64,000 bases of DNA, taken from assembly GCF_018122735.1 (NCBI RefSeq), contig NZ_JAGRRD010000001.1:1442375-1506374 (forward strand), written 5' to 3'. The DNA is from Azoarcus sp. L1K30 (GTDB taxonomy: Bacteria; Pseudomonadota; Gammaproteobacteria; Burkholderiales; Rhodocyclaceae). Under the pieces are notes generated by a model that had not been told where the DNA came from, did no database searches, and saw only the letters and a list, made by a program, of their open reading frames with translations. Shown one piece after another: positions 1-64,000 of the stretch; the stretch's first letter is position 1; each line of letters opens with the position of its first letter. A program made the translations under genes and the position numbers.

Positions 1-392
1 CGGGCCTGCCCCTGGTGACCGCGCCGACGCAGGAGGCATTCGTCGCCCAGATGCTGAACTACGACCTCATTGGCGGCATCAGCTTCCAGAAGGGCTGCTA
101 TCCGGGTCAGGAAATCGTGGCCCGTACGAAATACCTCGGCAAGCTCAAGAAGCGCATGTACCGCGTGTCGCTGGCGGCGGGCAGCACCCCGGCCGTCGGC
201 GCCGACCTGTTTTCGCCCGAGTTCGGCGATCAGTCCGCGGGCGTGCTGGTCAACGTCGCCGCCTTGAACGACGGCCGCTTCGAAGCGCTTGCGGTGATGC
301 AGACCAGCGCCGCGGAAAGCAATGACATTCACCTCGGCGCGCCGGACGGTCCGCGCCTCGAAGTGCTGTCGCTGCCCTACGCCCTGGCCTGA
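1..392 (+). CDS. ygfZ: YgfZ/GcvT-family folate-binding protein, 3' part only
   Basis: C-terminal part of a tRNA-modifying / Fe-S-cluster-related protein of the YgfZ family; the start lies before the window and the reading frame is open from base 3. The diagnostic motif KGCYPGQEIVART, with the functionally important cysteine of this family, is encoded at about 90-130, followed by the expected small C-terminal beta barrel. Family knowledge: YgfZ binds folate and supports assembly or repair of Fe-S enzymes such as MiaB. The stop is TGA at 390-392. The DUF4936 gene follows after 22 bases on the same strand and is probably co-transcribed. Confidence 0.9.
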   Translation, partial: GLPLVTAPTQEAFVAQMLNYDLIGGISFQKGCYPGQEIVARTKYLGKLKKRMYRVSLAAGSTPAVGADLFSPEFGDQSAGVLVNVAALNDGRFEALAVMQTSAAESNDIHLGAPDGPRLEVLSLPYALA

Positions 393-414
393 CGGCCCGT
401 CACGGAGCAATGCG

Positions 415-723
415 ATGGCAGCAGACGACAAGGCACCGAGACATTACTTCATCTACTACCGCGTCCGCGACGATGTGGACGTGGACGACGCCCACGCCAC
501 CGTGCGCAGCATGCAGGTCGAACTCGAGAAAGCGTGCGGCGTGGCCGGACGCCTCTTCATCCGCGCGCACGAGGACGCCACCTGGATGGAAGTCTACGAG
601 GGCGTGACCGAGCCCGAGCGCTTCGAGCACGCCCTGCGCGAGGGCGTCGTCCAACATGCACTCGAAGACATCGTGCAGCCCGGCGCGGCGCGTCACATGG
701 AGTGCTTCGTCGAGTGTGTCTGA
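415..723 (+). CDS. DUF4936 family protein
   Basis: 102-aa protein, probably cytoplasmic. The start at 415 was chosen because GGAG lies 7 bases upstream and the protein then begins MAADDKAPRHYFIYYRVRDD; a competing ATG at 410 is in another frame and longer versions of this frame run back into ygfZ. The tyrosine-rich YFIYYRV start, the central acidic stretch and the short length match my recollection of the DUF4936 family, found mainly in Betaproteobacteria. It resembles a ferredoxin-like alpha/beta barrel domain, but no function is known. The last 10 bases overlap the start of the NRDE gene, so translation is probably coupled. Confidence 0.75.
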   Translation: MAADDKAPRHYFIYYRVRDDVDVDDAHATVRSMQVELEKACGVAGRLFIRAHEDATWMEVYEGVTEPERFEHALREGVVQHALEDIVQPGAARHMECFVECV

Positions 724-1505
724 TCGTTGTCGGCTGGCATGCCCATCCGGATTATCCGCTCGTCGTGGCCGCCAACCGCGATGAGTTTCGTGCCCGTCCG
801 GCCAGTCCCGCGCATTGGTGGATCGACGCGCCGGACCTGCTCGCCGGCCGCGACCTCGAGGCCGGCGGAACATGGATGGGCATCAGCCGCAGCGGCCGAT
901 TCGCGGCGCTGACGAATTACCGCGACCCCAGCCAGCGCAACAGCGGACGCCCCTCGCGCGGGGCGCTGGTGCGGGCGGCGCTGGAGAACTCGGCAGACAC
1001 CCTCGCCACGCTCGACGACATCGCGCGCACCAGCGCAAACCATGCCGGATTCAATCTGCTGGTCAGTGACGGCCGCCAGTTCGGCATCCACGAAAGCACC
1101 ACCGGCCAGGTGCGCCTGCTGGATGCAGGCATCTACGGGCTGTCGAACCATGTGCTCGACACCGCGTGGCCGAAGGTGACACGCGCACGCGATGCGTTCG
1201 CGCGCGCACTCGACACGCTGCCCGATCGCGGCGCCTTCCTGGCGCTGCTGCGCAACACCACCCGGGTGCCCGATGAGGAATTGCCCGATACGGGTGTCGG
1301 CCTGGAATGGGAGCGCAGGCTATCGACCGAGTTCATCGACGCCCCTGCCTACGGCACCCGTTGCTCGAGCCTGCTGACCATCGATCACGCAGGCAAGGTG
1401 TGCTTTACCGAATGGACCTGGCACGCCGGCGGCAAGTTGCGCGGCGAGCTCACGCACCGCTTCGCGATCGACGCATCGCACGGTGACGAATGCCCGCCTC
1501 CATGA
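714..1505 (+). CDS. NRDE-family (TANGO2-like) protein
   Basis: 263-aa member of the NRDE/TANGO2 family. The protein should start at the GTG at 714 as (M)CLIVVGWHAHPDYPLVVAANRDEF: family members have Cys at position 2 directly after the initiator, and the AANRDEF motif that names the family follows about 15 residues later. Further family features are GGTWMGIS, the FAALTNYR stretch and a C-terminal TRCSSLLTI block. The role is unresolved; heme trafficking and lipid-related roles have been proposed for homologues. The start overlaps the end of DUF4936 by 10 bases. The last 56 bases overlap the convergent acetyltransferase gene, which is unusual. Confidence 0.88.
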   Translation: MCLIVVGWHAHPDYPLVVAANRDEFRARPASPAHWWIDAPDLLAGRDLEAGGTWMGISRSGRFAALTNYRDPSQRNSGRPSRGALVRAALENSADTLATLDDIARTSANHAGFNLLVSDGRQFGIHESTTGQVRLLDAGIYGLSNHVLDTAWPKVTRARDAFARALDTLPDRGAFLALLRNTTRVPDEELPDTGVGLEWERRLSTEFIDAPAYGTRCSSLLTIDHAGKVCFTEWTWHAGGKLRGELTHRFAIDASHGDECPPP

Positions 1506-1884
1506 AGAACTCGCCTTCGGCCATGAAGCCATGGCGAAGGTAGAACGCAATTGCATCGACCTGGGCATTGAGCAGTACCTCGTCCATCCCGCGCGCCCAC
1601 GCCGCCGACACCAGCGCTTCGAGCACACGTCCCCCCACCCCGCGGCCGCGCCACGCCGCATCGACTGCCATCCGGCCGATATGTCCGTCCGGCAGCAGGC
1701 GCCCGGTTGCAACCACCGCTTGCCCCGCATCGAGTGCCAGCGCGTGACAGGACACCGGGTCGAACTCATCCAGTTCCATCTCCGCAGGCACGCCCTGCTC
1801 CACCACGAATACGCGCTCGCGCAGCGGCATCGCACGCGCGGCAGCGGCATCCCAATCCAGGATCAGTACGTTGATATCGGTCAT
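1450..1884 (-). CDS. GNAT-family N-acetyltransferase
   Basis: 144-aa single-domain acetyltransferase. The acetyl-CoA loop is seen as IGRMAVDAAWRGRGVGGRVLEAL (R-G-x-G-x-G/A type signature), followed by the C-terminal FYLRHGFMAEGEFFMEAGI typical of GNAT proteins. The N-terminal RERVFVVEQGVPAEMELDEFD resembles the ElaA / YjcF subgroup. The substrate cannot be read from sequence. The start codon overlaps the stop of the upstream L,D-transpeptidase by four bases (ATGA at 1881-1884), so the two are an operon. The 3' end overlaps the convergent NRDE gene by 56 bases. Confidence 0.85.
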   Translation of the reverse strand: MTDINVLILDWDAAAARAMPLRERVFVVEQGVPAEMELDEFDPVSCHALALDAGQAVVATGRLLPDGHIGRMAVDAAWRGRGVGGRVLEALVSAAWARGMDEVLLNAQVDAIAFYLRHGFMAEGEFFMEAGIRHRAMRRSRSGA

Positions 1885-2360
1885 TCGACGATCTCCACCG
1901 GTGTGCCTGCGCTCACCAGATCGAACAGTTCAATGATGTCGTCGTTGCGCATGCGGATGCAGCCATGCGAGCGCGGCACCCCCATCGGCTGATCGTCTCC
2001 GGTGCCGTGGATGTAGATGTAGCGCCGCATGCTGTCGACGAGCCCGCCGCGATTGACGCCCACCTCCTCCCCGCACAACCACAGGATGCGCGACAGAATC
2101 CAGTCCCGACCCGGATGCGCGGCGGCGAAAACGTCGGACCACACCTCGCCGGTCGGACGCCGACCGCGAAAGACCGCGCCCCGCGCGGCCCCCGCACCGA
2201 TACGGGCCCGGATGCGATGACGGCCGCGCGGCGTGCAGCCGCTGTCCATCTGCTCGCCCGCCCCATTGGCGGCGGTCGACACGGCATAGCGACGGATGCA
2301 GCAGGCATTCCCGTCGAACAGTTCAAGGCGCTGCGTGGACAGCGCAATACGGATATACAT
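1881..2360 (-). CDS. L,D-transpeptidase (YkuD domain), no signal peptide seen
   Basis: YkuD-type L,D-transpeptidase. The catalytic signature is complete: HGTGDDQPMGVPRSHGCIRM, with the conserved His and the SHGCIRM cysteine nucleophile. Such enzymes form 3-3 crosslinks in peptidoglycan or attach proteins to it. The start at 2360 gives MYIRIALSTQRLELFDGN, a typical beginning for short YkuD proteins (159 aa); an upstream ATG at 2435 would give 184 aa. No ribosome-binding site decides between them. Neither version has a convincing signal peptide, which is odd for a periplasmic enzyme. It is translationally coupled to the acetyltransferase downstream. Confidence 0.85.
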   Translation of the reverse strand: MYIRIALSTQRLELFDGNACCIRRYAVSTAANGAGEQMDSGCTPRGRHRIRARIGAGAARGAVFRGRRPTGEVWSDVFAAAHPGRDWILSRILWLCGEEVGVNRGGLVDSMRRYIYIHGTGDDQPMGVPRSHGCIRMRNDDIIELFDLVSAGTPVEIVE

Positions 2361-2489
2361 GGCGAAACTCGTGCAGATGCATGGGCCTGCACCAAAGAAG
2401 GAAAGCGCACGTGCCGCCCTCCCGGTGCAAGACATGCGCGCAGTTTAGCCCACACATCCGCCCCGCCGCACCGGGCGCGGCGAATGTGC

Positions 2490-4184
2490 TCAAACCTCCA
2501 CGAGTCGTCGATTGCCGCTTCCGGGCAGCACACCCAGCGTCTTCTCCAGCCTGCTGGTGAATCCAGGGGTTTTCACGCTGGAAACAAAATGCCACTCGGC
2601 CTCGCACGCCGTGGCCGTTGCGGTGACGAGCATGTAGCCGCGTTCGCTGGTATTGGCGTATTTCAAGGGCTCGACAATCTGGACGACGCCGGCCGCCACG
2701 ACGGCCGGGTCATCGGTAATGTACTCTTCGAGGCCCGGTGAAGACACCGAAGTCGTCGCAAACTCGACGCCCACCTGATTGCCATCACTGTCCTGCAGAT
2801 CGTTTGCCCACGCATTGTGCGTATCGCCGGAAAGAACAATGAGATTCTTGTCGTATGCGCGCGCCATTCCAAGCACGGTTTCGCGCGCAACGGCGTAGCC
2901 GTCCCAGGCGTCGAGGTTGTAGGGAATCGAGGGCTGGGACAGCATCGCCAGCTGCTCCGCGGTCAGCGTTTCGGGCGCGGTCTGGGCCTGGGCCGCCAGC
3001 GCCGCGTAGGCACCGAACCCGATTGCCTGGGTTGCGATGGGCGCCGGCAGCCACATCCGCCCCATCACCACCTGCTGGCCGAGTATCTGCCACAGCGCGG
3101 GCGACGCGGCAAACTGCCCCTGCAGCCACGCGCTCTGCTCGGTACCCAGCAGTTGACGCGCTGGATCGGCCATCGCAGCACCGAAGGCCGTGGTGTCGAG
3201 GCTGCCATCCGGGTTCATGAAATCGGCGTAGGCCAGTTGCCGGTCGCGCCCGATGATCCGGGTATCGAGCATGTGCAGGGAGACCAGGCTGCCGAAATCG
3301 AAGCTGCGATAGATGCGCTCCGGATTGGCTGCATCGGCCGTCCGAACGGGCAGCCATTCGTTAAATGCACGGATCGCCGCCGCGCGACGCTCGGTGAACG
3401 CGCCTTCGGTCGCGGGGTCGTGATTCTCGGCGCCGTCCTTCCACGTGTCGTTGGCCACCTCGTGGTCATCCCACACGACGATGAAGGGCGCCCGCGCATG
3501 CAAGGCAAGCAGATCGGGGTCGGTGCGATACTGCGCATGGCGGCGGCGGTAGTCGTCCAGCGTCAGCAGTTCGCCCGCCGGTTCGACCAGACGGCCAAGC
3601 GCCTCGGCGTCAGCCGACGCGTATCCGCCACGCTCGTATTCGTAGATGTAATCGCCGAGGTGGACAACCGCGTCGATATCGTCCCGTGCCGCCACGTCGG
3701 CATACGCGTGAAAGTAGCCGGCCGGATAGTTGGAACAGGAGAACACGGCAAGGCGCACCTGGCTCACATCTCCCGCAGGAAGCGTGCGGGTGCGACCGAC
3801 CGGCGAGGTGACGCTGCCGCACTTGAAGCGAAAATAGTACGACTGGCCGGCCGCCAGACCGGTGGCATCGACCTTGACCGTGAAATCGCCGGCTTCGGCA
3901 GCATTGGCCGTACCACTGGCAACGACGGTGGAGAAGCGATCGTCGGTCGACACCTCCCAAGCCACGTCGACCGTACTCGTGATGCCGCTCACCCGGGTCC
4001 ACAGGATCACCCGGTCGGCCAGGGGATCACCGCTGGCAACACCATGTACGAAACTGGCCTTCGTCTTGTCCCCGTCACTGTCGGAGCCCACACAGCCGCT
4101 CAGCCCGGCTCCGCTTCCGAGGACAAGCGTGGCGAGACCGAGGTCTCGAATGAATTGACGGCGGGCAGGCTTGATCGGCTGCAT
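2490..4184 (-). CDS. phoD: PhoD-family alkaline phosphatase/phosphodiesterase, Tat lipoprotein
   Basis: About 564 aa. The N-terminus has a twin-arginine signal (RRQFIRDLG at residues 9-17) followed by a hydrophobic stretch ending in the lipobox-like LSGC, so export by Tat and lipid anchoring are likely. The metal-binding residues of the PhoD family are visible: CSNYPAGYFHAYADVAAR, HLGDYIYEY, VVWDDHEVANDTW and LSGDTHNAW. The family hydrolyses phosphomonoesters and diesters with Ca/Fe cofactors. Start: an AAAGGG box lies 8 bases before the ATG at 4184; the ATG at 4190 is too close to it. It stands alone, divergent from the island at 4.8 kb. I found no clear Pho box upstream. Confidence 0.92.
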   Translation of the reverse strand: MQPIKPARRQFIRDLGLATLVLGSGAGLSGCVGSDSDGDKTKASFVHGVASGDPLADRVILWTRVSGITSTVDVAWEVSTDDRFSTVVASGTANAAEAGDFTVKVDATGLAAGQSYYFRFKCGSVTSPVGRTRTLPAGDVSQVRLAVFSCSNYPAGYFHAYADVAARDDIDAVVHLGDYIYEYERGGYASADAEALGRLVEPAGELLTLDDYRRRHAQYRTDPDLLALHARAPFIVVWDDHEVANDTWKDGAENHDPATEGAFTERRAAAIRAFNEWLPVRTADAANPERIYRSFDFGSLVSLHMLDTRIIGRDRQLAYADFMNPDGSLDTTAFGAAMADPARQLLGTEQSAWLQGQFAASPALWQILGQQVVMGRMWLPAPIATQAIGFGAYAALAAQAQTAPETLTAEQLAMLSQPSIPYNLDAWDGYAVARETVLGMARAYDKNLIVLSGDTHNAWANDLQDSDGNQVGVEFATTSVSSPGLEEYITDDPAVVAAGVVQIVEPLKYANTSERGYMLVTATATACEAEWHFVSSVKTPGFTSRLEKTLGVLPGSGNRRLVEV

Positions 4185-4832
4185 GGACATGACCCTTTGT
4201 GAATGGAGCGCATAGGGTATGTCTCGCGCTTGACGGGACCATGACGGTGACGGCGCCTTCGTTCGCTGCGCGGCGGGCGGGGTGCGGATGACGCGTGGGC
4301 AGTGGCCGGGCGCGGGGCGGATCTCGTGAGCCTGTGGAGGTGGTGGGTTATTGGTCGGATAGCGTTGAGTTCTGGTGTCGGAGTGGGTAAACATGGACGG
4401 GCCGGGCCGGCTGCCTCCGTCTGTTCGCGCTAATGGATCGCGGACTGGTGCCTGCCCTCTGCTGAGGTTCGAACTGTCTGAGGCCGAGAGACGAGAAAGC
4501 AATGCGCGACAGCTGTTGATTTCCTACCGACTTTGAGGCGGCAATTTGTCGATCGGAGCTGTCAGCCCGACGAGTCCATTTAACCTACAACCTCGGACCC
4601 CGAGCGGTCAGTCGGGCTTCAGTAAGCAGAAATCAAAGCGATGCGTCAGACTACAACGCATGCCTCCTTGCAGACCCGATAAACATGCTAGTACCACCCC
4701 ACCGGCGCAACTTGCAAGACGGCCTTGTGCGCGGGAGCAATTGCGATGTCTAGCCACGTCCGGGAACAAGACGCACGCCGAGGCCGTCCCGATGTACTAG
4801 AATCACGCGACGCTTAGGGAGAAAAAGTAAGA
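4185..4832. other. Intergenic region with left boundary of low-GC island
   Basis: 648 bases without a supported gene. The first 300 or so bases are GC-rich like the flanking chromosome; from about 4500 on the sequence becomes more AT-rich and stays so to about 9.8 kb, so the left edge of the island is probably near 4450-4550. An 84-codon reading frame at 4546-4800 has no family features or good ribosome-binding site and I do not call it. A possible -10 (TAGAAT at 4797-4802) precedes the operon, without a clear -35. The AGGGAG at 4816-4821 is the ribosome-binding site of the methylase gene. Confidence 0.5.
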
Positions 4833-5642
4833 ATGACAAGCGATGCTCCGGTGAAGCCAGTGTTGAGATGGGCAGGAAGTAAAAGGCAGATACTTCCGAA
4901 ACTGACCAGCCTGTCACCACATATAACAGGGCGCTACATTGAACCGTTTTGCGGGTCTGCCTGCCTGTTTCTAGCTCTAAATCCAAGTCGCGCCCTGCTT
5001 GGTGACGTGAACCCGCATTTGGTTTCCGCATATAGAACGCTTCGAGCAAGGCCAGAAACCGTCGCATCCGTCTTGGGAGGTTGGACTGCTAGTAAAGAAA
5101 CATACCTCCACTTGCGCGCCTTACCGCCGGGAATGGACGACACTTTCGATGCGGCGAAATTTCTTTACCTGAACCGCTACTGCTTTAACGGTGTATATCG
5201 CGAGAACCGCCAAGGACAGTTTAACGTTCCATTCGGCGGATATCGAACTGGCACGCTGCCAAGCGTGGAGCACCTTCGTCAATTTTCGGCTCGGTTGCAA
5301 AACGCAGAACTGTACTGCGGTGACTTTTCGCATGCTGTCCAAGAAGCAACTGCGGGCGATTTCATCTACCTGGACCCGCCGTATTACTACGGCAGCGTCC
5401 GCAACCGAGGTGAATACGGTTGGAACGCGTTCTCCGACACCGATGTCGAGAGATTGATTGAACTGGTGCGATCGGCTCATGAGCGCGGCGTCAGAATTCT
5501 AATTTCATACAATCAAGCTCACTCCCTGCGCAAAGCACTGCCAGGCTGGTTACTCACATACGCTCTCGTTCGGCGAAGCGTCGCCGGATTTTCGAAGGGA
5601 CGCAAATCAGTGCGAGAGTATCAGCTCCGCAACTATGGGTAG
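4833..5642 (+). CDS. Dam-family DNA N6-adenine methyltransferase
   Basis: 269 aa, close to the usual 270-280 aa of Dam enzymes. Motifs appear in the Dam (alpha-group) order: RWAGSK (SAM-binding motif X, residues 12-17), EPFCGSACLF (motif I, 37-46) and the catalytic DPPY at 181-184 in YLDPPYYYG. The central FLYLNRYCFNGVYRENRQGQFNVP block is also typical of Dam. The target is probably GATC or a related short site, but specificity cannot be read off. First gene of the four-gene island operon, with AGGGAG 11 bases before the ATG. No cognate restriction endonuclease is adjacent. It could mark self DNA for the neighbours or be a solitary methylase of phage or plasmid origin. Confidence 0.93.
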   Translation: MTSDAPVKPVLRWAGSKRQILPKLTSLSPHITGRYIEPFCGSACLFLALNPSRALLGDVNPHLVSAYRTLRARPETVASVLGGWTASKETYLHLRALPPGMDDTFDAAKFLYLNRYCFNGVYRENRQGQFNVPFGGYRTGTLPSVEHLRQFSARLQNAELYCGDFSHAVQEATAGDFIYLDPPYYYGSVRNRGEYGWNAFSDTDVERLIELVRSAHERGVRILISYNQAHSLRKALPGWLLTYALVRRSVAGFSKGRKSVREYQLRNYG

Positions 5643-5652
5643 GAGCCGGCGC

Positions 5653-6840
5653 ATGAACCCAAGAGTCACATTTGCGGTATTGAGCGACCTTCATGCCGCC
5701 CCAAAAAGTAGCGACCCGAAGGGAACCGAGGTGAAGCTATATTCGGACGGTGACAGCTTTGGGAAGCATGATAATCCTCTATCGTCACTTTACGAACTTA
5801 TCAGTCGGGAACCATTGTCTGCAGACTTTGTAGTATGCCCTGGTGATATGACAAATCGCGCTGACGGAGGTGCGCTAAAGTACGTATGGGAACAATTACA
5901 TAACCTAAGGGCGAAGCTCAACGCCCAGCAGGTTATAGCGACCGTCGGCAACCATGACGTAGACTCTCGCTGTCACGATGTGGGAACTATCCCTCGCGAA
6001 GCCCTAATGCGACTAATACCGAGATTCCCAATTCCCGTCGATACACACGCCGACCATTTTTGGGCCCACGGTTACTTCCTGACGACCATTGGTATGGTTC
6101 GCTTTCTCGTTCTCAATTCGTCCTGGTTGCATGAGCATCGAGACGAACTTGAGAGAGGCTCAGTGACAAATTATACCTTGGAAAAACTACGCCAAGACCT
6201 AGAAATGCACCCCGTCGCTGCATTCAATGTCGCAGTATGTCATCACCACCCTCACGTGCACAGCGACCTTGATCTTGGCGGTGACATTATGTTAAACGGT
6301 CAAAAATTCCTTGATGTCTTGTCGGCAGACGCCGCATGGCTAGTCATTCATGGACACAAGCATCATCCAAAGATCGAGTTGGCCCAAGGGGAGTTTCAGC
6401 AACCCATCGTTCTTGCATGCGGCAGCTTTTCAGGAAAGCTTGAAGGAGCGAACGCCACTGTTTCCCGTAACTATTTTCACATGGTGCACGCTGAGAAATT
6501 TGGGCAGGACGCCGAATTGAGGGGCGTTGTTGAGTCATGGAATTGGGTGTCAGGCTTAGGGTGGGAACGTTATGGAAACGCAAACGCCACATTTCCTAGC
6601 CGTCTCGGTTTTGGATTCGGAGGTAGCATTCAGGAGTTGGTGCGTAAAGTGGCTTCGTCAATGGGTGCTCATCAGCTGAAGAGATGGGAGGAGATTGTGA
6701 CGTTACAGCCCGATTTGGCGCACCTCACGCCTCGTAAGTTGAATGCTCTCTGCACAGAACTTCAAGTTCGACACGGCATAGTGATAGCACGAGACGAGAC
6801 AGGACTTCCGTCCGAACTCGGGGTAAGGTCAACATGCTGA
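5653..6840 (+). CDS. Calcineurin-like metallophosphoesterase of a four-gene island operon
   Basis: 395 aa. The two-metal phosphoesterase motifs are all present: SDLH (D12, H14), PGDMTN (D65), GNHD (N100-D102), the H-rich CHHHPH (197-201) and HGHKH (233-237). The catalytic domain fills about residues 1-245; the last 150 residues are of unknown fold. Start: AGGAG at 5641-5645 lies 7 bases before the ATG at 5653; an ATG at 5635 would overlap the methylase gene. Substrate unknown: relatives act on nucleic acids (Mre11/SbcD), cyclic nucleotides or phosphoproteins. Codon use is far more A/T-rich than in the flanking genes. It ends within the start of the ATPase gene (7-base overlap), so the two are coupled. 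Confidence 0.85.
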   Translation: MNPRVTFAVLSDLHAAPKSSDPKGTEVKLYSDGDSFGKHDNPLSSLYELISREPLSADFVVCPGDMTNRADGGALKYVWEQLHNLRAKLNAQQVIATVGNHDVDSRCHDVGTIPREALMRLIPRFPIPVDTHADHFWAHGYFLTTIGMVRFLVLNSSWLHEHRDELERGSVTNYTLEKLRQDLEMHPVAAFNVAVCHHHPHVHSDLDLGGDIMLNGQKFLDVLSADAAWLVIHGHKHHPKIELAQGEFQQPIVLACGSFSGKLEGANATVSRNYFHMVHAEKFGQDAELRGVVESWNWVSGLGWERYGNANATFPSRLGFGFGGSIQELVRKVASSMGAHQLKRWEEIVTLQPDLAHLTPRKLNALCTELQVRHGIVIARDETGLPSELGVRSTC

Positions 6841-8705
6841 AAATCGAGAGATCAAGCCTCGCAATCAACGCGGAGGCGTTTAACGCTAAATACCTTGGGC
6901 CGACAGAGGTCGCACGCGGCTTTGTATACTCCACCCATTTCGAGCAGCTTGCTGGCGACTATCATGCGGTACTCATCGGACCAAGAGGTAGCGGCAAGAC
7001 AACATTACTTAAGATGCTTCAGCCGAGCGCACTTGCCGCTTGGTCTGGTCCGAGGGCGGGGGCCTTTCGCGCTGCTGTCAAGTACAGCGGCGTATTCATT
7101 GCTTCCGATATAAGCTGGTCTAAGCAGCTGAATTCCCTTGGCTATGGGAAGCTGAACGAGCAGAACCACAGGGCGCTCGTCTTGGCATGCTTCACAACGC
7201 ACGTCATTCATTCCGTATTGGAAACGATGGCTTCGCGTGCAAACTCCAAGACCGAATACCGAGCCGTCAGTCTAAACGGCGACCAAGAGGCACTCTTAGC
7301 TCGAGATCTAGCTGCTGCGCTCAGAGTCAAGCCCGCAATTCCGAGTTTGCTCGCTATTCGCCAAGCGCTGCGAAACCGTCTTTCCGACATTCGAGCGCTT
7401 GCGAACTCCTGCAGTCTGCTTGAAGATGAACAATGCTCGAGGGAGTTAGCCTCGATGGACTATCTTCATCTCGACTTTCTTGATATATGCTCGAACATAT
7501 GCGCGACGTTTAATGAAGCGGTTGGAGAGTCTGGCGCCAGATGGGGACTTCTTTTTGACGAACTCGAGACCGCTCCGGATTGGATTATTGACCAACTGTT
7601 CTCCGCTCTTCGCACCTCTGACCCGAGGCTCTACCTTAAGCTCGCCATCAGCCCTGTTTCCGCAACTGCCTATAGAGCACTATTCAAGCAAGATGGCGCA
7701 TCCCTAGGCCACGACTATCATCAAATTCGTCTTTGGTATTCCGACCGCACTGATTCAAAAGCATTTTGTCGAGCCCTGTGGTCTTCTCTGGTGCAAAAGC
7801 ACGGGCTAGACATTTCGGCCGAAGAGGCATTAGGGCGCTCTGTTTTCGAGCCAAGAGACTCCCGCGGTGCTCGCAGACGCAGCCCGTACAGCCCGGGCGA
7901 GCATTGGCACAAAGTGTTTACCTCTCTTGCGAAGAAGGACCGCTCATTTATTTCTTTTCTCAGACAAAAGGGAATAGACCTGACTACAGCTGAGAGTCAG
8001 TGGGAACATCAGAGGGACAGTGTCCTTCGCAAAGCCGCCCCTATCGCCGCTCTGCGAGATTTCTTCTTGCATCAATCAAAAGCTGGCATGGTCTCCGCGC
8101 GACAGCGTAAAACGTTAGAGCTTTACACCGGAGCTGATTCGATATTTGCAATTACCGAAGGAAATCCACGATGGTTTATCGGTCTAGCATCACCTCTCGT
8201 TAACTTTCTTGTACGAAGCGGCGTCAAAAAGGTGCCCAATGCAGAACAGGCGAAAGAAATTGATGCATTCGCAGACCGTCTAATTGCATTATTAAGGACA
8301 ATTCCCGTAGAGTCCGCGGGCGAGCGGGGAGATGACTTGCCGCTTGATTCACTACTCGGTGAAATTGGAGCCAAATTCCACTCGGAACTTGTTGAGACGA
8401 GATTCAGCATTGACCCGGCGCAGAGCTTCATTGTGGATGACAGTGTTTCGGAAAGAACACGAGAGCTGCTTGCATCCGCAGTGAACCGTGGCGCAGTAAT
8501 GCTCGTGGATGAGTCGTCGTCAAAGGCGATTGTTGGGGAGATGCTGAATGCGAAGTTGAGATTGAGTTTTCTTCTGGCGGCAAAATATGGCCTACTCATT
8601 CGAAAAGGGAAAGCCGTACGTCTTTCTAGCCTTCTACCCGTTCGCGAACCCGTGCCTTCAGCTCGCGTGACTGGCCCTGCGCAGCTCAGGTTGGATATGG
8701 ACTAA
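6834..8705 (+). CDS. ORC/CDC6-like P-loop ATPase of the island operon
   Basis: 623 aa. A clear Walker A, GPRGSGKTT (residues 49-57), and a Walker B, LLFDE (239-243), are separated by about 180 residues, with an acidic DELE after the B strand. The later block ITEGNPRWFIGLASPLVNF resembles the lid/sensor region of STAND/ORC-CDC6-type AAA+ proteins, and the remaining C-terminus (about 480-623) may hold a winged-helix-like segment. I recall RefSeq calling similar proteins 'ORC-CDC6 family AAA ATPase'; such bacterial proteins occur in mobile and defence loci. No transmembrane segment or nuclease motif is seen. It overlaps the phosphoesterase gene by 7 bases and is followed after one base by the fourth gene. 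Confidence 0.78.
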   Translation: MLKIERSSLAINAEAFNAKYLGPTEVARGFVYSTHFEQLAGDYHAVLIGPRGSGKTTLLKMLQPSALAAWSGPRAGAFRAAVKYSGVFIASDISWSKQLNSLGYGKLNEQNHRALVLACFTTHVIHSVLETMASRANSKTEYRAVSLNGDQEALLARDLAAALRVKPAIPSLLAIRQALRNRLSDIRALANSCSLLEDEQCSRELASMDYLHLDFLDICSNICATFNEAVGESGARWGLLFDELETAPDWIIDQLFSALRTSDPRLYLKLAISPVSATAYRALFKQDGASLGHDYHQIRLWYSDRTDSKAFCRALWSSLVQKHGLDISAEEALGRSVFEPRDSRGARRRSPYSPGEHWHKVFTSLAKKDRSFISFLRQKGIDLTTAESQWEHQRDSVLRKAAPIAALRDFFLHQSKAGMVSARQRKTLELYTGADSIFAITEGNPRWFIGLASPLVNFLVRSGVKKVPNAEQAKEIDAFADRLIALLRTIPVESAGERGDDLPLDSLLGEIGAKFHSELVETRFSIDPAQSFIVDDSVSERTRELLASAVNRGAVMLVDESSSKAIVGEMLNAKLRLSFLLAAKYGLLIRKGKAVRLSSLLPVREPVPSARVTGPAQLRLDMD

Positions 8706-8706
8706 A

Positions 8707-9648
8707 ATGCTCGCACTAACTTCAATTCAGAATTGTGAGACTTCAACCTCAATGGAGGTCGATATATTTATTGCCGCATGCGGCTATGAGGGAAGAGCGA
8801 TAGATGCCTCCAAGCGTTTTCATAATCAAGCGAAAAGAAAACTTGCCATTGGTTTTGCGTTGCAACAGGAGCTTGAATATGGCAGAAACAAAGAATGGTT
8901 CGAGTCAGCCGGATTTGAATTTGTAGAGGTGAGCGACGATAATTTTCGGGAGACCATTAACCAATATCTCCGCCAAAGCAAACCGGAGCAAGACACGTTC
9001 GCAGTAGAAGTCGACATATCCTGTTTCAATCGATTCCGTTTGGCACATTTAGTTGACGCATTGCGCTCACTCCCAAGTCAGGAAGTAAAGGTCACATTTC
9101 GCTACTCAATTGCAGAGTTCACGCCACCGTCAGAGGATACAGCTCCTACTGTCAAGATGGAGCCTGTAATTCCTCAGATTGCGGGATGGACGACCAGACC
9201 AGACCGACCGCCTGCCGCTGTTGTTGGGCTTGGATATGAACCGAACAAGGCTATTGGGGTCGTTGATCATCTAGAAATCAACAACGCTACTTGGGCATAC
9301 TATCCACTTGGTCCAATACCGGAGTATTACCAAAGGGTGCTCGAGGCCAACCAGTCGCTCTTGGGGATTATTCAGGCAGATGGAAGATGCCAGCCTTATG
9401 ACTTGAATAATCCAGCGCAACTGTTCAAGGAAATTAACTCTATAGTCGATATGTTGAAGCCTCACTTCAATATCGTTTTAATTCCTTTCGGCCCTAAGCT
9501 TTTCGCACTCGTTACTCTATTGATAGCTTGCTCACACGATGACGTCGGCGTTTGGAGAGTAAGCAGCGGCTCTCTTGAGACGCCAGTGGATCGCAAGCCA
9601 TCTGGGCACATCATCTCCATTTCGGTTATCTTTCGCGCCAACGGCTAG
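8707..9648 (+). CDS. Unrecognised 313-aa protein, fourth gene of the island operon
   Basis: I do not recognise this family. Visible features: a hydrophobic strand followed by a glycine loop near the N-terminus (VDIFIAACGYEGRA, residues 18-31), an acidic strand EVDISCFNRFRLAHLVDAL, a second glycine turn VVGLGYEPNKAIGV, and a late hydrophobic strand VLIPFGPKLFALVTLLIA. The alternation of strands and helices suggests one or two Rossmann-like alpha/beta domains. There is no signal peptide or membrane segment. Start at 8707, one base after the ATPase stop; a second ATG at 8752 would remove 15 residues that look poorly conserved. Base composition is the lowest of the operon (24 G+C of 60 in 8701-8760). 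An intrinsic terminator follows 12 bases after the stop. It may be the effector or sensor of the system. Confidence 0.75.
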   Translation: MLALTSIQNCETSTSMEVDIFIAACGYEGRAIDASKRFHNQAKRKLAIGFALQQELEYGRNKEWFESAGFEFVEVSDDNFRETINQYLRQSKPEQDTFAVEVDISCFNRFRLAHLVDALRSLPSQEVKVTFRYSIAEFTPPSEDTAPTVKMEPVIPQIAGWTTRPDRPPAAVVGLGYEPNKAIGVVDHLEINNATWAYYPLGPIPEYYQRVLEANQSLLGIIQADGRCQPYDLNNPAQLFKEINSIVDMLKPHFNIVLIPFGPKLFALVTLLIACSHDDVGVWRVSSGSLETPVDRKPSGHIISISVIFRANG

Positions 9649-9660
9649 CTGACAAAATAG

Positions 9661-9685
9661 CGCTACTCAGAGTAGCGTCGATTTT
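9661..9685 (+). terminator. Intrinsic terminator closing the four-gene island operon
   Basis: Inverted repeat CGCTAC / GTAGCG (9661-9666 and 9672-9677) followed by TCGATTTT. It begins 12 bases after the stop of the fourth gene and supports reading 4833-9648 as one transcription unit. Confidence 0.7.
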
Positions 9686-10113
9686 GACCGTACTCGCACT
9701 GGCTAACGGCAGGTAAGTGGCGCATGGCTGGCCACGCTCGCTGAACGCCAATAGTCGCTCAGGCCGAATTATGTGAATTGTTCTTCTACTTTTATTTTCA
9801 AGGGAAGGACGGGGATGGGTCTTGCTGGTGGCACGTGAACCCCATCCCCTCACGAGTCCATACTTCTCTACTACTTCTGCTCGGAGCTCTACTCCCTGAA
9901 ACCCATCCCCCTCCCAGCCTCCCCCTTGAAGGGGGAGGGGCTCCGTTCCGTCCCCTTCCTTAAGAATACAAGCGGGAAGCGCCTCCGGACTCGATCAGCC
10001 GCCGTTCCCGGAACGTACTCTGGACTGGAGTCGCGGCATCGCAATCGAATTGTCCTCGCCTGATTGAAGACAGGTTCAACTATCTCAGTCCCGCAGCATC
10101 ACCAAGCCCAGCC
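9686..10113. other. Intergenic region, right boundary of low-GC island
   Basis: No gene is supported here. AT-rich sequence continues to about 9800, then the G/C-rich palindromic repeat (9811-9940) follows, and chromosomal composition returns before the tadA stop at 10114. I saw no integrase remnant, tRNA fragment or obvious direct repeat matching the left edge of the island. Confidence 0.45.
9811..9940. repeat. REP-like G/C-rich palindromic intergenic repeat, copy cluster 1
   Basis: Contains three copies of the core CCCATCCCC: inverted at about 9811-9819, direct at 9841-9849 and 9902-9910. The last is followed by a perfect palindrome with 10-base arms, CCTCCCCCTT / AAGGGGGAGG, around a central G (9918-9938). 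The same architecture recurs at 19.8-19.98 kb, so this is a dispersed element and not part of either neighbouring gene. It can form a strong hairpin in RNA from either strand and may act as an attenuator or as a small MITE/REP element. Confidence 0.75.
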
Positions 10114-10590
<477 letters not shown>

Positions 10591-10699
10591 TCAACAATGT
10601 CGTCCAGTGTACCCGAGTGCCGCTATGGCAAAGCGCCTCGAATCGTGAAAGACTCGCGATGCGGACACCGCTGCGAGTGGACAGGAGCCATCAGAGACC

Positions 10700-12679
10700 A
10701 TGCCGGCCGACCAGACCGCGCCGAAGGAAAGGCCGCGTTACTTCTTTGACCGGGAAATCTATGCCTGGGTCGTCCTCTGTGTTTCGCTCGTGCTCACCGT
10801 CGCCTTCTGGTCCTACGCCAATGGCGCTTTCAAGCAGCGGGGGCAGGAGCGATTCAAGTATCGCATCGAGAAGGAAACCGCCACCCTGGTGGCGCGCATG
10901 CATGCCTACCAGCAGGTGCTGCTCGGGGCGCGCGGGCTATTCGCCGCCAGCGATGTGGTCACCCCCGACGAGTGGCACATCTATGTCAGCCAGCTCGACC
11001 TGGACGAGAACCTGCCGGGCATTCTGGGCACCGGTTTTGCGGCTTTCGTGCGCCCGAACGAGAAGGACGCGCACATCCGGTCGATGCGGGCGAGCGGGCA
11101 CCCGGCGTACGACGTCGTCCCCGCAGGCGATCGGGATGCCTATACGCCGATTGCCTATCTCGAACCCTTGAACGAGCGCAATCAGCGCGCAGTGGGCTAC
11201 GACATGTTTTCGGACCCGGTGCGACGCGAAGCGATGGAGCGCGCGCGCGACACCGGTGAGGCCGCGATGAGCGCGCGCGTCACGCTGGTGCAGGAAACCG
11301 ATGTGGATGTGCAGCCCGGCTTCCTGATCTACCTGCCGGTGTATCGCAATCACGCCCCCCTCACGACCATGGCGGAGCGCCGCGCCGCCCTGCTCGGCTT
11401 CGTCTACAGCCCTTTCCGCGCCCATGACCTGATGCGGGGCATCTTCGCCAGCGGCAACCTGGACACCGAAATCGAGCTGTATGACGGCCCCGCACAGCCG
11501 GAAAACCTCCTGTACAGTACGATCGACACGCGCCGCCGCCCCAGCTACGTCATCTTCAACACGGCGGTGATCGGCGGTCGTCTGTGGACCCTTCGCTTCG
11601 AAAGCCGGCCCGAATACGAGGCTGCAACCACCAGCGTGCAGCCCTTGATGATCCTGTTCGGCGGCGCCGCGCTCAATTTCCTGCTGTTCGTCGTGATGCT
11701 GACCAACGCCCGCCACATTGCGCGCATGCAGGCTGCGGCCCGATCGATCACCCAGAGCCGGGATCGCTATCTGAACCTGGTCGACAACGTGCCGGGAACG
11801 GTCTTCCGCGCCGAACCCAAACTGCCAAGGCGTTTCGACCATGTCAGCAGAAACATCGCAACGCTGACGGGAGAGCCTGCCGAGGCCTTCCTCGACGACG
11901 GGATGGCCTTCGGCCACTTCATCCATGCGGACGACCTTGCCCGGGTGGACGCCACGGTGCGCGCCGCGCTGGACCGGCACGAACCCTACGAAATGGAATA
12001 CCGCATCCGTCAGCACGACCGGACGGTGCGCTGGGTGACCGAGCGCGGACGGGGGGTGTTCGATGATAAGGGGCGTGCACTGTGGGTGGACGGCGTGATT
12101 CTCGACGTCACCGAGCGCAAGCTGGCAGAGAACGCCTTGCGCGATCTCGCCTTCTACGACCCGCTCACCGCCCTGCCGAACCGCCGTCTGCTCGACGACA
12201 GGCTGCGGCAAGCCATGCTGGCGAGCGAACGCAGCAAGCAGCGCGGCGCGATCCTGTTCGTCGACCTCGACAATTTCAAGGCCATCAACGACCACTTCGG
12301 CCACGAGACCGGAGACCTGATCCTGTGCGAGGTCGCGCACCGTCTGCGCGAGTCGGTGCGCGAAGCGGACACCGTCGCCCGCCTCGGTGGCGACGAGTTT
12401 CTGGTCATGCTCGAGAACCTCGGCACCACAGACGACGGCGCGCTGGAAAGAGCGCAACAGATCGCGACGAAGATTCTCACCGCGCTCGATGAGCCCTACG
12501 TCATTGCCGGACAGGCCCATCGCAGCACGCCCAGTATCGGCATCACGAGTTTCGTCGGCCAGGCGCAGAATGCCGGGGGGCTGATACGTGAGGCCGATCA
12601 GGCCATGTACGATGCAAAACAGGCCGGGCGCAATACGATTCGCGTTTTCCGCGGCGGCAGCGTGCGCGAGGCCGAGTAA
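10700..12679 (+). CDS. Membrane diguanylate cyclase: CHASE-PAS-GGDEF
   Basis: 659 aa. Order: transmembrane helix at about residues 18-40, periplasmic CHASE domain (about 70-250, including ARGLFAASDVVTPDEWHIYVS and DPVRREAMERARDTG), second helix at about 315-340, PAS domain with PAC tail ending DVTERK (about 350-475), then GGDEF (about 480-650). The active-site sequence GGDEF is intact and the inhibitory I-site is present as READ five residues before it, so it should make c-di-GMP and be product-inhibited. CHASE implies an extracellular small-molecule signal, unidentified. GGAG lies 12 bases upstream of the ATG. The next gene starts two bases after its stop and is presumably co-expressed. Confidence 0.93.
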   Translation: MPADQTAPKERPRYFFDREIYAWVVLCVSLVLTVAFWSYANGAFKQRGQERFKYRIEKETATLVARMHAYQQVLLGARGLFAASDVVTPDEWHIYVSQLDLDENLPGILGTGFAAFVRPNEKDAHIRSMRASGHPAYDVVPAGDRDAYTPIAYLEPLNERNQRAVGYDMFSDPVRREAMERARDTGEAAMSARVTLVQETDVDVQPGFLIYLPVYRNHAPLTTMAERRAALLGFVYSPFRAHDLMRGIFASGNLDTEIELYDGPAQPENLLYSTIDTRRRPSYVIFNTAVIGGRLWTLRFESRPEYEAATTSVQPLMILFGGAALNFLLFVVMLTNARHIARMQAAARSITQSRDRYLNLVDNVPGTVFRAEPKLPRRFDHVSRNIATLTGEPAEAFLDDGMAFGHFIHADDLARVDATVRAALDRHEPYEMEYRIRQHDRTVRWVTERGRGVFDDKGRALWVDGVILDVTERKLAENALRDLAFYDPLTALPNRRLLDDRLRQAMLASERSKQRGAILFVDLDNFKAINDHFGHETGDLILCEVAHRLRESVREADTVARLGGDEFLVMLENLGTTDDGALERAQQIATKILTALDEPYVIAGQAHRSTPSIGITSFVGQAQNAGGLIREADQAMYDAKQAGRNTIRVFRGGSVREAE

Positions 12680-12681
12680 GC

Positions 12682-13413
12682 ATGACAACGCGATCCCTTC
12701 CCGCCTCCGGGCAGAAGCAGCTTTCGCAGGCAGGCGCCGAAGCCGCCGCCCAGTCCGGCGAGCCGCCTGCCACATCGAGGGCCGCGCCGTCCGTCATCGA
12801 CGAAGCGATGGCCGATGGCCGCCGCGATTTCGTTCCGCGCAAGGTCCTGCTTTTCAGCGGACATCTGGCCGATGCACCCGGGCGTCAACCACCGCGCTTT
12901 CCAAAATCGATGGAGACCGCCGCCGCACAGCGCATTGGCGATGTCCTCGATCAGTTGCAGGCCGGCCCTGAAGACCTCGCGCTGACCCAGGGCGCCAGCG
13001 GGGGCGACATCCTCTTCCTCGAGGCCTGCCACGCACGCGGCGTGCGCCTGCAACTGATGCTCCCGCTGCCAGAGCCCGAGTTTGTCCGCCAGTCGATTCT
13101 GCCCGCGACTGACGGAGAACGTTGGGCCGCGAGATACCGACACCTCCGCACCCATCTCGCCGCACCTCCCCAGGTGCTGAACGAAGAACCGGCCCCGGCC
13201 TTGCCTCTATCGTCGCTTCCCGCCGACAACCCGTTTGCGCGCTGCAATCTATGGCTGCTGAACACCGCGCTGGCTTTCGGCATCGACCGGCTCGCCTTCA
13301 TCTGTCTGTGGAACGGCGCGAAAGGCGACGGCCCGGGTGGCACCGCACACATGGTCGATGAGGTCGAACGCCGCGGGGGCCGGATCTTCTGGATCGACAC
13401 CCGCAGTCTTTGA
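12682..13413 (+). CDS. LOG/SLOG-like Rossmann protein, function unknown
   Basis: 243 aa. Residues 1-50 look disordered. A Rossmannoid core follows: KVLLFSGHLADAPGR (first strand and turn), LALTQGASGGDILFLEACHARG and VRLQLMLPLPEPEFVRQSI. This 'strand-TxGaxGGD-helix' pattern resembles nucleotide-binding LOG/SLOG-superfamily domains, which in bacteria often sit near TIR or cyclase genes; the assignment is by resemblance only. The C-terminal part contains LLNTALAFG and ends in an alpha/beta unit. It follows the diguanylate cyclase gene by two bases (same operon) and converges on the TIR gene 40 bases downstream. It may bind a nucleotide ligand. Confidence 0.6.
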   Translation: MTTRSLPASGQKQLSQAGAEAAAQSGEPPATSRAAPSVIDEAMADGRRDFVPRKVLLFSGHLADAPGRQPPRFPKSMETAAAQRIGDVLDQLQAGPEDLALTQGASGGDILFLEACHARGVRLQLMLPLPEPEFVRQSILPATDGERWAARYRHLRTHLAAPPQVLNEEPAPALPLSSLPADNPFARCNLWLLNTALAFGIDRLAFICLWNGAKGDGPGGTAHMVDEVERRGGRIFWIDTRSL

Positions 13414-13453
13414 CGACGACCCCTGCCGTCCGGGCGCGGCCGACGTGCGATGC

Positions 13454-14443
13454 TCAGGGCTTCGACTCGCCGCCGCCGGTGGGCGCGTCTGGACCGGCAC
13501 GCCCCACCGTGAACTCGATCTCCGCGACCCCGGTGGACACGCTCCCCGACTGCATCCGGAAGTGAATGAGGGGCCCGTCCACCGTCCCCCAATAGTGATG
13601 CTCCAGCTCGCTCACGTCGGACGCCCCCAGGCGGGCCGTGCTGCGTGTCATGAAACGCAGGCTGCCATTTTCCAGGCGGCCGGACTCGATCGCACGTGGC
13701 ACCCCCAGAAACCCGGCCGTGCCGCCGAGCCGTGTGCCGTCGACGCTGAACCTGAAGCGTTCCAGCTGATTCACCCCCCATGGGTATTCCACCTGCCCCG
13801 ACCACTCCCCGGCAATGCCGTCCTGCCCACCGTCGACGCCGCTTCGCAACGCAAGCCAGGCGAGCAGAACGGCCAGCAGCACGACGACGCCGAGGCCAAG
13901 GCCAAGTCTCAGTCCATGGCGGCCCATGCGCGCGACCCTGGCCGACAGTGCCGCCAGGCCCCAGGCGTTGGCGCTACCAGCTGCAGATCGATTCTCGCCC
14001 TGCAGCACTTGAGCCAAGCTGGCGAGGTCTGCGCGCCACGACGCATCACGCAGGTCCACCTCCTGGCGCGAAGCGAGCGCCCGGATGGATGCCGGCAGCA
14101 GCGTCGCCTCCGGCATCTGCGCGCCGCCGACCAGTACCGGCACGACAGGCTTGCCTGCCGCCAGCGCGGATTCAATCTCGCGACGGACGAAATCGTCGGC
14201 GCGGTCCAGTCGCCGCAGGCCGCTGCTGTCGGCGTCGAGCCACCGCGGCCCGATCAGCACCAACACCCAGTCCACTTGCGCCAGCCTCGCGTCGATGACG
14301 CGCGCAAAGTCTTCACCGGGGACGATGTCGTCGACATCACGGAACACCGAATCGGCACCAAAGCGCTGCTCCAGTGCATCCGCAAGCCTGCCTGCATGGC
14401 CCGCGCTGTCGTCGCGACGATAGGAAACGAATACATGCACCAT
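13454..14443 (-). CDS. Membrane-anchored TIR-domain protein
   Basis: 329 aa from the ATG at 14443, which has AGGAG 7 bases upstream (the adjacent ATG at 14446 is the alternative). Residues 1-130 are a bacterial TIR domain: HVFVSYRRDDSAGHAGRL, VFRDVDDIVPGEDF, VDWVLVLIGPRWL and DDFVRREIESALAAGKPVVPVLV; the Glu in REIE is at the position of the conserved TIR glutamate. A linker is followed by a transmembrane helix (about 185-207: GLGLGVVVLLAVLLAWLAL) and a beta-rich C-terminal domain (GIAGEWSGQVEYPWGVNQLERF) that should lie outside the cytoplasm. TIR domains often cleave NAD+ or mediate signalling; activity here is inferred. Possible partner: the convergent LOG-like gene. Confidence 0.85.
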   Translation of the reverse strand: MVHVFVSYRRDDSAGHAGRLADALEQRFGADSVFRDVDDIVPGEDFARVIDARLAQVDWVLVLIGPRWLDADSSGLRRLDRADDFVRREIESALAAGKPVVPVLVGGAQMPEATLLPASIRALASRQEVDLRDASWRADLASLAQVLQGENRSAAGSANAWGLAALSARVARMGRHGLRLGLGLGVVVLLAVLLAWLALRSGVDGGQDGIAGEWSGQVEYPWGVNQLERFRFSVDGTRLGGTAGFLGVPRAIESGRLENGSLRFMTRSTARLGASDVSELEHHYWGTVDGPLIHFRMQSGSVSTGVAEIEFTVGRAGPDAPTGGGESKP

Positions 14444-14576
14444 CATCGGGCTCCTGCAAACCGCGCACGATCGGGCGCCCTGCAAGCTGATTGAAGCACG
14501 CGGCTGCCGGTGTTGCCAACGCGAACGCCGGATGTACCGTCATGCGGGCTCGGGATGCCATTGACTTCAGCGTGGT

Positions 14577-14582
14577 TATAAT
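14577..14582 (+). promoter_or_regulatory. Possible -10 box for the CBS-DUF294 gene
   Basis: Perfect TATAAT hexamer preceded by GTGGT, 41 bases before the chosen ATG. A TTGACT at 14561-14566 is only 10 bases away, too close to be its -35, so the promoter would rely on the strong -10 alone. Confidence 0.35.
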
Positions 14583-14622
14583 GCCTTTTCCAGCGCTCAT
14601 CCCACCCGGAGACCCCCTGCAC

Positions 14623-16065
14623 ATGGCCGACGACAACCCGTTTTTCCGTGCCGTCCGCGACTTCTGCCAGCGCGATGTCGTGACCTGCGCGGCGGGCGAC
14701 AGACTGGTCGACGCGGTCGGCATCATGCGCAGCAGGAACATCTCCAGCATCGTGGTCGTGCGTGACGACATGCCGCACGGGATCTTCACCGATCGCGACC
14801 TGCGCAACAAGGTCGTGGCCCAGGCCCGGGATCCGGCCGCGCTCACCGTGGCTGACGTCATGCACACCCCGCTGTCGACGATTGCCGAGCGCGACGTGCT
14901 GTACGAGGCGCTGTACCGCATGTCGAAGCAGAAGATCCACCGCCTCGTGGTGGTCGATGACACCGGTCGCCTGACCGGCATCATCACCGACACCGACATC
15001 CTGCGCCTGCAGGCGCACTCGCCGCACCAGCTCGTGCTCGATATCGAGAAGGCGGGCTCGATTGACGATCTGCGCCATCTGCACCACCGCATCCAGCAAC
15101 TGGTGGTGCACATGAGCGGCACCGGCATCGCGATCCGTGATCTGGTCAAACTGATCGCGAACCTCAACGATCAGGTCCTGATCCGTCTCATCGGCCTGCT
15201 GCGCGCAGAGAAATATCCCGATCTGACCGACCGCTTCGCTTTTGTCGTGATGGGCAGCGAGGGCCGCAGCGAACAGACGCTGTCGACCGATCAGGACAAC
15301 GCCATCGTCTACGCTGACGACCTGAGCGCGGACGAACTCGCACGCCTGGAAGCCTTCTCGGTCGAGCTGATCGATACCCTGATTGCGATCGGCGTGCCGC
15401 CCTGCCCCGGCGGCATCATGGCCAAGAACGCCGCGTGGCGGCACAGCCTGTCGGAGTGGAAGCAGACGCTGAATCGCTGGCTGACCACGCCCACGCCGGA
15501 GCATGTGATGACCGGCAGCATGTTCATGGACCTGCGCACGCTGTATGGCCCCGACGAACTGGTGCAGGCGCTGCGGGAGCAGGCTTTCCGCACCATGAGC
15601 CAGGACCAGGGCTTCCTGATGCGCATGGCGCAGAACATGACGCGCTTTCTGCCGCCGCTGAGCTGGCTGGGTCGTATCAAGGTGGAGAAATCAGGCCCCC
15701 ACCGCGGCAAACTCGACATCAAGAAGGCGGGCATCTTCGCCATCACCGACGGCATCAAGGCGCTGGCGATACAGGCACGTGCGCTCGATGGCAGCACACA
15801 TGACCGCATCGAGGCACTGGTCGCGGCCAAGGTGATGAAGGAGGCCGACGCGGCCGATCTGCGCGCAGCCTTCGACTTCATGGTCAGACTACGTCTGCGC
15901 GGCCATGTCGAAGCCCTGCACGCCGGCACGGAACCGAGCAACTACATCTCGCTCGAGCAGCTCAACGCGATGGAAAAAGGCGAGCTCAAGCTCGCCTTCG
16001 AAGGTGTTGCGCGCTTCCAGGGCTTCATCAAGCATCACTTCAGCCTGCAGCTGCTGCGCAACTGA
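14623..16065 (+). CDS. CBS-domain / DUF294 putative nucleotidyltransferase
   Basis: 480 aa. Two CBS motifs occupy about residues 10-130 (DVVTCAAGDRLVDAVGIMRSRNISSIVVV and VMHTPLSTIAERDVLYEALYRM). A DUF294 nucleotidyltransferase-like domain follows, with FVVMGSEGRSEQTLSTDQDNAIVY: the G-S-x-(G)R-x-E and D-x-D/N pattern is that of GlnD/MJ-type nucleotidyltransferases. A DUF294 C-terminal helical domain completes the protein. The N-terminal cyclic-nucleotide-binding domain found in many relatives is absent. The start at 14623 (MADDNPFF, GGAG 11 bases upstream) is preferred over the longer 14491 frame. The role is probably regulatory. Its stop is immediately adjacent to the convergent paaJ stop. 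Confidence 0.88.
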   Translation: MADDNPFFRAVRDFCQRDVVTCAAGDRLVDAVGIMRSRNISSIVVVRDDMPHGIFTDRDLRNKVVAQARDPAALTVADVMHTPLSTIAERDVLYEALYRMSKQKIHRLVVVDDTGRLTGIITDTDILRLQAHSPHQLVLDIEKAGSIDDLRHLHHRIQQLVVHMSGTGIAIRDLVKLIANLNDQVLIRLIGLLRAEKYPDLTDRFAFVVMGSEGRSEQTLSTDQDNAIVYADDLSADELARLEAFSVELIDTLIAIGVPPCPGGIMAKNAAWRHSLSEWKQTLNRWLTTPTPEHVMTGSMFMDLRTLYGPDELVQALREQAFRTMSQDQGFLMRMAQNMTRFLPPLSWLGRIKVEKSGPHRGKLDIKKAGIFAITDGIKALAIQARALDGSTHDRIEALVAAKVMKEADAADLRAAFDFMVRLRLRGHVEALHAGTEPSNYISLEQLNAMEKGELKLAFEGVARFQGFIKHHFSLQLLRN

Positions 16066-17271
16066 TCACACCCGCTCGAGCAGCAGCGCAATGCCCTGAC
16101 CGACACCGATGCACATGGTGCACACCGCGTAGCGCCCGCCGCTGCGCTGCAGCTGCCAGGTGGCGGTGGTGACCAGGCGGGCCCCGCTCATGCCCAGAGG
16201 GTGACCCAGCGCGATGGCGCCGCCATTGGGATTCACATGTGCCGCGTCGTCCGCCAATCCCAGTCCGCGCAGGGTGGCAAGCGCCTGACTGGCAAAGGCC
16301 TCGTTGAGCTCGATGAGGTCGATCTGATCGATGTGCAGCCCGGTCTTCGCCAGCAGCTTCTGCGTCGCCGGCAGCGGTCCGATGCCCATGATGCGCGGTT
16401 CGACCCCGGCCGTGGCGGTGGCGACGATGCGTGCGCGCGGCGTCAGTCCGTGGCGTGCCGCCGCCGCTTCGGAGGCGATCAGCAGCGCGCAGGCGCCATC
16501 ATTGACCCCGGACGCATTGCCTGCCGTCACCGACAGATCCGGACCATTGATGCCCTTGAGCCGGGCCAGGGCGTCGAGCGTGGTGTCGGGGCGGGGATGC
16601 TCGTCCGCCACCACCCGCACCACCTCGCCTTTCTTGCGCGGCACGTCCACTGCAACGATCTCGTCGGCAAACAACCCGGCATCGAAGGCCTTCTTCCAGC
16701 GCTGCTGGCTGCGCAGCGCGAAGGCGTCCTGGTCGGCACGTGCAATGCCGAACTGCGCGGCCACGTTGTCCGCCGTCTGCGGCATCGAATCGATACCGTA
16801 ACGCGCCTTCATCAGCTTATTGACGAGGCGCCAGCCAATGGTCGTGTCCTCGATCGAGCTGCTGCGGCCGAACGCGGTGTCGGCCTTGGGTACGACGAAG
16901 GGCGCGCGCGACATCGACTCCACACCGCCAGCCACGCCCATGTCGATTTCCCCGGCGCGGATCGATCGCGCGATGAAGGACACCGCATCCATGCCGGACC
17001 CGCACAGGCGGTTGATCGTGCTCCCCGGCACCGTCACCGGGTAGCCCGCCAGCAGCAGCGACATGCGCGCCACGTTGCGGTTGTCCTCGCCCGCCTGGTT
17101 GGCACAGCCGAGCACGAGTTCCTCGATCGCGGCCGGGTCCACGCCGGGGTTTCGCGCCAGCAGCGCCGACAACGGAATCGCCGCCAGATCGTCGGGGCGG
17201 ACGGAAGAAAGTGCGCCGCCGTAGCGCCCGATGGGCGTGCGGACGGCGTCGCAGACGAATGCGTCGGCCAT
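16066..17271 (-). CDS. paaJ: 3-oxoadipyl-CoA thiolase (PaaJ/PcaF type)
   Basis: 401 aa, exactly the usual size of PcaF/PaaJ. Cleaves 3-oxoadipyl-CoA to succinyl-CoA and acetyl-CoA at the end of phenylacetate (and beta-ketoadipate) degradation. Active-site residues: nucleophile in NRLCGSGMDAV, His in NPNGGAIALGHPLGMSGARL and the second Cys in CMCIGVGQG. Similarity to known PcaF is strong over the whole length, e.g. GCANQAGEDNRNVARM, ETT-type SIEDTTIGWR and TVTAGNASGVNDGA-like segments. Start at ATG 17271 (MADAFVCDAVRTPIGRYGG). Last gene of the paaF-paaH-paaJ operon, 41 bases after paaH. Confidence 0.88.
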   Translation of the reverse strand: MADAFVCDAVRTPIGRYGGALSSVRPDDLAAIPLSALLARNPGVDPAAIEELVLGCANQAGEDNRNVARMSLLLAGYPVTVPGSTINRLCGSGMDAVSFIARSIRAGEIDMGVAGGVESMSRAPFVVPKADTAFGRSSSIEDTTIGWRLVNKLMKARYGIDSMPQTADNVAAQFGIARADQDAFALRSQQRWKKAFDAGLFADEIVAVDVPRKKGEVVRVVADEHPRPDTTLDALARLKGINGPDLSVTAGNASGVNDGACALLIASEAAAARHGLTPRARIVATATAGVEPRIMGIGPLPATQKLLAKTGLHIDQIDLIELNEAFASQALATLRGLGLADDAAHVNPNGGAIALGHPLGMSGARLVTTATWQLQRSGGRYAVCTMCIGVGQGIALLLERV

Positions 17272-17312
17272 GGAAAACCTCAGGTTGGGTAAATCGGAAG
17301 AGCGCGTGCGGA

Positions 17313-18833
17313 TCAGCCTTCGGGCGTGAGCAGTGACACGCCCAGCCGCGCCCGGCGGATCAGCCACGGACTCGGGCGATAGCGCGGATCGCGGGTATAG
17401 GCCTGCATGCGGTCGAGAATCTCGAGCACCCGCGCAGCGCCGATGGCGTCGCCCATTGCCAGCGGACCGGCCGGATAGCCCAGACCGAGCCGCACCGCGG
17501 TATCGATGTCCTGTGGCGAGGCAATGCGCTGCTGGGCGATGTCGCAACCGAGATTGACGATCATCGCCAGCACACGCTGGGTGACGAAGCCGGGACTGTC
17601 GTGAATGACCGAGACGGCCACGCCGTCGGCGCCGAACAGGCCGCGTGCGGCGTCGACCATCGCGGCATCGGTGAGCGGCGTGCGCATCAGCGTGCGGCGG
17701 CGCCCGAGATCGGGCAGCAGATCGATTGCGACGGTTCGCCTCGGGTCCAGACCCGCAGCCAGGCAGGCGCTGGTCGCATCCTCGCCCCACGGCGCCACCA
17801 TGCACAAGGCATCGTCGGCGGGCTGCGCGCCCGCATCCAGCGTTCCGCCCAGGCGGATCACCAGTGCACTCAGACGCTCACGCTCGCCTTCATCCCCGAT
17901 CGCGAGAAACACCCGGGCCGGGCGCGCATCCGGCGCGGGCGCTTCGGGTGCCACCACCGCGGCGCCGTCGCGATAGACGTAGAAGCCCTGCCCGCTCTTG
18001 CGCCCCAACAGGCCCGCCGCCAGCCGTTGCCGTGTGATCGGCGAGGGCCGGTAGCGCGGTTCCTGGTAATACTGGTCGTGGATCGACTCCATCACCGGAT
18101 GCGACACATCGAGCCCGGTCAGGTCGAGCAGCTCGCACGGCCCCATGCGGAAACCCGCGGCTTCGCGCAGGATGCGGTCGAGCGTGACCACGTCTGCGAC
18201 ACCCTCACCGAGAATGCGCAGTCCTTCGGTAAGGTAGGCACGGCCGGCGTGGTTGACGATGAAGCCCGGCGTGTCCTGCGCCCGCACCGGCGCATGGCCC
18301 ATCTGCCGGGCAAGCGCCAGCAGCCGCTCGCACACATCGGGACGGGTGCGCGCGCCGTCGATGACCTCGACGATCTTCATCAAGGGCACCGGACTGAAGA
18401 AATGCAGCCCCGCCACGCGCGCCGGGTGGGCGCAAGCGGCCGCAATCGCGGTCACCGACAGCGACGAGGTATTGGTCGCCAGGATGCAGTGCTCACCGAC
18501 CACGGCCTCGAGCTCGCGCATCAGCGCACGCTTCGCTTCGAGGTTCTCGATGATGGCCTCGACCACCGCGTCGCAGCCCTCGAGCTCGGCCAGCGTGGCG
18601 GCAGGGCGCAGGCGCTGCCGTGCAGCCGCCGCGTCATCCGCGCTCAGGCTGCCCTTGGACACCAGCTTCGCGAGCATCGGCTCGATGGCGGCAATGGCTT
18701 CGCGCGGTGCATCCGCGCGGGTGTCGAAGAGGCGTACTTCGATGCCGCCGATGGCGGCGATCTGGGCGATACCCCGCCCCATCAGCCCGGCACCGACGAT
18801 GCCGAGCGTTAGTACAGGACAATCCGGATTCAA
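17313..18833 (-). CDS. paaH: 3-hydroxyadipyl-CoA dehydrogenase
   Basis: 506 aa. Oxidises 3-hydroxyadipyl-CoA with NAD+ in phenylacetate beta-oxidation. N-terminal Rossmann domain with GIVGAGLMGRGIAQIAA, then TNTSSLSVTAIAAA, the catalytic-His region RVAGLHFFSPVPLMKIVEV and TPGFIVNHAGRAYLTEG. A second 3-hydroxyacyl-CoA dehydrogenase C-terminal domain ends DRMQAYTRDPRYRPSPWL, the two-domain layout and length of PaaH/PaaC. The start is a TTG at 18833: AGGAG lies 6 bases before it and the protein begins just ahead of the Rossmann motif. Lies between paaF and paaJ with gaps of 33 and 41 bases. Confidence 0.87.
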   Translation of the reverse strand: MNPDCPVLTLGIVGAGLMGRGIAQIAAIGGIEVRLFDTRADAPREAIAAIEPMLAKLVSKGSLSADDAAAARQRLRPAATLAELEGCDAVVEAIIENLEAKRALMRELEAVVGEHCILATNTSSLSVTAIAAACAHPARVAGLHFFSPVPLMKIVEVIDGARTRPDVCERLLALARQMGHAPVRAQDTPGFIVNHAGRAYLTEGLRILGEGVADVVTLDRILREAAGFRMGPCELLDLTGLDVSHPVMESIHDQYYQEPRYRPSPITRQRLAAGLLGRKSGQGFYVYRDGAAVVAPEAPAPDARPARVFLAIGDEGERERLSALVIRLGGTLDAGAQPADDALCMVAPWGEDATSACLAAGLDPRRTVAIDLLPDLGRRRTLMRTPLTDAAMVDAARGLFGADGVAVSVIHDSPGFVTQRVLAMIVNLGCDIAQQRIASPQDIDTAVRLGLGYPAGPLAMGDAIGAARVLEILDRMQAYTRDPRYRPSPWLIRRARLGVSLLTPEG

Positions 18834-18866
18834 GTCAGGCTCCTGCCGGTGGGGCGAGCGTGAAGT

Positions 18867-19661
18867 TCAGCGCCCTTTCCACACCGGTTTGCGTTTTTCG
18901 AGGAAGGCATTCACGCCTTCGTTACGGTCATCGGTACCCGCGAGCACGACGAAATTGCGCCGTTCGAGCACCATGCCCGCCGCCAGCGGCGTCTCGAACG
19001 CCTGCAGCACGGCATCCTTGGCCAGGCGGACCGCCAGCGGCGCCTTGCCTGCGATCTTGCGCGCCAGTTCGTGCGCACGACCGATGCACGCGTCGTCCGC
19101 GGTCACTTCGGCCACCAGGCCGGCGGCAAGGGCTTCACGCGCGGGGATGAACTCGCCCGCGAGCACCATTTTCATCGCCAGCGACTTGCCGACTGCACGT
19201 GTCAGGCGTTGCGTGCCGCCCGCACCGGGGATGATGCCGAGATTGATTTCGGGCTGGCCGAACTGCGCCGATTCACCGGCGACGATGATGTCGGCGTGCA
19301 TCACCAGCTCGCAGCCGCCACCCAGCGCGTAGCCACAGACGGCACCGATCACCGGCTTGGGGAAACGCCCGATGGCGGCAAACAGGCGCGGGCGCTCTTC
19401 GAGCAGGACTGCCTGCATGTCCTTCGAGGCCATCTCGGCCAGATCCGCACCCGCGGCGAAAACGGTGTCACCGCCGGTAAGGACCACGCAGCGCACGCCA
19501 TCATCAGTCTCGGCCCGCTCCAGCAGCCCGACGATGCCGCGCAGCACCGGCGTGGACAGCGCATTGCGCGCCTCGGGCCGGTTCAGCCGGATCTCGAGCA
19601 CACCGGCCTCCGGTCCGTTGACGATCAGGCCCTCGGGCGCCGCATAGTTAGTTTCGTTCAT
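18867..19661 (-). CDS. paaF: 2,3-dehydroadipyl-CoA hydratase (enoyl-CoA hydratase)
   Basis: 264 aa crotonase-fold enzyme. Hydrates 2,3-dehydroadipyl-CoA in phenylacetate degradation. Oxyanion-hole and CoA motifs: FAAGADLAEMASKD, GYALGGGCELVMHADIIVAGE and FGQPEINLGIIPGAGGTQRL, the last containing the catalytic glutamates. Full-length similarity to E. coli PaaF is obvious (AAGADL.EMA.KD, GTQRL.R.VGKSLA.KMVL.GE, EDR.EG..AFL.KR.P..KGR). The ATG at 19661 is preceded by CGGAGCGGAGAC; a longer frame starting at 19715 has no support. First gene of the trio; the ring-attack genes (paaA-E, paaG, paaZ, paaK) are not in the window. Confidence 0.87.
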   Translation of the reverse strand: MNETNYAAPEGLIVNGPEAGVLEIRLNRPEARNALSTPVLRGIVGLLERAETDDGVRCVVLTGGDTVFAAGADLAEMASKDMQAVLLEERPRLFAAIGRFPKPVIGAVCGYALGGGCELVMHADIIVAGESAQFGQPEINLGIIPGAGGTQRLTRAVGKSLAMKMVLAGEFIPAREALAAGLVAEVTADDACIGRAHELARKIAGKAPLAVRLAKDAVLQAFETPLAAGMVLERRNFVVLAGTDDRNEGVNAFLEKRKPVWKGR

Positions 19662-19808
19662 GTCTCCGCTCCGTGATAAGAATGGTCTTGTTGCGGGCGC
19701 GTATTGACCCGGCAATTGAACAGGCGAGAGATGGAGGGCGCCAAACTGAGGCCCCCGAACCTCAATAGCAGGTTCCTTCCCCTTGTATGTTCAAGGAAAG
19801 GGCAAGAA

Positions 19809-19980
19809 CAGAGCTCCTCCCCCTTCAAGGGGGGCGTAGCCGGGGTTTCGGCGAGCACTGCTCGCTGCCGGCGTAGCGGCGAGGCATTGCCGAGACTACC
19901 GGTTGGGAGGGGGATGGGTTACTGCGGCAGTCGGAGAACCCATCCCCACCCCAACCCTCCCCTTGAAGGGGAGGGAGCGA
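19809..19980. repeat. REP-like G/C-rich palindromic repeat, copy cluster 2 (inverted pair)
   Basis: Two opposed copies of the element seen at 9.8-9.94 kb. The left copy is inverted: palindrome CCCCCTT-C-AAGGGGG at 19819-19833 and GGGGATGGG at 19910-19918. The right copy is direct: CCCATCCCC at 19939-19947 followed by a perfect palindrome CCCTCCCCTT-G-AAGGGGAGGG (19955-19975). The pair lies in the non-coding gap (19662-20077) between paaF and proX. The intervening 75 bases are GC-rich and hold no reading frame with support. Confidence 0.75.
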
Positions 19981-20030
19981 CCGTGCTGAACTCAACCTTT
20001 CGTCATCTAATTGATTGCCGGGCTAATAAT

Positions 20031-20054
20031 GAAAAAACAGCGACCAGGGGTCGC
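20031..20054 (-). terminator. Intrinsic terminator of the proVWX operon
   Basis: Read on the minus strand: GCGACC-CCT-GGTCGC hairpin followed by TGTTTTTTC. It starts 24 bases after the proX stop. Confidence 0.85.
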
Positions 20055-20077
20055 CGTTCTTCCTGATGCAGACGGTG

Positions 20078-21094
20078 TTATTTGGCGGCAGCGCGTGCCT
20101 GGTCCAGCCAGCCCTTGTAGGTGGCTGCATGGCCCTTGATCCAGGCATTGACATGACGTTCGATGTCGGCAGCCTTGTTCTCGCCGTCACGCATGCGCTT
20201 GTTCTGCGCACTGATGTCGTTGTTCGACAACTTCATGATTGCGAACAGCTTGGCTGCGGCTGGATTCGCCTCCGCCCAGGCGCGATTGGCCACGATGTGC
20301 TGATTGTTGGCCTGGAAGCCATAGTTCGATCCATCCGGCAGCGAGGTATCCACATCTTTGCGCTCACCCGGCAGCGACGAGAACGGCACCTGCAACCAGG
20401 TGACATCCTTGCCCGGCACCAGCACGCCGCTCACCCAGTAAGGCGTCCACGTGTAGTAGAAGATCGGCTCACCCTGCTTGTGGCGGGCAATGGTGTCGGC
20501 AATGATTGCAGCATACGAGCCCTGCTTGTGGGTCACATGATCGCGCAGGCCGTAGGCGTCAAGATGATGTTCGATGACCTTTTCGCAGCCCCAGCCGGGG
20601 TTGCATCCGGCCAGATCGGCCTTGCCGTCGCCATCGGTGTCGAACAGCTTGGCGATGGCCGGATCCTTGAGCTGGTCGATACGCGTGATCTTGTACTTGT
20701 CGGCGGTGGCCTTGTCGATCAGGTAGCCCTGCAGCGCGCCGCCGGAATACACGCCCTCGCGATACAGCTTGGCATCGCCACCGGCCTTCTCGTAAAAATC
20801 AACATGCAGCGGATTCCAGTGATCGGCCATGAAGGTGGCGTCGCCATTGCCGAGCGCGATATGGCCCGCGGCATATTCGATCTCCTTGATCGGCTGCACG
20901 TCGTAGCCCAGATCCTTGAGCGCATGCATCACCAGCAGGGTCTGAAAGGTTTCCTCGGCAATCGAACTCTTGATCGGCTGCACCTTGACCCCGGCACCCG
21001 GCATGTCCGCCGCAATGGCGTGAATCGGTGCGGCCGTGGCCAGCGCGATGGCGACGCCACCCAGGATCTGCTTCAGGAAATTTCTCTTTTGCAT
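20078..21094 (-). CDS. proX: Glycine betaine/proline ABC transporter substrate-binding protein
   Basis: 338 aa with an N-terminal Sec signal peptide (basic start MQKRNFLKQ, hydrophobic [12 protein letters not shown], cleavage near AIAAD). The mature protein is an OpuAC/ProX-type binding protein: [18 protein letters not shown] and [13 protein letters not shown] supply the aromatic residues that cage the quaternary ammonium group, and [14 protein letters not shown] the cysteine seen in ProX. Captures glycine betaine, proline betaine or related osmolytes in the periplasm. GAGGAG lies 6 bases before the ATG. Third gene of proV-proW-proX, 46 bases after proW. Confidence 0.93.
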
Positions 21095-21140
21095 CTGTTG
21101 CTCCTCATTGAAGGTTTGCAGGCGAAAGCAGGCAGCGAAC

Positions 21141-22316
21141 CTAGGCCGCTTTCGCCGATTCGGTGGTACTGGTGGTCCGGCTGCGGCGCAAGGCGAACAG
21201 CAGACCGAGGGGACCCGATTCGTACCAGCGTCCGGCCTTACGCCCGGGACGCGCCATTGCCTGGGTGATGCGGTCGAGCATGATGGCCAGGATCACGATG
21301 CCGAGCCCGCCAACCGTTGCCAGCCCCATGTCGAGGCGACCGATACCGCGCAACACCATCTGCCCCAGACCGCCCACGGCGATCATCGAGGCGATGACGA
21401 CCATCGACAGCGCCAGCATCAGGGTCTGGTTAATGCCGGCCATGATGGTGGGCATGGCCAGCGGCAACTGCACCTTGGTCAGCATCTGCCAGGGCGACGC
21501 ACCGAACGCTCGCGAAGCCTCGATGAGATCGGCCCGCACCTGCCGGATGCCGAGGTTGGTCAGCCGGATCAGCGGCGGCAGCGCAAACACGATGGTCACG
21601 ACCACACCGGGGACGTTGCCGATGCCAAACAGCATCACCACCGGCACCAGGTAGACGAAGGCCGGCGTCGTCTGCATGGCGTCGAGCAGCGGTCGCGCAA
21701 ACGCCTCCATGCGGTCGCTGCGCGCCATCATGATGCCCAACGGCAACCCGATGACCATGCAGAACGCCACCGATGTCAGCACCAGCGCGAGCGTGACCAT
21801 GGCTTCGCTCCAGGCGCCGATGAAGCCGATCAGCAGCAGCGACAGCACCGATCCGATCGCCAGGCGCCGGCCGCTGGCCTGCCAGGCGATCAATCCCAGC
21901 AGCGCGATCATCAGCAATGGCGGTACCGCCAGCAGCCCGTGTTCGATGCCGGTGAGCGTGGCATCGATCGGCACGCGTATGGCCTGGAAGGCGGGACGAA
22001 AGTGATCCACCGTCCAGGTCAGGCCGCTGTCGACCCAGTCGTCGAGCGGAATCACCGCGTTGTCAAAGGGACGGGACCAGTCGAAGGATGGCGCGGGGAC
22101 GTCTGTCGGTGCCGCGGATTGCGCCAGCCAGTCGTTCGCACTGTCGCCGACAGGCATCGCCGGGGCATCGGCACGCCCGGAGGACACGGCATCCGGCGCC
22201 GCCCAGGGATTGCCGGCAGGTGTCGCCACTGGCGTGTCGCCACCCGTTGCCCATGGATTGGCTGCCGGTGCCTGCGCGTCGGCGACGGCGGGGTTCGCGT
22301 TGCTGTGTTCGCTCAT
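21141..22316 (-). CDS. proW: Glycine betaine/proline ABC transporter permease
   Basis: 391 aa. The N-terminal 80 residues are cytoplasmic and rich in Ala, Pro and Asp (repeated NPWA segments), followed by membrane helices from about residue 130 on. The permease signature for contact with the ATPase is seen as [29 protein letters not shown]. It forms the transmembrane channel with ProV and ProX. The start ATG overlaps the proV stop by four bases (ATGA at 22313-22316). The long N-terminal cytoplasmic extension also occurs in E. coli ProW. Confidence 0.93.
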
Positions 22317-23521
22317 TGGCTCGCCTCCGCAGTTTGTTGATGGAGGAATTCCAGCATCATGTTGCGGGTAATCGAACCACGGTATCGACCCTTGTCATCG
22401 ACAACCGGCAAGCCGTAGGGGTGGCGCGTCAGCGGCTCGTAGAGTTCCGCGATGCATTGCTCCTGCGCGATCACATGGATGTCGGGCAGGAAGGCATCGC
22501 GCAGTTTCGGGTCGTCACTTGTGGCAGCGGCGCTCTTGAGCGAATCCACCGACACCACGCCCATCAACTTCTGGTCCGGGCTCACCACGTAACCGAACTC
22601 GCGATCATGGGTGCGCAGGCGTTCGAGTGCGCTGCGCACGCCCATGCCGGCGTGGTCGATGATGTTAATCTGGGTGCGGCGCGCAATATCGGCGGCGGAC
22701 AGGATGGAAGTGGCGTCGACACCGCGAAAGAAGGACTTCACGTAATCGTTGGCGGGATTGCGCAGAATCTCTTCGGCGGTGCCTACCTGAACCACGTTCC
22801 CGCCTTCCATGATCGCAATGCGGTCGCCGATGCGGATGGCCTCGTCCAGATCGTGCGAAATGAAGATGATGGTGCGCTTCTGTCCGGCCTGCAGCTTGAC
22901 CAGTTCATCCTGCATCTCGGCGCGAATCAGCGGGTCGAGCGCGGAAAAGGCCTCGTCCATCAACAACACGGACGGATCGTTGGCCAATGCCCGCGCCAGT
23001 CCGACGCGCTGCTGCATGCCGCCCGACAGCTCATCCGGATAGCTCGATGCCCACTGCGCCAGCCCGACCTGCTCGAGCGCGGTCATGGCCCGTGCGTTCC
23101 TGATGCGCTCCGCCTCGCCGGCCAGCATCAGTCCGAAGGCGGTGTTCTCGAGCACGCTCAGGTGCGGCATCAGCGCGAAGGACTGGAACACCATGCTCAT
23201 GTGCTTGCGCCGGAACTCGCGCAGTTCCGTGTCGCTCATCCTGGCGATGTCGCGGCCATCGACGACGACCTGTCCCGCCGTAGGTTCAATCAACCGATTC
23301 AGCAGCCGCACCAGGGTGGACTTGCCCGAACCCGACAGCCCCATGACGACGAAGATCTCGCCTTCATACACTTCGAACGATGCGTTTTTCACACCGAGCG
23401 TCTGGCCAGTCCTGGAAAAGATCTCGGCCTTGTCCAGCCCTTCTTCAACCAGTTTCATGGCCTCGCGGGGACGCTCCCCGAAGACCTTGTACAGATTCTT
23501 TACAACGAGTTTTGCCTGCAT
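22313..23521 (-). CDS. proV: Glycine betaine/proline ABC transporter ATP-binding protein
   Basis: 402 aa from ATG 23521 ([15 protein letters not shown]). ABC ATPase with Walker [10 protein letters not shown], signature [16 protein letters not shown], Walker [14 protein letters not shown] and the switch His in [11 protein letters not shown]. The C-terminal 130 residues contain two CBS units (around [18 protein letters not shown] and [22 protein letters not shown]), which in OpuA/ProV sense ionic strength or nucleotides. No ribosome-binding site is seen near the ATG, and a TTG 90 bases upstream would add a stretch with no family similarity. First gene of proVWX; an operator-like dyad lies about 170 bases upstream. 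Confidence 0.92.
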
Positions 23522-23690
23522 CGAATGGGCGCTGGCGCCGCGACACGGAGGATAAACGCAAAGGACAAACCCGGATCGAAGCCGGCAGCATGAACTGCCG
23601 GGACCACACAAGGCCTCATCCAGTTACGCTGGGCCGCAGGATGGGACACGCAATAGGGAGGCGCATCCGTTTCGCCAGCAATGACTGTTT

Positions 23691-23724
23691 TTGGACTGAA
23701 ATTGTAACATACAATTTTGTCCAA
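23691..23724. promoter_or_regulatory. Large operator-like dyad upstream of proV
   Basis: Nested inverted repeat: inner arms AAATTGTA / TACAATTT (23699-23706 and 23710-23717, spacer ACA) and outer arms TTGGAC / GTCCAA (23691-23696 and 23719-23724). It lies in the only AT-rich part of the 268-base gap between proV and the BrkB gene. On the minus strand TACAAT within it could be a -10. No U-run follows, so it is more likely a repressor site than a terminator; the regulator is unknown (osmolyte-linked BetI- or GbsR-like proteins are candidates by analogy). Confidence 0.55.
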
Positions 23725-23789
23725 ATATATTTTCGGCAATTGCGTTTCCTACCCCCGATCGTCAGCGCCATTGCGGACCGAGCGCCGGA

Positions 23790-24689
23790 CTACTGCATTA
23801 CGGCGCGCTCCACGCGAACTGCAGTTGCGCGCGGTCGTATCTCGAGACCCCGAGCCTGCACGTTCGCACGCGTAAACGCAGCGCCGAGCAGCAGGATCAG
23901 CGAGGAGTAGTTGACCCACATCAGCAATAACACCAGGGACCCCGCGGCGCCGTAGGTCGATGTGGTCGCCGTCGTCGACAGGTAATGTGCGATCAGCGTT
24001 CGTCCAAATCCGAACAGAAGCGCCGTCACCACTGCCCCCAGCCAGACATCGCGCCAGGCAAGGACGACGTCGGGCAACACGCGAAAGATGGTGGCAAAAA
24101 GCAGGGTGACGACGACCAGCGATACAACGCCGTCAAGCACGAGCAATACAACCCCTGGGACTGGCAACCAATCCTGCGCAAACGCCACGACGCCCTGCAC
24201 GAGCGCACCGAGCACGAGGGACACCAGCAGCACGAAACCAATCCCGAGCACCACGGTGAGCGACAGCAGGCGTCCCTTGATGAAAATCAGCAGACTGCTG
24301 CGCGAAGGGCGTGGTGCCACCCCCCAGATTGCGTTCAGCGCGTTCTGCATCTGCGCAAAGACGGTAGTGGCACCGAAGAGCATCGCCCCGATGCCGGCCA
24401 CCGTGGGCAGCAATCCACTGTGTTCCACGCGGCTGCCCTCCACAGCAGTCTGCACCGCAGCGGCCGCCTCGGGACCGATCGCCGCCTGGAGTTGCTGGGC
24501 GATCTGACCTTGAGCCGCACTTTCGCCAAGCACCAGCGCAACAATGCTGACCGCCACGATCACCACCGGCGCGATGGAGAAGACGGTGAAAAATGCTAGC
24601 GCCGCGGCGTGAATGAAAACCTGCGCATCGAGCCAGATGCGTACCGTATTCCGCACGAGGCCAATCAAGTACCTGATCCATCCGTTCAT
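23790..24689 (-). CDS. YihY/BrkB-family inner-membrane protein
   Basis: 299 aa integral membrane protein with about six predicted helices. Family features: AAALAFFTVFSIAPVVIVAV at the N-terminus, GATTVFAQMQNALNAIWGV in the middle and TTSTYGAAGSLVLLLMWVNYSSLILLLGA near the end. Formerly called RNase BN or BrkB; the actual function is unsettled (transport or envelope role). The ATG at 24689 was chosen because GGAGG lies 8 bases upstream; a longer frame to 24857 lacks hydrophobic or conserved sequence. It stands alone. The 280-base gap between it and the chemoreceptor stop at 24970 contains nothing I can identify. Confidence 0.87.
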   Translation of the reverse strand: MNGWIRYLIGLVRNTVRIWLDAQVFIHAAALAFFTVFSIAPVVIVAVSIVALVLGESAAQGQIAQQLQAAIGPEAAAAVQTAVEGSRVEHSGLLPTVAGIGAMLFGATTVFAQMQNALNAIWGVAPRPSRSSLLIFIKGRLLSLTVVLGIGFVLLVSLVLGALVQGVVAFAQDWLPVPGVVLLVLDGVVSLVVVTLLFATIFRVLPDVVLAWRDVWLGAVVTALLFGFGRTLIAHYLSTTATTSTYGAAGSLVLLLMWVNYSSLILLLGAAFTRANVQARGLEIRPRATAVRVERAVMQ

Positions 24690-24969
24690 CGCACAAGCCT
24701 CCATTTCATCAGACCATTTGCGGCGACCCTGCAACTCATCGTGCAGATTTTCTGATTCGTTCGACCCATGCAGCTTGGATGACGAGATCGACGATGTGAC
24801 CGCCCGATCGAAAAAGCCCGTGAGCGAATGGCTGTGCGACGCGGCGATTTCGAGCACGCCGAGAGGCCGGATGCGAGCATGCGTGCCTCACTTCCGAAAA
24901 AATGCCCGCCACCGCAACACGTGCAGTACCGGGCATTGCTCGATGCCTGAACCGCTCAACTGCCTCGCA

Positions 24970-26604
24970 TCAATGCCTGAAGCGAGCGACGGATGCGCGC
25001 AGTTCAGCTGCCACGCCGTCAAGCATATGGGCCGACTCCGCCGTCGCTTGCATTGACGCGCCAGTCTCCTCGACCATCTGGGCAATACTCTCGACCTGCT
25101 GCGCGATTGCGGTACTTGCAGTGCTCTGCTCCCTCGTCGCAAGCGCAACCTCGCGAATCCTCAGCACCATGGCACCCGCCCCTGCCCGAATGTCCCGCAG
25201 TGACTGCGCCGCATCCTGAGCCAGGGCGACGCCATGTTCAACCTGGGGCAGCACCCTGTCCATGGTTCCGACCGCCTGCGCGGTATCTCCCTGAATGGCG
25301 CCAATCATTCCACCAATCTCTTCGGTGGCCCGAGACGTCCTTTCAGCGAGCTTTCGGACCTCGTCAGCCACGACGGCAAACCCTCGCCCCTGTTCTCCGG
25401 CGCGTGCAGCTTCGATCGCGGCATTCAGGGCCAAGAGGTTCGTTTGTGCCGCAATCTCCTTGATAACATTCGCGATCGACGAAATTTCGTTGGTCCGACT
25501 CTCAAGCGTACGCAATTGTTCCGCGGCATTCACCACGGACTGACTGATCTGATGCATCTCACCCGTCGCGCTGGCCACCTTTTCCTCGCCGCTCGATGCC
25601 ATGTCGGACGCCGCATTCGAATCGCGCTCGGTATCCAGTGCACTATCGGATATATGCGTGATCGACACCGTCATCTGCTCAATGGCAGCGGCCATTGCCG
25701 ATGTCGAGTCGGCCTGGCGATGCGCCGCAATCGCCACCTGATCAGAAGAGTGCGTAATCTCTGCCACGGCTTCCGACATCCTGACTGCACCATCCGAGAT
25801 TTTCGCAATCATTTCGCGGAATGCCCGGAGCATTTGGGCAAGCCCCGCCAGCATGCTGCCTTCTGCAACCCGCCCGACCTCCACCGTCAGGTCACCGCTT
25901 GCCGCGCGCTCCATTAGCGCCATCGCTTCGGAAGGCTCGCCACCGATCTGGCGCAATATCGATCGCGCGATCAGAAATCCGAACCCGACAATGAATGCCA
26001 TGATGGCAGCACCAATGCCCGCGTCGCGGACCAGGAGCTGCAAAAACGCCTGATCCACGTCATCGACATAGACGCCTGTTCCGATCATCCACTGCCATGG
26101 TTGGAACACCATGACATATTGAAGCTTATCGACCGCAACCTTCGTGCCCGGTCTCGGAAACGACGTCTCGACGAATCCCATTCCGTTCGCCTTCGCGACC
26201 GCGAGCATATCCTTGATGGCATAACGCCCCTGGCCGTCCCGGACATCCTCGACGACGTTTTTTCCCGCCCATTCCGTGCGGATGGGGTGCATCTCGGTAA
26301 TACCTGAAGTGTTATACACGTAAAGGTATTCCGACTTTCCGTCACCATATCGCATGCTGCTCAAGGACTTGAGCGCCTGCCGCTTCGCCTCTGCCTCGCT
26401 CAACTCGCCCTTGCCGACCTGGTCGTGGAATCCTGCTACCAGCTGCTCGGCCGATTGAACGATCGAAGCAATCTGCTCCTTGCGCCCTTCCATGAGGGCT
26501 TGTCTCACTTCAAGCGCACCAAATACGCTAGTCAGTGCAATTCCGATAAACGCCGCAAGGACGAGCGACGCAATTCTGGTCCTTAACGTGAGACCTTTGA
26601 ACAT
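24970..26604 (-). CDS. Methyl-accepting chemotaxis protein with single-Cache sensor
   Basis: 544 aa. Transmembrane helix 1 at about residues 10-30, a periplasmic sCache_2-type domain (about 35-185; [52 protein letters not shown]), helix 2 at about 190-212, a HAMP-like linker, then the signalling domain with the hairpin tip [41 protein letters not shown]. No C-terminal CheR-docking pentapeptide (it ends RFRH). The ligand is probably a small organic acid, by analogy to sCache_2 receptors. AAAGGG lies 6 bases before the ATG at 26604, which decides against the ATG at 26610. Upstream is an unusually AT-rich, dyad-rich region. Confidence 0.92.
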
Positions 26605-26762
26605 ATACATCCCTTTTAGGAACAAACGGTGACGGTGAGGCAGCTTGAACGCGCCAGGTGACGTCAATCCACTCATGCGCGCAAACCACCAGGCTTGGAC
26701 GACTCGCGAATTCACCGCAAAGCGTGCTTTCGGCACAGCCAGCTACAATCACTCAAAAACCA

Positions 26763-26812
26763 ATTCTTATATAAGAATGAGCATATAAGACAAGATATAT
26801 ATCTTTATATGC
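26763..26812. repeat. Cluster of AT-rich perfect palindromes upstream of the chemoreceptor
   Basis: 16-base perfect palindrome ATTCTTATATAAGAAT (26763-26778), then AAGATATATATCTT (26792-26805) flanked by GCATATAA / TTATATGC (26781-26788 and 26805-26812). The run is strikingly AT-rich in a GC-rich chromosome and lies in the gap between the chemoreceptor start (26604) and the HDOD stop (26882). It is 160 bases from the receptor ATG, so it could be an activator site or supercoiling-sensitive DNA. The rest of that gap shows no gene. Confidence 0.55.
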
Positions 26813-26881
26813 TTATAAATTCGCCCAATCATTTGAGCTGCGCTTACCGCTGTCCACACATTCTGAACTTCGACCCAACAC

Positions 26882-27739
26882 TCACCCCCTGACCGCATCG
26901 AGGATCTGGTGGCGCTCGTCCTGTGAATCATGCAGCAAAGGCTTCAGGTCTTCGGGATCAATCCCGAACGCACTTGCCGCATCGATGCCGCGCAGCGGAT
27001 GCAGTCCGAGCAAGCCATCGAGTGGATTCGGACATTCGGATACCAGAGAGGCAATCTGCACGATGTGGAGGAGCTTGCCCGGCGGCCAGGTGCCGCTGTA
27101 CGCCTCCTCCTCGAGACTGTCGACCAGCGTTTCCGGGATCTCGAAAACCTCCAGCACGGCGCGCCCCACGCGCCGGTGCAGACCGTCCACGAGCTGCGCG
27201 AACTGGTCGATGTTCTGTTCCATGGCGGGGTAGTCCGACGCCCGCGCCACCAGGAAAAGCTGACCGATGTACGACATCATGCCTGCCATCAGCGCGGTAT
27301 CCGGATTGGCCGCTCGCGTCTTGCGGGCCAGCGCAAAACACCAGGACGCAACATCGACCGACCGCAGCCACAATCCGAGCGCCAGCGTACGCATGTTGGG
27401 CGACCGATGATCGCCCGCGATCTGTTCCGACGCCACCGCAAACGCCAGACTGCGCAGCGGACCAAGACCGATGCGGCGGACGGCCACACCGACCGAATCC
27501 ACTAGTGCGCCATAGGGGTTGAGCGCGACGGTGTTGGCCATGCGGATCGTCTTCGCTGCCAGCACCGGCTCCGCCTGAATCACGGCCACGATCTGATCGA
27601 GACCGACATCGGGATCATCCGCCAGGCGTTTGATGCGCAGGGTCACCTCCATCGACACCGGGAACACCAGCCGTCGCGCCTCCAACTCGGCTTCGACGGT
27701 TTGCGTGAGTGCATTGGCCTGACGCTGGAACTCGCTCAT
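26882..27739 (-). CDS. HDOD-domain signalling protein
   Basis: 285 aa, essentially one HDOD domain (about residues 30-225), a catalytically dead relative of HD phosphohydrolases found in bacterial signalling. Typical features: the FPVSMEVTLRIKRLADDPDVGLDQIVAVIQAEPVLAAKTIRMAN start and NPYGALVDSVGVAVRRIGL; the later AGMMSYIGQLFLVARASDYP occupies the place of the HD motif but has no HD pair. The ATG at 27739 has GGGGAGG 6 bases upstream. It is divergent from the GGDEF-EAL gene, and the two may belong to one c-di-GMP-linked signalling locus. Confidence 0.88.
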   Translation of the reverse strand: MSEFQRQANALTQTVEAELEARRLVFPVSMEVTLRIKRLADDPDVGLDQIVAVIQAEPVLAAKTIRMANTVALNPYGALVDSVGVAVRRIGLGPLRSLAFAVASEQIAGDHRSPNMRTLALGLWLRSVDVASWCFALARKTRAANPDTALMAGMMSYIGQLFLVARASDYPAMEQNIDQFAQLVDGLHRRVGRAVLEVFEIPETLVDSLEEEAYSGTWPPGKLLHIVQIASLVSECPNPLDGLLGLHPLRGIDAASAFGIDPEDLKPLLHDSQDERHQILDAVRG

Positions 27740-28013
27740 TGTGTCCTCCCCTGTCGCCTCGGTGTTGCCTGTCTTCACCCTTGGGCCGCTGCTGGCACAC
27801 GGCCCCGATCATTTCAATGTACCAAATAATCCGTCTCTCCAGCGCTGTCGGACACGGCCAGGCGATCGGGGTAAACACCAATACGCCTGGCTTGCGCCCG
27901 CGGCTTGCGCCACAGAAAGATCGCACATTTGTGTCAGACCAATGACGTTTAACGAAACTGCAATGCATTTGGCGGAGCATGCAGTCATCGCGGTCGCCGT
28001 GGCAGCCGGTCGG

Positions 28014-29708
28014 ATGTCTAACTCTTTCGTACTAATCCGTGTGACTACGCCAATTTCAGTCGATCCGCAGCACCACTCCACACCGGCCAGACATGCTCAC
28101 GAAGACGGGCTTACCGAGTTGCCTAGACGCGGCATCCTGCGCACACTGAATTCGTGGTCCCTGGCCATGCTGGCCGCGCTTGCACTGTCCGGTGTACAGA
28201 TCTGGGGCTTGTGGACTCTTCGCGCCACCACGGATGCCGAGCCACGCGCCGTGATGACGCGCGCGCTCACCTTGCTGATGATCACGGCGACGACGGCCTT
28301 CATCATTGTTGTCAGGCGCTGGCAGCGCACTCATGCCAATCAGGTGGCCGCGTTAGTGCAGCAAACGCACCTCAATGCGCAGCTGAGCGCCGAGAAGGGC
28401 GCGGTCTATCAGCTCGCCTCCTACGATCACCTGACGGGCCTGCCGAACCGGATGCTGTTTTCCGAACTGGCGAACAGCCACCTCTCGCGCACCCGGCGCA
28501 GCCATGCCCCCTTCGTAATGATGTTTCTCGACCTTGATCGATTCAAACTGATCAATGACACCTTGGGACACCGCATCGGCGACTTGCTGTTGCAAGGCGT
28601 GGCGCAGCGCCTCAATGCATCCGTGCGTGACGCCGATATCGTGGCCCGCCTGGGCGGGGACGAATTTGTCGTGCTGTTAACGGAGTTGGAATCGATCGAC
28701 GATGCGGGGCGGGTGGCGAACAAGCTGATCAACGAGATCGGCCGCCCGATGCAGATCGAGGCGCATGAACTGGAGATGCGCCCGAGTATCGGTATTGCCG
28801 TCCATCCGCGCGACGGGCTCGACCTCGACGCCCTGATGCGAAATGCCGACTCGGCGATGTACGAGGCCAAGCGTGCCGGACGCGGCTGTTTCCGCTTCTA
28901 CGATCCGTCATTGAACACGCGCTCGGCGCTGCAGGCCGATCTGAGCGGCCGCTTCCGGCGCGCGATCATGGGTGGTGAATTCGTCCTCCACTACCAGCCG
29001 CGCATTTCACTCAACGGCTATCGCATCACCAGCCTGGAAGCTTTGATCCGCTGGCAGCATCCGGAGCGCGGTCTGGTCCTCCCCGGCGAATTCATCGACT
29101 ACGCCGAGCAGGAGGGTCTGGTGGTGGAGCTCGGCAACTGGGTCGTGCGCGAAGCCAGCCGCCAGATTGCGGCCTGGCTTGCCGGCGGCGTCGATGTGGT
29201 GCCGGTCGCGATCAACGTATCGCCCAAGCAATTGCGCGACCAGACCTTCGTCGACCACCTGCGCAACACCGTGGCCGACTTCGCCATCCCAGCCTCCTTG
29301 CTCGAAATCGAAATCACCGAACGCTGTGTGGTGGAAGACTTCGAACGCCCGCGCCTCGCCCTCGAGGCGCTCTCCGCGCTGGGGCTGAAAATCGCACTGG
29401 ACGACTACGGCACCGGCTTTTCCAGCCTGAGTTACCTGAAGCGGCTCCCGATCAACATCATCAAGATCGACCGCAGCTTCATCAGCGACATCCGCAACCA
29501 GAGCAACGATGCGGCCATCGTCGCCTCGACCATTGCGCTCGGCCATAACCTGGGCCTCACCGTCATTGCCGAAGGCGTCGAGACGCGCGAACAGGTCATC
29601 TACCTGCGTACCGCTGGCTGCGACGAGGTGCAGGGCTACTATTTTCAGAAACCGGTGCCCGCGCACGAAATCATCGACGCGCTGCGGGCTGGCGAAGTCG
29701 TGCGCTGA
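28014..29708 (+). CDS. Membrane GGDEF-EAL c-di-GMP protein
   Basis: About 564 aa; the start is uncertain (ATG 28014 chosen, ATG 27942 also possible; neither has a strong ribosome-binding site). Two transmembrane helices (SWSLAMLAALALSGVQIWGL and a second about 30 residues later) enclose a very short periplasmic loop. Then a GGDEF domain with intact GGDEF and I-site RDAD, and an EAL domain with LEALIRW, DDYGTGFSSLSYL and IAEGVET all present. Both synthesis and hydrolysis of c-di-GMP therefore look possible; which dominates cannot be told. There is no sensor domain beyond the membrane segment. Divergent from the HDOD gene; the 274-base gap shows no further gene. Confidence 0.9.
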   Translation: MSNSFVLIRVTTPISVDPQHHSTPARHAHEDGLTELPRRGILRTLNSWSLAMLAALALSGVQIWGLWTLRATTDAEPRAVMTRALTLLMITATTAFIIVVRRWQRTHANQVAALVQQTHLNAQLSAEKGAVYQLASYDHLTGLPNRMLFSELANSHLSRTRRSHAPFVMMFLDLDRFKLINDTLGHRIGDLLLQGVAQRLNASVRDADIVARLGGDEFVVLLTELESIDDAGRVANKLINEIGRPMQIEAHELEMRPSIGIAVHPRDGLDLDALMRNADSAMYEAKRAGRGCFRFYDPSLNTRSALQADLSGRFRRAIMGGEFVLHYQPRISLNGYRITSLEALIRWQHPERGLVLPGEFIDYAEQEGLVVELGNWVVREASRQIAAWLAGGVDVVPVAINVSPKQLRDQTFVDHLRNTVADFAIPASLLEIEITERCVVEDFERPRLALEALSALGLKIALDDYGTGFSSLSYLKRLPINIIKIDRSFISDIRNQSNDAAIVASTIALGHNLGLTVIAEGVETREQVIYLRTAGCDEVQGYYFQKPVPAHEIIDALRAGEVVR

Positions 29709-29767
29709 AAGCCCCCGCCCGCGAAGTCCATCATCGCGGGCCCGATCGACGCCGGGCCCGGGCACCA

Positions 29768-30199
29768 TCACCCCAGATGGGTATGACGCTTGCCGAGCGC
29801 GCCGGCATCCATCGACGCCAGACCCCGCAATATGCCGCAGGTATCGAGCGCCCGCTCCGACGGACATTGCTGACGCAGCGCACTCAGCTGCTGCTTGAGA
29901 TCGGTGAGTTCGCGAATACGCCGGTCGACATGGCCGATGTGTTCATCAACGAGATCATTGACAGCGCCGCATCCTGCGTCAGGCGCATCCATTAACGCAA
30001 GCAAGGCACGAATCTCGTCGTGCGCCATGTCAAGTGCGCGGCAGTTTCGAATGAATCGCAAGCGCTCCAGATGGCCATCGCCATAGCTGCGATAGTTGCT
30101 CGGGCTTCTTTCCGCCGCCGGGAGCAGGCCTTCCTTCTCGTAGTAGCGGATGGTTTCTGCCGAGCATTTTGCCTTGCTGGCCAGTTCGCCGATCTTCAT
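29768..30199 (-). CDS. cadR: MerR-family Cd(II)/Pb(II)-responsive regulator
   Basis: 143 aa. N-terminal MerR winged-helix domain (MKIGELASKAKCSAETIRYYEKEGLLP), dimerisation helix, then metal-binding cysteines: C in DAGCGAVNDL, C in QQCPSE and C in LDTCGIL, the three-Cys pattern of CadR/PbrR. The tail ends RHTHLG, where CadR proteins often carry extra His residues. It should activate the divergent efflux ATPase gene by twisting its over-long promoter spacer. CGGAG lies 6 bases before the ATG. Cd, Pb and Zn response cannot be separated from sequence. Confidence 0.93.
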   Translation of the reverse strand: MKIGELASKAKCSAETIRYYEKEGLLPAAERSPSNYRSYGDGHLERLRFIRNCRALDMAHDEIRALLALMDAPDAGCGAVNDLVDEHIGHVDRRIRELTDLKQQLSALRQQCPSERALDTCGILRGLASMDAGALGKRHTHLG

Positions 30200-30220
30200 G
30201 TCGATCTCCGGAAATCACAC

Positions 30221-30251
30221 TTGACCTTGAAGTGGCTTCAAGGTCTTGAAT
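30221..30251 (+). promoter_or_regulatory. MerR-type operator/promoter of cadA
   Basis: TTGACC (-35, 30221-30226) and TTGAAT (-10, 30246-30251) are separated by 19 bases, the long spacer that MerR regulators correct. Between them is a perfect 10-base inverted repeat GACCTTGAAG-TGG-CTTCAAGGTC (30223-30245). It sits in the cadR-cadA gap exactly where the CadR site is expected. Confidence 0.9.
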
Positions 30252-30282
30252 AGCGACATACGATGACACCCGGGGCGCAATC

Positions 30283-32583
30283 ATGTCCACTTGCTGCAAT
30301 CAAGATTCCGCGCCGCACTCGGCGGCACCACCAGCACACGAGCAGCCTGAGCCCGACTTGACGCAGGGGCATTCGCAGCACGGTCAACACACCCCTGCGG
30401 CACCGGCCACAGGCGGCTGTTGCGGGTGTGGCACGTCCGCGCCTGCGCAGCCTTTGGGACCCGTGCCCGCGACAAAGGTTGCAGGCGGCGTCCGCAGCAC
30501 CCTGCGCATCCTGCAGATGGATTGCCCCACCGAAGAAGCCCTGATCCGCAACAGGCTCGCCACGATGCCCGCAGTCGGGAACCTGGATTTCAACCTCATG
30601 CAGAGAACGCTGACGGTCGACCATACGCCCGACGCCCTTGATGCCGTCCTCGACGCGGTGCGTTCGCTGGGTTTCGAACCCGAATTGACAGCGCCCGGCC
30701 AGCGCGCCCGGCCGGTCGACGAAAGCCCCCCGCTCCGGTGGTGGCCGCTGGCGGCCGCCGGCATGTTGGCACTCGCCGCGGAGGCGCTCGACTGGTTCGG
30801 TCAGCCTGCCTTGCTCGCCGCCGCATGCGCGCTGGCTGCCATTGCCATCAGCGGTACCGGCACCTACCGCAAGGGCTGGATCGCCATCCGCAACGGCAAC
30901 CTCAATATCAATGCCCTGATGAGCATCGCGGTCACCGGCGCCATGTTGCTGGGCGAATGGCCCGAAGCCGCGATGGTGATGGTGCTGTTCTCCGTTGCCG
31001 AAGTCATCGAGGCACGCTCGCTCGATCGCGCGCGCAACGCGATCAGGGGGCTGATGCAACTCGTGCCGCCGAGCGCGAGCGTGGTGAACACCGATGGTAG
31101 CGTGACACGGATCGATGCCGCCGCGGTGGCCGTCGGACAAGTGGTTCGCGTCCGCCCCGGCGAACGCGTGGGCCTCGACGGCATCGTCATCAATGGCCGT
31201 TCGACGCTGAACCAGGCCCCCATCAGCGGCGAGAGCCTGCCGATAGACAAGGGCCCCGGCGACACGGTCTTTGCCGGCTCCATCAATGAGTCGGGCGCCT
31301 TCGACTATCGCGTCACCGCTGCGGCGAACGACACCATGCTTGCCCGCATCATCCATGCGGTGGAAGAGGCGCAAGGGGCGAAAGCGCCGACCCAGCGCTT
31401 CATCGATCGCTTCGCGCGCGTCTACACCCCGGTCGTGTTCGCGCTTGCGCTCGCGGTCGCGGTGCTTCCCCCGGTCTTCGCCGCAGCCGACTGGCATGAA
31501 TGGATCTACAAGGCACTGGTGCTCCTCGTCATTGCCTGCCCCTGCGCACTGGTGATCTCGACCCCGGTCACCATTGTCAGCGGCCTCGCTGCCGCTGCCC
31601 GCCACGGCATTCTGATCAAGGGCGGCGTCTATCTGGAGAACGGCAGAAAGCTGGCGTGGCTGGCCTTCGACAAGACCGGCACCCTGACCCACGGCAAACC
31701 CGAACAAACCGACTTCGAGTCCATCGGCGACGTTGACGCCGAACGCTGTCTGCGCTTGGCAGCCAGCCTCTCGGAACGCTCGGACCATCCTGTTTCGCAG
31801 GCCATCGTGCGCGCAGCCGCAGCGGCCGGCGTGACGCCTGAGCAGGTCGAATCCTTCGAGGCCGTTGGCGGTCGTGGCGTCAGGGCGACGATAGACGGCG
31901 CCCGCTATGCGCTTGGCAATCATCGCATGCTGCACGAACAGGCCCTGTGCTCGGACGCGCTCGAGGCACGCGTGGACATGCTCGAGCGCCAGGGCAAGAC
32001 CGTCGTCGCGCTGTTCGACGACGCGCGCGTACTCGGCCTGTTCGCCGTGGCCGACACGCTCAAGGACAGCAGCCTGGCCGCCGTTGCCGAGCTGCATCGA
32101 CTGGGCGTGAAAACGCTGATGCTCAGCGGCGACAACCCGCACACCGTGCAGGCGATTGCGCACGCGCTGGGGATCGACGAAGCCCGCGGCAACCTGCTCC
32201 CCGCCGACAAGCTGGCGGCAATCGAGCACCTGGCGGCACAAGGCATGGTGGGCATGGCTGGTGACGGTATCAACGACGCCCCTGCGATCGCGCGTGCGGA
32301 CATCGGCTTCGCCATGGGCGCCATGGGCACGGATACCGCCATCGAAACGGCGGACGTTGCCCTGATGGATGACGATCTGGGCAAGATCGCCACCTTCGTC
32401 CGCCTGTCGCGATCCACTCACGCGCTGCTGGTGCAGAACATTGCGCTGGCGCTGGGCATCAAGGCGGTCTTCCTGTTGCTCACCCTTGCCGGCATGAGCA
32501 CGATGTGGATGGCGGTGTTCGCCGATATGGGCGCCAGCCTGATCGTGGTGGGCAACGGCCTGCGGCTGCTGCGCAAGGGATGA
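30283..32583 (+). CDS. cadA: Cd/Zn/Pb-exporting P-type ATPase
   Basis: 766 aa P1B-type ATPase. The first 65 residues are rich in His and Cys (STCCNQ, GHSQHGQH, GGCCGCGTS), a likely metal-binding tail, followed by an HMA-like domain with the QMDCPTEE motif typical of CadA/ZntA. Catalytic elements: SGES (actuator), CPC in IACPCALVIS (membrane metal site), DKTGTLTHG (phosphorylation Asp), SDHPVS and GDGINDAP. It exports divalent soft metals from the cytoplasm. Divergent from cadR and controlled by the operator at 30221-30251. zntA is an equally valid name. Confidence 0.93.
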   Translation: MSTCCNQDSAPHSAAPPAHEQPEPDLTQGHSQHGQHTPAAPATGGCCGCGTSAPAQPLGPVPATKVAGGVRSTLRILQMDCPTEEALIRNRLATMPAVGNLDFNLMQRTLTVDHTPDALDAVLDAVRSLGFEPELTAPGQRARPVDESPPLRWWPLAAAGMLALAAEALDWFGQPALLAAACALAAIAISGTGTYRKGWIAIRNGNLNINALMSIAVTGAMLLGEWPEAAMVMVLFSVAEVIEARSLDRARNAIRGLMQLVPPSASVVNTDGSVTRIDAAAVAVGQVVRVRPGERVGLDGIVINGRSTLNQAPISGESLPIDKGPGDTVFAGSINESGAFDYRVTAAANDTMLARIIHAVEEAQGAKAPTQRFIDRFARVYTPVVFALALAVAVLPPVFAAADWHEWIYKALVLLVIACPCALVISTPVTIVSGLAAAARHGILIKGGVYLENGRKLAWLAFDKTGTLTHGKPEQTDFESIGDVDAERCLRLAASLSERSDHPVSQAIVRAAAAAGVTPEQVESFEAVGGRGVRATIDGARYALGNHRMLHEQALCSDALEARVDMLERQGKTVVALFDDARVLGLFAVADTLKDSSLAAVAELHRLGVKTLMLSGDNPHTVQAIAHALGIDEARGNLLPADKLAAIEHLAAQGMVGMAGDGINDAPAIARADIGFAMGAMGTDTAIETADVALMDDDLGKIATFVRLSRSTHALLVQNIALALGIKAVFLLLTLAGMSTMWMAVFADMGASLIVVGNGLRLLRKG

Positions 32584-32587
32584 TGTC

Positions 32588-32607
32588 GCGCGCCTGTCCC
32601 GGCGCGC
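32588..32607. terminator. Possible bidirectional terminator between cadA and the lysE-like gene
   Basis: Seven-base inverted repeat GCGCGCC / GGCGCGC (32588-32594 and 32601-32607) in the 36-base gap between two convergent genes. No proper U-run, so the strength is doubtful. Confidence 0.4.
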
Positions 32608-32619
32608 TTGCGCACGGAC

Positions 32620-33261
32620 TCAGCGCCCGACGATCAGGCGTGCACCGAGCAGCACGAAGATGCCGCCGGCCGCACGATCCAGCCACAACGCCAGTCGCGG
32701 CCGACGCGCCAGGCGCTCGCCGATCGCCCCCGAGAACCAGCCGATCAGGGCAAAGATCAGCGCCGCCTGCACCGTGAACACCACGCCAAGCTGCATGATC
32801 TGCCAACCTGTATGCCCACGCGCACCGTCGACGAACTGTGGCAGGAAGGCGAGAAAGAACAGGATCACCTTCGGATTGATGGCATTGGCTAACAGCCCCC
32901 TGAAAAAGAGGCGCCTTGCGCTTTCATCGGCCGCTGCAGGCGCCGCACCGGGCCCCGCGAGCGCACGCGCCCCCAGTATGGCGCGCACGCCAAGCCACAC
33001 CAGATAGAGACCACCGGCGACCTTGAGCGCCATGAAGGCAGTCTGCGAGGCTGCGATCACGGCACTGACGCCCAGTGCAGCCAATACCGAATGGTTGAGA
33101 CATCCGGCGCCGCAACCCAGTCCGAACGCCACGCCCAAACGGCGCCCGCGCGCAATGCCGAGGCTCAGGACCATCAGGTTATCGGGGCCGGGCGCCAGTG
33201 TGATCAGAATCGAGGCGGCCAGGAAGGCAGCAAACTGCTGCACCGTGATCAAGGTATCCAT
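32620..33261 (-). CDS. LysE/RhtB-family amino-acid exporter
   Basis: 213 aa with about six transmembrane helices, the usual size of LysE/RhtB translocators. The N-terminal family signature is clear: ILITLAPGPDNLMVLSLGIARGRRLG, followed by GLYLVWLGVRAI and the later LFFRGLLANAINPKVILFFLAFLPQFV. Family members export lysine, homoserine, threonine or other amino acids; the substrate here is unknown. GGGAGGA lies 6 bases before the ATG. Convergent with cadA. Confidence 0.9.
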   Translation of the reverse strand: MDTLITVQQFAAFLAASILITLAPGPDNLMVLSLGIARGRRLGVAFGLGCGAGCLNHSVLAALGVSAVIAASQTAFMALKVAGGLYLVWLGVRAILGARALAGPGAAPAAADESARRLFFRGLLANAINPKVILFFLAFLPQFVDGARGHTGWQIMQLGVVFTVQAALIFALIGWFSGAIGERLARRPRLALWLDRAAGGIFVLLGARLIVGR

Positions 33262-33301
33262 GACAATCCTCCCGCCTGGCCACCCTCGCGTAACCCGGGC
33301 G

Positions 33302-33335
33302 CAAAAACGACAAGGCCAGCTCCGAAGAACTGGCC
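33302..33335 (-). terminator. Intrinsic terminator behind tRNA-Thr
   Basis: On the minus strand GGCCAGTTC-TTCG-GAGCTGGCC forms a hairpin with a UUCG tetraloop, followed by TTGTCGTTTTTG. It begins 18 bases after the tRNA 3' end. Confidence 0.85.
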
Positions 33336-33352
33336 CAAGCGCTTGATTTTAC

Positions 33353-33428
33353 TGGTGCCCCCGGCAGGAATCGAACCCGCGACCTTCGGTTTACAAAACC
33401 GCTGCTCTACCGACTGAGCTACAAGGGC
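33353..33428 (-). tRNA. tRNA-Thr (anticodon UGU)
   Basis: 76-nt cloverleaf with encoded CCA. Acceptor GCCCTTG/CGGGGGC, D-stem GCTC/GAGC, anticodon loop TTTGTAA giving UGU, T-stem GCGGG/CCTGC with TTCGATT loop. The anticodon stem has four pairs; the outermost 27:43 position is a G-A mismatch. The other stems pair fully (with G-U pairs). Alone, not next to other tRNAs or tufB. Confidence 0.97.
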
Positions 33429-33529
33429 ATTGCATCAGGCCGCGGATTATAGCCGAACTGTCGCGACATGCCAGCAATGCGTGGCCACCTCGCTCCACAT
33501 CGGAATGTGCGCGCAAGGCTTTTCTTTTT

Positions 33530-33559
33530 CCGATAACTGTATAAAATTACAGTTATCGG
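33530..33559 (+). promoter_or_regulatory. SOS-type LexA box in a longer dyad
   Basis: CTGT-ATAAAATT-ACAG (33537-33552) matches the LexA consensus CTGT-N8-ACAG with an AT-rich centre. It lies within a perfect inverted repeat with 11-base arms (CCGATAACTGT / ACAGTTATCGG, 33530-33540 and 33549-33559). TATAAA at 33540-33545 inside the site could be the -10. Located 48 bases before the small membrane protein gene. It is not followed by a U-run on either strand, so it is not a terminator. Confidence 0.65.
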
Positions 33560-33606
33560 GGCGACACACAGGCTCGCCGGAATTCCCCCGCGAAAGGAGA
33601 GACGCG

Positions 33607-33768
33607 ATGACACCACGAATCAATCAGCTGTTGATGGGGTTTGGCCTGCTGGCGGGGCTGCTGCTGGGCACGGGAAATACTGGCGGGGGTGTCGCGATGG
33701 CGATCGCCGGCGCGGCGGGCGCATGGCTGATGCGCACGCGGCCAGGTCAGGAACGCAGCCTTTGGTGA
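33607..33768 (+). CDS. Small membrane protein behind a LexA-like box
   Basis: 53 aa, start set by GAAAGGAG at 33592-33599, eight bases before the ATG; upstream frame to 33430 runs through the operator and is not coding. The sequence is hydrophobic and Gly-rich with two potential membrane segments (NQLLMGFGLLAGLLLG and GGGVAMAIAGAAGAWLM) and a basic tail MRTRPGQERSLW. I recognise no family. The LexA-like site upstream suggests DNA-damage control; small SOS-induced membrane proteins such as TisB are a loose precedent only. Confidence 0.65.
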   Translation: MTPRINQLLMGFGLLAGLLLGTGNTGGGVAMAIAGAAGAWLMRTRPGQERSLW

Positions 33769-33783
33769 GTAACCTGGAGCGAA

Positions 33784-34272
33784 TCAGCGCTTTAGCGGAA
33801 TGGGGGTCGCACCATCAACGGCAACAGCGGTCACGCTGTTCTTGGGACTGCCATCGACAAGTTTGTCTGAATAGGTGAGATACACCAGCACATTGCGGCG
33901 GGCATCCACCATGCGCACGACTTGCAGGCGTTTGAAGAGCACGGAGAGGCGCTCGGAAAAGACCTCTTCCTGCTGCGGGATGGGCTCGCGAAAGCGAATC
34001 GGACCGACCTGCCGACAGGCGATCGACGCCTCCGACAGATCCTCCGCCAACCCGACCGCTCCTGACAGACCGCCGGTCTTGGCACGCGACACGTAGCAGG
34101 TGACCCCTTCGACGCGTGGATCGTCATAGGCCTCGACCACCACCTTGTGATTGGGCCCGATAAGTTTCCACACCGTCGACACATCGCCGATCTTCTCTGC
34201 GTATACGACCGAGGCACCCAACATGGCACCCAGCAACACTGCTACGCGAAGCAGATGGCGAGAACGGGTCAT
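33784..34272 (-). CDS. creA: CreA family periplasmic protein
   Basis: 162 aa with a signal peptide ([19 protein letters not shown], cleavage before EKIGDV). The body matches E. coli CreA along its length: [37 protein letters not shown]-type start, [41 protein letters not shown] and [11 protein letters not shown]. The function is unknown; in E. coli it is linked to the CreBC regulon, but no creBCD genes are here. The ATG overlaps the upstream ProQ-family stop by four bases. Confidence 0.93.
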
Positions 34273-34703
34273 TTGCCGAATTTGCTCATCAATTGTTGAA
34301 GCTTTTCGTCCCGGCGACGTTCAGCCTCTTCGCGCTTGCGCTCGGCCTCTTCGGCCTCGCGCTTCGCGCGTTGCTGTTTTGCCACCGCAGCAAAGCGCTC
34401 CTTGAGCGTCGCCGATGCGTGCGCGCGCTGCTCCTCTGTCACCTCACCGGCCACATTGCCGTCGAAGTCGAAGCGCTCGGTCGCTTTCTCCATTGCTTTC
34501 AAGTAGCGGGTAGACGCCGTGTGCATGCGCAGCGCAGAGCGCAACGTGCGTTTCTCGAACTCGGGAAAGCGCTCGAGAATATTGGTATCGATGCGAATCG
34601 CCAGCGGCTTGCATTCCCGAAACGTGGGCGATTGTTCCTGCAATTTCTGCAAGAGCGCCCGGGGCTCGAGGGAGGTCTTCGGAGAGGGTGCTTCGTTCGT
34701 CAT
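34269..34703 (-). CDS. proQ: ProQ/FinO-family RNA-binding protein
   Basis: 144 aa. The central FinO/ProQ domain spans about residues 12-100 ([22 protein letters not shown], then [18 protein letters not shown]). The C-terminal part (about 100-144) is a charged coiled-coil-like stretch of Arg, Lys and Glu ([21 protein letters not shown]). The family binds structured small RNAs and mRNA 3' ends as an RNA chaperone. The start at 34703 ([11 protein letters not shown]) is chosen from family length; there is no ribosome-binding site, and the frame stays open to 34889. Operon with creA (ATGA overlap). Confidence 0.85.
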
Positions 34704-34951
34704 GGTGCGGCAATGTTCGGCTTGGAGCCAGCATTCTACCTGAGCCATCTGCCGACATTGGCGGTTTGATCGCACAGCGGACGATCCGTGCGGGCGATAC
34801 GTCGCATCAGGGCAACGCAATGGGCGGAACCTTGCGCGCCTGTCGTCGTCTGTGCCGTAGGGGATGCCGCGATTGCACCGGATGAACATTAACCCATGCT
34901 AATATTCTCGCGTTCGTCGATTCGTCATCACTGCCTTTCTGGACTACCGAC

Positions 34952-35284
34952 ATGGAAAAACGCTGGAAGCGCCTACCAGGATCGCGGATCGAGCCTGCCG
35001 GATCCGAGCGCAAAGTGCTGCGCAGACTCCCGGTGATTGCACTGGCGGGCACCGCGTTGTGCGTCGCCGTCTCGCTCGTGGCACGCCTCGTGTGGTGGGG
35101 TGAAACGGCCGACGAAATTCTGCGCACACTGCAGATGATAGATATCTGGGTGGTCGCGGCCATCGTATTGCACTGGACCGTGGTACTCACCGTTGCAATC
35201 TTCTGCTTCATCATCTTCGTCATGAAGGGCCCGGCCTACGTCGCCGATGGCTATGACCTCCCCGACACGAACGCCCCGCGCTGA
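34952..35284 (+). CDS. Hypothetical two-helix membrane protein
   Basis: 110 aa. A basic N-terminus (MEKRWKRLPGSR), then two clear membrane segments: VIALAGTALCVAVSLVARLVWW (about 28-49) and IWVVAAIVLHWTVVLTVAIFCFIIFVM (about 65-91), and a short polar tail. I recognise no family. No ribosome-binding site is visible, but codon third positions are GC-rich as in real genes here, and a possible -10 (TAATAT) lies about 45 bases upstream. It precedes the rhodanese gene by 81 bases. Confidence 0.6.
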   Translation: MEKRWKRLPGSRIEPAGSERKVLRRLPVIALAGTALCVAVSLVARLVWWGETADEILRTLQMIDIWVVAAIVLHWTVVLTVAIFCFIIFVMKGPAYVADGYDLPDTNAPR

Positions 35285-35365
35285 GCCGTGCCATCGGCCG
35301 AAATCCTGGGAGCGCACTGCGGTCGAACCCCTGTTCATCAATCCAACCATTCACACAGGATATCC

Positions 35366-35746
35366 ATGAAGTCAGCTCACGATCTGGTAAGCGCAGCAAA
35401 ATCGCGAATTGAGGAAATCTCCGTTGAAAACGCAGAGGGCCTGATCAGGGATGCCGACGTCGTCATCGACGTTCGCGAAGCCGACGAGTTTGCGGCAGGC
35501 CACATTCCGGGTGCGATCCACATCCCCCGCGGCTTGCTCGAATTCAAGATGAGCGGCACCCCGGAACTGGCCGCACGCGACCTCGGCATCATCGTCTATT
35601 GCAAGACGAGCGGCCGGGCGGCCCTTGCCGCCTGTGCGCTGGCCGAAATGGGCTATCTTTCCGTCCGCTCCATTGCCGGCGGCTTCGACGCCTGGTCTGC
35701 CGCCGGCAAACCCGTGATCAAACCGGCATTGCCAAGCTTCGAATAG
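35366..35746 (+). CDS. Rhodanese-like sulfurtransferase
   Basis: 126 aa single rhodanese domain. DVVIDVREADEFAAGHIPGAIHIPRG carries the first conserved block, and the active-site loop is VYCKTSGRAALAA, with the Cys that holds the persulfide. IAGGFDAWSAAGKPVI is the usual C-terminal block. The start at 35366 (MKSAHDLVSAAK) has AGGA 5 bases upstream; a GC-rich in-frame extension to 35288 is not supported. Sulfur donor and acceptor are unknown. Confidence 0.9.
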   Translation: MKSAHDLVSAAKSRIEEISVENAEGLIRDADVVIDVREADEFAAGHIPGAIHIPRGLLEFKMSGTPELAARDLGIIVYCKTSGRAALAACALAEMGYLSVRSIAGGFDAWSAAGKPVIKPALPSFE

Positions 35747-36096
35747 TCTCATCCCCTTCGCGCTGGGCCCGACCCAAGGCCCAGGCGCGCCGGTCGAAGC
35801 AGACGAGGGTCACGACCGGCATCCGCATCTCGGTCTGCCCCCTGTGACACTCGATGGCCACCCTTGGCCAATTGTTGCGATCGCGCAACTGCGGCTTCGC
35901 CTGCCGCCTTCGACCGTTTTGGCTCGATACTGTGCAAGCGCCACAGCCTGCCCGCAAGGACGTTGCGGCACGGCGCCCACCCCGTTCGCCAACTGCTTAC
36001 GTGCGGCGCCCGACGGGCAACCTGCCGGCGATGCGGTAAAATGCCGCGTTTTTCGCCCCGGGGCCGCCGCCCTCCTCCAACGGAAGTAGACCCACT
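35747..36096. other. Intergenic region before mutS
   Basis: 350 bases without a convincing gene. A hairpin (CGCGCTGGGC 35759-35768 with GCCCAGGCGCG 35779-35789, one bulge) follows the rhodanese stop but lacks a U-run, so it is at best a weak terminator. Several open frames on the minus strand run through the region into mutS with no family features. GGAAG at 36082-36086 is the likely ribosome-binding site of mutS. Confidence 0.4.
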
Positions 36097-38691
36097 TTGA
36101 AAACCCGGCAAGAAAACGCGCCCGCGGCCGACGACTTTCCCGGCCACACGCCAATGATGGTCCAGTATCTGCGCATCAAGACGCAGCACCCGGACACCCT
36201 GCTGTTTTATCGCATGGGCGACTTCTACGAACTCTTCTTCGACGATGCCGAAAAAGCGGCCCGACTGCTCGACATCACGCTGACGACCCGCGGCCAGTCC
36301 GCGGGCAAGCCGATCAAGATGGCCGGGGTGCCGTTCCATGCAGTCGAGCAATACCTGACCCGCTTGGTCAAGCTGGGCGAATCGGTGGTGATTGCGGAGC
36401 AGGTCGGCGAACCGGGCGCCACCAAGGGACCGATGGAGCGCGCGGTCAGCCGCATCGTGACGCCCGGCACACTCACCGATGCCGCGCTGCTCGACGAGCG
36501 TCGCGACGCACTGCTGCTATCGGCGAACCTTCACCGCGGCGTGCTCGGCCTGGCCTGGCTCAATCTTGCCAATGGCGATCTGCGGCTGATGGAATGCCCG
36601 GCCGAGTCGCTGCAAGCCCAGTTCGAGCGCCTGCGCCCGGCCGAAGTGCTGATTCCGGACGGCCTCTCGCTGCCCTTGATGGAGCAGCTTTCCCCCGCAC
36701 TTCGCCGGCTCGCCGACTGGCAGTTCGACGCCGAAACCGGCGTGCGGCTGCTTACGGGCCACTTTGCCACCCGCGATCTCGCCGGGTTTGGTGTGGACGA
36801 ACTGCCGGTCGCACTCGGCGCCGCGGCCGCACTCTACGACTACGCCAAGACCACCCAGCGCCAGAGCCTGACCCATATCACCGGCCTGACCGTGGAACGC
36901 GAGTCGGAATATCTCCGCCTCGACGCCGCGACCCGCCGCAATCTCGAGCTAACCGAGACCCTGCGCGGCGAAAGCGCACCCACGCTGCTGTCGCTGCTCG
37001 ACACCTGCGTCACCAGCATGGGTTCGCGCTGGATGCGCCACGCGCTGCATCATCCGCTGCGCGACCGCAATCTGCCGGCAGCCCGTCATCAGGCCGTAGC
37101 CGAACTCGTCGGCGACGGCAACGGGGAGATCGCCTCGGCCGTACGCGGTGCCCTGCGCGGCGTGGCAGATGTCGACCGGATCACCGCGCGCATTGCCCTG
37201 CGCAGCGCGCGCCCACGCGATCTATCGGCCCTGCGCGAAAGCCTGACGCGCTTGCCTCAGCTTGCCGCAGCGCTGGCCCCGGCCCGCGCCGACCTGTTGT
37301 CGGGAATCGGTGTGGCCTTGGCGATCTCACCCGACGCGCTCGAACTGCTCGCGCGCGCGATTGCCGACGAGCCCGCAGCGATGGTGCGTGACGGCGGCGT
37401 GATCGCACCGGGTTTTGACGCCGAACTGGACGAGTTGCGCGACATCCAGACCAACTGCGGCGAATTCCTGATGGCCCTCGAGGTGCGGGAGCGCGAGCGC
37501 AGCGGCATTCCGGGCCTGAAGGTGGAATTCAACCGTGTTCACGGCTTTTACATCGAAGTCAGCCGTCTGCATGCGGACAAGGTGCCCGACGACTATCGCC
37601 GCCGCCAAACCCTGAAGAACGCCGAGCGCTACATCACCCCCGAACTCAAGGCCTTCGAGGACAAGGCGCTGTCGGCGCAGGAACGTGCGCTCACGCGCGA
37701 GAAACTCCTCTATGAACAGATTCTCGATGCCCTCGCGCAGCACATCCCGCCGCTGCAGGCCATCGCCCGCGCCCTCGCCACGCTCGACGGACTCGCCGCC
37801 TTTGCCGACGCGGCGCTTCGCTACGGTTATGTCGCACCGGTGTTCTCCGAGCAGCCCGGCGTCGCCATCGTCGGCGGACGTCACCCGGTGGTCGAGCGTC
37901 AGGTCGAGGACTTCATCCAGAACGATGCCCGGCTGGCCCCCACCCGGCGCATGCTGATGATTACCGGCCCCAACATGGGTGGTAAATCGACTTTCATGCG
38001 CCAGGTCGCGCTGATCTGCCTGCTCGCGCACGTGGGTAGTTTCGTGCCCGCCCAAAGCGCGACGCTGGGGCCACTGGACGCCATTTTCACCCGCATCGGC
38101 GCCTCGGACGACCTCGCCTCCGGACGCTCGACCTTCATGGTCGAAATGACCGAAGCTTCGGCGATCCTGCACGGCGCGACCGAGCACAGCCTGGTGCTGA
38201 TGGACGAGATCGGCCGCGGCACCTCCACCTTTGACGGTCTCGCTCTCGCCTTCTCGATCGCGCGCCACCTGCTGGAGAAAAACGCCAGCCTGACACTGTT
38301 TGCCACCCACTACTTCGAACTCACCCGGCTCAATACCGAGTACCCGGAGTGCGCCAACGTGCATCTGGACGCAGTCGAACATGGTCACCGCATCGTCTTC
38401 CTGCATGCGCTGGAAGAGGGGCCGGCAAGTCAGAGCTACGGGATCGAGGTCGCCGCACTGGCGGGCATTCCGGCGTCGGTCATCCGCGACGCCAAGCGCC
38501 GCCTGCGCGCGCTGGAAAACCGCGAGATCGGCAGCGGCCCGCAGGCCGACCTCTTTGCCGCGCTGCCCGAACCGGACACCGCGCCGCTATCGCATCCGGC
38601 GCTCACCGCACTGGCCGATATCGACCCTGACAGCCTCAGCCCGCGCGAGGCGCTCGAACAACTGTATGCACTGAAGCGGATGACGACATGA
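36097..38691 (+). CDS. mutS: DNA mismatch repair protein MutS
   Basis: 864 aa. It recognises base mismatches and small loops and recruits MutL. The mismatch-reading motif appears as GDFYELFF (F-x-E) in domain I. The ATPase part has Walker [15 protein letters not shown] (about residues 623-636), [19 protein letters not shown] and the ATHYFELT block. The start is a TTG at 36097, with GGAAG about 10 bases upstream; family proteins begin shortly before the [12 protein letters not shown] segment, in agreement. The stop overlaps the next gene by four bases (ATGA). Confidence 0.96.
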
Positions 38692-39458
38692 GCACGCCGA
38701 TCGACATTTCAGAAGAGGCCGGCGTTCGCTACCTTCATTTCGGTTCCGAATGGATACAGGGCGCGATGCGCATCCGCAAGCCCAATGCGCTGGAACTCGC
38801 CTATACCCGCGAGATGATGGCCGGCCTGCTGCTGCGCGACGGTCTTGTCGAGGATGCCGGCGAGTGGCCGCGCCGCGTCCTGCTCATTGGCCTGGGCGCG
38901 GCCTCACTGGCCCGCTTCATTCATCATCATCTGCCGCAGAGCCGGATCCAGGTGGTCGAGATTGCCCCCTCCGTGGTCGCCGCGGCGCGACAGTTCTTTC
39001 GCCTGCCGCAGGAAAGTGCCCGGCTCTCGATCCACATTGGCGACGGCGCACAATTCGTCATTGAGAAGGACACCCGTTACGACTACATCCTGGTCGACGG
39101 CTTCGACCGCAACGCTCGCGCCGGCGCGCTCGATACCCTGCCCTTCTACCAGGCCGTGCGTGCCCGCTTGTCCGACCAGGGTCTGATGTCGGTCAACCTA
39201 TTCGGCCGCTCACGTGGCTACAAGGCCAGTATCGAGCGCATTCTGTCCGCCTTCGACGATCGCGCCATCGCATTTCCTTCGTGTGACAGCGGAAACGTGG
39301 TGGCCTTCGCCGCTGCCGGCGACCCCCTGAACCGTCCCATCGCCGAGCTTCGCACACGCGCCGCATCGCTCAAGACCGCAACCGGACTCGACCTGCTGCC
39401 TACGGTGACCCGCCTCGAGCAGGCCGGCAGCCTGCCCGGTGGCACGCTTTGTCTTTAA
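38688..39458 (+). CDS. Spermidine-synthase-like methyltransferase-fold protein
   Basis: 256 aa Rossmann protein of the spermidine-synthase-like group: [20 protein letters not shown] (nucleotide/SAM-type glycine motif), [18 protein letters not shown], then [26 protein letters not shown]. The N-terminal [21 protein letters not shown] takes the place of the polyamine-synthase start. The Asp of the usual catalytic DSTDP-like motif is replaced by VDGFDRNAR, so real polyamine synthesis is doubtful. Translationally coupled to mutS (4-base overlap), a common arrangement in this group; no repair role is known. Confidence 0.82.
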
Positions 39459-39520
39459 GAACTCTGCGGGTCGCGGTATTGTCCACTCTGACCGACTCCT
39501 GAATTGAAACCGGACATGCC

Positions 39521-39730
39521 ATGAGTACATTCATTCTTGCCATCATTGTCGTCGGCATTCTGTTTGCCGCGATGGCGATCGGAGTGATCTTCGGGCGCAA
39601 GCCGATCGCTGGCAGCTGCGGCGGCCTGGGCGCGGTCGGGCTCGAATGCGAGGGCGGCTGCGAGAAGCCCTGCCCCGAGCGGCTTGCACGCATGAAAGCA
39701 CAGGCCGAACAAGAACAATCACAATCCTGA
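39521..39730 (+). CDS. nqrM: NqrM, (Na+)-NQR maturation protein
   Basis: 69 aa. One N-terminal membrane helix (FILAIIVVGILFAAMAIGVIFG) followed by the family signature RKPIAGSCGGLGAVGLECEGGCEKPCPERL with four cysteines. NqrM is thought to deliver or help bind the iron of the NqrD/NqrE site in the sodium-pumping NADH:quinone oxidoreductase. Normally encoded next to apbE or nqrF; here it lies between a spermidine-synthase-like gene and a CBS gene, with no nqr genes in the window. Confidence 0.88.
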   Translation: MSTFILAIIVVGILFAAMAIGVIFGRKPIAGSCGGLGAVGLECEGGCEKPCPERLARMKAQAEQEQSQS

Positions 39731-39749
39731 ACACACTTCCGGAGGCGCG

Positions 39750-40175
39750 ATGCTCCATTCCCTGCTCGTCAAGGACTACATGATTGGCGACCACCTGGCC
39801 CTCCATCCGGAGGACGAGGTTCTGCATGCCATCCATACCCTCATCGAACACGGCCTCAGCGGTGCCCCCGTTGCCGACGACAACGGTCACCTGATCGGCT
39901 TTCTGTCCGAGAAGGATTGCCTCAAGGTCGCACTCAACGCCTCCTATTTCGAACAGCAGGCCGGACTGATCGCCGATTACATGAGCAAGAACGTGGTATC
40001 GGTCAAGGGTGACAGCAGCCTGATCGACGCCATCGAGATCTTTCTCGGGCAGTCCTATCGTTGCCTGCCGGTCGTCGAAGGCCAGCGCCTGATTGGCCAG
40101 ATCTCGCGCCGCGACATCCTGAAGGGCCTGGAAAAGCTGCGGGCCAGCCACAAGACCACCCGCGTTCGCGGCTAG
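39750..40175 (+). CDS. Two-CBS-domain protein
   Basis: 141 aa, almost entirely two CBS motifs: VKDYMIGDHLALHPEDEVLHAIHTLIEHGLSGAPVADDNGHLIGFLSEKD and IADYMSKNVVSVKGDSSLIDAIEIFLGQSYRCLPVVEGQ-type (read as overlapping family blocks). It probably binds adenine nucleotides as a stand-alone regulator. GGAGG lies 6 bases before the ATG. It follows nqrM by 19 bases and may share its transcript. Convergent with dnaQ; a GC-rich hairpin in the 68-base gap lacks a U-run. Confidence 0.87.
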   Translation: MLHSLLVKDYMIGDHLALHPEDEVLHAIHTLIEHGLSGAPVADDNGHLIGFLSEKDCLKVALNASYFEQQAGLIADYMSKNVVSVKGDSSLIDAIEIFLGQSYRCLPVVEGQRLIGQISRRDILKGLEKLRASHKTTRVRG

Positions 40176-40243
40176 CCCCGGCCGCGGCGCCATCGTGGCG
40201 GCCTTGTGCGCCGCCGCCGAGCGTTCAGCGTGACCGCGCCCGA

Positions 40244-40954
40244 TCACGCGTCCGCGGATTGCGGCGGCAGCCACAGGCACGCCCCCTTCTTCGCCATCTC
40301 GCCGAGAACGGCCTCGTGCGCCTCCAGCTCCTCCGCCGAGGCACGCAACACCATCACCGCCGGGCGTTCGACGATCAGCCCCGTCGCATCGGTGTGGGTG
40401 GCGCCCGGCTCCTCCTCAAGCGCCATGATCAGGCTTTCCTGGCCACGGGTCATCGCCAGATAGACCTCGGCCAGCAGTTCGGCATCGAGCAAGGCGCCAT
40501 GCAGCGTGCGATGACCGTTGTCGATCGCGAAGCGGTCGCACAGTGCATCGAGCGACGCCTTCTTGCCCGGATTCTGCTCCTTGGCCAACTTCAAGGTATC
40601 GATGACACCGGCGCAGAGCTGGTCGATCACCGGCCGGCCGAGGAGGCTCAACTCCATGTTGAGAAAGCCGACGTCGAAGCTGGCGTTATGGATGATCAGC
40701 TCGGCGTCACGCACGAACGCCTCGAAACCCGCAGCAATTTCCGCAAACTTGGGCTTGTCGGCAAGAAACTCCAGCGAGATGCCGTGCACCGCCTCGGCCT
40801 CGGCATCAATCTGGCGCTCGGGATTGATGAACACATGGTAGTGGCGCCCGGTGAGGTTGCGGTCGAGCAACTCCACACAGCCGATTTCGATGACACGGTC
40901 ACCATTGCGCCAGTCCAGCCCTGTTGTTTCGGTGTCGAGAACGATCTGTCTCAT
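40244..40954 (-). CDS. dnaQ: DNA polymerase III epsilon subunit (3'-5' proofreading exonuclease)
   Basis: 236 aa. DEDDh exonuclease: ExoI VLDTETTGLDW, ExoII IIHNASFDVGFLNME, ExoIII HGALLDAELLAEVYL, so the catalytic acids and His are all present. It proofreads the replicative polymerase. The C-terminal 55 residues carry the region that binds the alpha subunit. Start ATG at 40954. It lies in the conserved block dnaQ-rnhA-methyltransferase-gloB, as in E. coli (there with yafS), 19 bases after rnhA. Confidence 0.94.
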   Translation of the reverse strand: MRQIVLDTETTGLDWRNGDRVIEIGCVELLDRNLTGRHYHVFINPERQIDAEAEAVHGISLEFLADKPKFAEIAAGFEAFVRDAELIIHNASFDVGFLNMELSLLGRPVIDQLCAGVIDTLKLAKEQNPGKKASLDALCDRFAIDNGHRTLHGALLDAELLAEVYLAMTRGQESLIMALEEEPGATHTDATGLIVERPAVMVLRASAEELEAHEAVLGEMAKKGACLWLPPQSADA

Positions 40955-40973
40955 TGCTGCACCCTCGCGCCCG

Positions 40974-41432
40974 TCATGCCTGTACCGCCCGCCCCGCCCG
41001 GCGGACCTCGTCTACGCCACGCCGTGCCAGTTCGTCCGCGCGCTCGTTCTCCGGGTGGCCGGCATGCCCCTTCACCCATAGCCACTTCACCTGGTGCCTG
41101 GCCACCGCCTCATCGAGCATACGCCACAGGTCGGCGTTCTTCACCGGCTCCTTGGAGGCCGTCTTCCAGCCCCGCGCCTTCCAGCCATGAATCCACTCCG
41201 AGATGCCTTTCTGCACGTACTGGCTATCGGTATGCACCCGCACCACCACGGGCCGCTTGAGGAGTTCGAAAGCGCGGATCACGGCCATCATTTCCATGCG
41301 ATTGTTGGTCGTCTGCGGCTCACCTCCCCAGATCTCCTTCTCATGACCACCACTGCGCAGGATCGCGCCCCAGCCTCCGGGACCGGGGTTGCCGCTACAA
41401 GCGCCATCGGTATAGATATCGACTTCTTCCAT
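40974..41432 (-). CDS. rnhA: Ribonuclease HI
   Basis: 152 aa, the normal length. It removes RNA from RNA-DNA hybrids. Catalytic residues are present: [14 protein letters not shown] (first Asp), [13 protein letters not shown] (Glu), [11 protein letters not shown] (Asp) and [16 protein letters not shown] (His and final Asp). Also the [19 protein letters not shown] handle region of RNase HI. The ATG at 41432 is chosen because the protein then starts [10 protein letters not shown] like the family; longer frames have no support. It starts two bases after the methyltransferase stop. Confidence 0.95.
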
Positions 41433-41434
41433 GC

Positions 41435-42172
41435 TTATTGAGTATTCCTTGTACTGCGGGGATGAATTTCGCGCTGTGCCACTGCGGACAAGCGCTTCGA
41501 GCGCGCACGCCCATCGTTCCAGTTCGGCATGATGACCCGTGTACCCTGCACCCGTTTGATGCCCTGCACCACGTACACCGAACCGCACACCGGCCACCAG
41601 CGCGCGCCGACGCGGTCCATCAAGCGCCACCGATCAAGCCATTTGGGCGACGTCACCGCCGGCGCGTAACAGCCGAACCTGCCCGCCTGGGTTTCAAAAC
41701 CGAGCAGGGTCAGCCAGTCGCGGATGCGCGGCACCGACAGATACTGCCCGGTCCACGGCACTTCGCCCCGCTTGCGCGCCGCCAGTCTGCGCAGTCCCCA
41801 CAAACTGTAGGGATTGAAACCACAGATCACGACACTGCCTTCGGGCACCAGCACCCGCTCGACCTCACGCAACACCTGATGCGGCCGTGCGGCGAACTCA
41901 AGCACGTGCGGCAGCACGACAAGGTCGAGGCTCGCACTCGCAAACGGCAAGGCATCCTCTGCCGCCACGACGGCAACCCTCCCCGCCCGGTTGCAGGCAA
42001 AGCGGAACGGCATTCGATTGGCGTGCAGCAGGTCCACGCCAGGCAATCCGAGTTGCAGGGCGTGGTAGCCAAAGATATCGGCCACCACGGTATCGAGCTG
42101 CTTCTGCTCCCACGCGAGCAGATAGCCACCCTGTGGTGTTTCCAGCCATTCCGACAAACCGGGGATTGACAC
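41435..42172 (-). CDS. Class I SAM-dependent methyltransferase (YafS-like)
   Basis: 245 aa. The SAM fold is visible though motif I is degenerate: [18 protein letters not shown] region, then [38 protein letters not shown], the usual post-I and motif IV-VI pattern, and [19 protein letters not shown]. It sits between rnhA and gloB, exactly where E. coli has yafS, so it is likely the orthologue. The substrate is unknown. The start is a GTG at 42172 (reads SIPGLSEWL next); no ribosome-binding site is visible, and it is divergent from gloB with 28 bases between. Confidence 0.85.
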
Positions 42173-42200
42173 GAATCGTCAGCGCTTCAAAATCATAAGA

Positions 42201-42962
42201 ATGAACATTATCCCCCTTCCCGCCTTCAGCGATAACTACATCTGGCTCATTCACGATGACCACCATGCAGTTGTCGTGGACCCGGGCGATGCCGCCCCGG
42301 TTCTCGCCTACCTGTCCACTCACGGCCTGAGCCTGTCCGCGATACTGGTTACACACCATCATGCGGACCACGTCGGCGGCCTGCCGGCCTTACTCGAGGC
42401 CTGGCCGGTACCGGTATTCGGGCCTGCCAGCGAACACATCGCCGGCGTCAGCGAGCCGCTGTCCGACGGCGACCGCATCCGCGTTCCGGGCATCGGACTC
42501 AAACTCGAGGTGCTGGAAGTCCCGGCCCACACCGCCGGGCACATCGCCTACTACGCCCCCGGCATCCTGTTCTGCGGCGACACGCTGTTCTCGGCGGGTT
42601 GCGGGCGCCTGTTCGAGGGCACGGCGGAACAGCTCGACGTCGCCTTGCGCCGGCTCGCAGCGCTGGACCCTCACACCCGGGTCTATTGCACCCACGAATA
42701 CACCTTGTCGAACCTGGCATTCGCACGCGCCGCCGAACCGGAGAACGCCGAGCGCGACCGTTACGCCGCCTATTGCGAAACCCTTCGCGCCAACGGTCGC
42801 CCGACGGTGCCGAGCACCATTGCACTGGAAAAGGACATCAACCCGTTCCTGCGCGCAGGAGAGCCGGGCGTGATTGAAACGGTCGCTCGGCACACCGGCG
42901 TCCGCCCCAAGAACACACTCGAGAGCCTGCGCGCGCTGCGCGCCTGGAAAGACACGTTCTGA
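42201..42962 (+). CDS. gloB: Hydroxyacylglutathione hydrolase (glyoxalase II)
   Basis: 253 aa metallo-beta-lactamase-fold enzyme. Hydrolyses S-lactoylglutathione to lactate in methylglyoxal detoxification. Metal ligands: THHHADHVGGLP, HTAGHIAYY, FCGDTLFSAGCGRLFEG and CTHEYTLSNL. The C-terminal block (PSTIALEKDINPFLRAGEP and RPKNTLESLRALRAWKD) is specific for glyoxalase II. Divergent from the methyltransferase gene. Confidence 0.95.
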   Translation: MNIIPLPAFSDNYIWLIHDDHHAVVVDPGDAAPVLAYLSTHGLSLSAILVTHHHADHVGGLPALLEAWPVPVFGPASEHIAGVSEPLSDGDRIRVPGIGLKLEVLEVPAHTAGHIAYYAPGILFCGDTLFSAGCGRLFEGTAEQLDVALRRLAALDPHTRVYCTHEYTLSNLAFARAAEPENAERDRYAAYCETLRANGRPTVPSTIALEKDINPFLRAGEPGVIETVARHTGVRPKNTLESLRALRAWKDTF

Positions 42963-42970
42963 AGCCGGAC

Positions 42971-43007
42971 AAGGATGCCGCCGCGGGCGACCTAGGCAGG
43001 CATCCTT
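42971..43007. terminator. Possible bidirectional terminator behind gloB
   Basis: Nine-base inverted repeat AAGGATGCC / GGCATCCTT (42971-42979 and 42999-43007) between convergent gloB and the response regulator; the loop holds the regulator's stop codon. Only short U-runs, so moderate support. Confidence 0.45.
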
Positions 43008-43381
43008 AGCCCGAGCGCGCGGGATACGGTTTCGATCACGCGCGCGGCGTTGAAGGGCTTGAGGACCATGCCCGCAGCACCGTGACCCACGACTTCGACC
43101 ACCGTATTTCGGTCGCTCATCGCCGTTATCATCAAGACCTTCAGGGTCGGGAAGCGGTCGCGCAGCTCCGCCAGTACCTCCAGACCGCTGCGTCCCGGCA
43201 TCATGACATCCAGGCAGACCAGGTCGGGGGCCAGTTTTTCCACCATCTCGGCCACACCTTCGCCATCGCGCGCCTCCCCGACGACCTCGAAGCCGGCCTG
43301 GCGCAAGATGGCACGCAACGAGATCCGGATGATCTCGTTGTCGTCAACAACGACGATCTTCTTCTTTCGGCTCTTCGTCAC
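42992..43381 (-). CDS. Stand-alone response regulator receiver (CheY-like)
   Basis: 129 aa, one REC domain and nothing else: KIVVVDDNEIIR (acidic pocket), VCLDVMMPGRSG (phospho-accepting Asp), MITAMSD (Thr/Ser switch) and LKPFNAARV (conserved Lys). It probably acts through protein contacts. The start is a GTG at 43381 that overlaps the stop of the upstream GGDEF regulator by four bases (GTGA). The pairing suggests both take part in one phosphorelay; no histidine kinase is in the window. Confidence 0.88.
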   Translation of the reverse strand: MTKSRKKKIVVVDDNEIIRISLRAILRQAGFEVVGEARDGEGVAEMVEKLAPDLVCLDVMMPGRSGLEVLAELRDRFPTLKVLMITAMSDRNTVVEVVGHGAAGMVLKPFNAARVIETVSRALGLRMPA

Positions 43382-44355
43382 GCGCTCAGTCCTGCTTCCA
43401 GTTCAATCGCATCCGCCGCGGACACCACCCGGTTGCGCCCCAGGTCCTTCGCGCGGTACAGCGCATCGTCCGCGGCCTTGATCAAGCGCGAGATGCCCGT
43501 CTCGTCGCCTCTGCCCGGGACTGTGCTGGCCACGCCGATGCTGATCGTCACCACGCTGGCGGCAAGCGAGAAGCGATGCGTGATGCCCAGCGACTCGACG
43601 CCCTCGCGCATCAGTTCGGCCACCCCGATCGCCCCGTCGATCGCCGTCTCGGGCAGGATAGCCGCAAATTCCTCACCGCCATAGCGCGCCACGAGGTCAG
43701 TCGGTCGGCGCAGGCGCTGCTCGAGCGTGCGCGCCACCGCTTTCAGGCACTCGTCACCCACCTGATGGCCGTAATTGTCATTGAAGGGCTTGAAGCAATC
43801 CACATCGACAATCAGCAGCGAAAGGGCCTGGCCAGCACGCGAGGTCCGCCGCCATTCGCGCAGCAGCGTCTCGTCGAATCGCCGCCGGTTGGCGATGCCG
43901 GTCAAACCGTCGACCGACGACAGCCGCGTGAGCTCCCGGTTGGCGTCGTCGAGCTTGCGCGTGAGCACCAGCAGCGCCGAACGCATCTGCGCGATACGTT
44001 GCATCGCGCTCACCTTGGCCTTGAGCACCACCTCGGATACCGGCTTGACCAGATAGTCGTCACCACCGACCTCGATCGCGCGTTGCAGGTCGGCGTCGCT
44101 GGCACGCGCAGTCAGAAAGATGATCGGCGTCCAGTCGCCCGCCTCTTCAAGCTGCCGAATCCGGTGCGCCACCTCGAAACCATCCATGCCGGGCATGATG
44201 ATGTCGAGCAATACCAGATCCGGTCGCTCGCGCCTGAACATCTCGATGCCGCTGGCTCCGTCCCGGGCGTGCGACGCAGACAGGCCCATCTTCGTGAGTT
44301 GGTGGCACACCAGCGTCGCACTCGTCACGGTGTCTTCGATAACCAGAACTTTCAT
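43378..44355 (-). CDS. Response-regulator diguanylate cyclase (REC-GGDEF)
   Basis: 325 aa. REC domain at residues 1-120 (VLVIEDTVTS, LVLLDIIMPGMDG, FLTARASDAD, YLVKPVSEVVL), a coiled linker (KLDDANRELTRLSSVDGLTGIANRR), then GGDEF with intact GGEEF and an I-site RPTD five residues before it. This is the PleD/WspR-like layout: phosphorylation should promote dimerisation and c-di-GMP synthesis. The ATG at 44355 has no strong ribosome-binding site. First gene of the two-gene operon with the stand-alone receiver. Confidence 0.92.
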   Translation of the reverse strand: MKVLVIEDTVTSATLVCHQLTKMGLSASHARDGASGIEMFRRERPDLVLLDIIMPGMDGFEVAHRIRQLEEAGDWTPIIFLTARASDADLQRAIEVGGDDYLVKPVSEVVLKAKVSAMQRIAQMRSALLVLTRKLDDANRELTRLSSVDGLTGIANRRRFDETLLREWRRTSRAGQALSLLIVDVDCFKPFNDNYGHQVGDECLKAVARTLEQRLRRPTDLVARYGGEEFAAILPETAIDGAIGVAELMREGVESLGITHRFSLAASVVTISIGVASTVPGRGDETGISRLIKAADDALYRAKDLGRNRVVSAADAIELEAGLSA

Positions 44356-44500
44356 GTCGTCCCATCGGGCACGTGGATTCTCAATTCCTCAATCCTACCA
44401 AGGGAATAGTGCCCGCGTGGCGTCTTTCGGTGTCGGGACGACAGTTTGACGCCCCTCCAGCGGGTCGATAGACTCCAGTGCTTTTCGTCGGCCGGTTCCG

Positions 44501-45994
44501 ATGGCGAAGCTCGTCTCGCTGTTCCTGGGTGTGTTATTGCTGCTCCCTGTCGCGCTTTCAAGGCCTGCGATGGGTGCAGAGGAAGAACCGCGCCCGGCAA
44601 GCGTTGCTGTGGAGGCGGCAGAGGTGGCCCCGCCGCGGGTACTCACGCTCGATCTCACCCGCAATGCCAACGACATCTGGGATCGCATCAGACGCGGCTT
44701 CGGCATGCCCGACCTCGACAGCCCGCTTGTTTCCGAGCAACAGATCTTCTATCTCAACCGTCCGGGCTTTCTGAAGCAGGTTTTCGCCCGCGGCGGCCGG
44801 TATCTCTACTACATCGTCGATGAACTCGAACGCCGCGGCATGCCGACCGAACTGGCCCTGCTGCCGATGGTGGAAAGCAGCTACAACCCGCTCGCCTACT
44901 CGCGTTCGCACGCGTCGGGCCTGTGGCAGTTCATTCCCTCGACCGGGCGAAACTTCAACCTGACCCAGGATAACTGGGTGGATGAGCGTCGCGACGTCGT
45001 TGCCTCGACCAATGCGGCGCTCGACTACCTGCAGTCCATCTACGAGATGCATGGTGACTGGCATCTCGCACTGGCTTCCTACAATTGGGGTGAAGGCGCC
45101 GTGGGAAGGGCCATGCAACGCAACCGGGATGCAGGCCTGCCGGTGGAATACAGCGAGCTCAGGATGCCGAACGAGACGCGAAATTATGTCCCCAAGCTCC
45201 AGGCGATCAAGAACATCGTCGCTGAGCCCGAACTGTTCCACATCGAATTGCCCTATGTCGCTAACGAACAGCACTTTGTCACCCTGAACGCACCACAAGG
45301 AATCGACCTCGGCACCGCCGCCAGTCTGGCGGATATGTCTCTGGAAGAGTTCCTTGCGCTGAACCCGGGCTTCAACCGTCCTGCCATCACCACGCCCGGG
45401 CAAACACTGGTGGTGCCGGCAGACCGTGCCGCGCGATTTGCCAGCCGGCTTAGCGAGTTCGAACTCTCGGGCAAGGGCTGGCGCACCCACGAACTTGCGC
45501 CGGGGGAAAAGCCGGGGGCGGTGGCCGATCGCCACGGTCTGACCCTCGCCCAGTTGTTGCAACTCAATGGTTTATCATCGGGCAGTCGAATCAATCCCGG
45601 CTATACACTGCTCGTTCCGGACGGTATCGACCCCAGTGGTGCCCTCGCCGCCAGCCGATTGCTGCCGGCCAATGCCCGCCTCGCGTCCGCACCGACCATC
45701 AAGTTGAGCACCGGCAACATTGCCTCGACCCCGGACAGGAGCTCGACACGGAAGACCGCCGCCGCAAGGGCGTCGAAGTCCAAAGACAAGTCCGGTTCGG
45801 GTCCGGCCAGGAAGAAATCAACCAAGTCCGGCACCAGCGCCGCCGTCACCCGGCAGACGAAGTCGGGCTCGGCAAGCGCTAACCCGCCGAAACCTTCCAT
45901 TGCGAAACCGGTGACAACAACGCCATCCAAGGCGAAATCGCCGGCCAGCAGCAATGGCAAGCCAAAGCCGACGGAATCCCCGAAGAAGCGCTGA
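44501..45994 (+). CDS. mltD: Membrane-bound lytic transglycosylase MltD-like, LysM repeats, basic tail
   Basis: 497 aa. Signal peptide (LVSLFLGVLLLLPVALSRPAMG), no obvious lipobox Cys. The transglycosylase domain (about 95-240) shows the catalytic Glu in LPMVESSYNPLAYSRSHASGLWQFIPSTGR and DWHLALASYNWGEGAVGRAM. Two LysM-type units follow (around SLADMSLEEFLALNPGFNR and VADRHGLTLAQLLQLNGLS). It cleaves glycan strands of peptidoglycan. The last 90 residues are a low-complexity tail of Lys, Ser, Ala, Pro and Thr (KSKDKSGSGPARKKSTKSG and similar), strongly positive, not part of E. coli MltD. The start ATG at 44501 is the natural signal-peptide start. Confidence 0.9.
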   Translation: MAKLVSLFLGVLLLLPVALSRPAMGAEEEPRPASVAVEAAEVAPPRVLTLDLTRNANDIWDRIRRGFGMPDLDSPLVSEQQIFYLNRPGFLKQVFARGGRYLYYIVDELERRGMPTELALLPMVESSYNPLAYSRSHASGLWQFIPSTGRNFNLTQDNWVDERRDVVASTNAALDYLQSIYEMHGDWHLALASYNWGEGAVGRAMQRNRDAGLPVEYSELRMPNETRNYVPKLQAIKNIVAEPELFHIELPYVANEQHFVTLNAPQGIDLGTAASLADMSLEEFLALNPGFNRPAITTPGQTLVVPADRAARFASRLSEFELSGKGWRTHELAPGEKPGAVADRHGLTLAQLLQLNGLSSGSRINPGYTLLVPDGIDPSGALAASRLLPANARLASAPTIKLSTGNIASTPDRSSTRKTAAARASKSKDKSGSGPARKKSTKSGTSAAVTRQTKSGSASANPPKPSIAKPVTTTPSKAKSPASSNGKPKPTESPKKR

Positions 45995-46306
45995 CCCTGT
46001 CAGCCTTTCCGTCAACGGCACGGTCGCACGCGAGCCGGATCGAGGCGCATTCAATATGCGATTTCACCCCTGTTCGCACGGCGTCGGAGGATCGCAACCC
46101 GCGTCGGCAACGACGCGGGACCCGGGGCAGCTGAAAGTGCGGCATATTGATGTCAATGGCATTTTTTGACATGCATCAAGGAATGAAGATCAACTGAAAT
46201 CGCGCTATTGAAAGGCGATCTGCTGTGCTATCGTTGATATGAAATCACGCCCGGAGAGGCGGCGATGAGGTGTAGTGAATTCGATTCACAAACGAGGAGG
46301 AAATCC
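45995..46306. other. Intergenic region and likely promoter region of the phasin gene
   Basis: 312 bases, no gene seen. From about 46140 it is AT-rich and contains TTGACA (46166-46171) without a good -10 at 17 bases, and a partial dyad (TTGATGTCAA and TTGACATGCATCAA, 46147-46179). A second weak promoter candidate is TTGAAA (46208-46213) with TATCGT 15 bases on. A phasin regulator (PhaR-type) would bind near here in this group, but no site can be assigned. Confidence 0.35.
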
Positions 46307-46819
46307 ATGGCGACGAATAAGCAGGATCAGTTCAACGAGCTCCAGAAAAAAAACCTGGAAGCGGCCATGCGGCTGGCTCAGCTCTCAATCGAGAACTCCC
46401 AGCGCGTGATGGAGATTCAGGTCGCAACGGCAAAATCCCTGTTCGAGGAAGGCGTGCAGAATGCGAAGGCGCTCACCGCCGTCAAGGATCCGAAGGAAGC
46501 TGTGGAGTTGCGCACCCAATATGCACAGACCACAACCGAGAAGATGCTCTCCTGCGCGCGCGAGATCGCCAACATTACGACCAAGACCCAAGCCGAAGTC
46601 GGCAAGCTGGTCGGCGAACAACTGAGCACAGGCAGTCATGACGTGTTCGAAGCCATGCAGAAGATGTTCCAGGGCATTCCGATTACCGACCAGAATGCAA
46701 TGGGCGCAATGCAGACGGCCATGGATACCGCGCGCGCCGCATTCGAGCAGATGACGCGCGCCTCGAGCGAGGCCTTCCAGGCGTTCTCGCAGAACAGCTC
46801 CGGCAAGGGCCGCAAGTAA
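46307..46819 (+). CDS. phaP: Phasin family protein
   Basis: 170 aa, helical and amphipathic with no signal peptide. The phasin domain spans about residues 5-125: FNELQKKNLEAAMRLAQLSIENSQRVMEIQ, AVKDPKEAVELRTQYAQTTTEKM and similar heptad-like repeats. Phasins coat polyhydroxybutyrate granules and control their number and size. The ribosome-binding site is strong: GAGGAGG ends six bases before the ATG at 46307. A terminator follows 26 bases after the stop, so it is monocistronic and probably highly expressed. No pha synthesis genes are nearby. Confidence 0.9.
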   Translation: MATNKQDQFNELQKKNLEAAMRLAQLSIENSQRVMEIQVATAKSLFEEGVQNAKALTAVKDPKEAVELRTQYAQTTTEKMLSCAREIANITTKTQAEVGKLVGEQLSTGSHDVFEAMQKMFQGIPITDQNAMGAMQTAMDTARAAFEQMTRASSEAFQAFSQNSSGKGRK

Positions 46820-46845
46820 TCCCTGTTAGCGGGAGCATCACCCAG

Positions 46846-46867
46846 AGGGCGCCTCAGGGCGCCCTTT
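46846..46867 (+). terminator. Intrinsic terminator of the phasin gene
   Basis: AGGGCGCC-TCAG-GGCGCCCT hairpin (46846-46865) followed by TTCTC. It lies between the phasin and the convergent moaE. Confidence 0.8.
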
Positions 46868-46897
46868 CTCATATCCGCGCGGACACGAAACCGGCCT

Positions 46898-47377
46898 TCA
46901 CCGTCTTTGATCGATGTCGTCCCAGTCTTCGGCCCATCGCGCTGCCGCAGTATCATCGGCATCGCGCGCGTCGACCCAGCGGGCACCTTGCGGCGTCTCC
47001 TCCCGCTTCCAGAAAGGTGCGCGTGTCTTGAGGTAATCCATGATGAACTCGCACGCCGCAAACGCCTCGCCGCGGTGTGCGCCGGCAACGCCGACGAACA
47101 CGATCTGATCGCCCGGCGCCAATGTGCCGAAGCGATGGATGATGCGCACCGCATCGAGCATCCAGCGTCCCCGCGCTTCGTCCTCGATCTCTTCGAGCGC
47201 CTGTTCGGTCATGCCCGGGTAATGTTCCAGCGCCATCGCCGATACGCTGAGCCCATCGTTCACATCGCGCACGAGCCCCACGAAGCTCGCCACTGCGCCG
47301 ACGGTCGGGCGCCCCGCCGACAAGGCAGCAATCTCGGCGCCGGTATCGAAATCCGCTTCTTGCACGCTCACGCTCAT
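46898..47377 (-). CDS. moaE: Molybdopterin synthase catalytic subunit
   Basis: 159 aa. It transfers sulfur from MoaD to precursor Z (cPMP) to make the dithiolene of molybdopterin. MoaE blocks: GAVASFVGLVRD, LEHYPGMTEQALEEI, IIHRFGTLAPGDQIVFVGVAGAHRGEAFAACEFIMDYLKTRAPFWKRE, including the Lys residues of the active site. GGAGG overlapping the moaD end sits 7 bases before the ATG. Last gene of mobB-moeA-moaD-moaE, three bases after moaD. The C-terminal 20 residues are a variable acidic tail. Confidence 0.94.
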   Translation of the reverse strand: MSVSVQEADFDTGAEIAALSAGRPTVGAVASFVGLVRDVNDGLSVSAMALEHYPGMTEQALEEIEDEARGRWMLDAVRIIHRFGTLAPGDQIVFVGVAGAHRGEAFAACEFIMDYLKTRAPFWKREETPQGARWVDARDADDTAAARWAEDWDDIDQRR

Positions 47378-47380
47378 GAT

Positions 47381-47635
47381 TCAACCTCCGGTCACGGGCG
47401 GAAAGAACGCGACCTCGTCTCCAGCCGCCAATACCGCCTCCGGGTCGGCCATGCGCTGATTGAGCGCGGCACGAACGTTGCGCCCCGCACCAAGCGCCTG
47501 CCACGACTCGCCACGCGAAGCCAGAAAGGCGCGCAGGGCGCCCAGCGTGGTCACCTCGGCCGACAGCTCGAGCTCTTCACGGCTGCAACCGAGTGCTTCG
47601 CGCAGGCTGGCAAAATACAGGATCTTCACTTTCAT
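47381..47635 (-). CDS. moaD: Molybdopterin synthase sulfur carrier subunit
   Basis: 84 aa ubiquitin-like protein ending in the required Gly-Gly (FFPPVTGG), which is thiocarboxylated and inserted into MoaE. Start MKVKILYFASLREALG at 47635; an in-frame ATG at 47647 (MVKA added) overlaps the moeA stop by seven bases and is equally possible. Operon position between moeA and moaE. Confidence 0.93.
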   Translation of the reverse strand: MKVKILYFASLREALGCSREELELSAEVTTLGALRAFLASRGESWQALGAGRNVRAALNQRMADPEAVLAAGDEVAFFPPVTGG

Positions 47636-47640
47636 CGCCT

Positions 47641-48846
47641 TCACCATAGCAAATCGCCGTAGGGCAGGAAACGCACCCGCTCACCGCGCGCAACCTTCGT
47701 GTCCGCGGGAATATCGACCAGACCGTTGGCCCACACCGTCGAATTGAGGGCTGCGGCCCCCTGATTGGCAAACAACTCGACCGTTCCCTCCGTGGTCATG
47801 CGTGCGCGCAGGAATTCGCGCCTGCGGTCCGGACGTGTCCAGTCGAAAGCGGCTGTCAGGGTGACGGCTTGCGGCTGCGCTTGATGTACTCCCTGGGTGG
47901 CGAGAATGAAAGGGCGCACCATCAGCAGGAAGGTGACGAAACTCGATACCGGATTGCCCGGCAGGCCAATAAAGGCCGCGCCGTGTACCCGGCCATAGGC
48001 AAGCGGCTTGCCCGGCTTCATCGCTATCTTCCACATGTCCAGGCTGCCTTCGGCCTCGACCGCCGGCTTGACATGATCTTCCTCACCCACCGACACCCCG
48101 CCGCTGGTCAGGATCAGATCGTTACCCTGCGCCGCCTCGCGCAGCACGCGTCGCGTCGCCTCGAGATTATCCGGCACGATCCCCAGGTCGGTGACTTCGC
48201 AGCCCAGCTGGCCGAGCAGCGCGCGCAACATGAAGCGATTGGAGTTGTAGATGCCACCCGGCGGCAAGGGCTGGCCCGGCATCACCAACTCACTGCCGGT
48301 CGAAAACACCGCCACCTTCATCCGCCGCACCACCGGCAGACGGGCCAGACCGACCGATGCGGCAAGGGCCAGCTCCTGCGGGCGCAAACGCGTGCCGGCG
48401 GCAAGCACGTCGGTGCCAGAAGCGATGTCCTCACCTGCGCGACGCACCGCTTCGCCTTCGCGCGGCACATGATTGATGATCACCGCGTCGCCATCATGTT
48501 CACAAAGCTCCTGCATGACCACTGCATCCGCCCCTGTCGGCAACGGTGCCCCGGTGAAGATGCGGGCTGCGGTGCCGTGCGTGAGCGCGTGACCGACCGA
48601 GCCGGCAGGCACGCGCTGGCTCACCGGCAGACGCGTGCCGGGCACCGGCACGTCCACCGTCCTGACGGCATAGCCGTCCATGGCCGAGTTGTCCATCGGC
48701 GGTTGATCGATCGGCGAATGCTGGGCCACGGCGAGCACCCGCCCGGCCGCCATCATGGTGTCGATTTCGTCGATCTCACGTAGCGGGCGTGCAAAGCTCA
48801 GCATGCGGCTGAGCGCTTCGTCAAAGGTAAGCATGTTCGTGTTCAT
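47641..48846 (-). CDS. moeA: Molybdopterin molybdenumtransferase
   Basis: 401 aa. It inserts molybdate into adenylated molybdopterin. MoeA features: DNSAMDGYAV (conserved Asp/Ser loop), ARIFTGAPLPTGADAVVMQE, the MoCF domain with VFSTGSELVMPGQPLPPGGIYNSN and TSGGVSVGEEDHV, then PGNPVSSFVTF. The ATG at 48846 has GGAAG about 5 bases upstream and overlaps the mobB stop by four bases. Another ATG at 48834 would be four residues shorter. Confidence 0.94.
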   Translation of the reverse strand: MNTNMLTFDEALSRMLSFARPLREIDEIDTMMAAGRVLAVAQHSPIDQPPMDNSAMDGYAVRTVDVPVPGTRLPVSQRVPAGSVGHALTHGTAARIFTGAPLPTGADAVVMQELCEHDGDAVIINHVPREGEAVRRAGEDIASGTDVLAAGTRLRPQELALAASVGLARLPVVRRMKVAVFSTGSELVMPGQPLPPGGIYNSNRFMLRALLGQLGCEVTDLGIVPDNLEATRRVLREAAQGNDLILTSGGVSVGEEDHVKPAVEAEGSLDMWKIAMKPGKPLAYGRVHGAAFIGLPGNPVSSFVTFLLMVRPFILATQGVHQAQPQAVTLTAAFDWTRPDRRREFLRARMTTEGTVELFANQGAAALNSTVWANGLVDIPADTKVARGERVRFLPYGDLLW

Positions 48847-49337
48847 CGGGCTTCCGGATAGTCGAGTATGAATTGAACCACTGCTGCCGGATCGTTGAGC
48901 GCCAGCAGCGGTACCGGGCAATCAATATCCACGTCGCTCGCGACCGCGACCACATGCGGATTCTCCGGCCACAGCGGTGGTTTGCCAATTGCAGGGCGGT
49001 GGATCTCGATCTTGGGCACCGCAGCCGCCTTGTAGCCTTCGATCAGCACGACGTCGCAAGGCGCCAGAATACGCAACTGCTCTTCGAGCGTGGGTTCGGC
49101 GCGTCCGCGCAACTCGTGCATCAACACCCAGCGCTCGTTCGACAACATCAGCACCTGAGTGGCTCCCGCTTCACGGTGACGAAAGGAGTCCTTTCCCGGA
49201 CGATCGAGATCGAAACCATGGTGGGCATGTTTGATGACCGATACGCGCAATCCACGTCCGGTGAGTTCGGGGATCAATTTTTCGACCAGTGTGGTCTTTC
49301 CCGAGCCGGACCAGCCGGCGATACCGAATACTTTCAT
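48843..49337 (-). CDS. mobB: Molybdopterin-guanine dinucleotide biosynthesis adapter protein
   Basis: 164 aa GTP-binding protein: Walker A GWSGSGKTTLVEKL (residues 7-20), then VSVIKHAHHGFDLDRPGKDS and a later DVVLIEGYKAAAVPKIEIHR, the usual MobB pattern. It helps MobA make the guanine dinucleotide form of the cofactor and probably hands nucleotide or cofactor on. First gene of the moco operon; mobA is not in the window. The ATG at 49337 is the only suitable start near the Walker A motif. Confidence 0.93.
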   Translation of the reverse strand: MKVFGIAGWSGSGKTTLVEKLIPELTGRGLRVSVIKHAHHGFDLDRPGKDSFRHREAGATQVLMLSNERWVLMHELRGRAEPTLEEQLRILAPCDVVLIEGYKAAAVPKIEIHRPAIGKPPLWPENPHVVAVASDVDIDCPVPLLALNDPAAVVQFILDYPEAR

Positions 49338-49438
49338 CGCTCTGCGTCAGCGCGACGCCACAGTTGGGGACAAAGAGCATACAACAAGGCGGACCATACC
49401 GGACTTGATCGCCGACAGCCTGCCGTTGAAGACGCGGA

Positions 49439-51397
49439 TCATGCGTTGCCGCGGGGCGGCGGCAGGGTGTCGAGGAAGGCCACCGCCTCGGCCTCGACCC
49501 GGGTGCGGCGCATCGGTGGCAGGCTGCGCCACACCACCTTACCGTAGGACTTTTCGATCATCCGTGGATCGCAGATGCACAGCACACCGCGGTCACGCTC
49601 GGTCCGGATCAGACGTCCCGCACCCTGCTTCATGCTGATCACGGCGCGCGGCAGCTGATGGTGAATGAAGGGGCTCAGGCCCTGGCGCTGCATGTGTTCG
49701 ACCCGTGCGGCGAGCACCGGATCGTCGGGCGGCGCAAACGGCAGCTTGTCGATCACGACCAGCGACAGCGCATCGCCAGGCACATCCACCCCCTCCCAGA
49801 AGCTCTGGCTGGCGACCAGGATGGCATTGCCGAGTTTGCGGAATCGGTCGAGCAGCTCGCTTCGCGACCCCTCGCCCTGCAGCAGCAGCGGCAAGGGATC
49901 ATTGGCCCGTTGCAGGCCGTCCGCGATCAGCTCGTGAACACGCCGCATCGCCCGCAGCGAGGTACACAGCACGAAGGCGCGTCCCCGCGCCGCCCTGATC
50001 AAGGGCAACGCAGTGCGCGCGACGGCCTCGACATAATCGGGCGCATTGGGGTCGGGCATGCCTTGGGGCGCATACAGCAATGCCTGCGCGTCATAGTCGA
50101 AGGGACTGCCCCACACCGCCGTCATTGGCGCAGGCTCCATCCACGCCAACCCGAGTTCGCGATTGTAATGACCGAAGTCCTTGCCCACCGCCAGCGTGGC
50201 CGAGGTAAATACCCAGGCCCGTGGTTGCGCCTCTAGCTGACGCTTGAAGACGTCCGACACATGCAAGGGGGTCGCGTTGAGGGCCAGTGACTGCGCAAAG
50301 ACCTCGACCCAGCGGATCAGATCCTTTTCGTCCGGACTGCGCCAGCGCGTCAGGCGCTCGCCCATCTCCTGCGCACGACGCAGACAGTTCGCAAGCCCCT
50401 CGCTGCGTTCGGCCTGGGTCTCGAGCACTGCCTCCATCTTGCCCAGCGCCGCGGCCAGCGCATCCGCCTGCTCCGCAAAACCCTGTTGTTCGGCTGCCTG
50501 CGCCGCCGACAGGCGCGCGCTCTCAGTGCCGAACACCAGCCGCAAGTCGCGCGCGGCCTTCTCCAGCGCACGTGTTTCATCAATCAGCGCGATGCAGTCA
50601 CGCGCGCCGGAAACCGTTTCCGACCGCGTATCGCGCGCCAGCTCGAGCACCTGCGCAGTAGACACTGTCTCGCCGAAGAACAGGCTGGCGGTCTCGGGCA
50701 GCTGATGGGCCTCGTCGAAGATGACCGTATTGCAGGCCGGCAGCAGTTCGCCCATGCCCTCATCGCGCAACATCACGTCGGCGAAGAAGAGATGGTGGTT
50801 CACCACCACCACGTCCGCCTCCATCGCGGTGCGCCGCGCCTGCATGACGAAGCACTCCTTGACCTGCGGACAGTCCTGCCCGAGACAATTGTCGCGGGTC
50901 GAGGTCGCCGCGATCCAGGCGGCGGAATCCTCGCGCACGTCGGTGCACTCCGCTTTGTCGCCGCTTTGCGTCAGCCGCGCAAAGCGCGAGATCGCCCGCA
51001 GGTCCGCCGCATCCTGCGGGGTATGAAAACGCCCATCCCGTTCGTTGCGCTCGAGGTGGTAGTGGCAGACGTAATTCGCCCGCCCCTTGAGCAAAGCGAT
51101 CGACACCGGCACCTTCAGCGCCGCCCTCACCGTCGGCAGGTCGCGGTTGAAGAGCTGATCCTGCAGGGTCTTGGTACCGGTTGAAACGATGACCTTGCCC
51201 CCGGACATCAACGCCGGCACTAGATACGCGAAAGTCTTGCCGGTTCCGGTGCCGGCCTCGGCCACCAGGATCCGGTTGCCGCGAATGGCCTGCCCGATCT
51301 GCTGCGCCATTTCGACCTGCTGCGGGCGCGGCACGTAGCCCGGAATCGCCTGCACCAGCGGCCCTTCGGCGGAAAAGAGGTGGGCGAAATCGGTCAT
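49439..51397 (-). CDS. DinG/YoaA-type Fe-S ATP-dependent DNA helicase
   Basis: 652 aa XPD-like superfamily 2 helicase. Walker A AEAGTGTGKTFAYLVPAL, then cysteines of the 4Fe-4S cluster (YVCHYHLER, DNCLGQDCPQVKECFVMQARR), the DEAH box VIFDEAHQLPET, and C-terminal motifs SFWEGVDVPGDAL and QGAGRLIRTERDRG (motif VI). Helicases of this family unwind forked or R-loop DNA with 5'-3' polarity. The closer E. coli relative seems to be YoaA; the symbol is left open. ATG at 51397 preferred over a TTG at 51412. Confidence 0.92.
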   Translation of the reverse strand: MTDFAHLFSAEGPLVQAIPGYVPRPQQVEMAQQIGQAIRGNRILVAEAGTGTGKTFAYLVPALMSGGKVIVSTGTKTLQDQLFNRDLPTVRAALKVPVSIALLKGRANYVCHYHLERNERDGRFHTPQDAADLRAISRFARLTQSGDKAECTDVREDSAAWIAATSTRDNCLGQDCPQVKECFVMQARRTAMEADVVVVNHHLFFADVMLRDEGMGELLPACNTVIFDEAHQLPETASLFFGETVSTAQVLELARDTRSETVSGARDCIALIDETRALEKAARDLRLVFGTESARLSAAQAAEQQGFAEQADALAAALGKMEAVLETQAERSEGLANCLRRAQEMGERLTRWRSPDEKDLIRWVEVFAQSLALNATPLHVSDVFKRQLEAQPRAWVFTSATLAVGKDFGHYNRELGLAWMEPAPMTAVWGSPFDYDAQALLYAPQGMPDPNAPDYVEAVARTALPLIRAARGRAFVLCTSLRAMRRVHELIADGLQRANDPLPLLLQGEGSRSELLDRFRKLGNAILVASQSFWEGVDVPGDALSLVVIDKLPFAPPDDPVLAARVEHMQRQGLSPFIHHQLPRAVISMKQGAGRLIRTERDRGVLCICDPRMIEKSYGKVVWRSLPPMRRTRVEAEAVAFLDTLPPPRGNA

Positions 51398-51632
51398 GAA
51401 AAAATCGGGCAAAGCGGCATTCTAAGCCAATACGCCTGCCCGGCAGCGGAATCGCGCCGAGCGGGCGTCTGGGAACGCGGCCAATGCCTGTCTCTGCCAC
51501 GCGCCATGTCACACGCCCTGGGCCGTATTCATCGTGCTGCAACATGAATTGGCAACAATTGAAATCTTTCGTCGCCCGCCCCGGCATTTCGCCCGGCCGG
51601 CCCCGTCAGCAGCCCTCTGGTCGTGCAGCACT

Positions 51633-52115
51633 ATGATGATTTCGATCCCGGTTCGCCGCCTCAACGCCGGGCTTACCCTGCTCGCCTGGTCCGTCGCGAT
51701 CGGCTTCGCCGCCTGGACCCTTGCATCGATCTTCTGGCAAGTCGCCACGCCGGCCAGTGTGGCGTCGCTTCCTCGCCATCAGACCGATCCTGGTCTCGCC
51801 GCCCGCGACATCCTGCGCATGCTTGGCGATGAGCGCCATGCCACGCCAGCCGACGTTGCCGTAGACAGCGCCGGCTATCGACTGGTCGGTCTCGCAACAG
51901 GGTTCGGCTCGCTGCCCGGGTTCGCGTTGCTGCAGAAGGACGGAGAGCGCGCCCGCGCAGTGGTCATGAATGAGACCCTCCCCGACGGCATGCGCCTGAC
52001 CCGAATCCTGCCCGACCGCGTCGAACTCGCCGGCATGGGGCGCAGCATCGAGCTGCGCATGATCGCCTCCTCATCTGACGCGGCCTCCCGCGCAGCATCC
52101 ACTACTGCCGACTGA
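51633..52115 (+). CDS. gspC: Type II secretion system protein GspC
   Basis: 160 aa, shorter than typical GspC (about 270), lacking the PDZ domain. It has an N-terminal membrane helix (LTLLAWSVAIGFAAWTLASIFW), then a homology-region-like domain (AARDILRMLGDER, YRLVGLATGFGSLPGFALLQKDGERARAVVMNETLPDG). GspC connects the inner-membrane platform with the secretin. Start at 51633 (or the next ATG at 51636); the upstream part of the frame has no family features. First gene of the gsp operon, 19 bases before gspD. Confidence 0.82.
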   Translation: MMISIPVRRLNAGLTLLAWSVAIGFAAWTLASIFWQVATPASVASLPRHQTDPGLAARDILRMLGDERHATPADVAVDSAGYRLVGLATGFGSLPGFALLQKDGERARAVVMNETLPDGMRLTRILPDRVELAGMGRSIELRMIASSSDAASRAASTTAD

Positions 52116-52134
52116 TCGGATACCGACACACACC

Positions 52135-54228
52135 ATGCTGCTTGCTCCTCGCCTGCGTCGCCTCGCCTGCCTTGCCGCGCTCCTCCCGCTCCCGCTGATG
52201 GCAGCCAGCGACCCGGTGTCCCTCAACTTCCAGAATGCCGACATCGACACCGTGATCCAGGCAATTGGCAAGCTGTCGGGCAACAATTTTCTCGTCGACC
52301 CGCGGGTCAAGGGCAAACTCAACATCGTCACCAACACCCCGGTCGCCCCCGATCTCGCCTACCAGATCCTGCTCTCCGCGCTTCGCCTCCAAGGTTATAC
52401 CGCGGTGGAAGACAAGGGCATCACCAAGATCCTGCCCGAAGCAGACGCCAAGTTGCATGCTGTACCGGTAAACAGCAATGCGGTCGCCGCCGGCGGCGGC
52501 GACCGGCTGGTGACCCAGGTTTTCGCCTTGCACCACGAATCGGCCACGCAGATGGTGCCCGTCGTGCGCCCCCTGGTCGCTCCCAATAACTCGGTCACGG
52601 CCTTTCCTTCGAACAATGTGCTGGTGGTAACCGACTACGCAAGCAACATTGCGCGCATCGCCTCCGTCATAGAATCCCTTGACGTTGCCCAGGGCGATCT
52701 CAGCGTCATCGCCTTGAATCACGCCGCCGCCGGCGACCTTGCCCCCTTGCTGTCACGCCTGCTCGCAGAACGTGCGGGGAGCAACTCAAGCGGCGGGGTG
52801 CAGATTCTGGCCGAACCGCACAGCAACAGCCTGCTGGTGCGCGCGGACACACCCAGCAGGATCATCGCCGTACGCCAGCTCGTCGCCAATCTCGACCGGC
52901 CGGGCGCTGGCGGCAACATTCATGTGGTGTACCTGAAGAACGCCGATGCGCGTCAGGTCGCGGAAACCCTCAACGCCACGCTGGGCACCAGCACGGGCAG
53001 CACCACGCCCGCTTCGAGCCAGTCCGCCAGCGGATTGAGCGGCTTGACCGACGGCAGTGGCGTTGGCGGCACGACGACGACCGCCACGGGCGTAGCCAAC
53101 TCCCCGGCAGGCAGCGGCGCGAACGCAGCCGGTCGCAGCGGCACGATCCAGGCCGACCCGATGAACAACGCCCTCATCATCAATGCGCCTGAAGCCATCT
53201 ATCGCAACCTGCGCGTGGTCATCGACCAACTCGATCGCCGCCGGGCCCAAGTCTATATCGAAGCCCTGATCGCGGAAATCTCGACCGAGCGCGCAGCCGA
53301 GTTCGGCATCCAGTGGGCGGCGGCAGGCAGCAATGGCAGTACCAGCGTCATCGGCACGAGCGCGTTCGCCAGCGGCAGCAATAACCTTCTGCAACTGGCC
53401 ACCGGCGCGGCCTCGGGCACGGTGACCGTGCCTGGTAACGGACTGACACTTGCGGTCGGAGGCGGCAAGGTCAATATCCCCGGGGTTGGCGATGTACTCA
53501 GCCTGGGCCTGCTTGCGCGTTTCCTTGAAAACGAGGTCAGCGCCAACATCCTGTCGACGCCAAACATCGTCACCCTGGACAACGAGGAGGCCAAGATCGT
53601 CGTTGGCCGCAACGTGCCCTTCGTGACCGGTCAGTACACCAATACCGGTTCGGGCAGCACCGTCAGCAATCCCTTCCAGACCATCGAGCGCAAGGACGTC
53701 GGCCTGACGCTCAAGGTTCGTCCGCAGATCTCCGAAGGCGGCGCGATTCGTCTGGCGATCTATCAGGAGGCCTCTGCCGTGGTCGGCAGCACCGATACCG
53801 GCAACGGCCCCACCACCACGAAGCGTTCGATCGAATCGATGGTGATGGTCGACGACGGTGCCATCATCGCCCTCGGCGGCCTGGTCGAAGACAGCTACAG
53901 CGGCGGCGAGGAGAAGGTCCCCATGCTCGGCGACCTGCCGGTAGCCGGGGCGCTATTCCGCTACGACAATCGCAAGCGCAGCAAGACCAATCTGGTCGTG
54001 TTCCTGCGACCGGTGATCCTGCGCGAGCGCGAGGACTACGCTGGTATCACGCGCTCGCGCTATGACTATGTGATCGGCGAACAGCGCGCATCGGCACGCC
54101 CTCGCGATCTGCTTCGCGGTGAGTCCGGCCCGGCGGAATTGCCGGCCTTCGGCAGCGCAGCGCCCACGGTACCCTACGCGCCACCGGCGCCGGTCGAGGA
54201 CGCAACGATCCGGCCCATCCACCAATGA
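52135..54228 (+). CDS. gspD: Type II secretion secretin GspD
   Basis: 697 aa. Signal peptide ([15 protein letters not shown], cleavage before SDPVSL), then N0 ([28 protein letters not shown]), N1-N3 domains, and the secretin domain (about 380-640) with [20 protein letters not shown] and [35 protein letters not shown]. Forms the outer-membrane channel. A Ser/Thr/Gly-rich insert of about 45 residues ([19 protein letters not shown] and on) lies in N3. The gspE start overlaps its stop (ATGA). Confidence 0.95.
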
Positions 54229-55691
54229 GCACCCAGACGCTGCCTTATGCCTTTGCCCGCCGGCACGGCGTGCTCGTCACCGCGATCGGGAGCGAGCACG
54301 CCGACGTGCTGCTGCGCGAAGGTGCCAGCCTCGCCGCGATTGCCGAAGTCCGGCGCCATGTCGGCCTGCCCCTCACGCTCACGCAGGCGTCACCGGCCGC
54401 ATTCGAGGCACAGCTTGCCGAGCGCTACAGTGCTGCCGACGGCAGTGCGGCCGACATCGTGGCCGACGTCGGTCAAGATGTCGATCTGCAGCAGTTGATG
54501 ACCGATCTGCCGGCGGTCGAGGACCTGCTCGAATCGCAGGACGACGCGCCCATCATCCGCATGATCAACGCGCTGCTGACCCAAGCGGTGCGCGAAGGCG
54601 CTTCCGACGTGCATATCGAGCCCTACGAAAGCGGGTCGGTGGTGCGCCTGCGCCGCGACGGCATGCTGCGCGACATCGCCCGACCTCATCGTGGTCTGCA
54701 TGCCGCCATGGCGTCGCGGATCAAGATCATGGCGAATCTGGATATTGCCGAGAAGCGCTTGCCGCAGGACGGACGCATCACCCTGAGACTGGCCGGGCGC
54801 CCGGTCGACGTGCGTGTTTCTACGCTGCCGACGACGCATGGCGAGCGCCTTGTCCTGCGCCTGCTCGACAAGGGTGGCGCGCGAATCGGGCTCGAAAGCC
54901 TGGGCATGGCAGACGACACCCGCGACGGTTTCCTGCGACTGCTTGCGCAGCCGCACGGCATCCTGCTGGTCACGGGCCCGACCGGTTCGGGCAAAAGCAC
55001 CACACTCTATGCCGCACTGCAGACCATGGACAGCGGCAGGCAGAACATCGTCACGGTTGAGGATCCGGTCGAGTACGACCTGCCCGGCGTGGCCCAGATC
55101 CAGGTCAATCCGCGTATCGATCTCGACTTCGCCCGCGCCCTGCGCGCCATCCTGCGGCAGGACCCCGATGTCATCCTGATCGGTGAAATCCGCGACCTCG
55201 AAACCGCCCGCATCGCGGTGCAAGCCAGTCTGACCGGCCATCTCGTACTCGCCACCCTGCACACGAACGACGCCGCCTCGGCCATCACCCGGCTGGTCGA
55301 CATGGGCATCGAACCCTTCCTGCTCGCGTCGACGGTTCGTGGCGTGGTGGCACAACGCCTGGTACGCCGCCTGTGCCCGTCGTGCAGCAGCAGCTATCAA
55401 GCGGGTGAGACGGAACTCGGCCTGCTCGGGCCCGACTGTCCGCGCACGCTGTGGCGGGCCGCGGGTTGTGACGCCTGCAGCCATACCGGCTATACCGGAC
55501 GCAGTGGCATCTATGAACTGCTTGCAATCGATGCCGGCGCAGCGCGTCTGGTGCATGATGATGCCGGCGAAGCGGCGCTACGCGAACATGCACGCGCAGG
55601 TGGCGCCCGCGGCCTGCGCGACGACGGACTGCGCCTGCTGGCGCAAGGCGCTACCTCCGCCGAGGAACTGCTGCGTGCCACACGCGACTGA
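54225..55691 (+). CDS. gspE: Type II secretion ATPase GspE
   Basis: 488 aa. Cytoplasmic hexameric ATPase that powers pseudopilus assembly. Walker [16 protein letters not shown], Asp box [47 protein letters not shown] (Walker B LIGEIRD), His box [10 protein letters not shown]. The Zn-binding cysteines typical of GspE are present ([10 protein letters not shown] ... [15 protein letters not shown]). The N-terminal part, which contacts GspL, is shorter than in the E. coli protein. Overlaps gspD by four bases. Confidence 0.95.
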
Positions 55692-55703
55692 GCAACCTGC
55701 ACC

Positions 55704-56906
55704 ATGACTGCCTTCCACTACCGCGCGCTCGACGCCAGCGGGCAGTCCTGCCAGGGCGTGCTTGAAGCCGAGAGCATGCGCTCGGCCCGCGTTCTGTTGC
55801 GCGAACGTGGTCTTTTTCCGCTTGATGTCAGCCATGTCACCGGCGCCCGCCAGAGAGGACGCCGGTCGCGCCGGCTCAAGGCCGCGGCACTGGCACTCCT
55901 CACCCGGCAGTGGGCAACGCTCCTTGCTGCCGGCCTGACGCTCGAGCAGGCGCTCGCGGCATTGATCGAACAGGCCGAGGAGGATGGCATACGCCAGTTG
56001 CTGGCCGGCCTGCGGTCGGAAATCCTCGCCGGCTACAGCCTGCGCGCGGCCCTCGACCGCTATCCGGCCGCCTTTCCGGCGATCTACCGCGCCTCGATTG
56101 CCGCGGGAGAAAAGTCCGGGGAACTGGCCACGGTGATGAACCAGCTTGCCGACTACCTCGAACAGCATGGGCTGATGCAGCAAAAGACCACCCAGGCGCT
56201 GGTCTATCCGGTCATTGTCGCGGTGGTGGCGCTATTGGTCGTCATCGGCCTGATGACCCACGTCGTCCCGCAGGTGATCGGCGTATTCGCCCAGACCAAA
56301 CAGGCGCTGCCGCCGCTGACCCGCGGATTGATCGCGGTATCGAACTTCCTGCGCGACTGGGGCTGGCTGTTGCTGCTCGTCGTCGCGGCCTGCGGTCTGA
56401 CCGCGCATGCCGCGTTGCGCAACCAGGAGATTCGCCGCCGCTGGGAATCGCGCTTGCTTGCATTTCCGGTGATTGGCAGGCACCTGCGCACGATGGATGC
56501 CTCGCGCTTTGCCAGCACCCTGTCCATCCTGACCGGCAGCGGCGTCCCCCTGCTCGCTGCGCTCGAAGCCGGGGGCCGGGTCATCCACCGCCTGCCCCTG
56601 CGCGATGCGGTCGATGCGGCCACGGCCCGCGTGCGCGAAGGCCAGAGCCTCGCCCGCGCGCTCGGCGCCACCCGCGCATTTCCGCCACTGCTGGTGCACA
56701 TGATCGCCAGTGGCGAAGCGACCGGCCGTCTCGACGAACTGTTGTCGCGCGCGGCCCGGCTGCAGCAGCAGGAACTGGAAACCCGTGGCGCGGTGCTGGC
56801 CAGTCTGCTCGAGCCCGCTTTGCTGGTTGCCATGGGCGGCATCGTGCTGGTGATCGTCATCGCGGTGATGCAACCCATCATCGAAATCAACACCCTGATG
56901 AAGTGA
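55704..56906 (+). CDS. gspF: Type II secretion inner-membrane protein GspF
   Basis: 400 aa with three membrane helices and two repeated cytoplasmic domains, each with the GspF consensus: FTRQWATLLAAGLTLEQAL-like (LLTRQWATLLAAGLTLEQALA) and DASRFASTLSILTGSGVPLLAALE. It ends in the typical LLVAMGGIVLVIVIAVMQPI helix. Platform protein that contacts GspE and GspL. 12 bases after gspE. Confidence 0.94.
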   Translation: MTAFHYRALDASGQSCQGVLEAESMRSARVLLRERGLFPLDVSHVTGARQRGRRSRRLKAAALALLTRQWATLLAAGLTLEQALAALIEQAEEDGIRQLLAGLRSEILAGYSLRAALDRYPAAFPAIYRASIAAGEKSGELATVMNQLADYLEQHGLMQQKTTQALVYPVIVAVVALLVVIGLMTHVVPQVIGVFAQTKQALPPLTRGLIAVSNFLRDWGWLLLLVVAACGLTAHAALRNQEIRRRWESRLLAFPVIGRHLRTMDASRFASTLSILTGSGVPLLAALEAGGRVIHRLPLRDAVDAATARVREGQSLARALGATRAFPPLLVHMIASGEATGRLDELLSRAARLQQQELETRGAVLASLLEPALLVAMGGIVLVIVIAVMQPIIEINTLMK

Positions 56907-56911
56907 ATGTC

Positions 56912-57370
56912 ATGACCTTTTGCTCCCCCCCCCAGTACTTCGAAACGCCTGGAAACAGACTCGAACGCGGTTTTACGCTGATCGAAGTCATGATCGTGAT
57001 CGTCATTCTCGGCGTCCTCGCCGCGCTCATCGTCCCGCGTGTCATGAGCCGTCCGGACGAAGCGCGGGTGGTCGCCGCACGCCAGGACATCGCCTCGATC
57101 ATGCAGGCGCTCAAACTGTACCGACTCGACAACCGGCGCTACCCCACAACGGAACAGGGCTTGTCCGCCCTGGTCAGGAAGCCGGACACCGCACCGGTAC
57201 CGGACAACTGGAAATCCTATCTGGAGCGTTTGCCTGCCGACCCGTGGGGCGGCGAATATCAGTACCTCAACCCGGGCATCAATGCCGACGTCGATGTCAT
57301 GAGCTTCGGCGCCGACGGCACGCGCGGCGGTGAGGGGTTCGATGCCGACATCGGCTCCTGGCAACCTTGA
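56912..57370 (+). CDS. gspG: Major pseudopilin GspG
   Basis: 152 aa. Prepilin leader and cleavage site ERG|FTLIEVMIVIVILGVLAALIV, then the GspG body with YRLDNRRYPTTEQGLSALV, PADPWGGEYQYLNPG and DVMSFGADGTRGGEGFDADI (calcium-site region). The main subunit of the pseudopilus. Start ATG at 56912; a GTG at 56903 overlapping the gspF stop is also possible. The prepilin peptidase (gspO/pilD) is not in the window. Confidence 0.94.
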   Translation: MTFCSPPQYFETPGNRLERGFTLIEVMIVIVILGVLAALIVPRVMSRPDEARVVAARQDIASIMQALKLYRLDNRRYPTTEQGLSALVRKPDTAPVPDNWKSYLERLPADPWGGEYQYLNPGINADVDVMSFGADGTRGGEGFDADIGSWQP

Positions 57371-57876
57371 TCCGCGCCCGTCCGCCGCGCCATGCGCACG
57401 GCTTCTCGCTGATTGAACTGATGGTGGTGCTGGCCATCATCGGCATCGTCAGCGGCGGCGCGAGCCTTGCGATCGACGGATTTCGCGCCAACGATGTCGA
57501 CATGGCCAGCGAACGCCTGCGACGCACCCTGGAGGCCTGCGCCGACCGCGCGGCGGTGCGTGGCCACCCCATCGCGATCGAATTTTCCGACGATGCTTAC
57601 CGCTTCACCCGCCTGGATCCCGACGGACGCTGGCGCGCGCTGGAGGAGCCCCCGCTCTTCATGCCCCGTGTGCTGCCCGATCAAATGCAGATCGTCAACC
57701 TGCGGCGCCATCTCCGGGGATCGCAGCAGCATGCGCAGCGCGACCTGCGAATCGAGTTCGGCACCCGCGCCCCTTCCTTCGAACTGACGATGCGCACTCG
57801 CAAGGACACCATACGCTTGCGCGGCGACCCCAACGGCCGTGTCAGCCGCATCGATGGCGGAGCTACGCCGCCATGA
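57367..57876 (+). CDS. gspH: Minor pseudopilin GspH
   Basis: 169 aa. Leader HAHG|FSLIELMVVLAIIGIVSGGASLAI and a beta-rich body typical of GspH (DRAAVRGHPIAIEFSDDAYRF, FELTMRTRKDTIRLRGDPNGR). The start is a TTG at 57367 that overlaps the gspG stop (TTGA), so translation is coupled. A minor subunit near the tip of the pseudopilus. Confidence 0.88.
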   Translation: MIRARPPRHAHGFSLIELMVVLAIIGIVSGGASLAIDGFRANDVDMASERLRRTLEACADRAAVRGHPIAIEFSDDAYRFTRLDPDGRWRALEEPPLFMPRVLPDQMQIVNLRRHLRGSQQHAQRDLRIEFGTRAPSFELTMRTRKDTIRLRGDPNGRVSRIDGGATPP

Positions 57877-58274
57877 CATCGTACCGCGAACCCACCCGCT
57901 TCGATGGACGCAAGACGCGCGGCTTCACCTTGCTCGAAACTCTGGTGGCGCTGGCCATTGTCGCCATTGCCCTGATCTCGGCCCTGCGCGCGATGGGTGC
58001 GAGCACGCTGGCCGCTTCCGAACTGCGCGACCGCGTGCTGGCCGACTGGGTGGCGCGCAACCGGCTCGCCACCTATCGGGCCAGCGCAGAATTTCCCGCC
58101 ACCGGCCGGTTTGAAGGCCGCGTCACCCAGGGACATTCCACATTCCGCTGGCGCGAACGCGTCGGTCCCACGCCCAATGCCCTGTTCCGCCGCATCGATG
58201 TGGATGTCCTCGATGGCGACGGCCATCATGTGCTCGCGCATGCCACCGGATACGTCACGAGAGCGCCGCGATGA
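57873..58274 (+). CDS. gspI: Minor pseudopilin GspI
   Basis: 133 aa. Leader KTRG|FTLLETLVALAIVAIALISALRAMGAS and the short GspI body (LADWVARNRLATYRAS, FRWRERVGPT). Part of the tip complex GspI-J-K. Overlaps gspH by four bases and gspJ by four bases. Confidence 0.9.
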   Translation: MTSYREPTRFDGRKTRGFTLLETLVALAIVAIALISALRAMGASTLAASELRDRVLADWVARNRLATYRASAEFPATGRFEGRVTQGHSTFRWRERVGPTPNALFRRIDVDVLDGDGHHVLAHATGYVTRAPR

Positions 58275-58858
58275 GTGCCATTGACCACCAGCGCGCGCGC
58301 GGCCTGACCCTGATCGAACTCGTCATCGCACTGGCACTGTTCGCCATCCTTGGTACCCTCACCTGGCGCGCAACCGCGCAGGTGATCGACACCCGCGCCC
58401 GCGTCAGTCGCGAGATCGGCCGCTGGCAGGACATTGCCAGTGCCATGCAGCGCATCGAGATGGAACTGCAGCAGATCGCAGCCCCCGCGCTGCCACCTGC
58501 TGGTACGGCTGCGAGTCCTGCCCTGGAGCTGCTGCGCATCAGCGATGATGGTCACAGCGAACTTCGCCTGCTGGCACTGGGCGCCAGTGGCGAGGGTGCA
58601 CGCCGGATCGGACTGCGCTTCACCGGCACCCGTCTCGACTGGCTGATCTGGCCGGATCGCAATGCCCGCACCGGTGCCGACACATACCTTCTGCTCGACG
58701 GGGTGCGCGCGATACGCTGGCACTTCATCGGCAAAGGCGAACGGCACGACCGGTGGCCCGTCGCCGGCCGTGCCGGCGACACCCTGCCCGCCGCCATCGA
58801 ACTCGAACTGGAAACGACCGATGACGGTACGTTCACCCGCCTTGTCGCCCTGCGCTGA
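58271..58858 (+). CDS. gspJ: Minor pseudopilin GspJ
   Basis: 195 aa. Leader RARG|LTLIELVIALALFAILGTLTWRAT, with Leu in place of the usual Phe at +1. The body carries the GspJ pattern (RWQDIASAMQRIEMELQQIA, LDWLIWPDRN, LLDGVRAIRWHFIGKG). Tip-complex component. The gspK gene begins 38 bases before its stop in another frame, a long overlap for this operon. Confidence 0.9.
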   Translation: MSAIDHQRARGLTLIELVIALALFAILGTLTWRATAQVIDTRARVSREIGRWQDIASAMQRIEMELQQIAAPALPPAGTAASPALELLRISDDGHSELRLLALGASGEGARRIGLRFTGTRLDWLIWPDRNARTGADTYLLLDGVRAIRWHFIGKGERHDRWPVAGRAGDTLPAAIELELETTDDGTFTRLVALR

Positions 58859-59750
58859 GCGCGCTCGGCAGCGCGGCGCGGCGGTCGTGCTTGCGCTGCT
58901 GACGGTGACCCTCGCGGCCGTGCTGGCCGCATCGGTGCTGGCCGACGTCGGCTACGCGATCGAAGCCGTGTCCGGGCGCCGTGACCAGGCCCAGTCGCAG
59001 CGGCTGGCACGCGCCGCGGTAGATTGGGCGCGTCAGGTGCTGGCCCAGGACGGACGCGAAAGCAATGTGGATCACGGCCAGGAGAACTGGACGGTCCGGA
59101 TTCCTGCCACCCCCCTGGGCGACGATGCGCAGGATGGCACGGTGGCCGGCGAAATCGTCGAGCTTTCCGGCCGCTTCAATATCAACGAGCTCGCGCCTGA
59201 AGGCGTGGCGAATGTCGCCGCGGGCGAACGCCTGCAACGTCTGCTCACACGCATCGGCGAACCGCCCGAAACCGCCCGCGCGCTCACGCAGACGCTGACC
59301 CGGTGGATCGCAGCCGGGCCCGCGGCCGATGGCGACCCCGCCCCCCACGCGCCGCTGGTGGCAGTCGACGAGGTGGCTGCCGTCGTCGGCATCGACCCCT
59401 CCTTGTGGCATCGACTGCAACCATTCATCACAGCAGTACCGACGCCGAGCCCGATCAATGTCAATACGGCGCCGGCCGAGGTGCTCTCGGCACTGGTGCC
59501 CGGTCTCGACCTGAACGCGGCGCGGGTGCTGGTCGCCGAACGCGACCATGCCTGGTTCCGCGATCTCGCCGACTTTGGCGCGCGCCTGCCGGCAGGGGCC
59601 AGCCCCCCATCGGGGCAGTTGGCCAGCGTCAGCAGCCATCACTTCCTCGTCACCATCCACGCCAGTTACGGCGTCGCCGTCAGCCGCCTCGAAGCGCTGC
59701 TGGAACGGCGAAGGATCTGGCCCGAAATCCTCTGGTACCGCATCCCATGA
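58821..59750 (+). CDS. gspK: Minor pseudopilin GspK
   Basis: 309 aa, the largest pseudopilin. Leader ARQRG|AAVVLALLTVTLAAVLAAS, which lacks the usual Glu5, as is normal for GspK. The body has IVELSGRFNINELA and INVNTAPAEVLSALVPGL (helix-hairpin-helix-like repeats) and RDLADFGARLP. Start ATG 58821 overlaps gspJ by 38 bases; upstream frame sequence is not conserved. It caps the pseudopilus tip. Confidence 0.9.
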   Translation: MTVRSPALSPCAERARQRGAAVVLALLTVTLAAVLAASVLADVGYAIEAVSGRRDQAQSQRLARAAVDWARQVLAQDGRESNVDHGQENWTVRIPATPLGDDAQDGTVAGEIVELSGRFNINELAPEGVANVAAGERLQRLLTRIGEPPETARALTQTLTRWIAAGPAADGDPAPHAPLVAVDEVAAVVGIDPSLWHRLQPFITAVPTPSPINVNTAPAEVLSALVPGLDLNAARVLVAERDHAWFRDLADFGARLPAGASPPSGQLASVSSHHFLVTIHASYGVAVSRLEALLERRRIWPEILWYRIP

Positions 59751-60940
59751 CCACACGACTACTGCTCCGGATCGACGAACACTGGCCGCGCGAACCCGCA
59801 GCGGACTGGGTCTTGCTCGACGCATCCAACCGCGTGCTGCAGCAAGGCTGCAGTGGTGCAGCGCACTGGCCTGCGGCCGACAGCTGCGAGGCAATCCTCG
59901 CCGGCGCTCAGTGCCTGTGGCTCGAGGTCATGCTGCCTCCGGCGCCAAAGCGCGAACGTGCGCGTCTGCTCGCCTACGCGCTCGAAGAACATCTGGTCGA
60001 CGATCCTGATACACAACATCTGACCGTCACACACAGTGCGCTTGAAGACCATTCGCGCCGCACCGGCGTGATCGTGGTCGGCCGTGCCCGGATGGTGCAA
60101 CTGGTCGCCCAGTTCGATGCCATCGGACGACCGCTGTCGCATCTGCGCAGCCTGCTCGAGACCGTTCCCCCTGCGCCGCCGCGATGGACGCTTGCGATCG
60201 ATGCGCACATGGCGCTCCTGCGCCCGGGGTCGTCGCCGACCGTATGCCTCGAGGCATCATCAGCCCAGGCCCTTGCCGACGCGCTGTCGCTGTCCCTGGC
60301 CCAGGCGGCCCGTCGCGCCGGCGCCGAAACGCCGCGTGCCATAGAACTTCGCATCGCCGACGATGGTGCCCTCCCCCCACTTCCCCTGGCGCAGGACCAG
60401 ACCCCGGCGTTCGAGCCCGGACCGCCCTGGCAGTGGTGGGCGTATGTCGACCATTGCACCGAACTCCTGCATGGAGAGTTCGCCCCCCGTCATATGCGCA
60501 GCAAACGCTGGCACGCGCTTCGAGCGCCGCTCTTGCTGATGGCGGCGACCGTGCTCGCGTTGATCACGGCAAATCTCGTCCAGATTCTCGACCAACGCCA
60601 GTCCCTCGCCGACCTCGACGCCCGCTCGCTGCGACTGTTCGCCCGCGCCCTGCCAGGGACGCCAGCAGTCGCGCCGGAGGCACAATTGGCGCGTGCGCTC
60701 GCCGACGAACGCAGACGTACCGGACGTCTCGCCGAGGGCGACTTCATCGCCTTGCTGCGCGCCCACCTCGAGGCAGCCGGCGCCACCCCGCTCGACATTG
60801 ACTACGAGAAGGGCAAGCTCGACATCGGCCTGTCGCCCGGCACGGACATCGCCGCACTGAAGACCCGTCTCGCCCTGCAAGGCATCGACGTCCGCGGGCG
60901 CGATGGCGGGCTCGTCCTCAGCGCACGGCCGCGCCCCTGA
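59747..60940 (+). CDS. gspL: Type II secretion platform protein GspL
   Basis: 397 aa. The N-terminal actin-like cytoplasmic domain (about 1-240) contacts GspE; LLLRIDEHWP, RERARLLAYALEEHLVDDPDTQHL and VVGRARMVQLVAQF are typical. A single membrane helix (about 262-285) precedes a periplasmic domain ending GIDVRGRDGGLVLSARP. The ATG at 59747 overlaps the gspK stop by four bases; the frame is open far upstream but the longer part is a shadow of gspK. Confidence 0.9.
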   Translation: MTTRLLLRIDEHWPREPAADWVLLDASNRVLQQGCSGAAHWPAADSCEAILAGAQCLWLEVMLPPAPKRERARLLAYALEEHLVDDPDTQHLTVTHSALEDHSRRTGVIVVGRARMVQLVAQFDAIGRPLSHLRSLLETVPPAPPRWTLAIDAHMALLRPGSSPTVCLEASSAQALADALSLSLAQAARRAGAETPRAIELRIADDGALPPLPLAQDQTPAFEPGPPWQWWAYVDHCTELLHGEFAPRHMRSKRWHALRAPLLLMAATVLALITANLVQILDQRQSLADLDARSLRLFARALPGTPAVAPEAQLARALADERRRTGRLAEGDFIALLRAHLEAAGATPLDIDYEKGKLDIGLSPGTDIAALKTRLALQGIDVRGRDGGLVLSARPRP

Positions 60941-60993
60941 TCCATTCCGCTCAGCCCCTTCCCTGCCCAACCGTCAAGGACTTGTAACCGAGC

Positions 60994-61524
60994 ATGCCAA
61001 GCGCCAACGACTCAAGAACTGACCTGGCCCTCGTGATCGCCCCCCTGCGCCGATGGCTCTCTGCGCGGGCGCCGCGCGAGCGCCAAATGATGTTGATTGC
61101 AGTGATGGCGGTGGCGCTTGCGGCCGCCCTGACCGCCACCGACTGGATCCTCGCGGAGCGTGAACGCCTGCAGAAGCGTCTGCCCCTGGCCCGGGCAGTG
61201 TTTGAGCGCATGCAGGCGGACACGGACGAACTGACCCGCCTGCGTGCCTTGCCAGCGTCGCCCGCACCTGAGCCAGCAACGCTCGTGGCCGCAGTGCGCA
61301 GCGCGGCACTGGCCCGCGGTCTGCAGTTGGAGATCCGCGCCACCCCCGACGGTCTGTCGGCAAGCGGACATGCCGCCCTGCCGGACTTGATAGACTGGCT
61401 CGCGGCGATGCAGGGCGATTTGCATCTATACCCGGTGCGCCTGCGCACCGGCAGCGCACCGGGCCGCCCCGTCGAAGTGCTGCTGGCGCGCGTCGGCGGC
61501 GCCCCGGCCGGCAACGGCCGATGA
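60994..61524 (+). CDS. gspM: Type II secretion platform protein GspM
   Basis: 176 aa. Short cytoplasmic start (PLRRWLSARAPRERQMMLI), one membrane helix (AVMAVALAAALTATDWIL), a coiled segment and a small ferredoxin-like periplasmic domain (ARGLQLEIRATPDGLSASG, LIDWLAAMQGDLHLYPVRLR). Partner of GspL. AAGGA is found 15 bases before the ATG. 53 bases after gspL, overlaps gspN by four bases. Confidence 0.88.
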   Translation: MPSANDSRTDLALVIAPLRRWLSARAPRERQMMLIAVMAVALAAALTATDWILAERERLQKRLPLARAVFERMQADTDELTRLRALPASPAPEPATLVAAVRSAALARGLQLEIRATPDGLSASGHAALPDLIDWLAAMQGDLHLYPVRLRTGSAPGRPVEVLLARVGGAPAGNGR

Positions 61525-62282
61525 GACCCTTCCTGCTGCTATTGCTGGTCGCCGCGGGGCTGGTGGTCGCGCACGCGCCATCCAGCCTGCTCGACACCGT
61601 GCTTGCACAGGCCAGCGATGGCCACCTCCGCCTGGCGTCGCCACGGGGAAGCCTGTGGCGCGGCAGCGCCGAACTGGCCAGCGCCGGCGAAGCGCGCATG
61701 CTCGAACCGTGGGCCAAGGCCGCCTGGCGCCTCGACCTCCCTGCATTGTTGCATGGGCAGGCATCGTGGACGCTCGAAGTGGATGACCGGCCAGCTGGTC
61801 GGCTCAGCGTCGGCATCCACCGCTGGAAGGTGGAGCAAGCCGCCATCTCACTGCCATTGCCTCCACTGCTGCAGGCGCTGCCCCACCCGGCGTTCCATTT
61901 CGGCTGGCGTGGCCGTGCCGACGTCCATGGGCCGGGCATTGAATGCGACTGGCAGGCGCGCTGTAGTGGCCGCCTTGTGCTGGCGTGGCGCGATGCTGGT
62001 ACCGACATCCTGCCGATGCAGACGCTGGGCGGCTTCGATTTCGAGTTCGACGCGGGACCGCACCCGAACCAAGGTCAGGCTGCGACCGCCCTCAGCCTGA
62101 CCGTCAGCAGTCAGGCGAACAACCGCCTTGTGATCAACGGCCGGATCGGACTGGCGCCCGACGATCCGCCGCGCGTCGACCTGAGCCTGGGCGGCGAAGC
62201 GGGCCTCATCGACCGCATCGCGCCCTTGCTGGAGCAGATTGCACGCCGCGACGGTGATCGCCTGCTCATCCGTCAGCCCTGA
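61521..62282 (+). CDS. gspN: Type II secretion system protein GspN
   Basis: 253 aa with an N-terminal signal anchor (FLLLLLVAAGLVVAHAPSSLL). The rest is beta-rich and matches the GspN family: LASPRGSLWRGSAEL, GRADVHGPGIECDW-like (RADVHGPGIECDWQARCSGRLVLAW) and RIGLAPDDPPRVDLSLG. Not essential in many T2SS; role unclear. Last gene of the gsp operon; no U-run terminator is seen directly after it. Confidence 0.85.
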   Translation: MRPFLLLLLVAAGLVVAHAPSSLLDTVLAQASDGHLRLASPRGSLWRGSAELASAGEARMLEPWAKAAWRLDLPALLHGQASWTLEVDDRPAGRLSVGIHRWKVEQAAISLPLPPLLQALPHPAFHFGWRGRADVHGPGIECDWQARCSGRLVLAWRDAGTDILPMQTLGGFDFEFDAGPHPNQGQAATALSLTVSSQANNRLVINGRIGLAPDDPPRVDLSLGGEAGLIDRIAPLLEQIARRDGDRLLIRQP

Positions 62283-62388
62283 CCACGTGACCGACAACAT
62301 GGTTGCGCAAGCCTGATCGGACGCTCGAAAACCGGGAGGTCGAATACCCGGGCCGTCCGCCCTGCGCCATTGGTGCGTACAAATAAAT

Positions 62389-62414
62389 TAAAGTATTTAA
62401 CTATATGCCGTTAT
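62389..62414 (+). promoter_or_regulatory. Sigma-28 (FliA)-like promoter of the terminal chemoreceptor
   Basis: TAAAGTAT (62389-62396) and GCCGTTAT (62407-62414) match the sigma-28 consensus TAAA ... GCCGATAA, with 14 instead of 15 bases between TAAA and GCC. It lies 69 bases before the chemoreceptor ATG in an otherwise unexplained AT-rich patch. Confidence 0.65.
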
Positions 62415-62482
62415 AACATTCAGATAGCCAACCCACTCGGGGGCGGACATGGTTCGCACGCCCCGACCGACAGCGACCCATC

Positions 62483-64000
62483 ATGAAAAACGCGCTCACC
62501 GTCAAGAAACAGCTGGCACTGCTCACGCTCGTCACCTGCAGCCTGTTCATTGCGGCCATTGCCTTCACCGTGTGGCAAATGCATGCCACGCAGGAACGCA
62601 TGCTTGGTTTCATCGATGCCGAACTGACGATGGAACGCGATGTCACCGCTGCCTATGCCCAGGGTTTGCAGATGGGGCAGGCCCTGCGCAACATTCTCCT
62701 CGATCCGAAAAACCCCACCGCATACGACAACTTCAAGCGAGCAGAATCCGAATTCTCGACCCTGATCGACCGTGTCAGGCAAGGGCCGTCATTGCTAGAG
62801 GGCGGCACCCGGACAACCGACGACATCGCCAGGATTCACGACGCCTGGCAGCCCTTGCGCGCAGCGGTAATCGATTCCGTACGAGCCGGCGCGCAGGACG
62901 ATGCGATGCGCGTGCTGGTCAAGGAAGAAACACCGATGTGGAGGAAGATGCGCGACATCCTGCTGACCCAGATCCGCTTCCTCGGCGGCGCCACCAGCGA
63001 CACACGCGAGGCTCTGGTGCGCGACTTCGATCGCACCATCGGCACGACGATAGCGATTGCCACGCTTGCCCTGCTGCTGTGTGTCGTGCTCGCCGTGCTG
63101 ATGGGACGGCACCTGCTGCGCCAGCTCGGTGGCGAGCCGGCCTATGCGGTGGAAGTAACCAGGGACATCGCCGCTGGCACGTTGAACAGGCCGCTGCAAG
63201 CCCGCCACGCAGCGCCCGACAGTCTGCTCGGCGCCATGGGTACGATGCAATCCGAACTCGCAAGCACGGTCAGGCAGATTCGCGAGCACGCCGACGATGT
63301 CACTGTTGCCGCGGTGTTGATGCGTGAAAACGGGAGCCAGATCGAACGCGACTCGATGAAGCAGAGCGAGGCCGCGAACGCGATTGCGGCCGCTGTGGAG
63401 GAACTGAGCGTCAGCATCACCCAGCTCGCCGACTATGCGCACGACGCCGACCGTCTATCGGCCGACTCAACCCAGCAGGTCGAGGGAAGCATCGCCGTCA
63501 TCCGCAGCACGAGCCAGGCGATGGAGCAGATCTCGACACGCATGAGCGCCTCGGCCGAGGTCATGGCCGAACTCGGCAGCAGTGCAGAGAGCATCTCTTC
63601 GATCGTGCGTGTCATCGAGGACATTGCCGGGCAGACCAATCTGCTCGCCCTGAATGCCGCGATCGAAGCAGCACGCGCAGGCGAACAGGGTCGCGGCTTT
63701 GCGGTGGTGGCCGACGAGGTACGCAAGCTTGCAGAGCGCACCGCGCAGTCGACGCACGAGATCTCGGCGATGATCAAACGCGTCCAGGGGCACGCGTCGG
63801 ACGCCGTCGACAGCATGAGTGCGGGCCGCAAGCTCGCGGCGCAGGGTAGCGAACAAGCGGAACAGGCCAGCACCGCCGTCGGCGCGTTGGTGCAGAGCGT
63901 CACCAGCGTACGCACTGTCATTGCCTCGATCAACGCCGCGCTTCACGAGCAACGCTCGGCAAGCACGGAGATTGCCCAAAGCGTGGAGCAGATCGCCCAC
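62483..64000 (+). CDS. Methyl-accepting chemotaxis protein, cut by window end
   Basis: At least 506 codons, open to the last base of the window. The protein starts [20 protein letters not shown], giving transmembrane helix 1 at about residues 8-30; a four-helix-bundle-like periplasmic sensor follows to about 190, with the second helix at [24 protein letters not shown]-like linker, then the signalling domain with [44 protein letters not shown]. The ligand is unknown. Likely transcribed by sigma-28, consistent with a flagellar/chemotaxis gene. Third GC-rich codon positions support the frame throughout. Confidence 0.92.

Follow-up and report, generated by a model that had tools for sequence, protein, structure and literature searches.

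A laterally acquired cassette in Azoarcus sp. L1K30 joins a Dam-family methylase and a two-metal phosphoesterase to an ORC-CDC6-like ATPase and a predicted tandem-CARF protein

The window—the whole 64,000-nucleotide stretch of Azoarcus sp. L1K30 DNA analysed here (contig NZ_JAGRRD010000001.1, positions 1,442,375–1,506,374)—contains a four-gene cassette with the following features:

4833–9648, + strand: whole four-gene cassette (Dam-family methylase, phosphoesterase, ORC-CDC6-like ATPase, tandem-CARF protein)
4833–5642, + strand: Dam-family (D12 class) adenine-N6 DNA methyltransferase of 269 aa, with the catalytic DPPY motif at ~5373–5384
5653–6840, + strand: calcineurin-like two-metal phosphoesterase of 395 aa (401 aa from the alternative start at 5635)
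6607–6762, + strand: winged helix at the C-terminus of the phosphoesterase (wHTH-Calcineurin_assc, PF24408)
6834–8705, + strand: ORC-CDC6-like P-loop ATPase (PF24389), 623 aa; Walker A at 6978–7001, Walker B at 7548–7568
8707–9648, + strand: stand-alone tandem-CARF protein, 313 aa (PADLOC CARF6 and predicted fold)

The first-pass annotation of this DNA described a two-gene unit: a complete phosphoesterase gene overlapping a P-loop ATPase gene by 7 bases. The pair is genuine, with both open reading frames lying where they were placed, while the outer two genes (methylase and CARF protein) had been missed. The ATPase gene opens with the ATG at 6834, the phosphoesterase gene closes with a TGA whose last base is 6840, and the products are two separate proteins from overlapping genes, rather than proteins "fused in translation". 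The phosphoesterase start at 5653, as opposed to the alternative at 5635, is closely preceded by GGAG. Across 74 loci with the phosphoesterase–ATPase–CARF6 triad (window included), the three genes are adjacent and on one strand in every case, and the commonest junction, taken from mechanical ORF starts, is a 4-base overlap (39/74 loci for phosphoesterase–ATPase, 27/74 for ATPase–CARF). Since the two genes share one strand in all 74 loci, most commonly with a 4-base overlap, their pairing is not a chance one; the earlier view that they belong together holds.

The cassette is a low-GC, laterally acquired, horizontally spread and mobile element. Its GC content is 51.1%, compared with 65.9% in the left flank and 64.5% in the right, and it lies within an 8.2-kb interval (1885–10113) that four congeners lack at the site flanked by GNAT and tadA. 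PF24389 is found in 7 of 369 class genomes and 9 of 398 phylum genomes, and also on plasmids of four genera. We count this spread as support for a mobile module, because PF24389 is patchy and plasmid-borne, the congener sites are empty and the GC content is low. Searches with the phosphoesterase, the ATPase and the CARF protein match the same 5 of 72,556 plasmid records (E≤1e-5), and a phosphoesterase profile search of the 369 class genomes (E≤1e-15) finds only the window's own; where searched, phosphoesterase homologues are thus not mostly without the ATPase. The winged-helix family PF24408 appears in one of the 398 phylum genomes, namely that of the window. Scans of the borders for repeats and promoters gave nothing usable. 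Limited searches for viral relatives of the ATPase returned 64 pattern stretches in viral_contigs, none of them confirmed, and no match among 50,697 phage records (E≤1e-5); a viral origin of the cassette was dropped on these grounds.

The phosphoesterase matches PF00149 (8e-11) and, in its C-terminal part, PF24408 (4e-7; 30.3 bits, cut-off 27). It carries the two-metal motif of class III (Rv0805-like) phosphodiesterases—D-x-H, GD, GNHD, H, GHxH—and the metal-site residues D12, H14, D65, N100, H101, H197, H235 and H237 are unchanged in 75/75 aligned phosphoesterases (window included). Profile comparison places it nearest to lmo2642 (2e-17) and Rv0805 (5e-10), ahead of Mre11 (3e-4) and SbcD (2e-4), and its AlphaFold2 model (pLDDT 92.4) aligns with phosphodiesterases at Z 25.4 and 24.5, versus 18.4 for the SbcD/Mre11 branch. 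By profile and predicted fold, then, it is closer to the Rv0805/lmo2642/GpdQ phosphodiesterases than to Mre11/SbcD. Against the NCBIfam model of the DS9_1 anti-phage phosphoesterase it scores 46.7 bits, below the curated cut-off of 420.

The ATPase, judged by its sequence, is a full-length member of the ORC-CDC6-like family PF24389: residues 14–597 of 623 match positions 4–571 of the 571-position model (8e-110; 368.6 bits, cut-off 27). Its Walker A (G49, R51, G52, G54, K55, T56) and Walker B (D242, E243) residues are unchanged in 75/75 aligned ATPases. Profile comparison with the PDB returned mostly P-loop stretches, the best being an ABC-F protein (4e-5), with ORC4 at 0.004. Only ~185 residues separate the two Walker motifs and the long SMC-type insert is absent, in agreement with the earlier call of a non-SMC, ORC/CDC6-like protein. 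These data bear on the first-pass proposal of an SbcCD analogue, in other words a complex that processes DNA ends with another kind of ATPase. The overlap of the phosphoesterase and ATPase genes speaks for such a complex, but the ATPase is not of the ABC/SMC type, the phosphoesterase belongs to a non-SbcD branch, and the genes are rare, mobile and tied to a CARF gene and, usually, a methylase gene; further, related ATPase–CARF pairs use other partners. We therefore reject the SbcCD reading, to which we would give hardly any weight.

The fourth protein matches by sequence the PADLOC CARF6 models alone (3e-99); sequence searches of the PDB returned no solved CARF, only a designed protein (8e-4) and a sorting nexin (E~0.2). 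Its AlphaFold2 model (pLDDT 95.2) predicts, with high confidence, a CARF-type Rossmann fold: in the structure comparison, rows 1–31 are all CARF/SAVED proteins of CRISPR or CBASS systems (Z 7.8–12.6), and other named folds begin at rank 33 (Z 6.7). This call is based on structural re-alignment and not on the first rows of the Foldseek output, which are mostly SAM methyltransferases (TM ~0.2, rmsd 17–20) and place Cap5 at rank 7 (TM 0.36) and Csm6 at rank 22. E28, R30, D103, Y133, E178 and K264 are conserved. The predicted fold fits the earlier idea that the complex might be gated by nucleotide. Profile searches found no messenger-making enzyme (CD-NTase) among the four window genes. SMODS is present in 5 of 50 host genomes scanned, including the window's own at 43 bits, and a Cas10 palm model matches 9 of the 50 at 28–35 bits (cut-off 27), the window's genome not among them; these latter matches are marginal, as the model also hits E. 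coli and other controls. A CARF messenger from CBASS or type III CRISPR is thus unsupported in most hosts scanned and, with an operon that holds no synthase, no source of the CARF ligand emerges from these scans.

A CARF protein is present in 81/83 ATPase loci (and, by selection, in 74/74 triads), while the phosphoesterase is not fixed. Among 13 more distant ATPase–CARF loci, its place is taken by PRTase-CE in four and by HD-CE in two, and the ATPase is fused to a kinase in two (a third case is weak) and to a ParA-like domain in one. In four of the 13 (L110–L113, in which not every ORF was scanned), no methylase was seen. Because PRTase-CE, HD-CE, kinase or ParA-like domains replace it, the phosphoesterase appears to behave as a swappable effector, and we infer that the ATPase and the CARF protein form a conserved regulatory core to which one of several interchangeable effectors is attached. 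An alternative role for the phosphoesterase is messenger turnover: like ring nucleases, it would degrade or trim the CARF ligand, leaving the ATPase or an unlinked protein as the effector. Its likeness to cyclic-nucleotide phosphodiesterases, beside a CARF protein, suits this role, as does its replacement by HD domains, another phosphodiesterase fold. However, PRTase-CE, kinase and ParA-like replacements would not degrade a cyclic nucleotide, and no synthase is known for the CARF ligand; we regard turnover as an improbable function.

The methylase is a clear Dam-family member (TIGR00571 3e-59, over cut-off; PF02086 2e-43; in the PDB, DpnM 2e-38 and E. coli Dam 1.5e-32), and DPPY is present in 60/60 cassette Dams. 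Of the residues that we take to govern E. coli Dam specificity, the equivalents of N120 and R124 are kept in 60/60 and P134 in 58/60, and K9 is replaced by R in 53/60; GATC specificity is not certain because of this last exchange. The two groups of this comparison share the Dam near L088, entered once as a cassette row and once as L118; L126 is taken from the L023 genome, which is set aside below.

In every case counted, the host of a cassette that lacks its own methylase carries a strong Dam at another site. A Dam elsewhere in the genome accompanies 10/10 cassettes without an adjacent, co-directional Dam, versus 5/56 Dam-bearing cassettes (Fisher 1.4e-8); the five are L033 (borderline, 115.3 bits), L049, L053, L079 and L090, in each of which the further Dam is over cut-off. 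The cassette's own Dam was told from other matches by coordinates, by hand. This count covers 66 of the 72 cassettes with searched genomes. Set aside were (i) L023, L039 and L043, in which little contig is left upstream of the genes still present (a separate contig of the L023 genome carries a Dam of 242 bits; the other two genomes have none), and (ii) L027, L029 and L032, where another D12-class methylase occupies the Dam position and the three genomes have no TIGR00571 match. Also left out were L037, whose record is identical to that of L012, and L012–L015, which are plasmid records with chromosomes outside the search. The wide Dam-less set of 10 takes in L040 and L081, whose contigs reach only ~500–640 bases beyond the phosphoesterase on its upstream side. 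It also takes in L088, where one Dam lies ~3 kb off on the opposite strand and another on a different contig (a separate tally of loci with a Dam within 6 kb includes L088). The strict Dam-less set gives the same picture (7/7; Fisher 1.4e-6). Five changes on the tree are needed to explain the Dam-less cassettes, and a phylogeny-aware test is underpowered (4 pairs, p 0.125). Counting against a functional reading of the pattern, the Dam-less hosts come mostly from gamma clades with a native Dam. GATC avoidance as a sign of self-targeting was not seen, the observed/expected ratio being 0.92 in both cassettes and flanks.

A methylase in the operon, together with the cis/trans Dam pattern, could also indicate a restriction-type system akin to ATP-dependent restriction-modification, close to the first-pass idea of a nuclease with a different motor. 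The ATPase would then drive or load the phosphoesterase as a DNA nuclease that cuts Dam-unmethylated DNA, with the CARF protein as an accessory regulator. The winged helix of the phosphoesterase and its place in the Mre11 superfamily (Z ~18) are in keeping with this. Yet its nearest relatives are small-molecule or cyclic-nucleotide phosphodiesterases, the PRTase and kinase domains exchanged for it do not cut DNA, and a CARF protein accompanies nearly all ATPase loci (81/83). We consider a restriction-type nuclease rather unlikely, if the most credible of the rivals.

Our preferred reading, which we hold with slightly better than even confidence, is that the cassette is a mobile, defence-type module that may distinguish self from non-self by DNA methylation. 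Besides the points above, it is favoured by the three genomes with no TIGR00571 match, in which another D12-class methylase occupies the Dam position. Counting against it are the scarcity of defence genes in the flanks, the lack of a messenger-making enzyme in the operon, the small number of pairs in the phylogeny-aware test, the K9 exchange, the absence of GATC avoidance and the four distant loci in which no methylase was seen. The Dam-family methylase, or the host's Dam, would mark host DNA as self, most likely at GATC, as sequence and the cis/trans pattern suggest. The ATPase, together with its partner's winged helix, may inspect DNA and serve as a switch, as its family membership suggests, and the tandem-CARF protein would bind a nucleotide-type ligand, thereby setting the threshold. 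Once released, the phosphoesterase would be the effector: a two-metal phosphodiesterase probably directed against nucleotides or nucleic acid. More tentatively, and with the odds against it, the module may belong to a methylation-licensed, CARF-gated family, in which GATC methylation is obligate, a cassette's own methylase is shed where host Dam is present, loss of dam or unmarked DNA triggers a swappable effector (phosphoesterase, HD, PRTase or kinase), and the CARF ligand is made inside the module. If the preferred reading is right, DNA modification and CARF-type ligand sensing—usually separate principles of self/non-self discrimination—would be united in one compact unit, and the native dam of Vibrio- or Pseudoalteromonas-type hosts would be an antidote to a resident immune module. 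It also points to CARF proteins that lack a recognised neighbouring synthase, which opens the origin of their ligand to direct testing.

Burroughs and Aravind (J Bacteriol 2020) reportedly predicted immune systems of this sort. Our literature search found no description of a Dam–phosphoesterase–ATPase–CARF cassette; the likeliest papers fall outside its coverage, so we do not claim that the cassette is unpublished. Of the Pfam set PF24389/PF24390/PF24391/PF24408, the window holds PF24389 and PF24408, while PRTase-CE (PF24390) and HD-CE (PF24391) lie beside related ATPases. With the accessory effectors of CBASS and type III CRISPR (Can1, Csm6, Cap4, Cap5) the window protein shares a CARF/SAVED-type fold, and with Can1 (best Z, 12.6) a tandem CARF; it differs in having no fused effector, in an operon without CD-NTase and in the lack of a convincing Cas10 among the 50 host genomes scanned. 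A Dam-family methylase is common to the cassette and to type II restriction-modification systems and orphan Dams, and host Dam seems able to replace that of the cassette; unlike type II systems, the four genes include no recognised endonuclease family and instead an ATPase and a CARF protein. SbcCD and Mre11-Rad50 likewise combine a calcineurin-like two-metal phosphoesterase with an ATPase, but the window ATPase is of another clade, the phosphoesterase of another branch, and the partners are CARF protein and methylase. Finally, the phosphoesterase finds its best matches, in profile and in fold, among Rv0805, lmo2642 and GpdQ, and is set apart from them by its extra winged helix and its ATPase–CARF operon.

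A cassette of four co-directional genes occupies positions 4833–9648 of the window:

4833–5642, + strand, Dam-family methylase, first of the four genes (TIGR00571, 3e-59)
5653–6840, + strand, calcineurin-like phosphoesterase with a C-terminal winged helix (PF00149, PF24408)
6834–8705, + strand, ORC-CDC6-like ATPase (PF24389, 8e-110)
8707–9648, + strand, 313-aa CARF6-matching protein (PADLOC CARF6 models, 3e-99), with no Pfam family above cut-off

The first-pass annotation was right to describe a 7-base overlap between the phosphoesterase and ATPase genes, a complete two-metal site and a non-SMC ATPase. The cassette was gained laterally: its GC content is 51.1% (versus 65.9% and 64.5% in the flanks), and in 4/4 congeners examined the genes for GNAT and tadA lie ~0.5 kb apart (versus 8.2 kb in the window), with no trace of the cassette between them. 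The window's GNAT–tadA interval also contains a PhoD-like phosphatase gene that is missing from the same congeners, and thus the cassette insertion may have occurred stepwise; the interval is an accessory-gene site. The PhoD-like gene and another short gene lie at 1885–4502, within the interval absent in the four congeners. A TIR-domain protein gene (13454–14485, − strand; PF13676, 6e-15) lies ~3.8 kb past the cassette.

Scanning species-representative genomes with the ATPase alignment returned at least 76 loci—four of them weak partial matches—in Pseudomonadota, Bacteroidota, Actinomycetota, Acidobacteriota, Verrucomicrobiota, Planctomycetota and other phyla. Neighbours were then read within 6 kb of 83 ATPase loci (mechanically called ORFs; one record counted twice). 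Dam, phosphoesterase and CARF6 are all present at 60 of the 83, with Dam downstream or antisense in four of these. Only Dam is missing at 15 loci, and only CARF at one, which lies at a contig end; six have CARF without a window-type phosphoesterase, and one, a weak ATPase match, has none of the three partners. The phosphoesterase, ATPase and CARF6 genes share direction in 74/74 loci. Coupling of phosphoesterase and ATPase is old and general; the loci were selected via the ATPase, and the frequency of the phosphoesterase alone rests on plasmid and class scans.

The four genes are found in the same order on plasmids of Cupriavidus, Sinorhizobium and Methylobacterium, and a Pseudoalteromonas plasmid carries a cassette without Dam. 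On this Pseudoalteromonas plasmid (L015), a 614-aa protein with no Pfam match occupies the Dam position (3892–5736). Cassettes L043, on a contig assigned to a Nitrosomonadales MAG, and L040, from an Alteromonadaceae MAG, hardly differ (branches 0.04 and 0.03), reflecting either recent transfer or a mis-binned contig. Among 92 cassette-flank proteins, PADLOC matched ten families with one protein each (including AbiEi, AbiEii, dGTPase, PD-T4-7 and PifA); 92 control proteins drawn from the host genomes concerned gave mad2 (2), mad3 (3) and QatD (1). The few flank matches are at best a weak sign of defence islands. No description of the four-gene cassette was found in the available parts of PMC12839542, PMC10853773, PMC8195603, PMC4012209 and PMC7824862.

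The genomes of 72 cassettes (the window's and 71 others) were searched with TIGR00571. Six cassettes were set aside, three with short upstream sequence and three with an alternative methylase, and 66 were counted. A second Dam above cut-off occurs in 5/56 genomes whose cassettes carry their own, while a Dam elsewhere in the genome (277–314 bits) accompanies 10/10 cassettes lacking an operon Dam or alternative methylase. The plain Fisher values for this contrast (1.4e-8; 1.4e-6 for a strict set of seven with long upstream sequence) overstate the case, since an independent-pairs test has only four pairs (p = 0.125; strict set, three pairs, p = 0.25). A quick tree built from 70 rows of joined phosphoesterase, ATPase and CARF sequences requires five changes of the Dam-less trait. 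Dam-less cassettes lie at L030, at L026, at Pedobacter L088 (a long branch), in a Pseudoalteromonas/Vibrio group (L085, L086, L076, L081) and in an Aliivibrio/P. rubra/Alteromonadaceae group (L058, L052, L040); two of these groups have close neighbours on the tree that carry Dam in the cassette and no further Dam in the genome (L073, L065, L091; L077, L059). Thymidylate-synthase-like genes, partly duplicated and named by eye, lie directly downstream of two Dam-less cassettes (L058, 10772–11644; L076, 10756–12312). SeqA is present in 7/10 Dam-less hosts versus 0/40 other genomes (a scan covering 50 of the 72 genomes).

In three alphaproteobacterial cassettes (L027, L029, L032; L029 judged by eye), another D12-class methylase takes the place of Dam, with a four-base overlap, and their genomes give no TIGR00571 match. 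Because 0/66 counted cassettes lack Dam in both operon and genome, the pattern suggests that the host needs a methylation mark to live with the cassette. Of the E. coli Dam residues N120, R124, P134 and K9, the first two have identical counterparts in 60/60 cassette Dams and P134 in 58/60, but the K9 position is R in 53 of 60; we take these four residues to have contact roles, and GATC is thus a likely but unproven self mark.

Thirteen more distant PF24389/CARF6 loci were also read (L016–L021, L108–L114; genome G546 was left out, its match lying at the same coordinates as that of G695). Upstream of the ATPase lies PRTase-CE in four (L016, L108, L112, L113) and HD-CE in two (L109, L111), while a divergent phosphoesterase is the partner in one (L110). 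A Ser/Thr-kinase domain is fused to the ATPase in two (L019, L020) and a ParA-like domain in one (L017); the L114 ATPase has a weak kinase-domain match below cut-off, with no CARF match there, and at L018 and L021 the contig ends at the partner position. With the partner exchanged in this way, ATPase and CARF are the core, and the phosphoesterase is one of several modules. N6 or N4/N6 DNA methylases lie near L016, L017, L019 and L108, and C5 methylases near L109 and L114; the L020 neighbour resembles that of L019 by eye, and no methylase was seen among the ORFs scanned near L110–L113. At L112 (5838–12581) and L113 (6562–13993), PRTase-CE, ATPase and CARF6 sit beside HAD-hydrolase-type proteins, with a NADAR protein near the former set, a PfkB kinase near the latter and no methylase seen at either; judging by these genes, this branch possibly makes or edits a nucleotide-like compound. 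The consecutive accessions PF24389–PF24391 suggest one source, reportedly connected with Burroughs and Aravind 2020.

On its predicted fold (pLDDT 95.2), the fourth cassette protein is a CARF protein. Its best structural match is Can1 (Z 12.6, 230 residues, 4.0 Å), followed by others including Csm6, Cam1, Can2, Cad1, Cap5 and Cap4; Can1, Can2, Cam1 and Csa3 are CARF-domain proteins. Among the best 50 matches, ranks 1–31 are CRISPR/CBASS proteins of the CARF/SAVED kind, judged from titles; they are followed by one uncharacterised protein at rank 32, and named proteins of other folds appear only from rank 33 (Z 6.7). Invariant or near-invariant residues are E28, R30, D103, Y133, G176, E178, N215, P260, G262, P263 and K264, and a similar G-Y-E motif occurs in both halves, as a tandem would show.

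None of the four cassette genes encodes a known cyclic-nucleotide-making enzyme. SMODS matches occur in 5/50 host genomes, including the window's own (43 bits; contig C1, 2912080–2912496, unlinked to the cassette), which is a possible candidate messenger source. The Cas10 palm model matches 9/50 host genomes at 28–35 bits (cut-off 27); E. coli and other controls match too, and so these look like GGDEF cross-matches.

We propose a mechanism in which (i) methylation would mark self, (ii) the ORC/CDC6-like ATPase would read DNA or DNA state, (iii) CARF ligand binding would set the switch, and (iv) the phosphoesterase would act as effector.

The PF24408 winged helix occurs in 1/398 genomes of the phylum, the window's own; this is consistent with, but no proof of, a link between the phosphoesterase's C-terminal region and this cassette. 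An SbcD-like phosphoesterase, as first proposed within a possible SbcCD analogue, is not borne out: profile and fold are closer to lmo2642 and Rv0805 than to SbcD and Mre11. Against the PDB, the profile (75 members) matches lmo2642 at 2e-17, Rv0805 at 5e-10, SbcD at 2e-4 and Mre11 at 3e-4. In structural alignment of the predicted model (pLDDT 92.4), lmo2642 is the top match (Z 25.4, 283 residues, 3.4 Å), followed by Rv0805 (Z 24.5), SMPDL3A (23.2) and GpdQ (22.4), with Mre11 entering at rank 41 (Z 18.4); Foldseek likewise ranks Rv0805 at the top, and Mre11 structures no higher than 29th. Since all these phosphoesterases belong to one superfamily, nuclease activity is possible.
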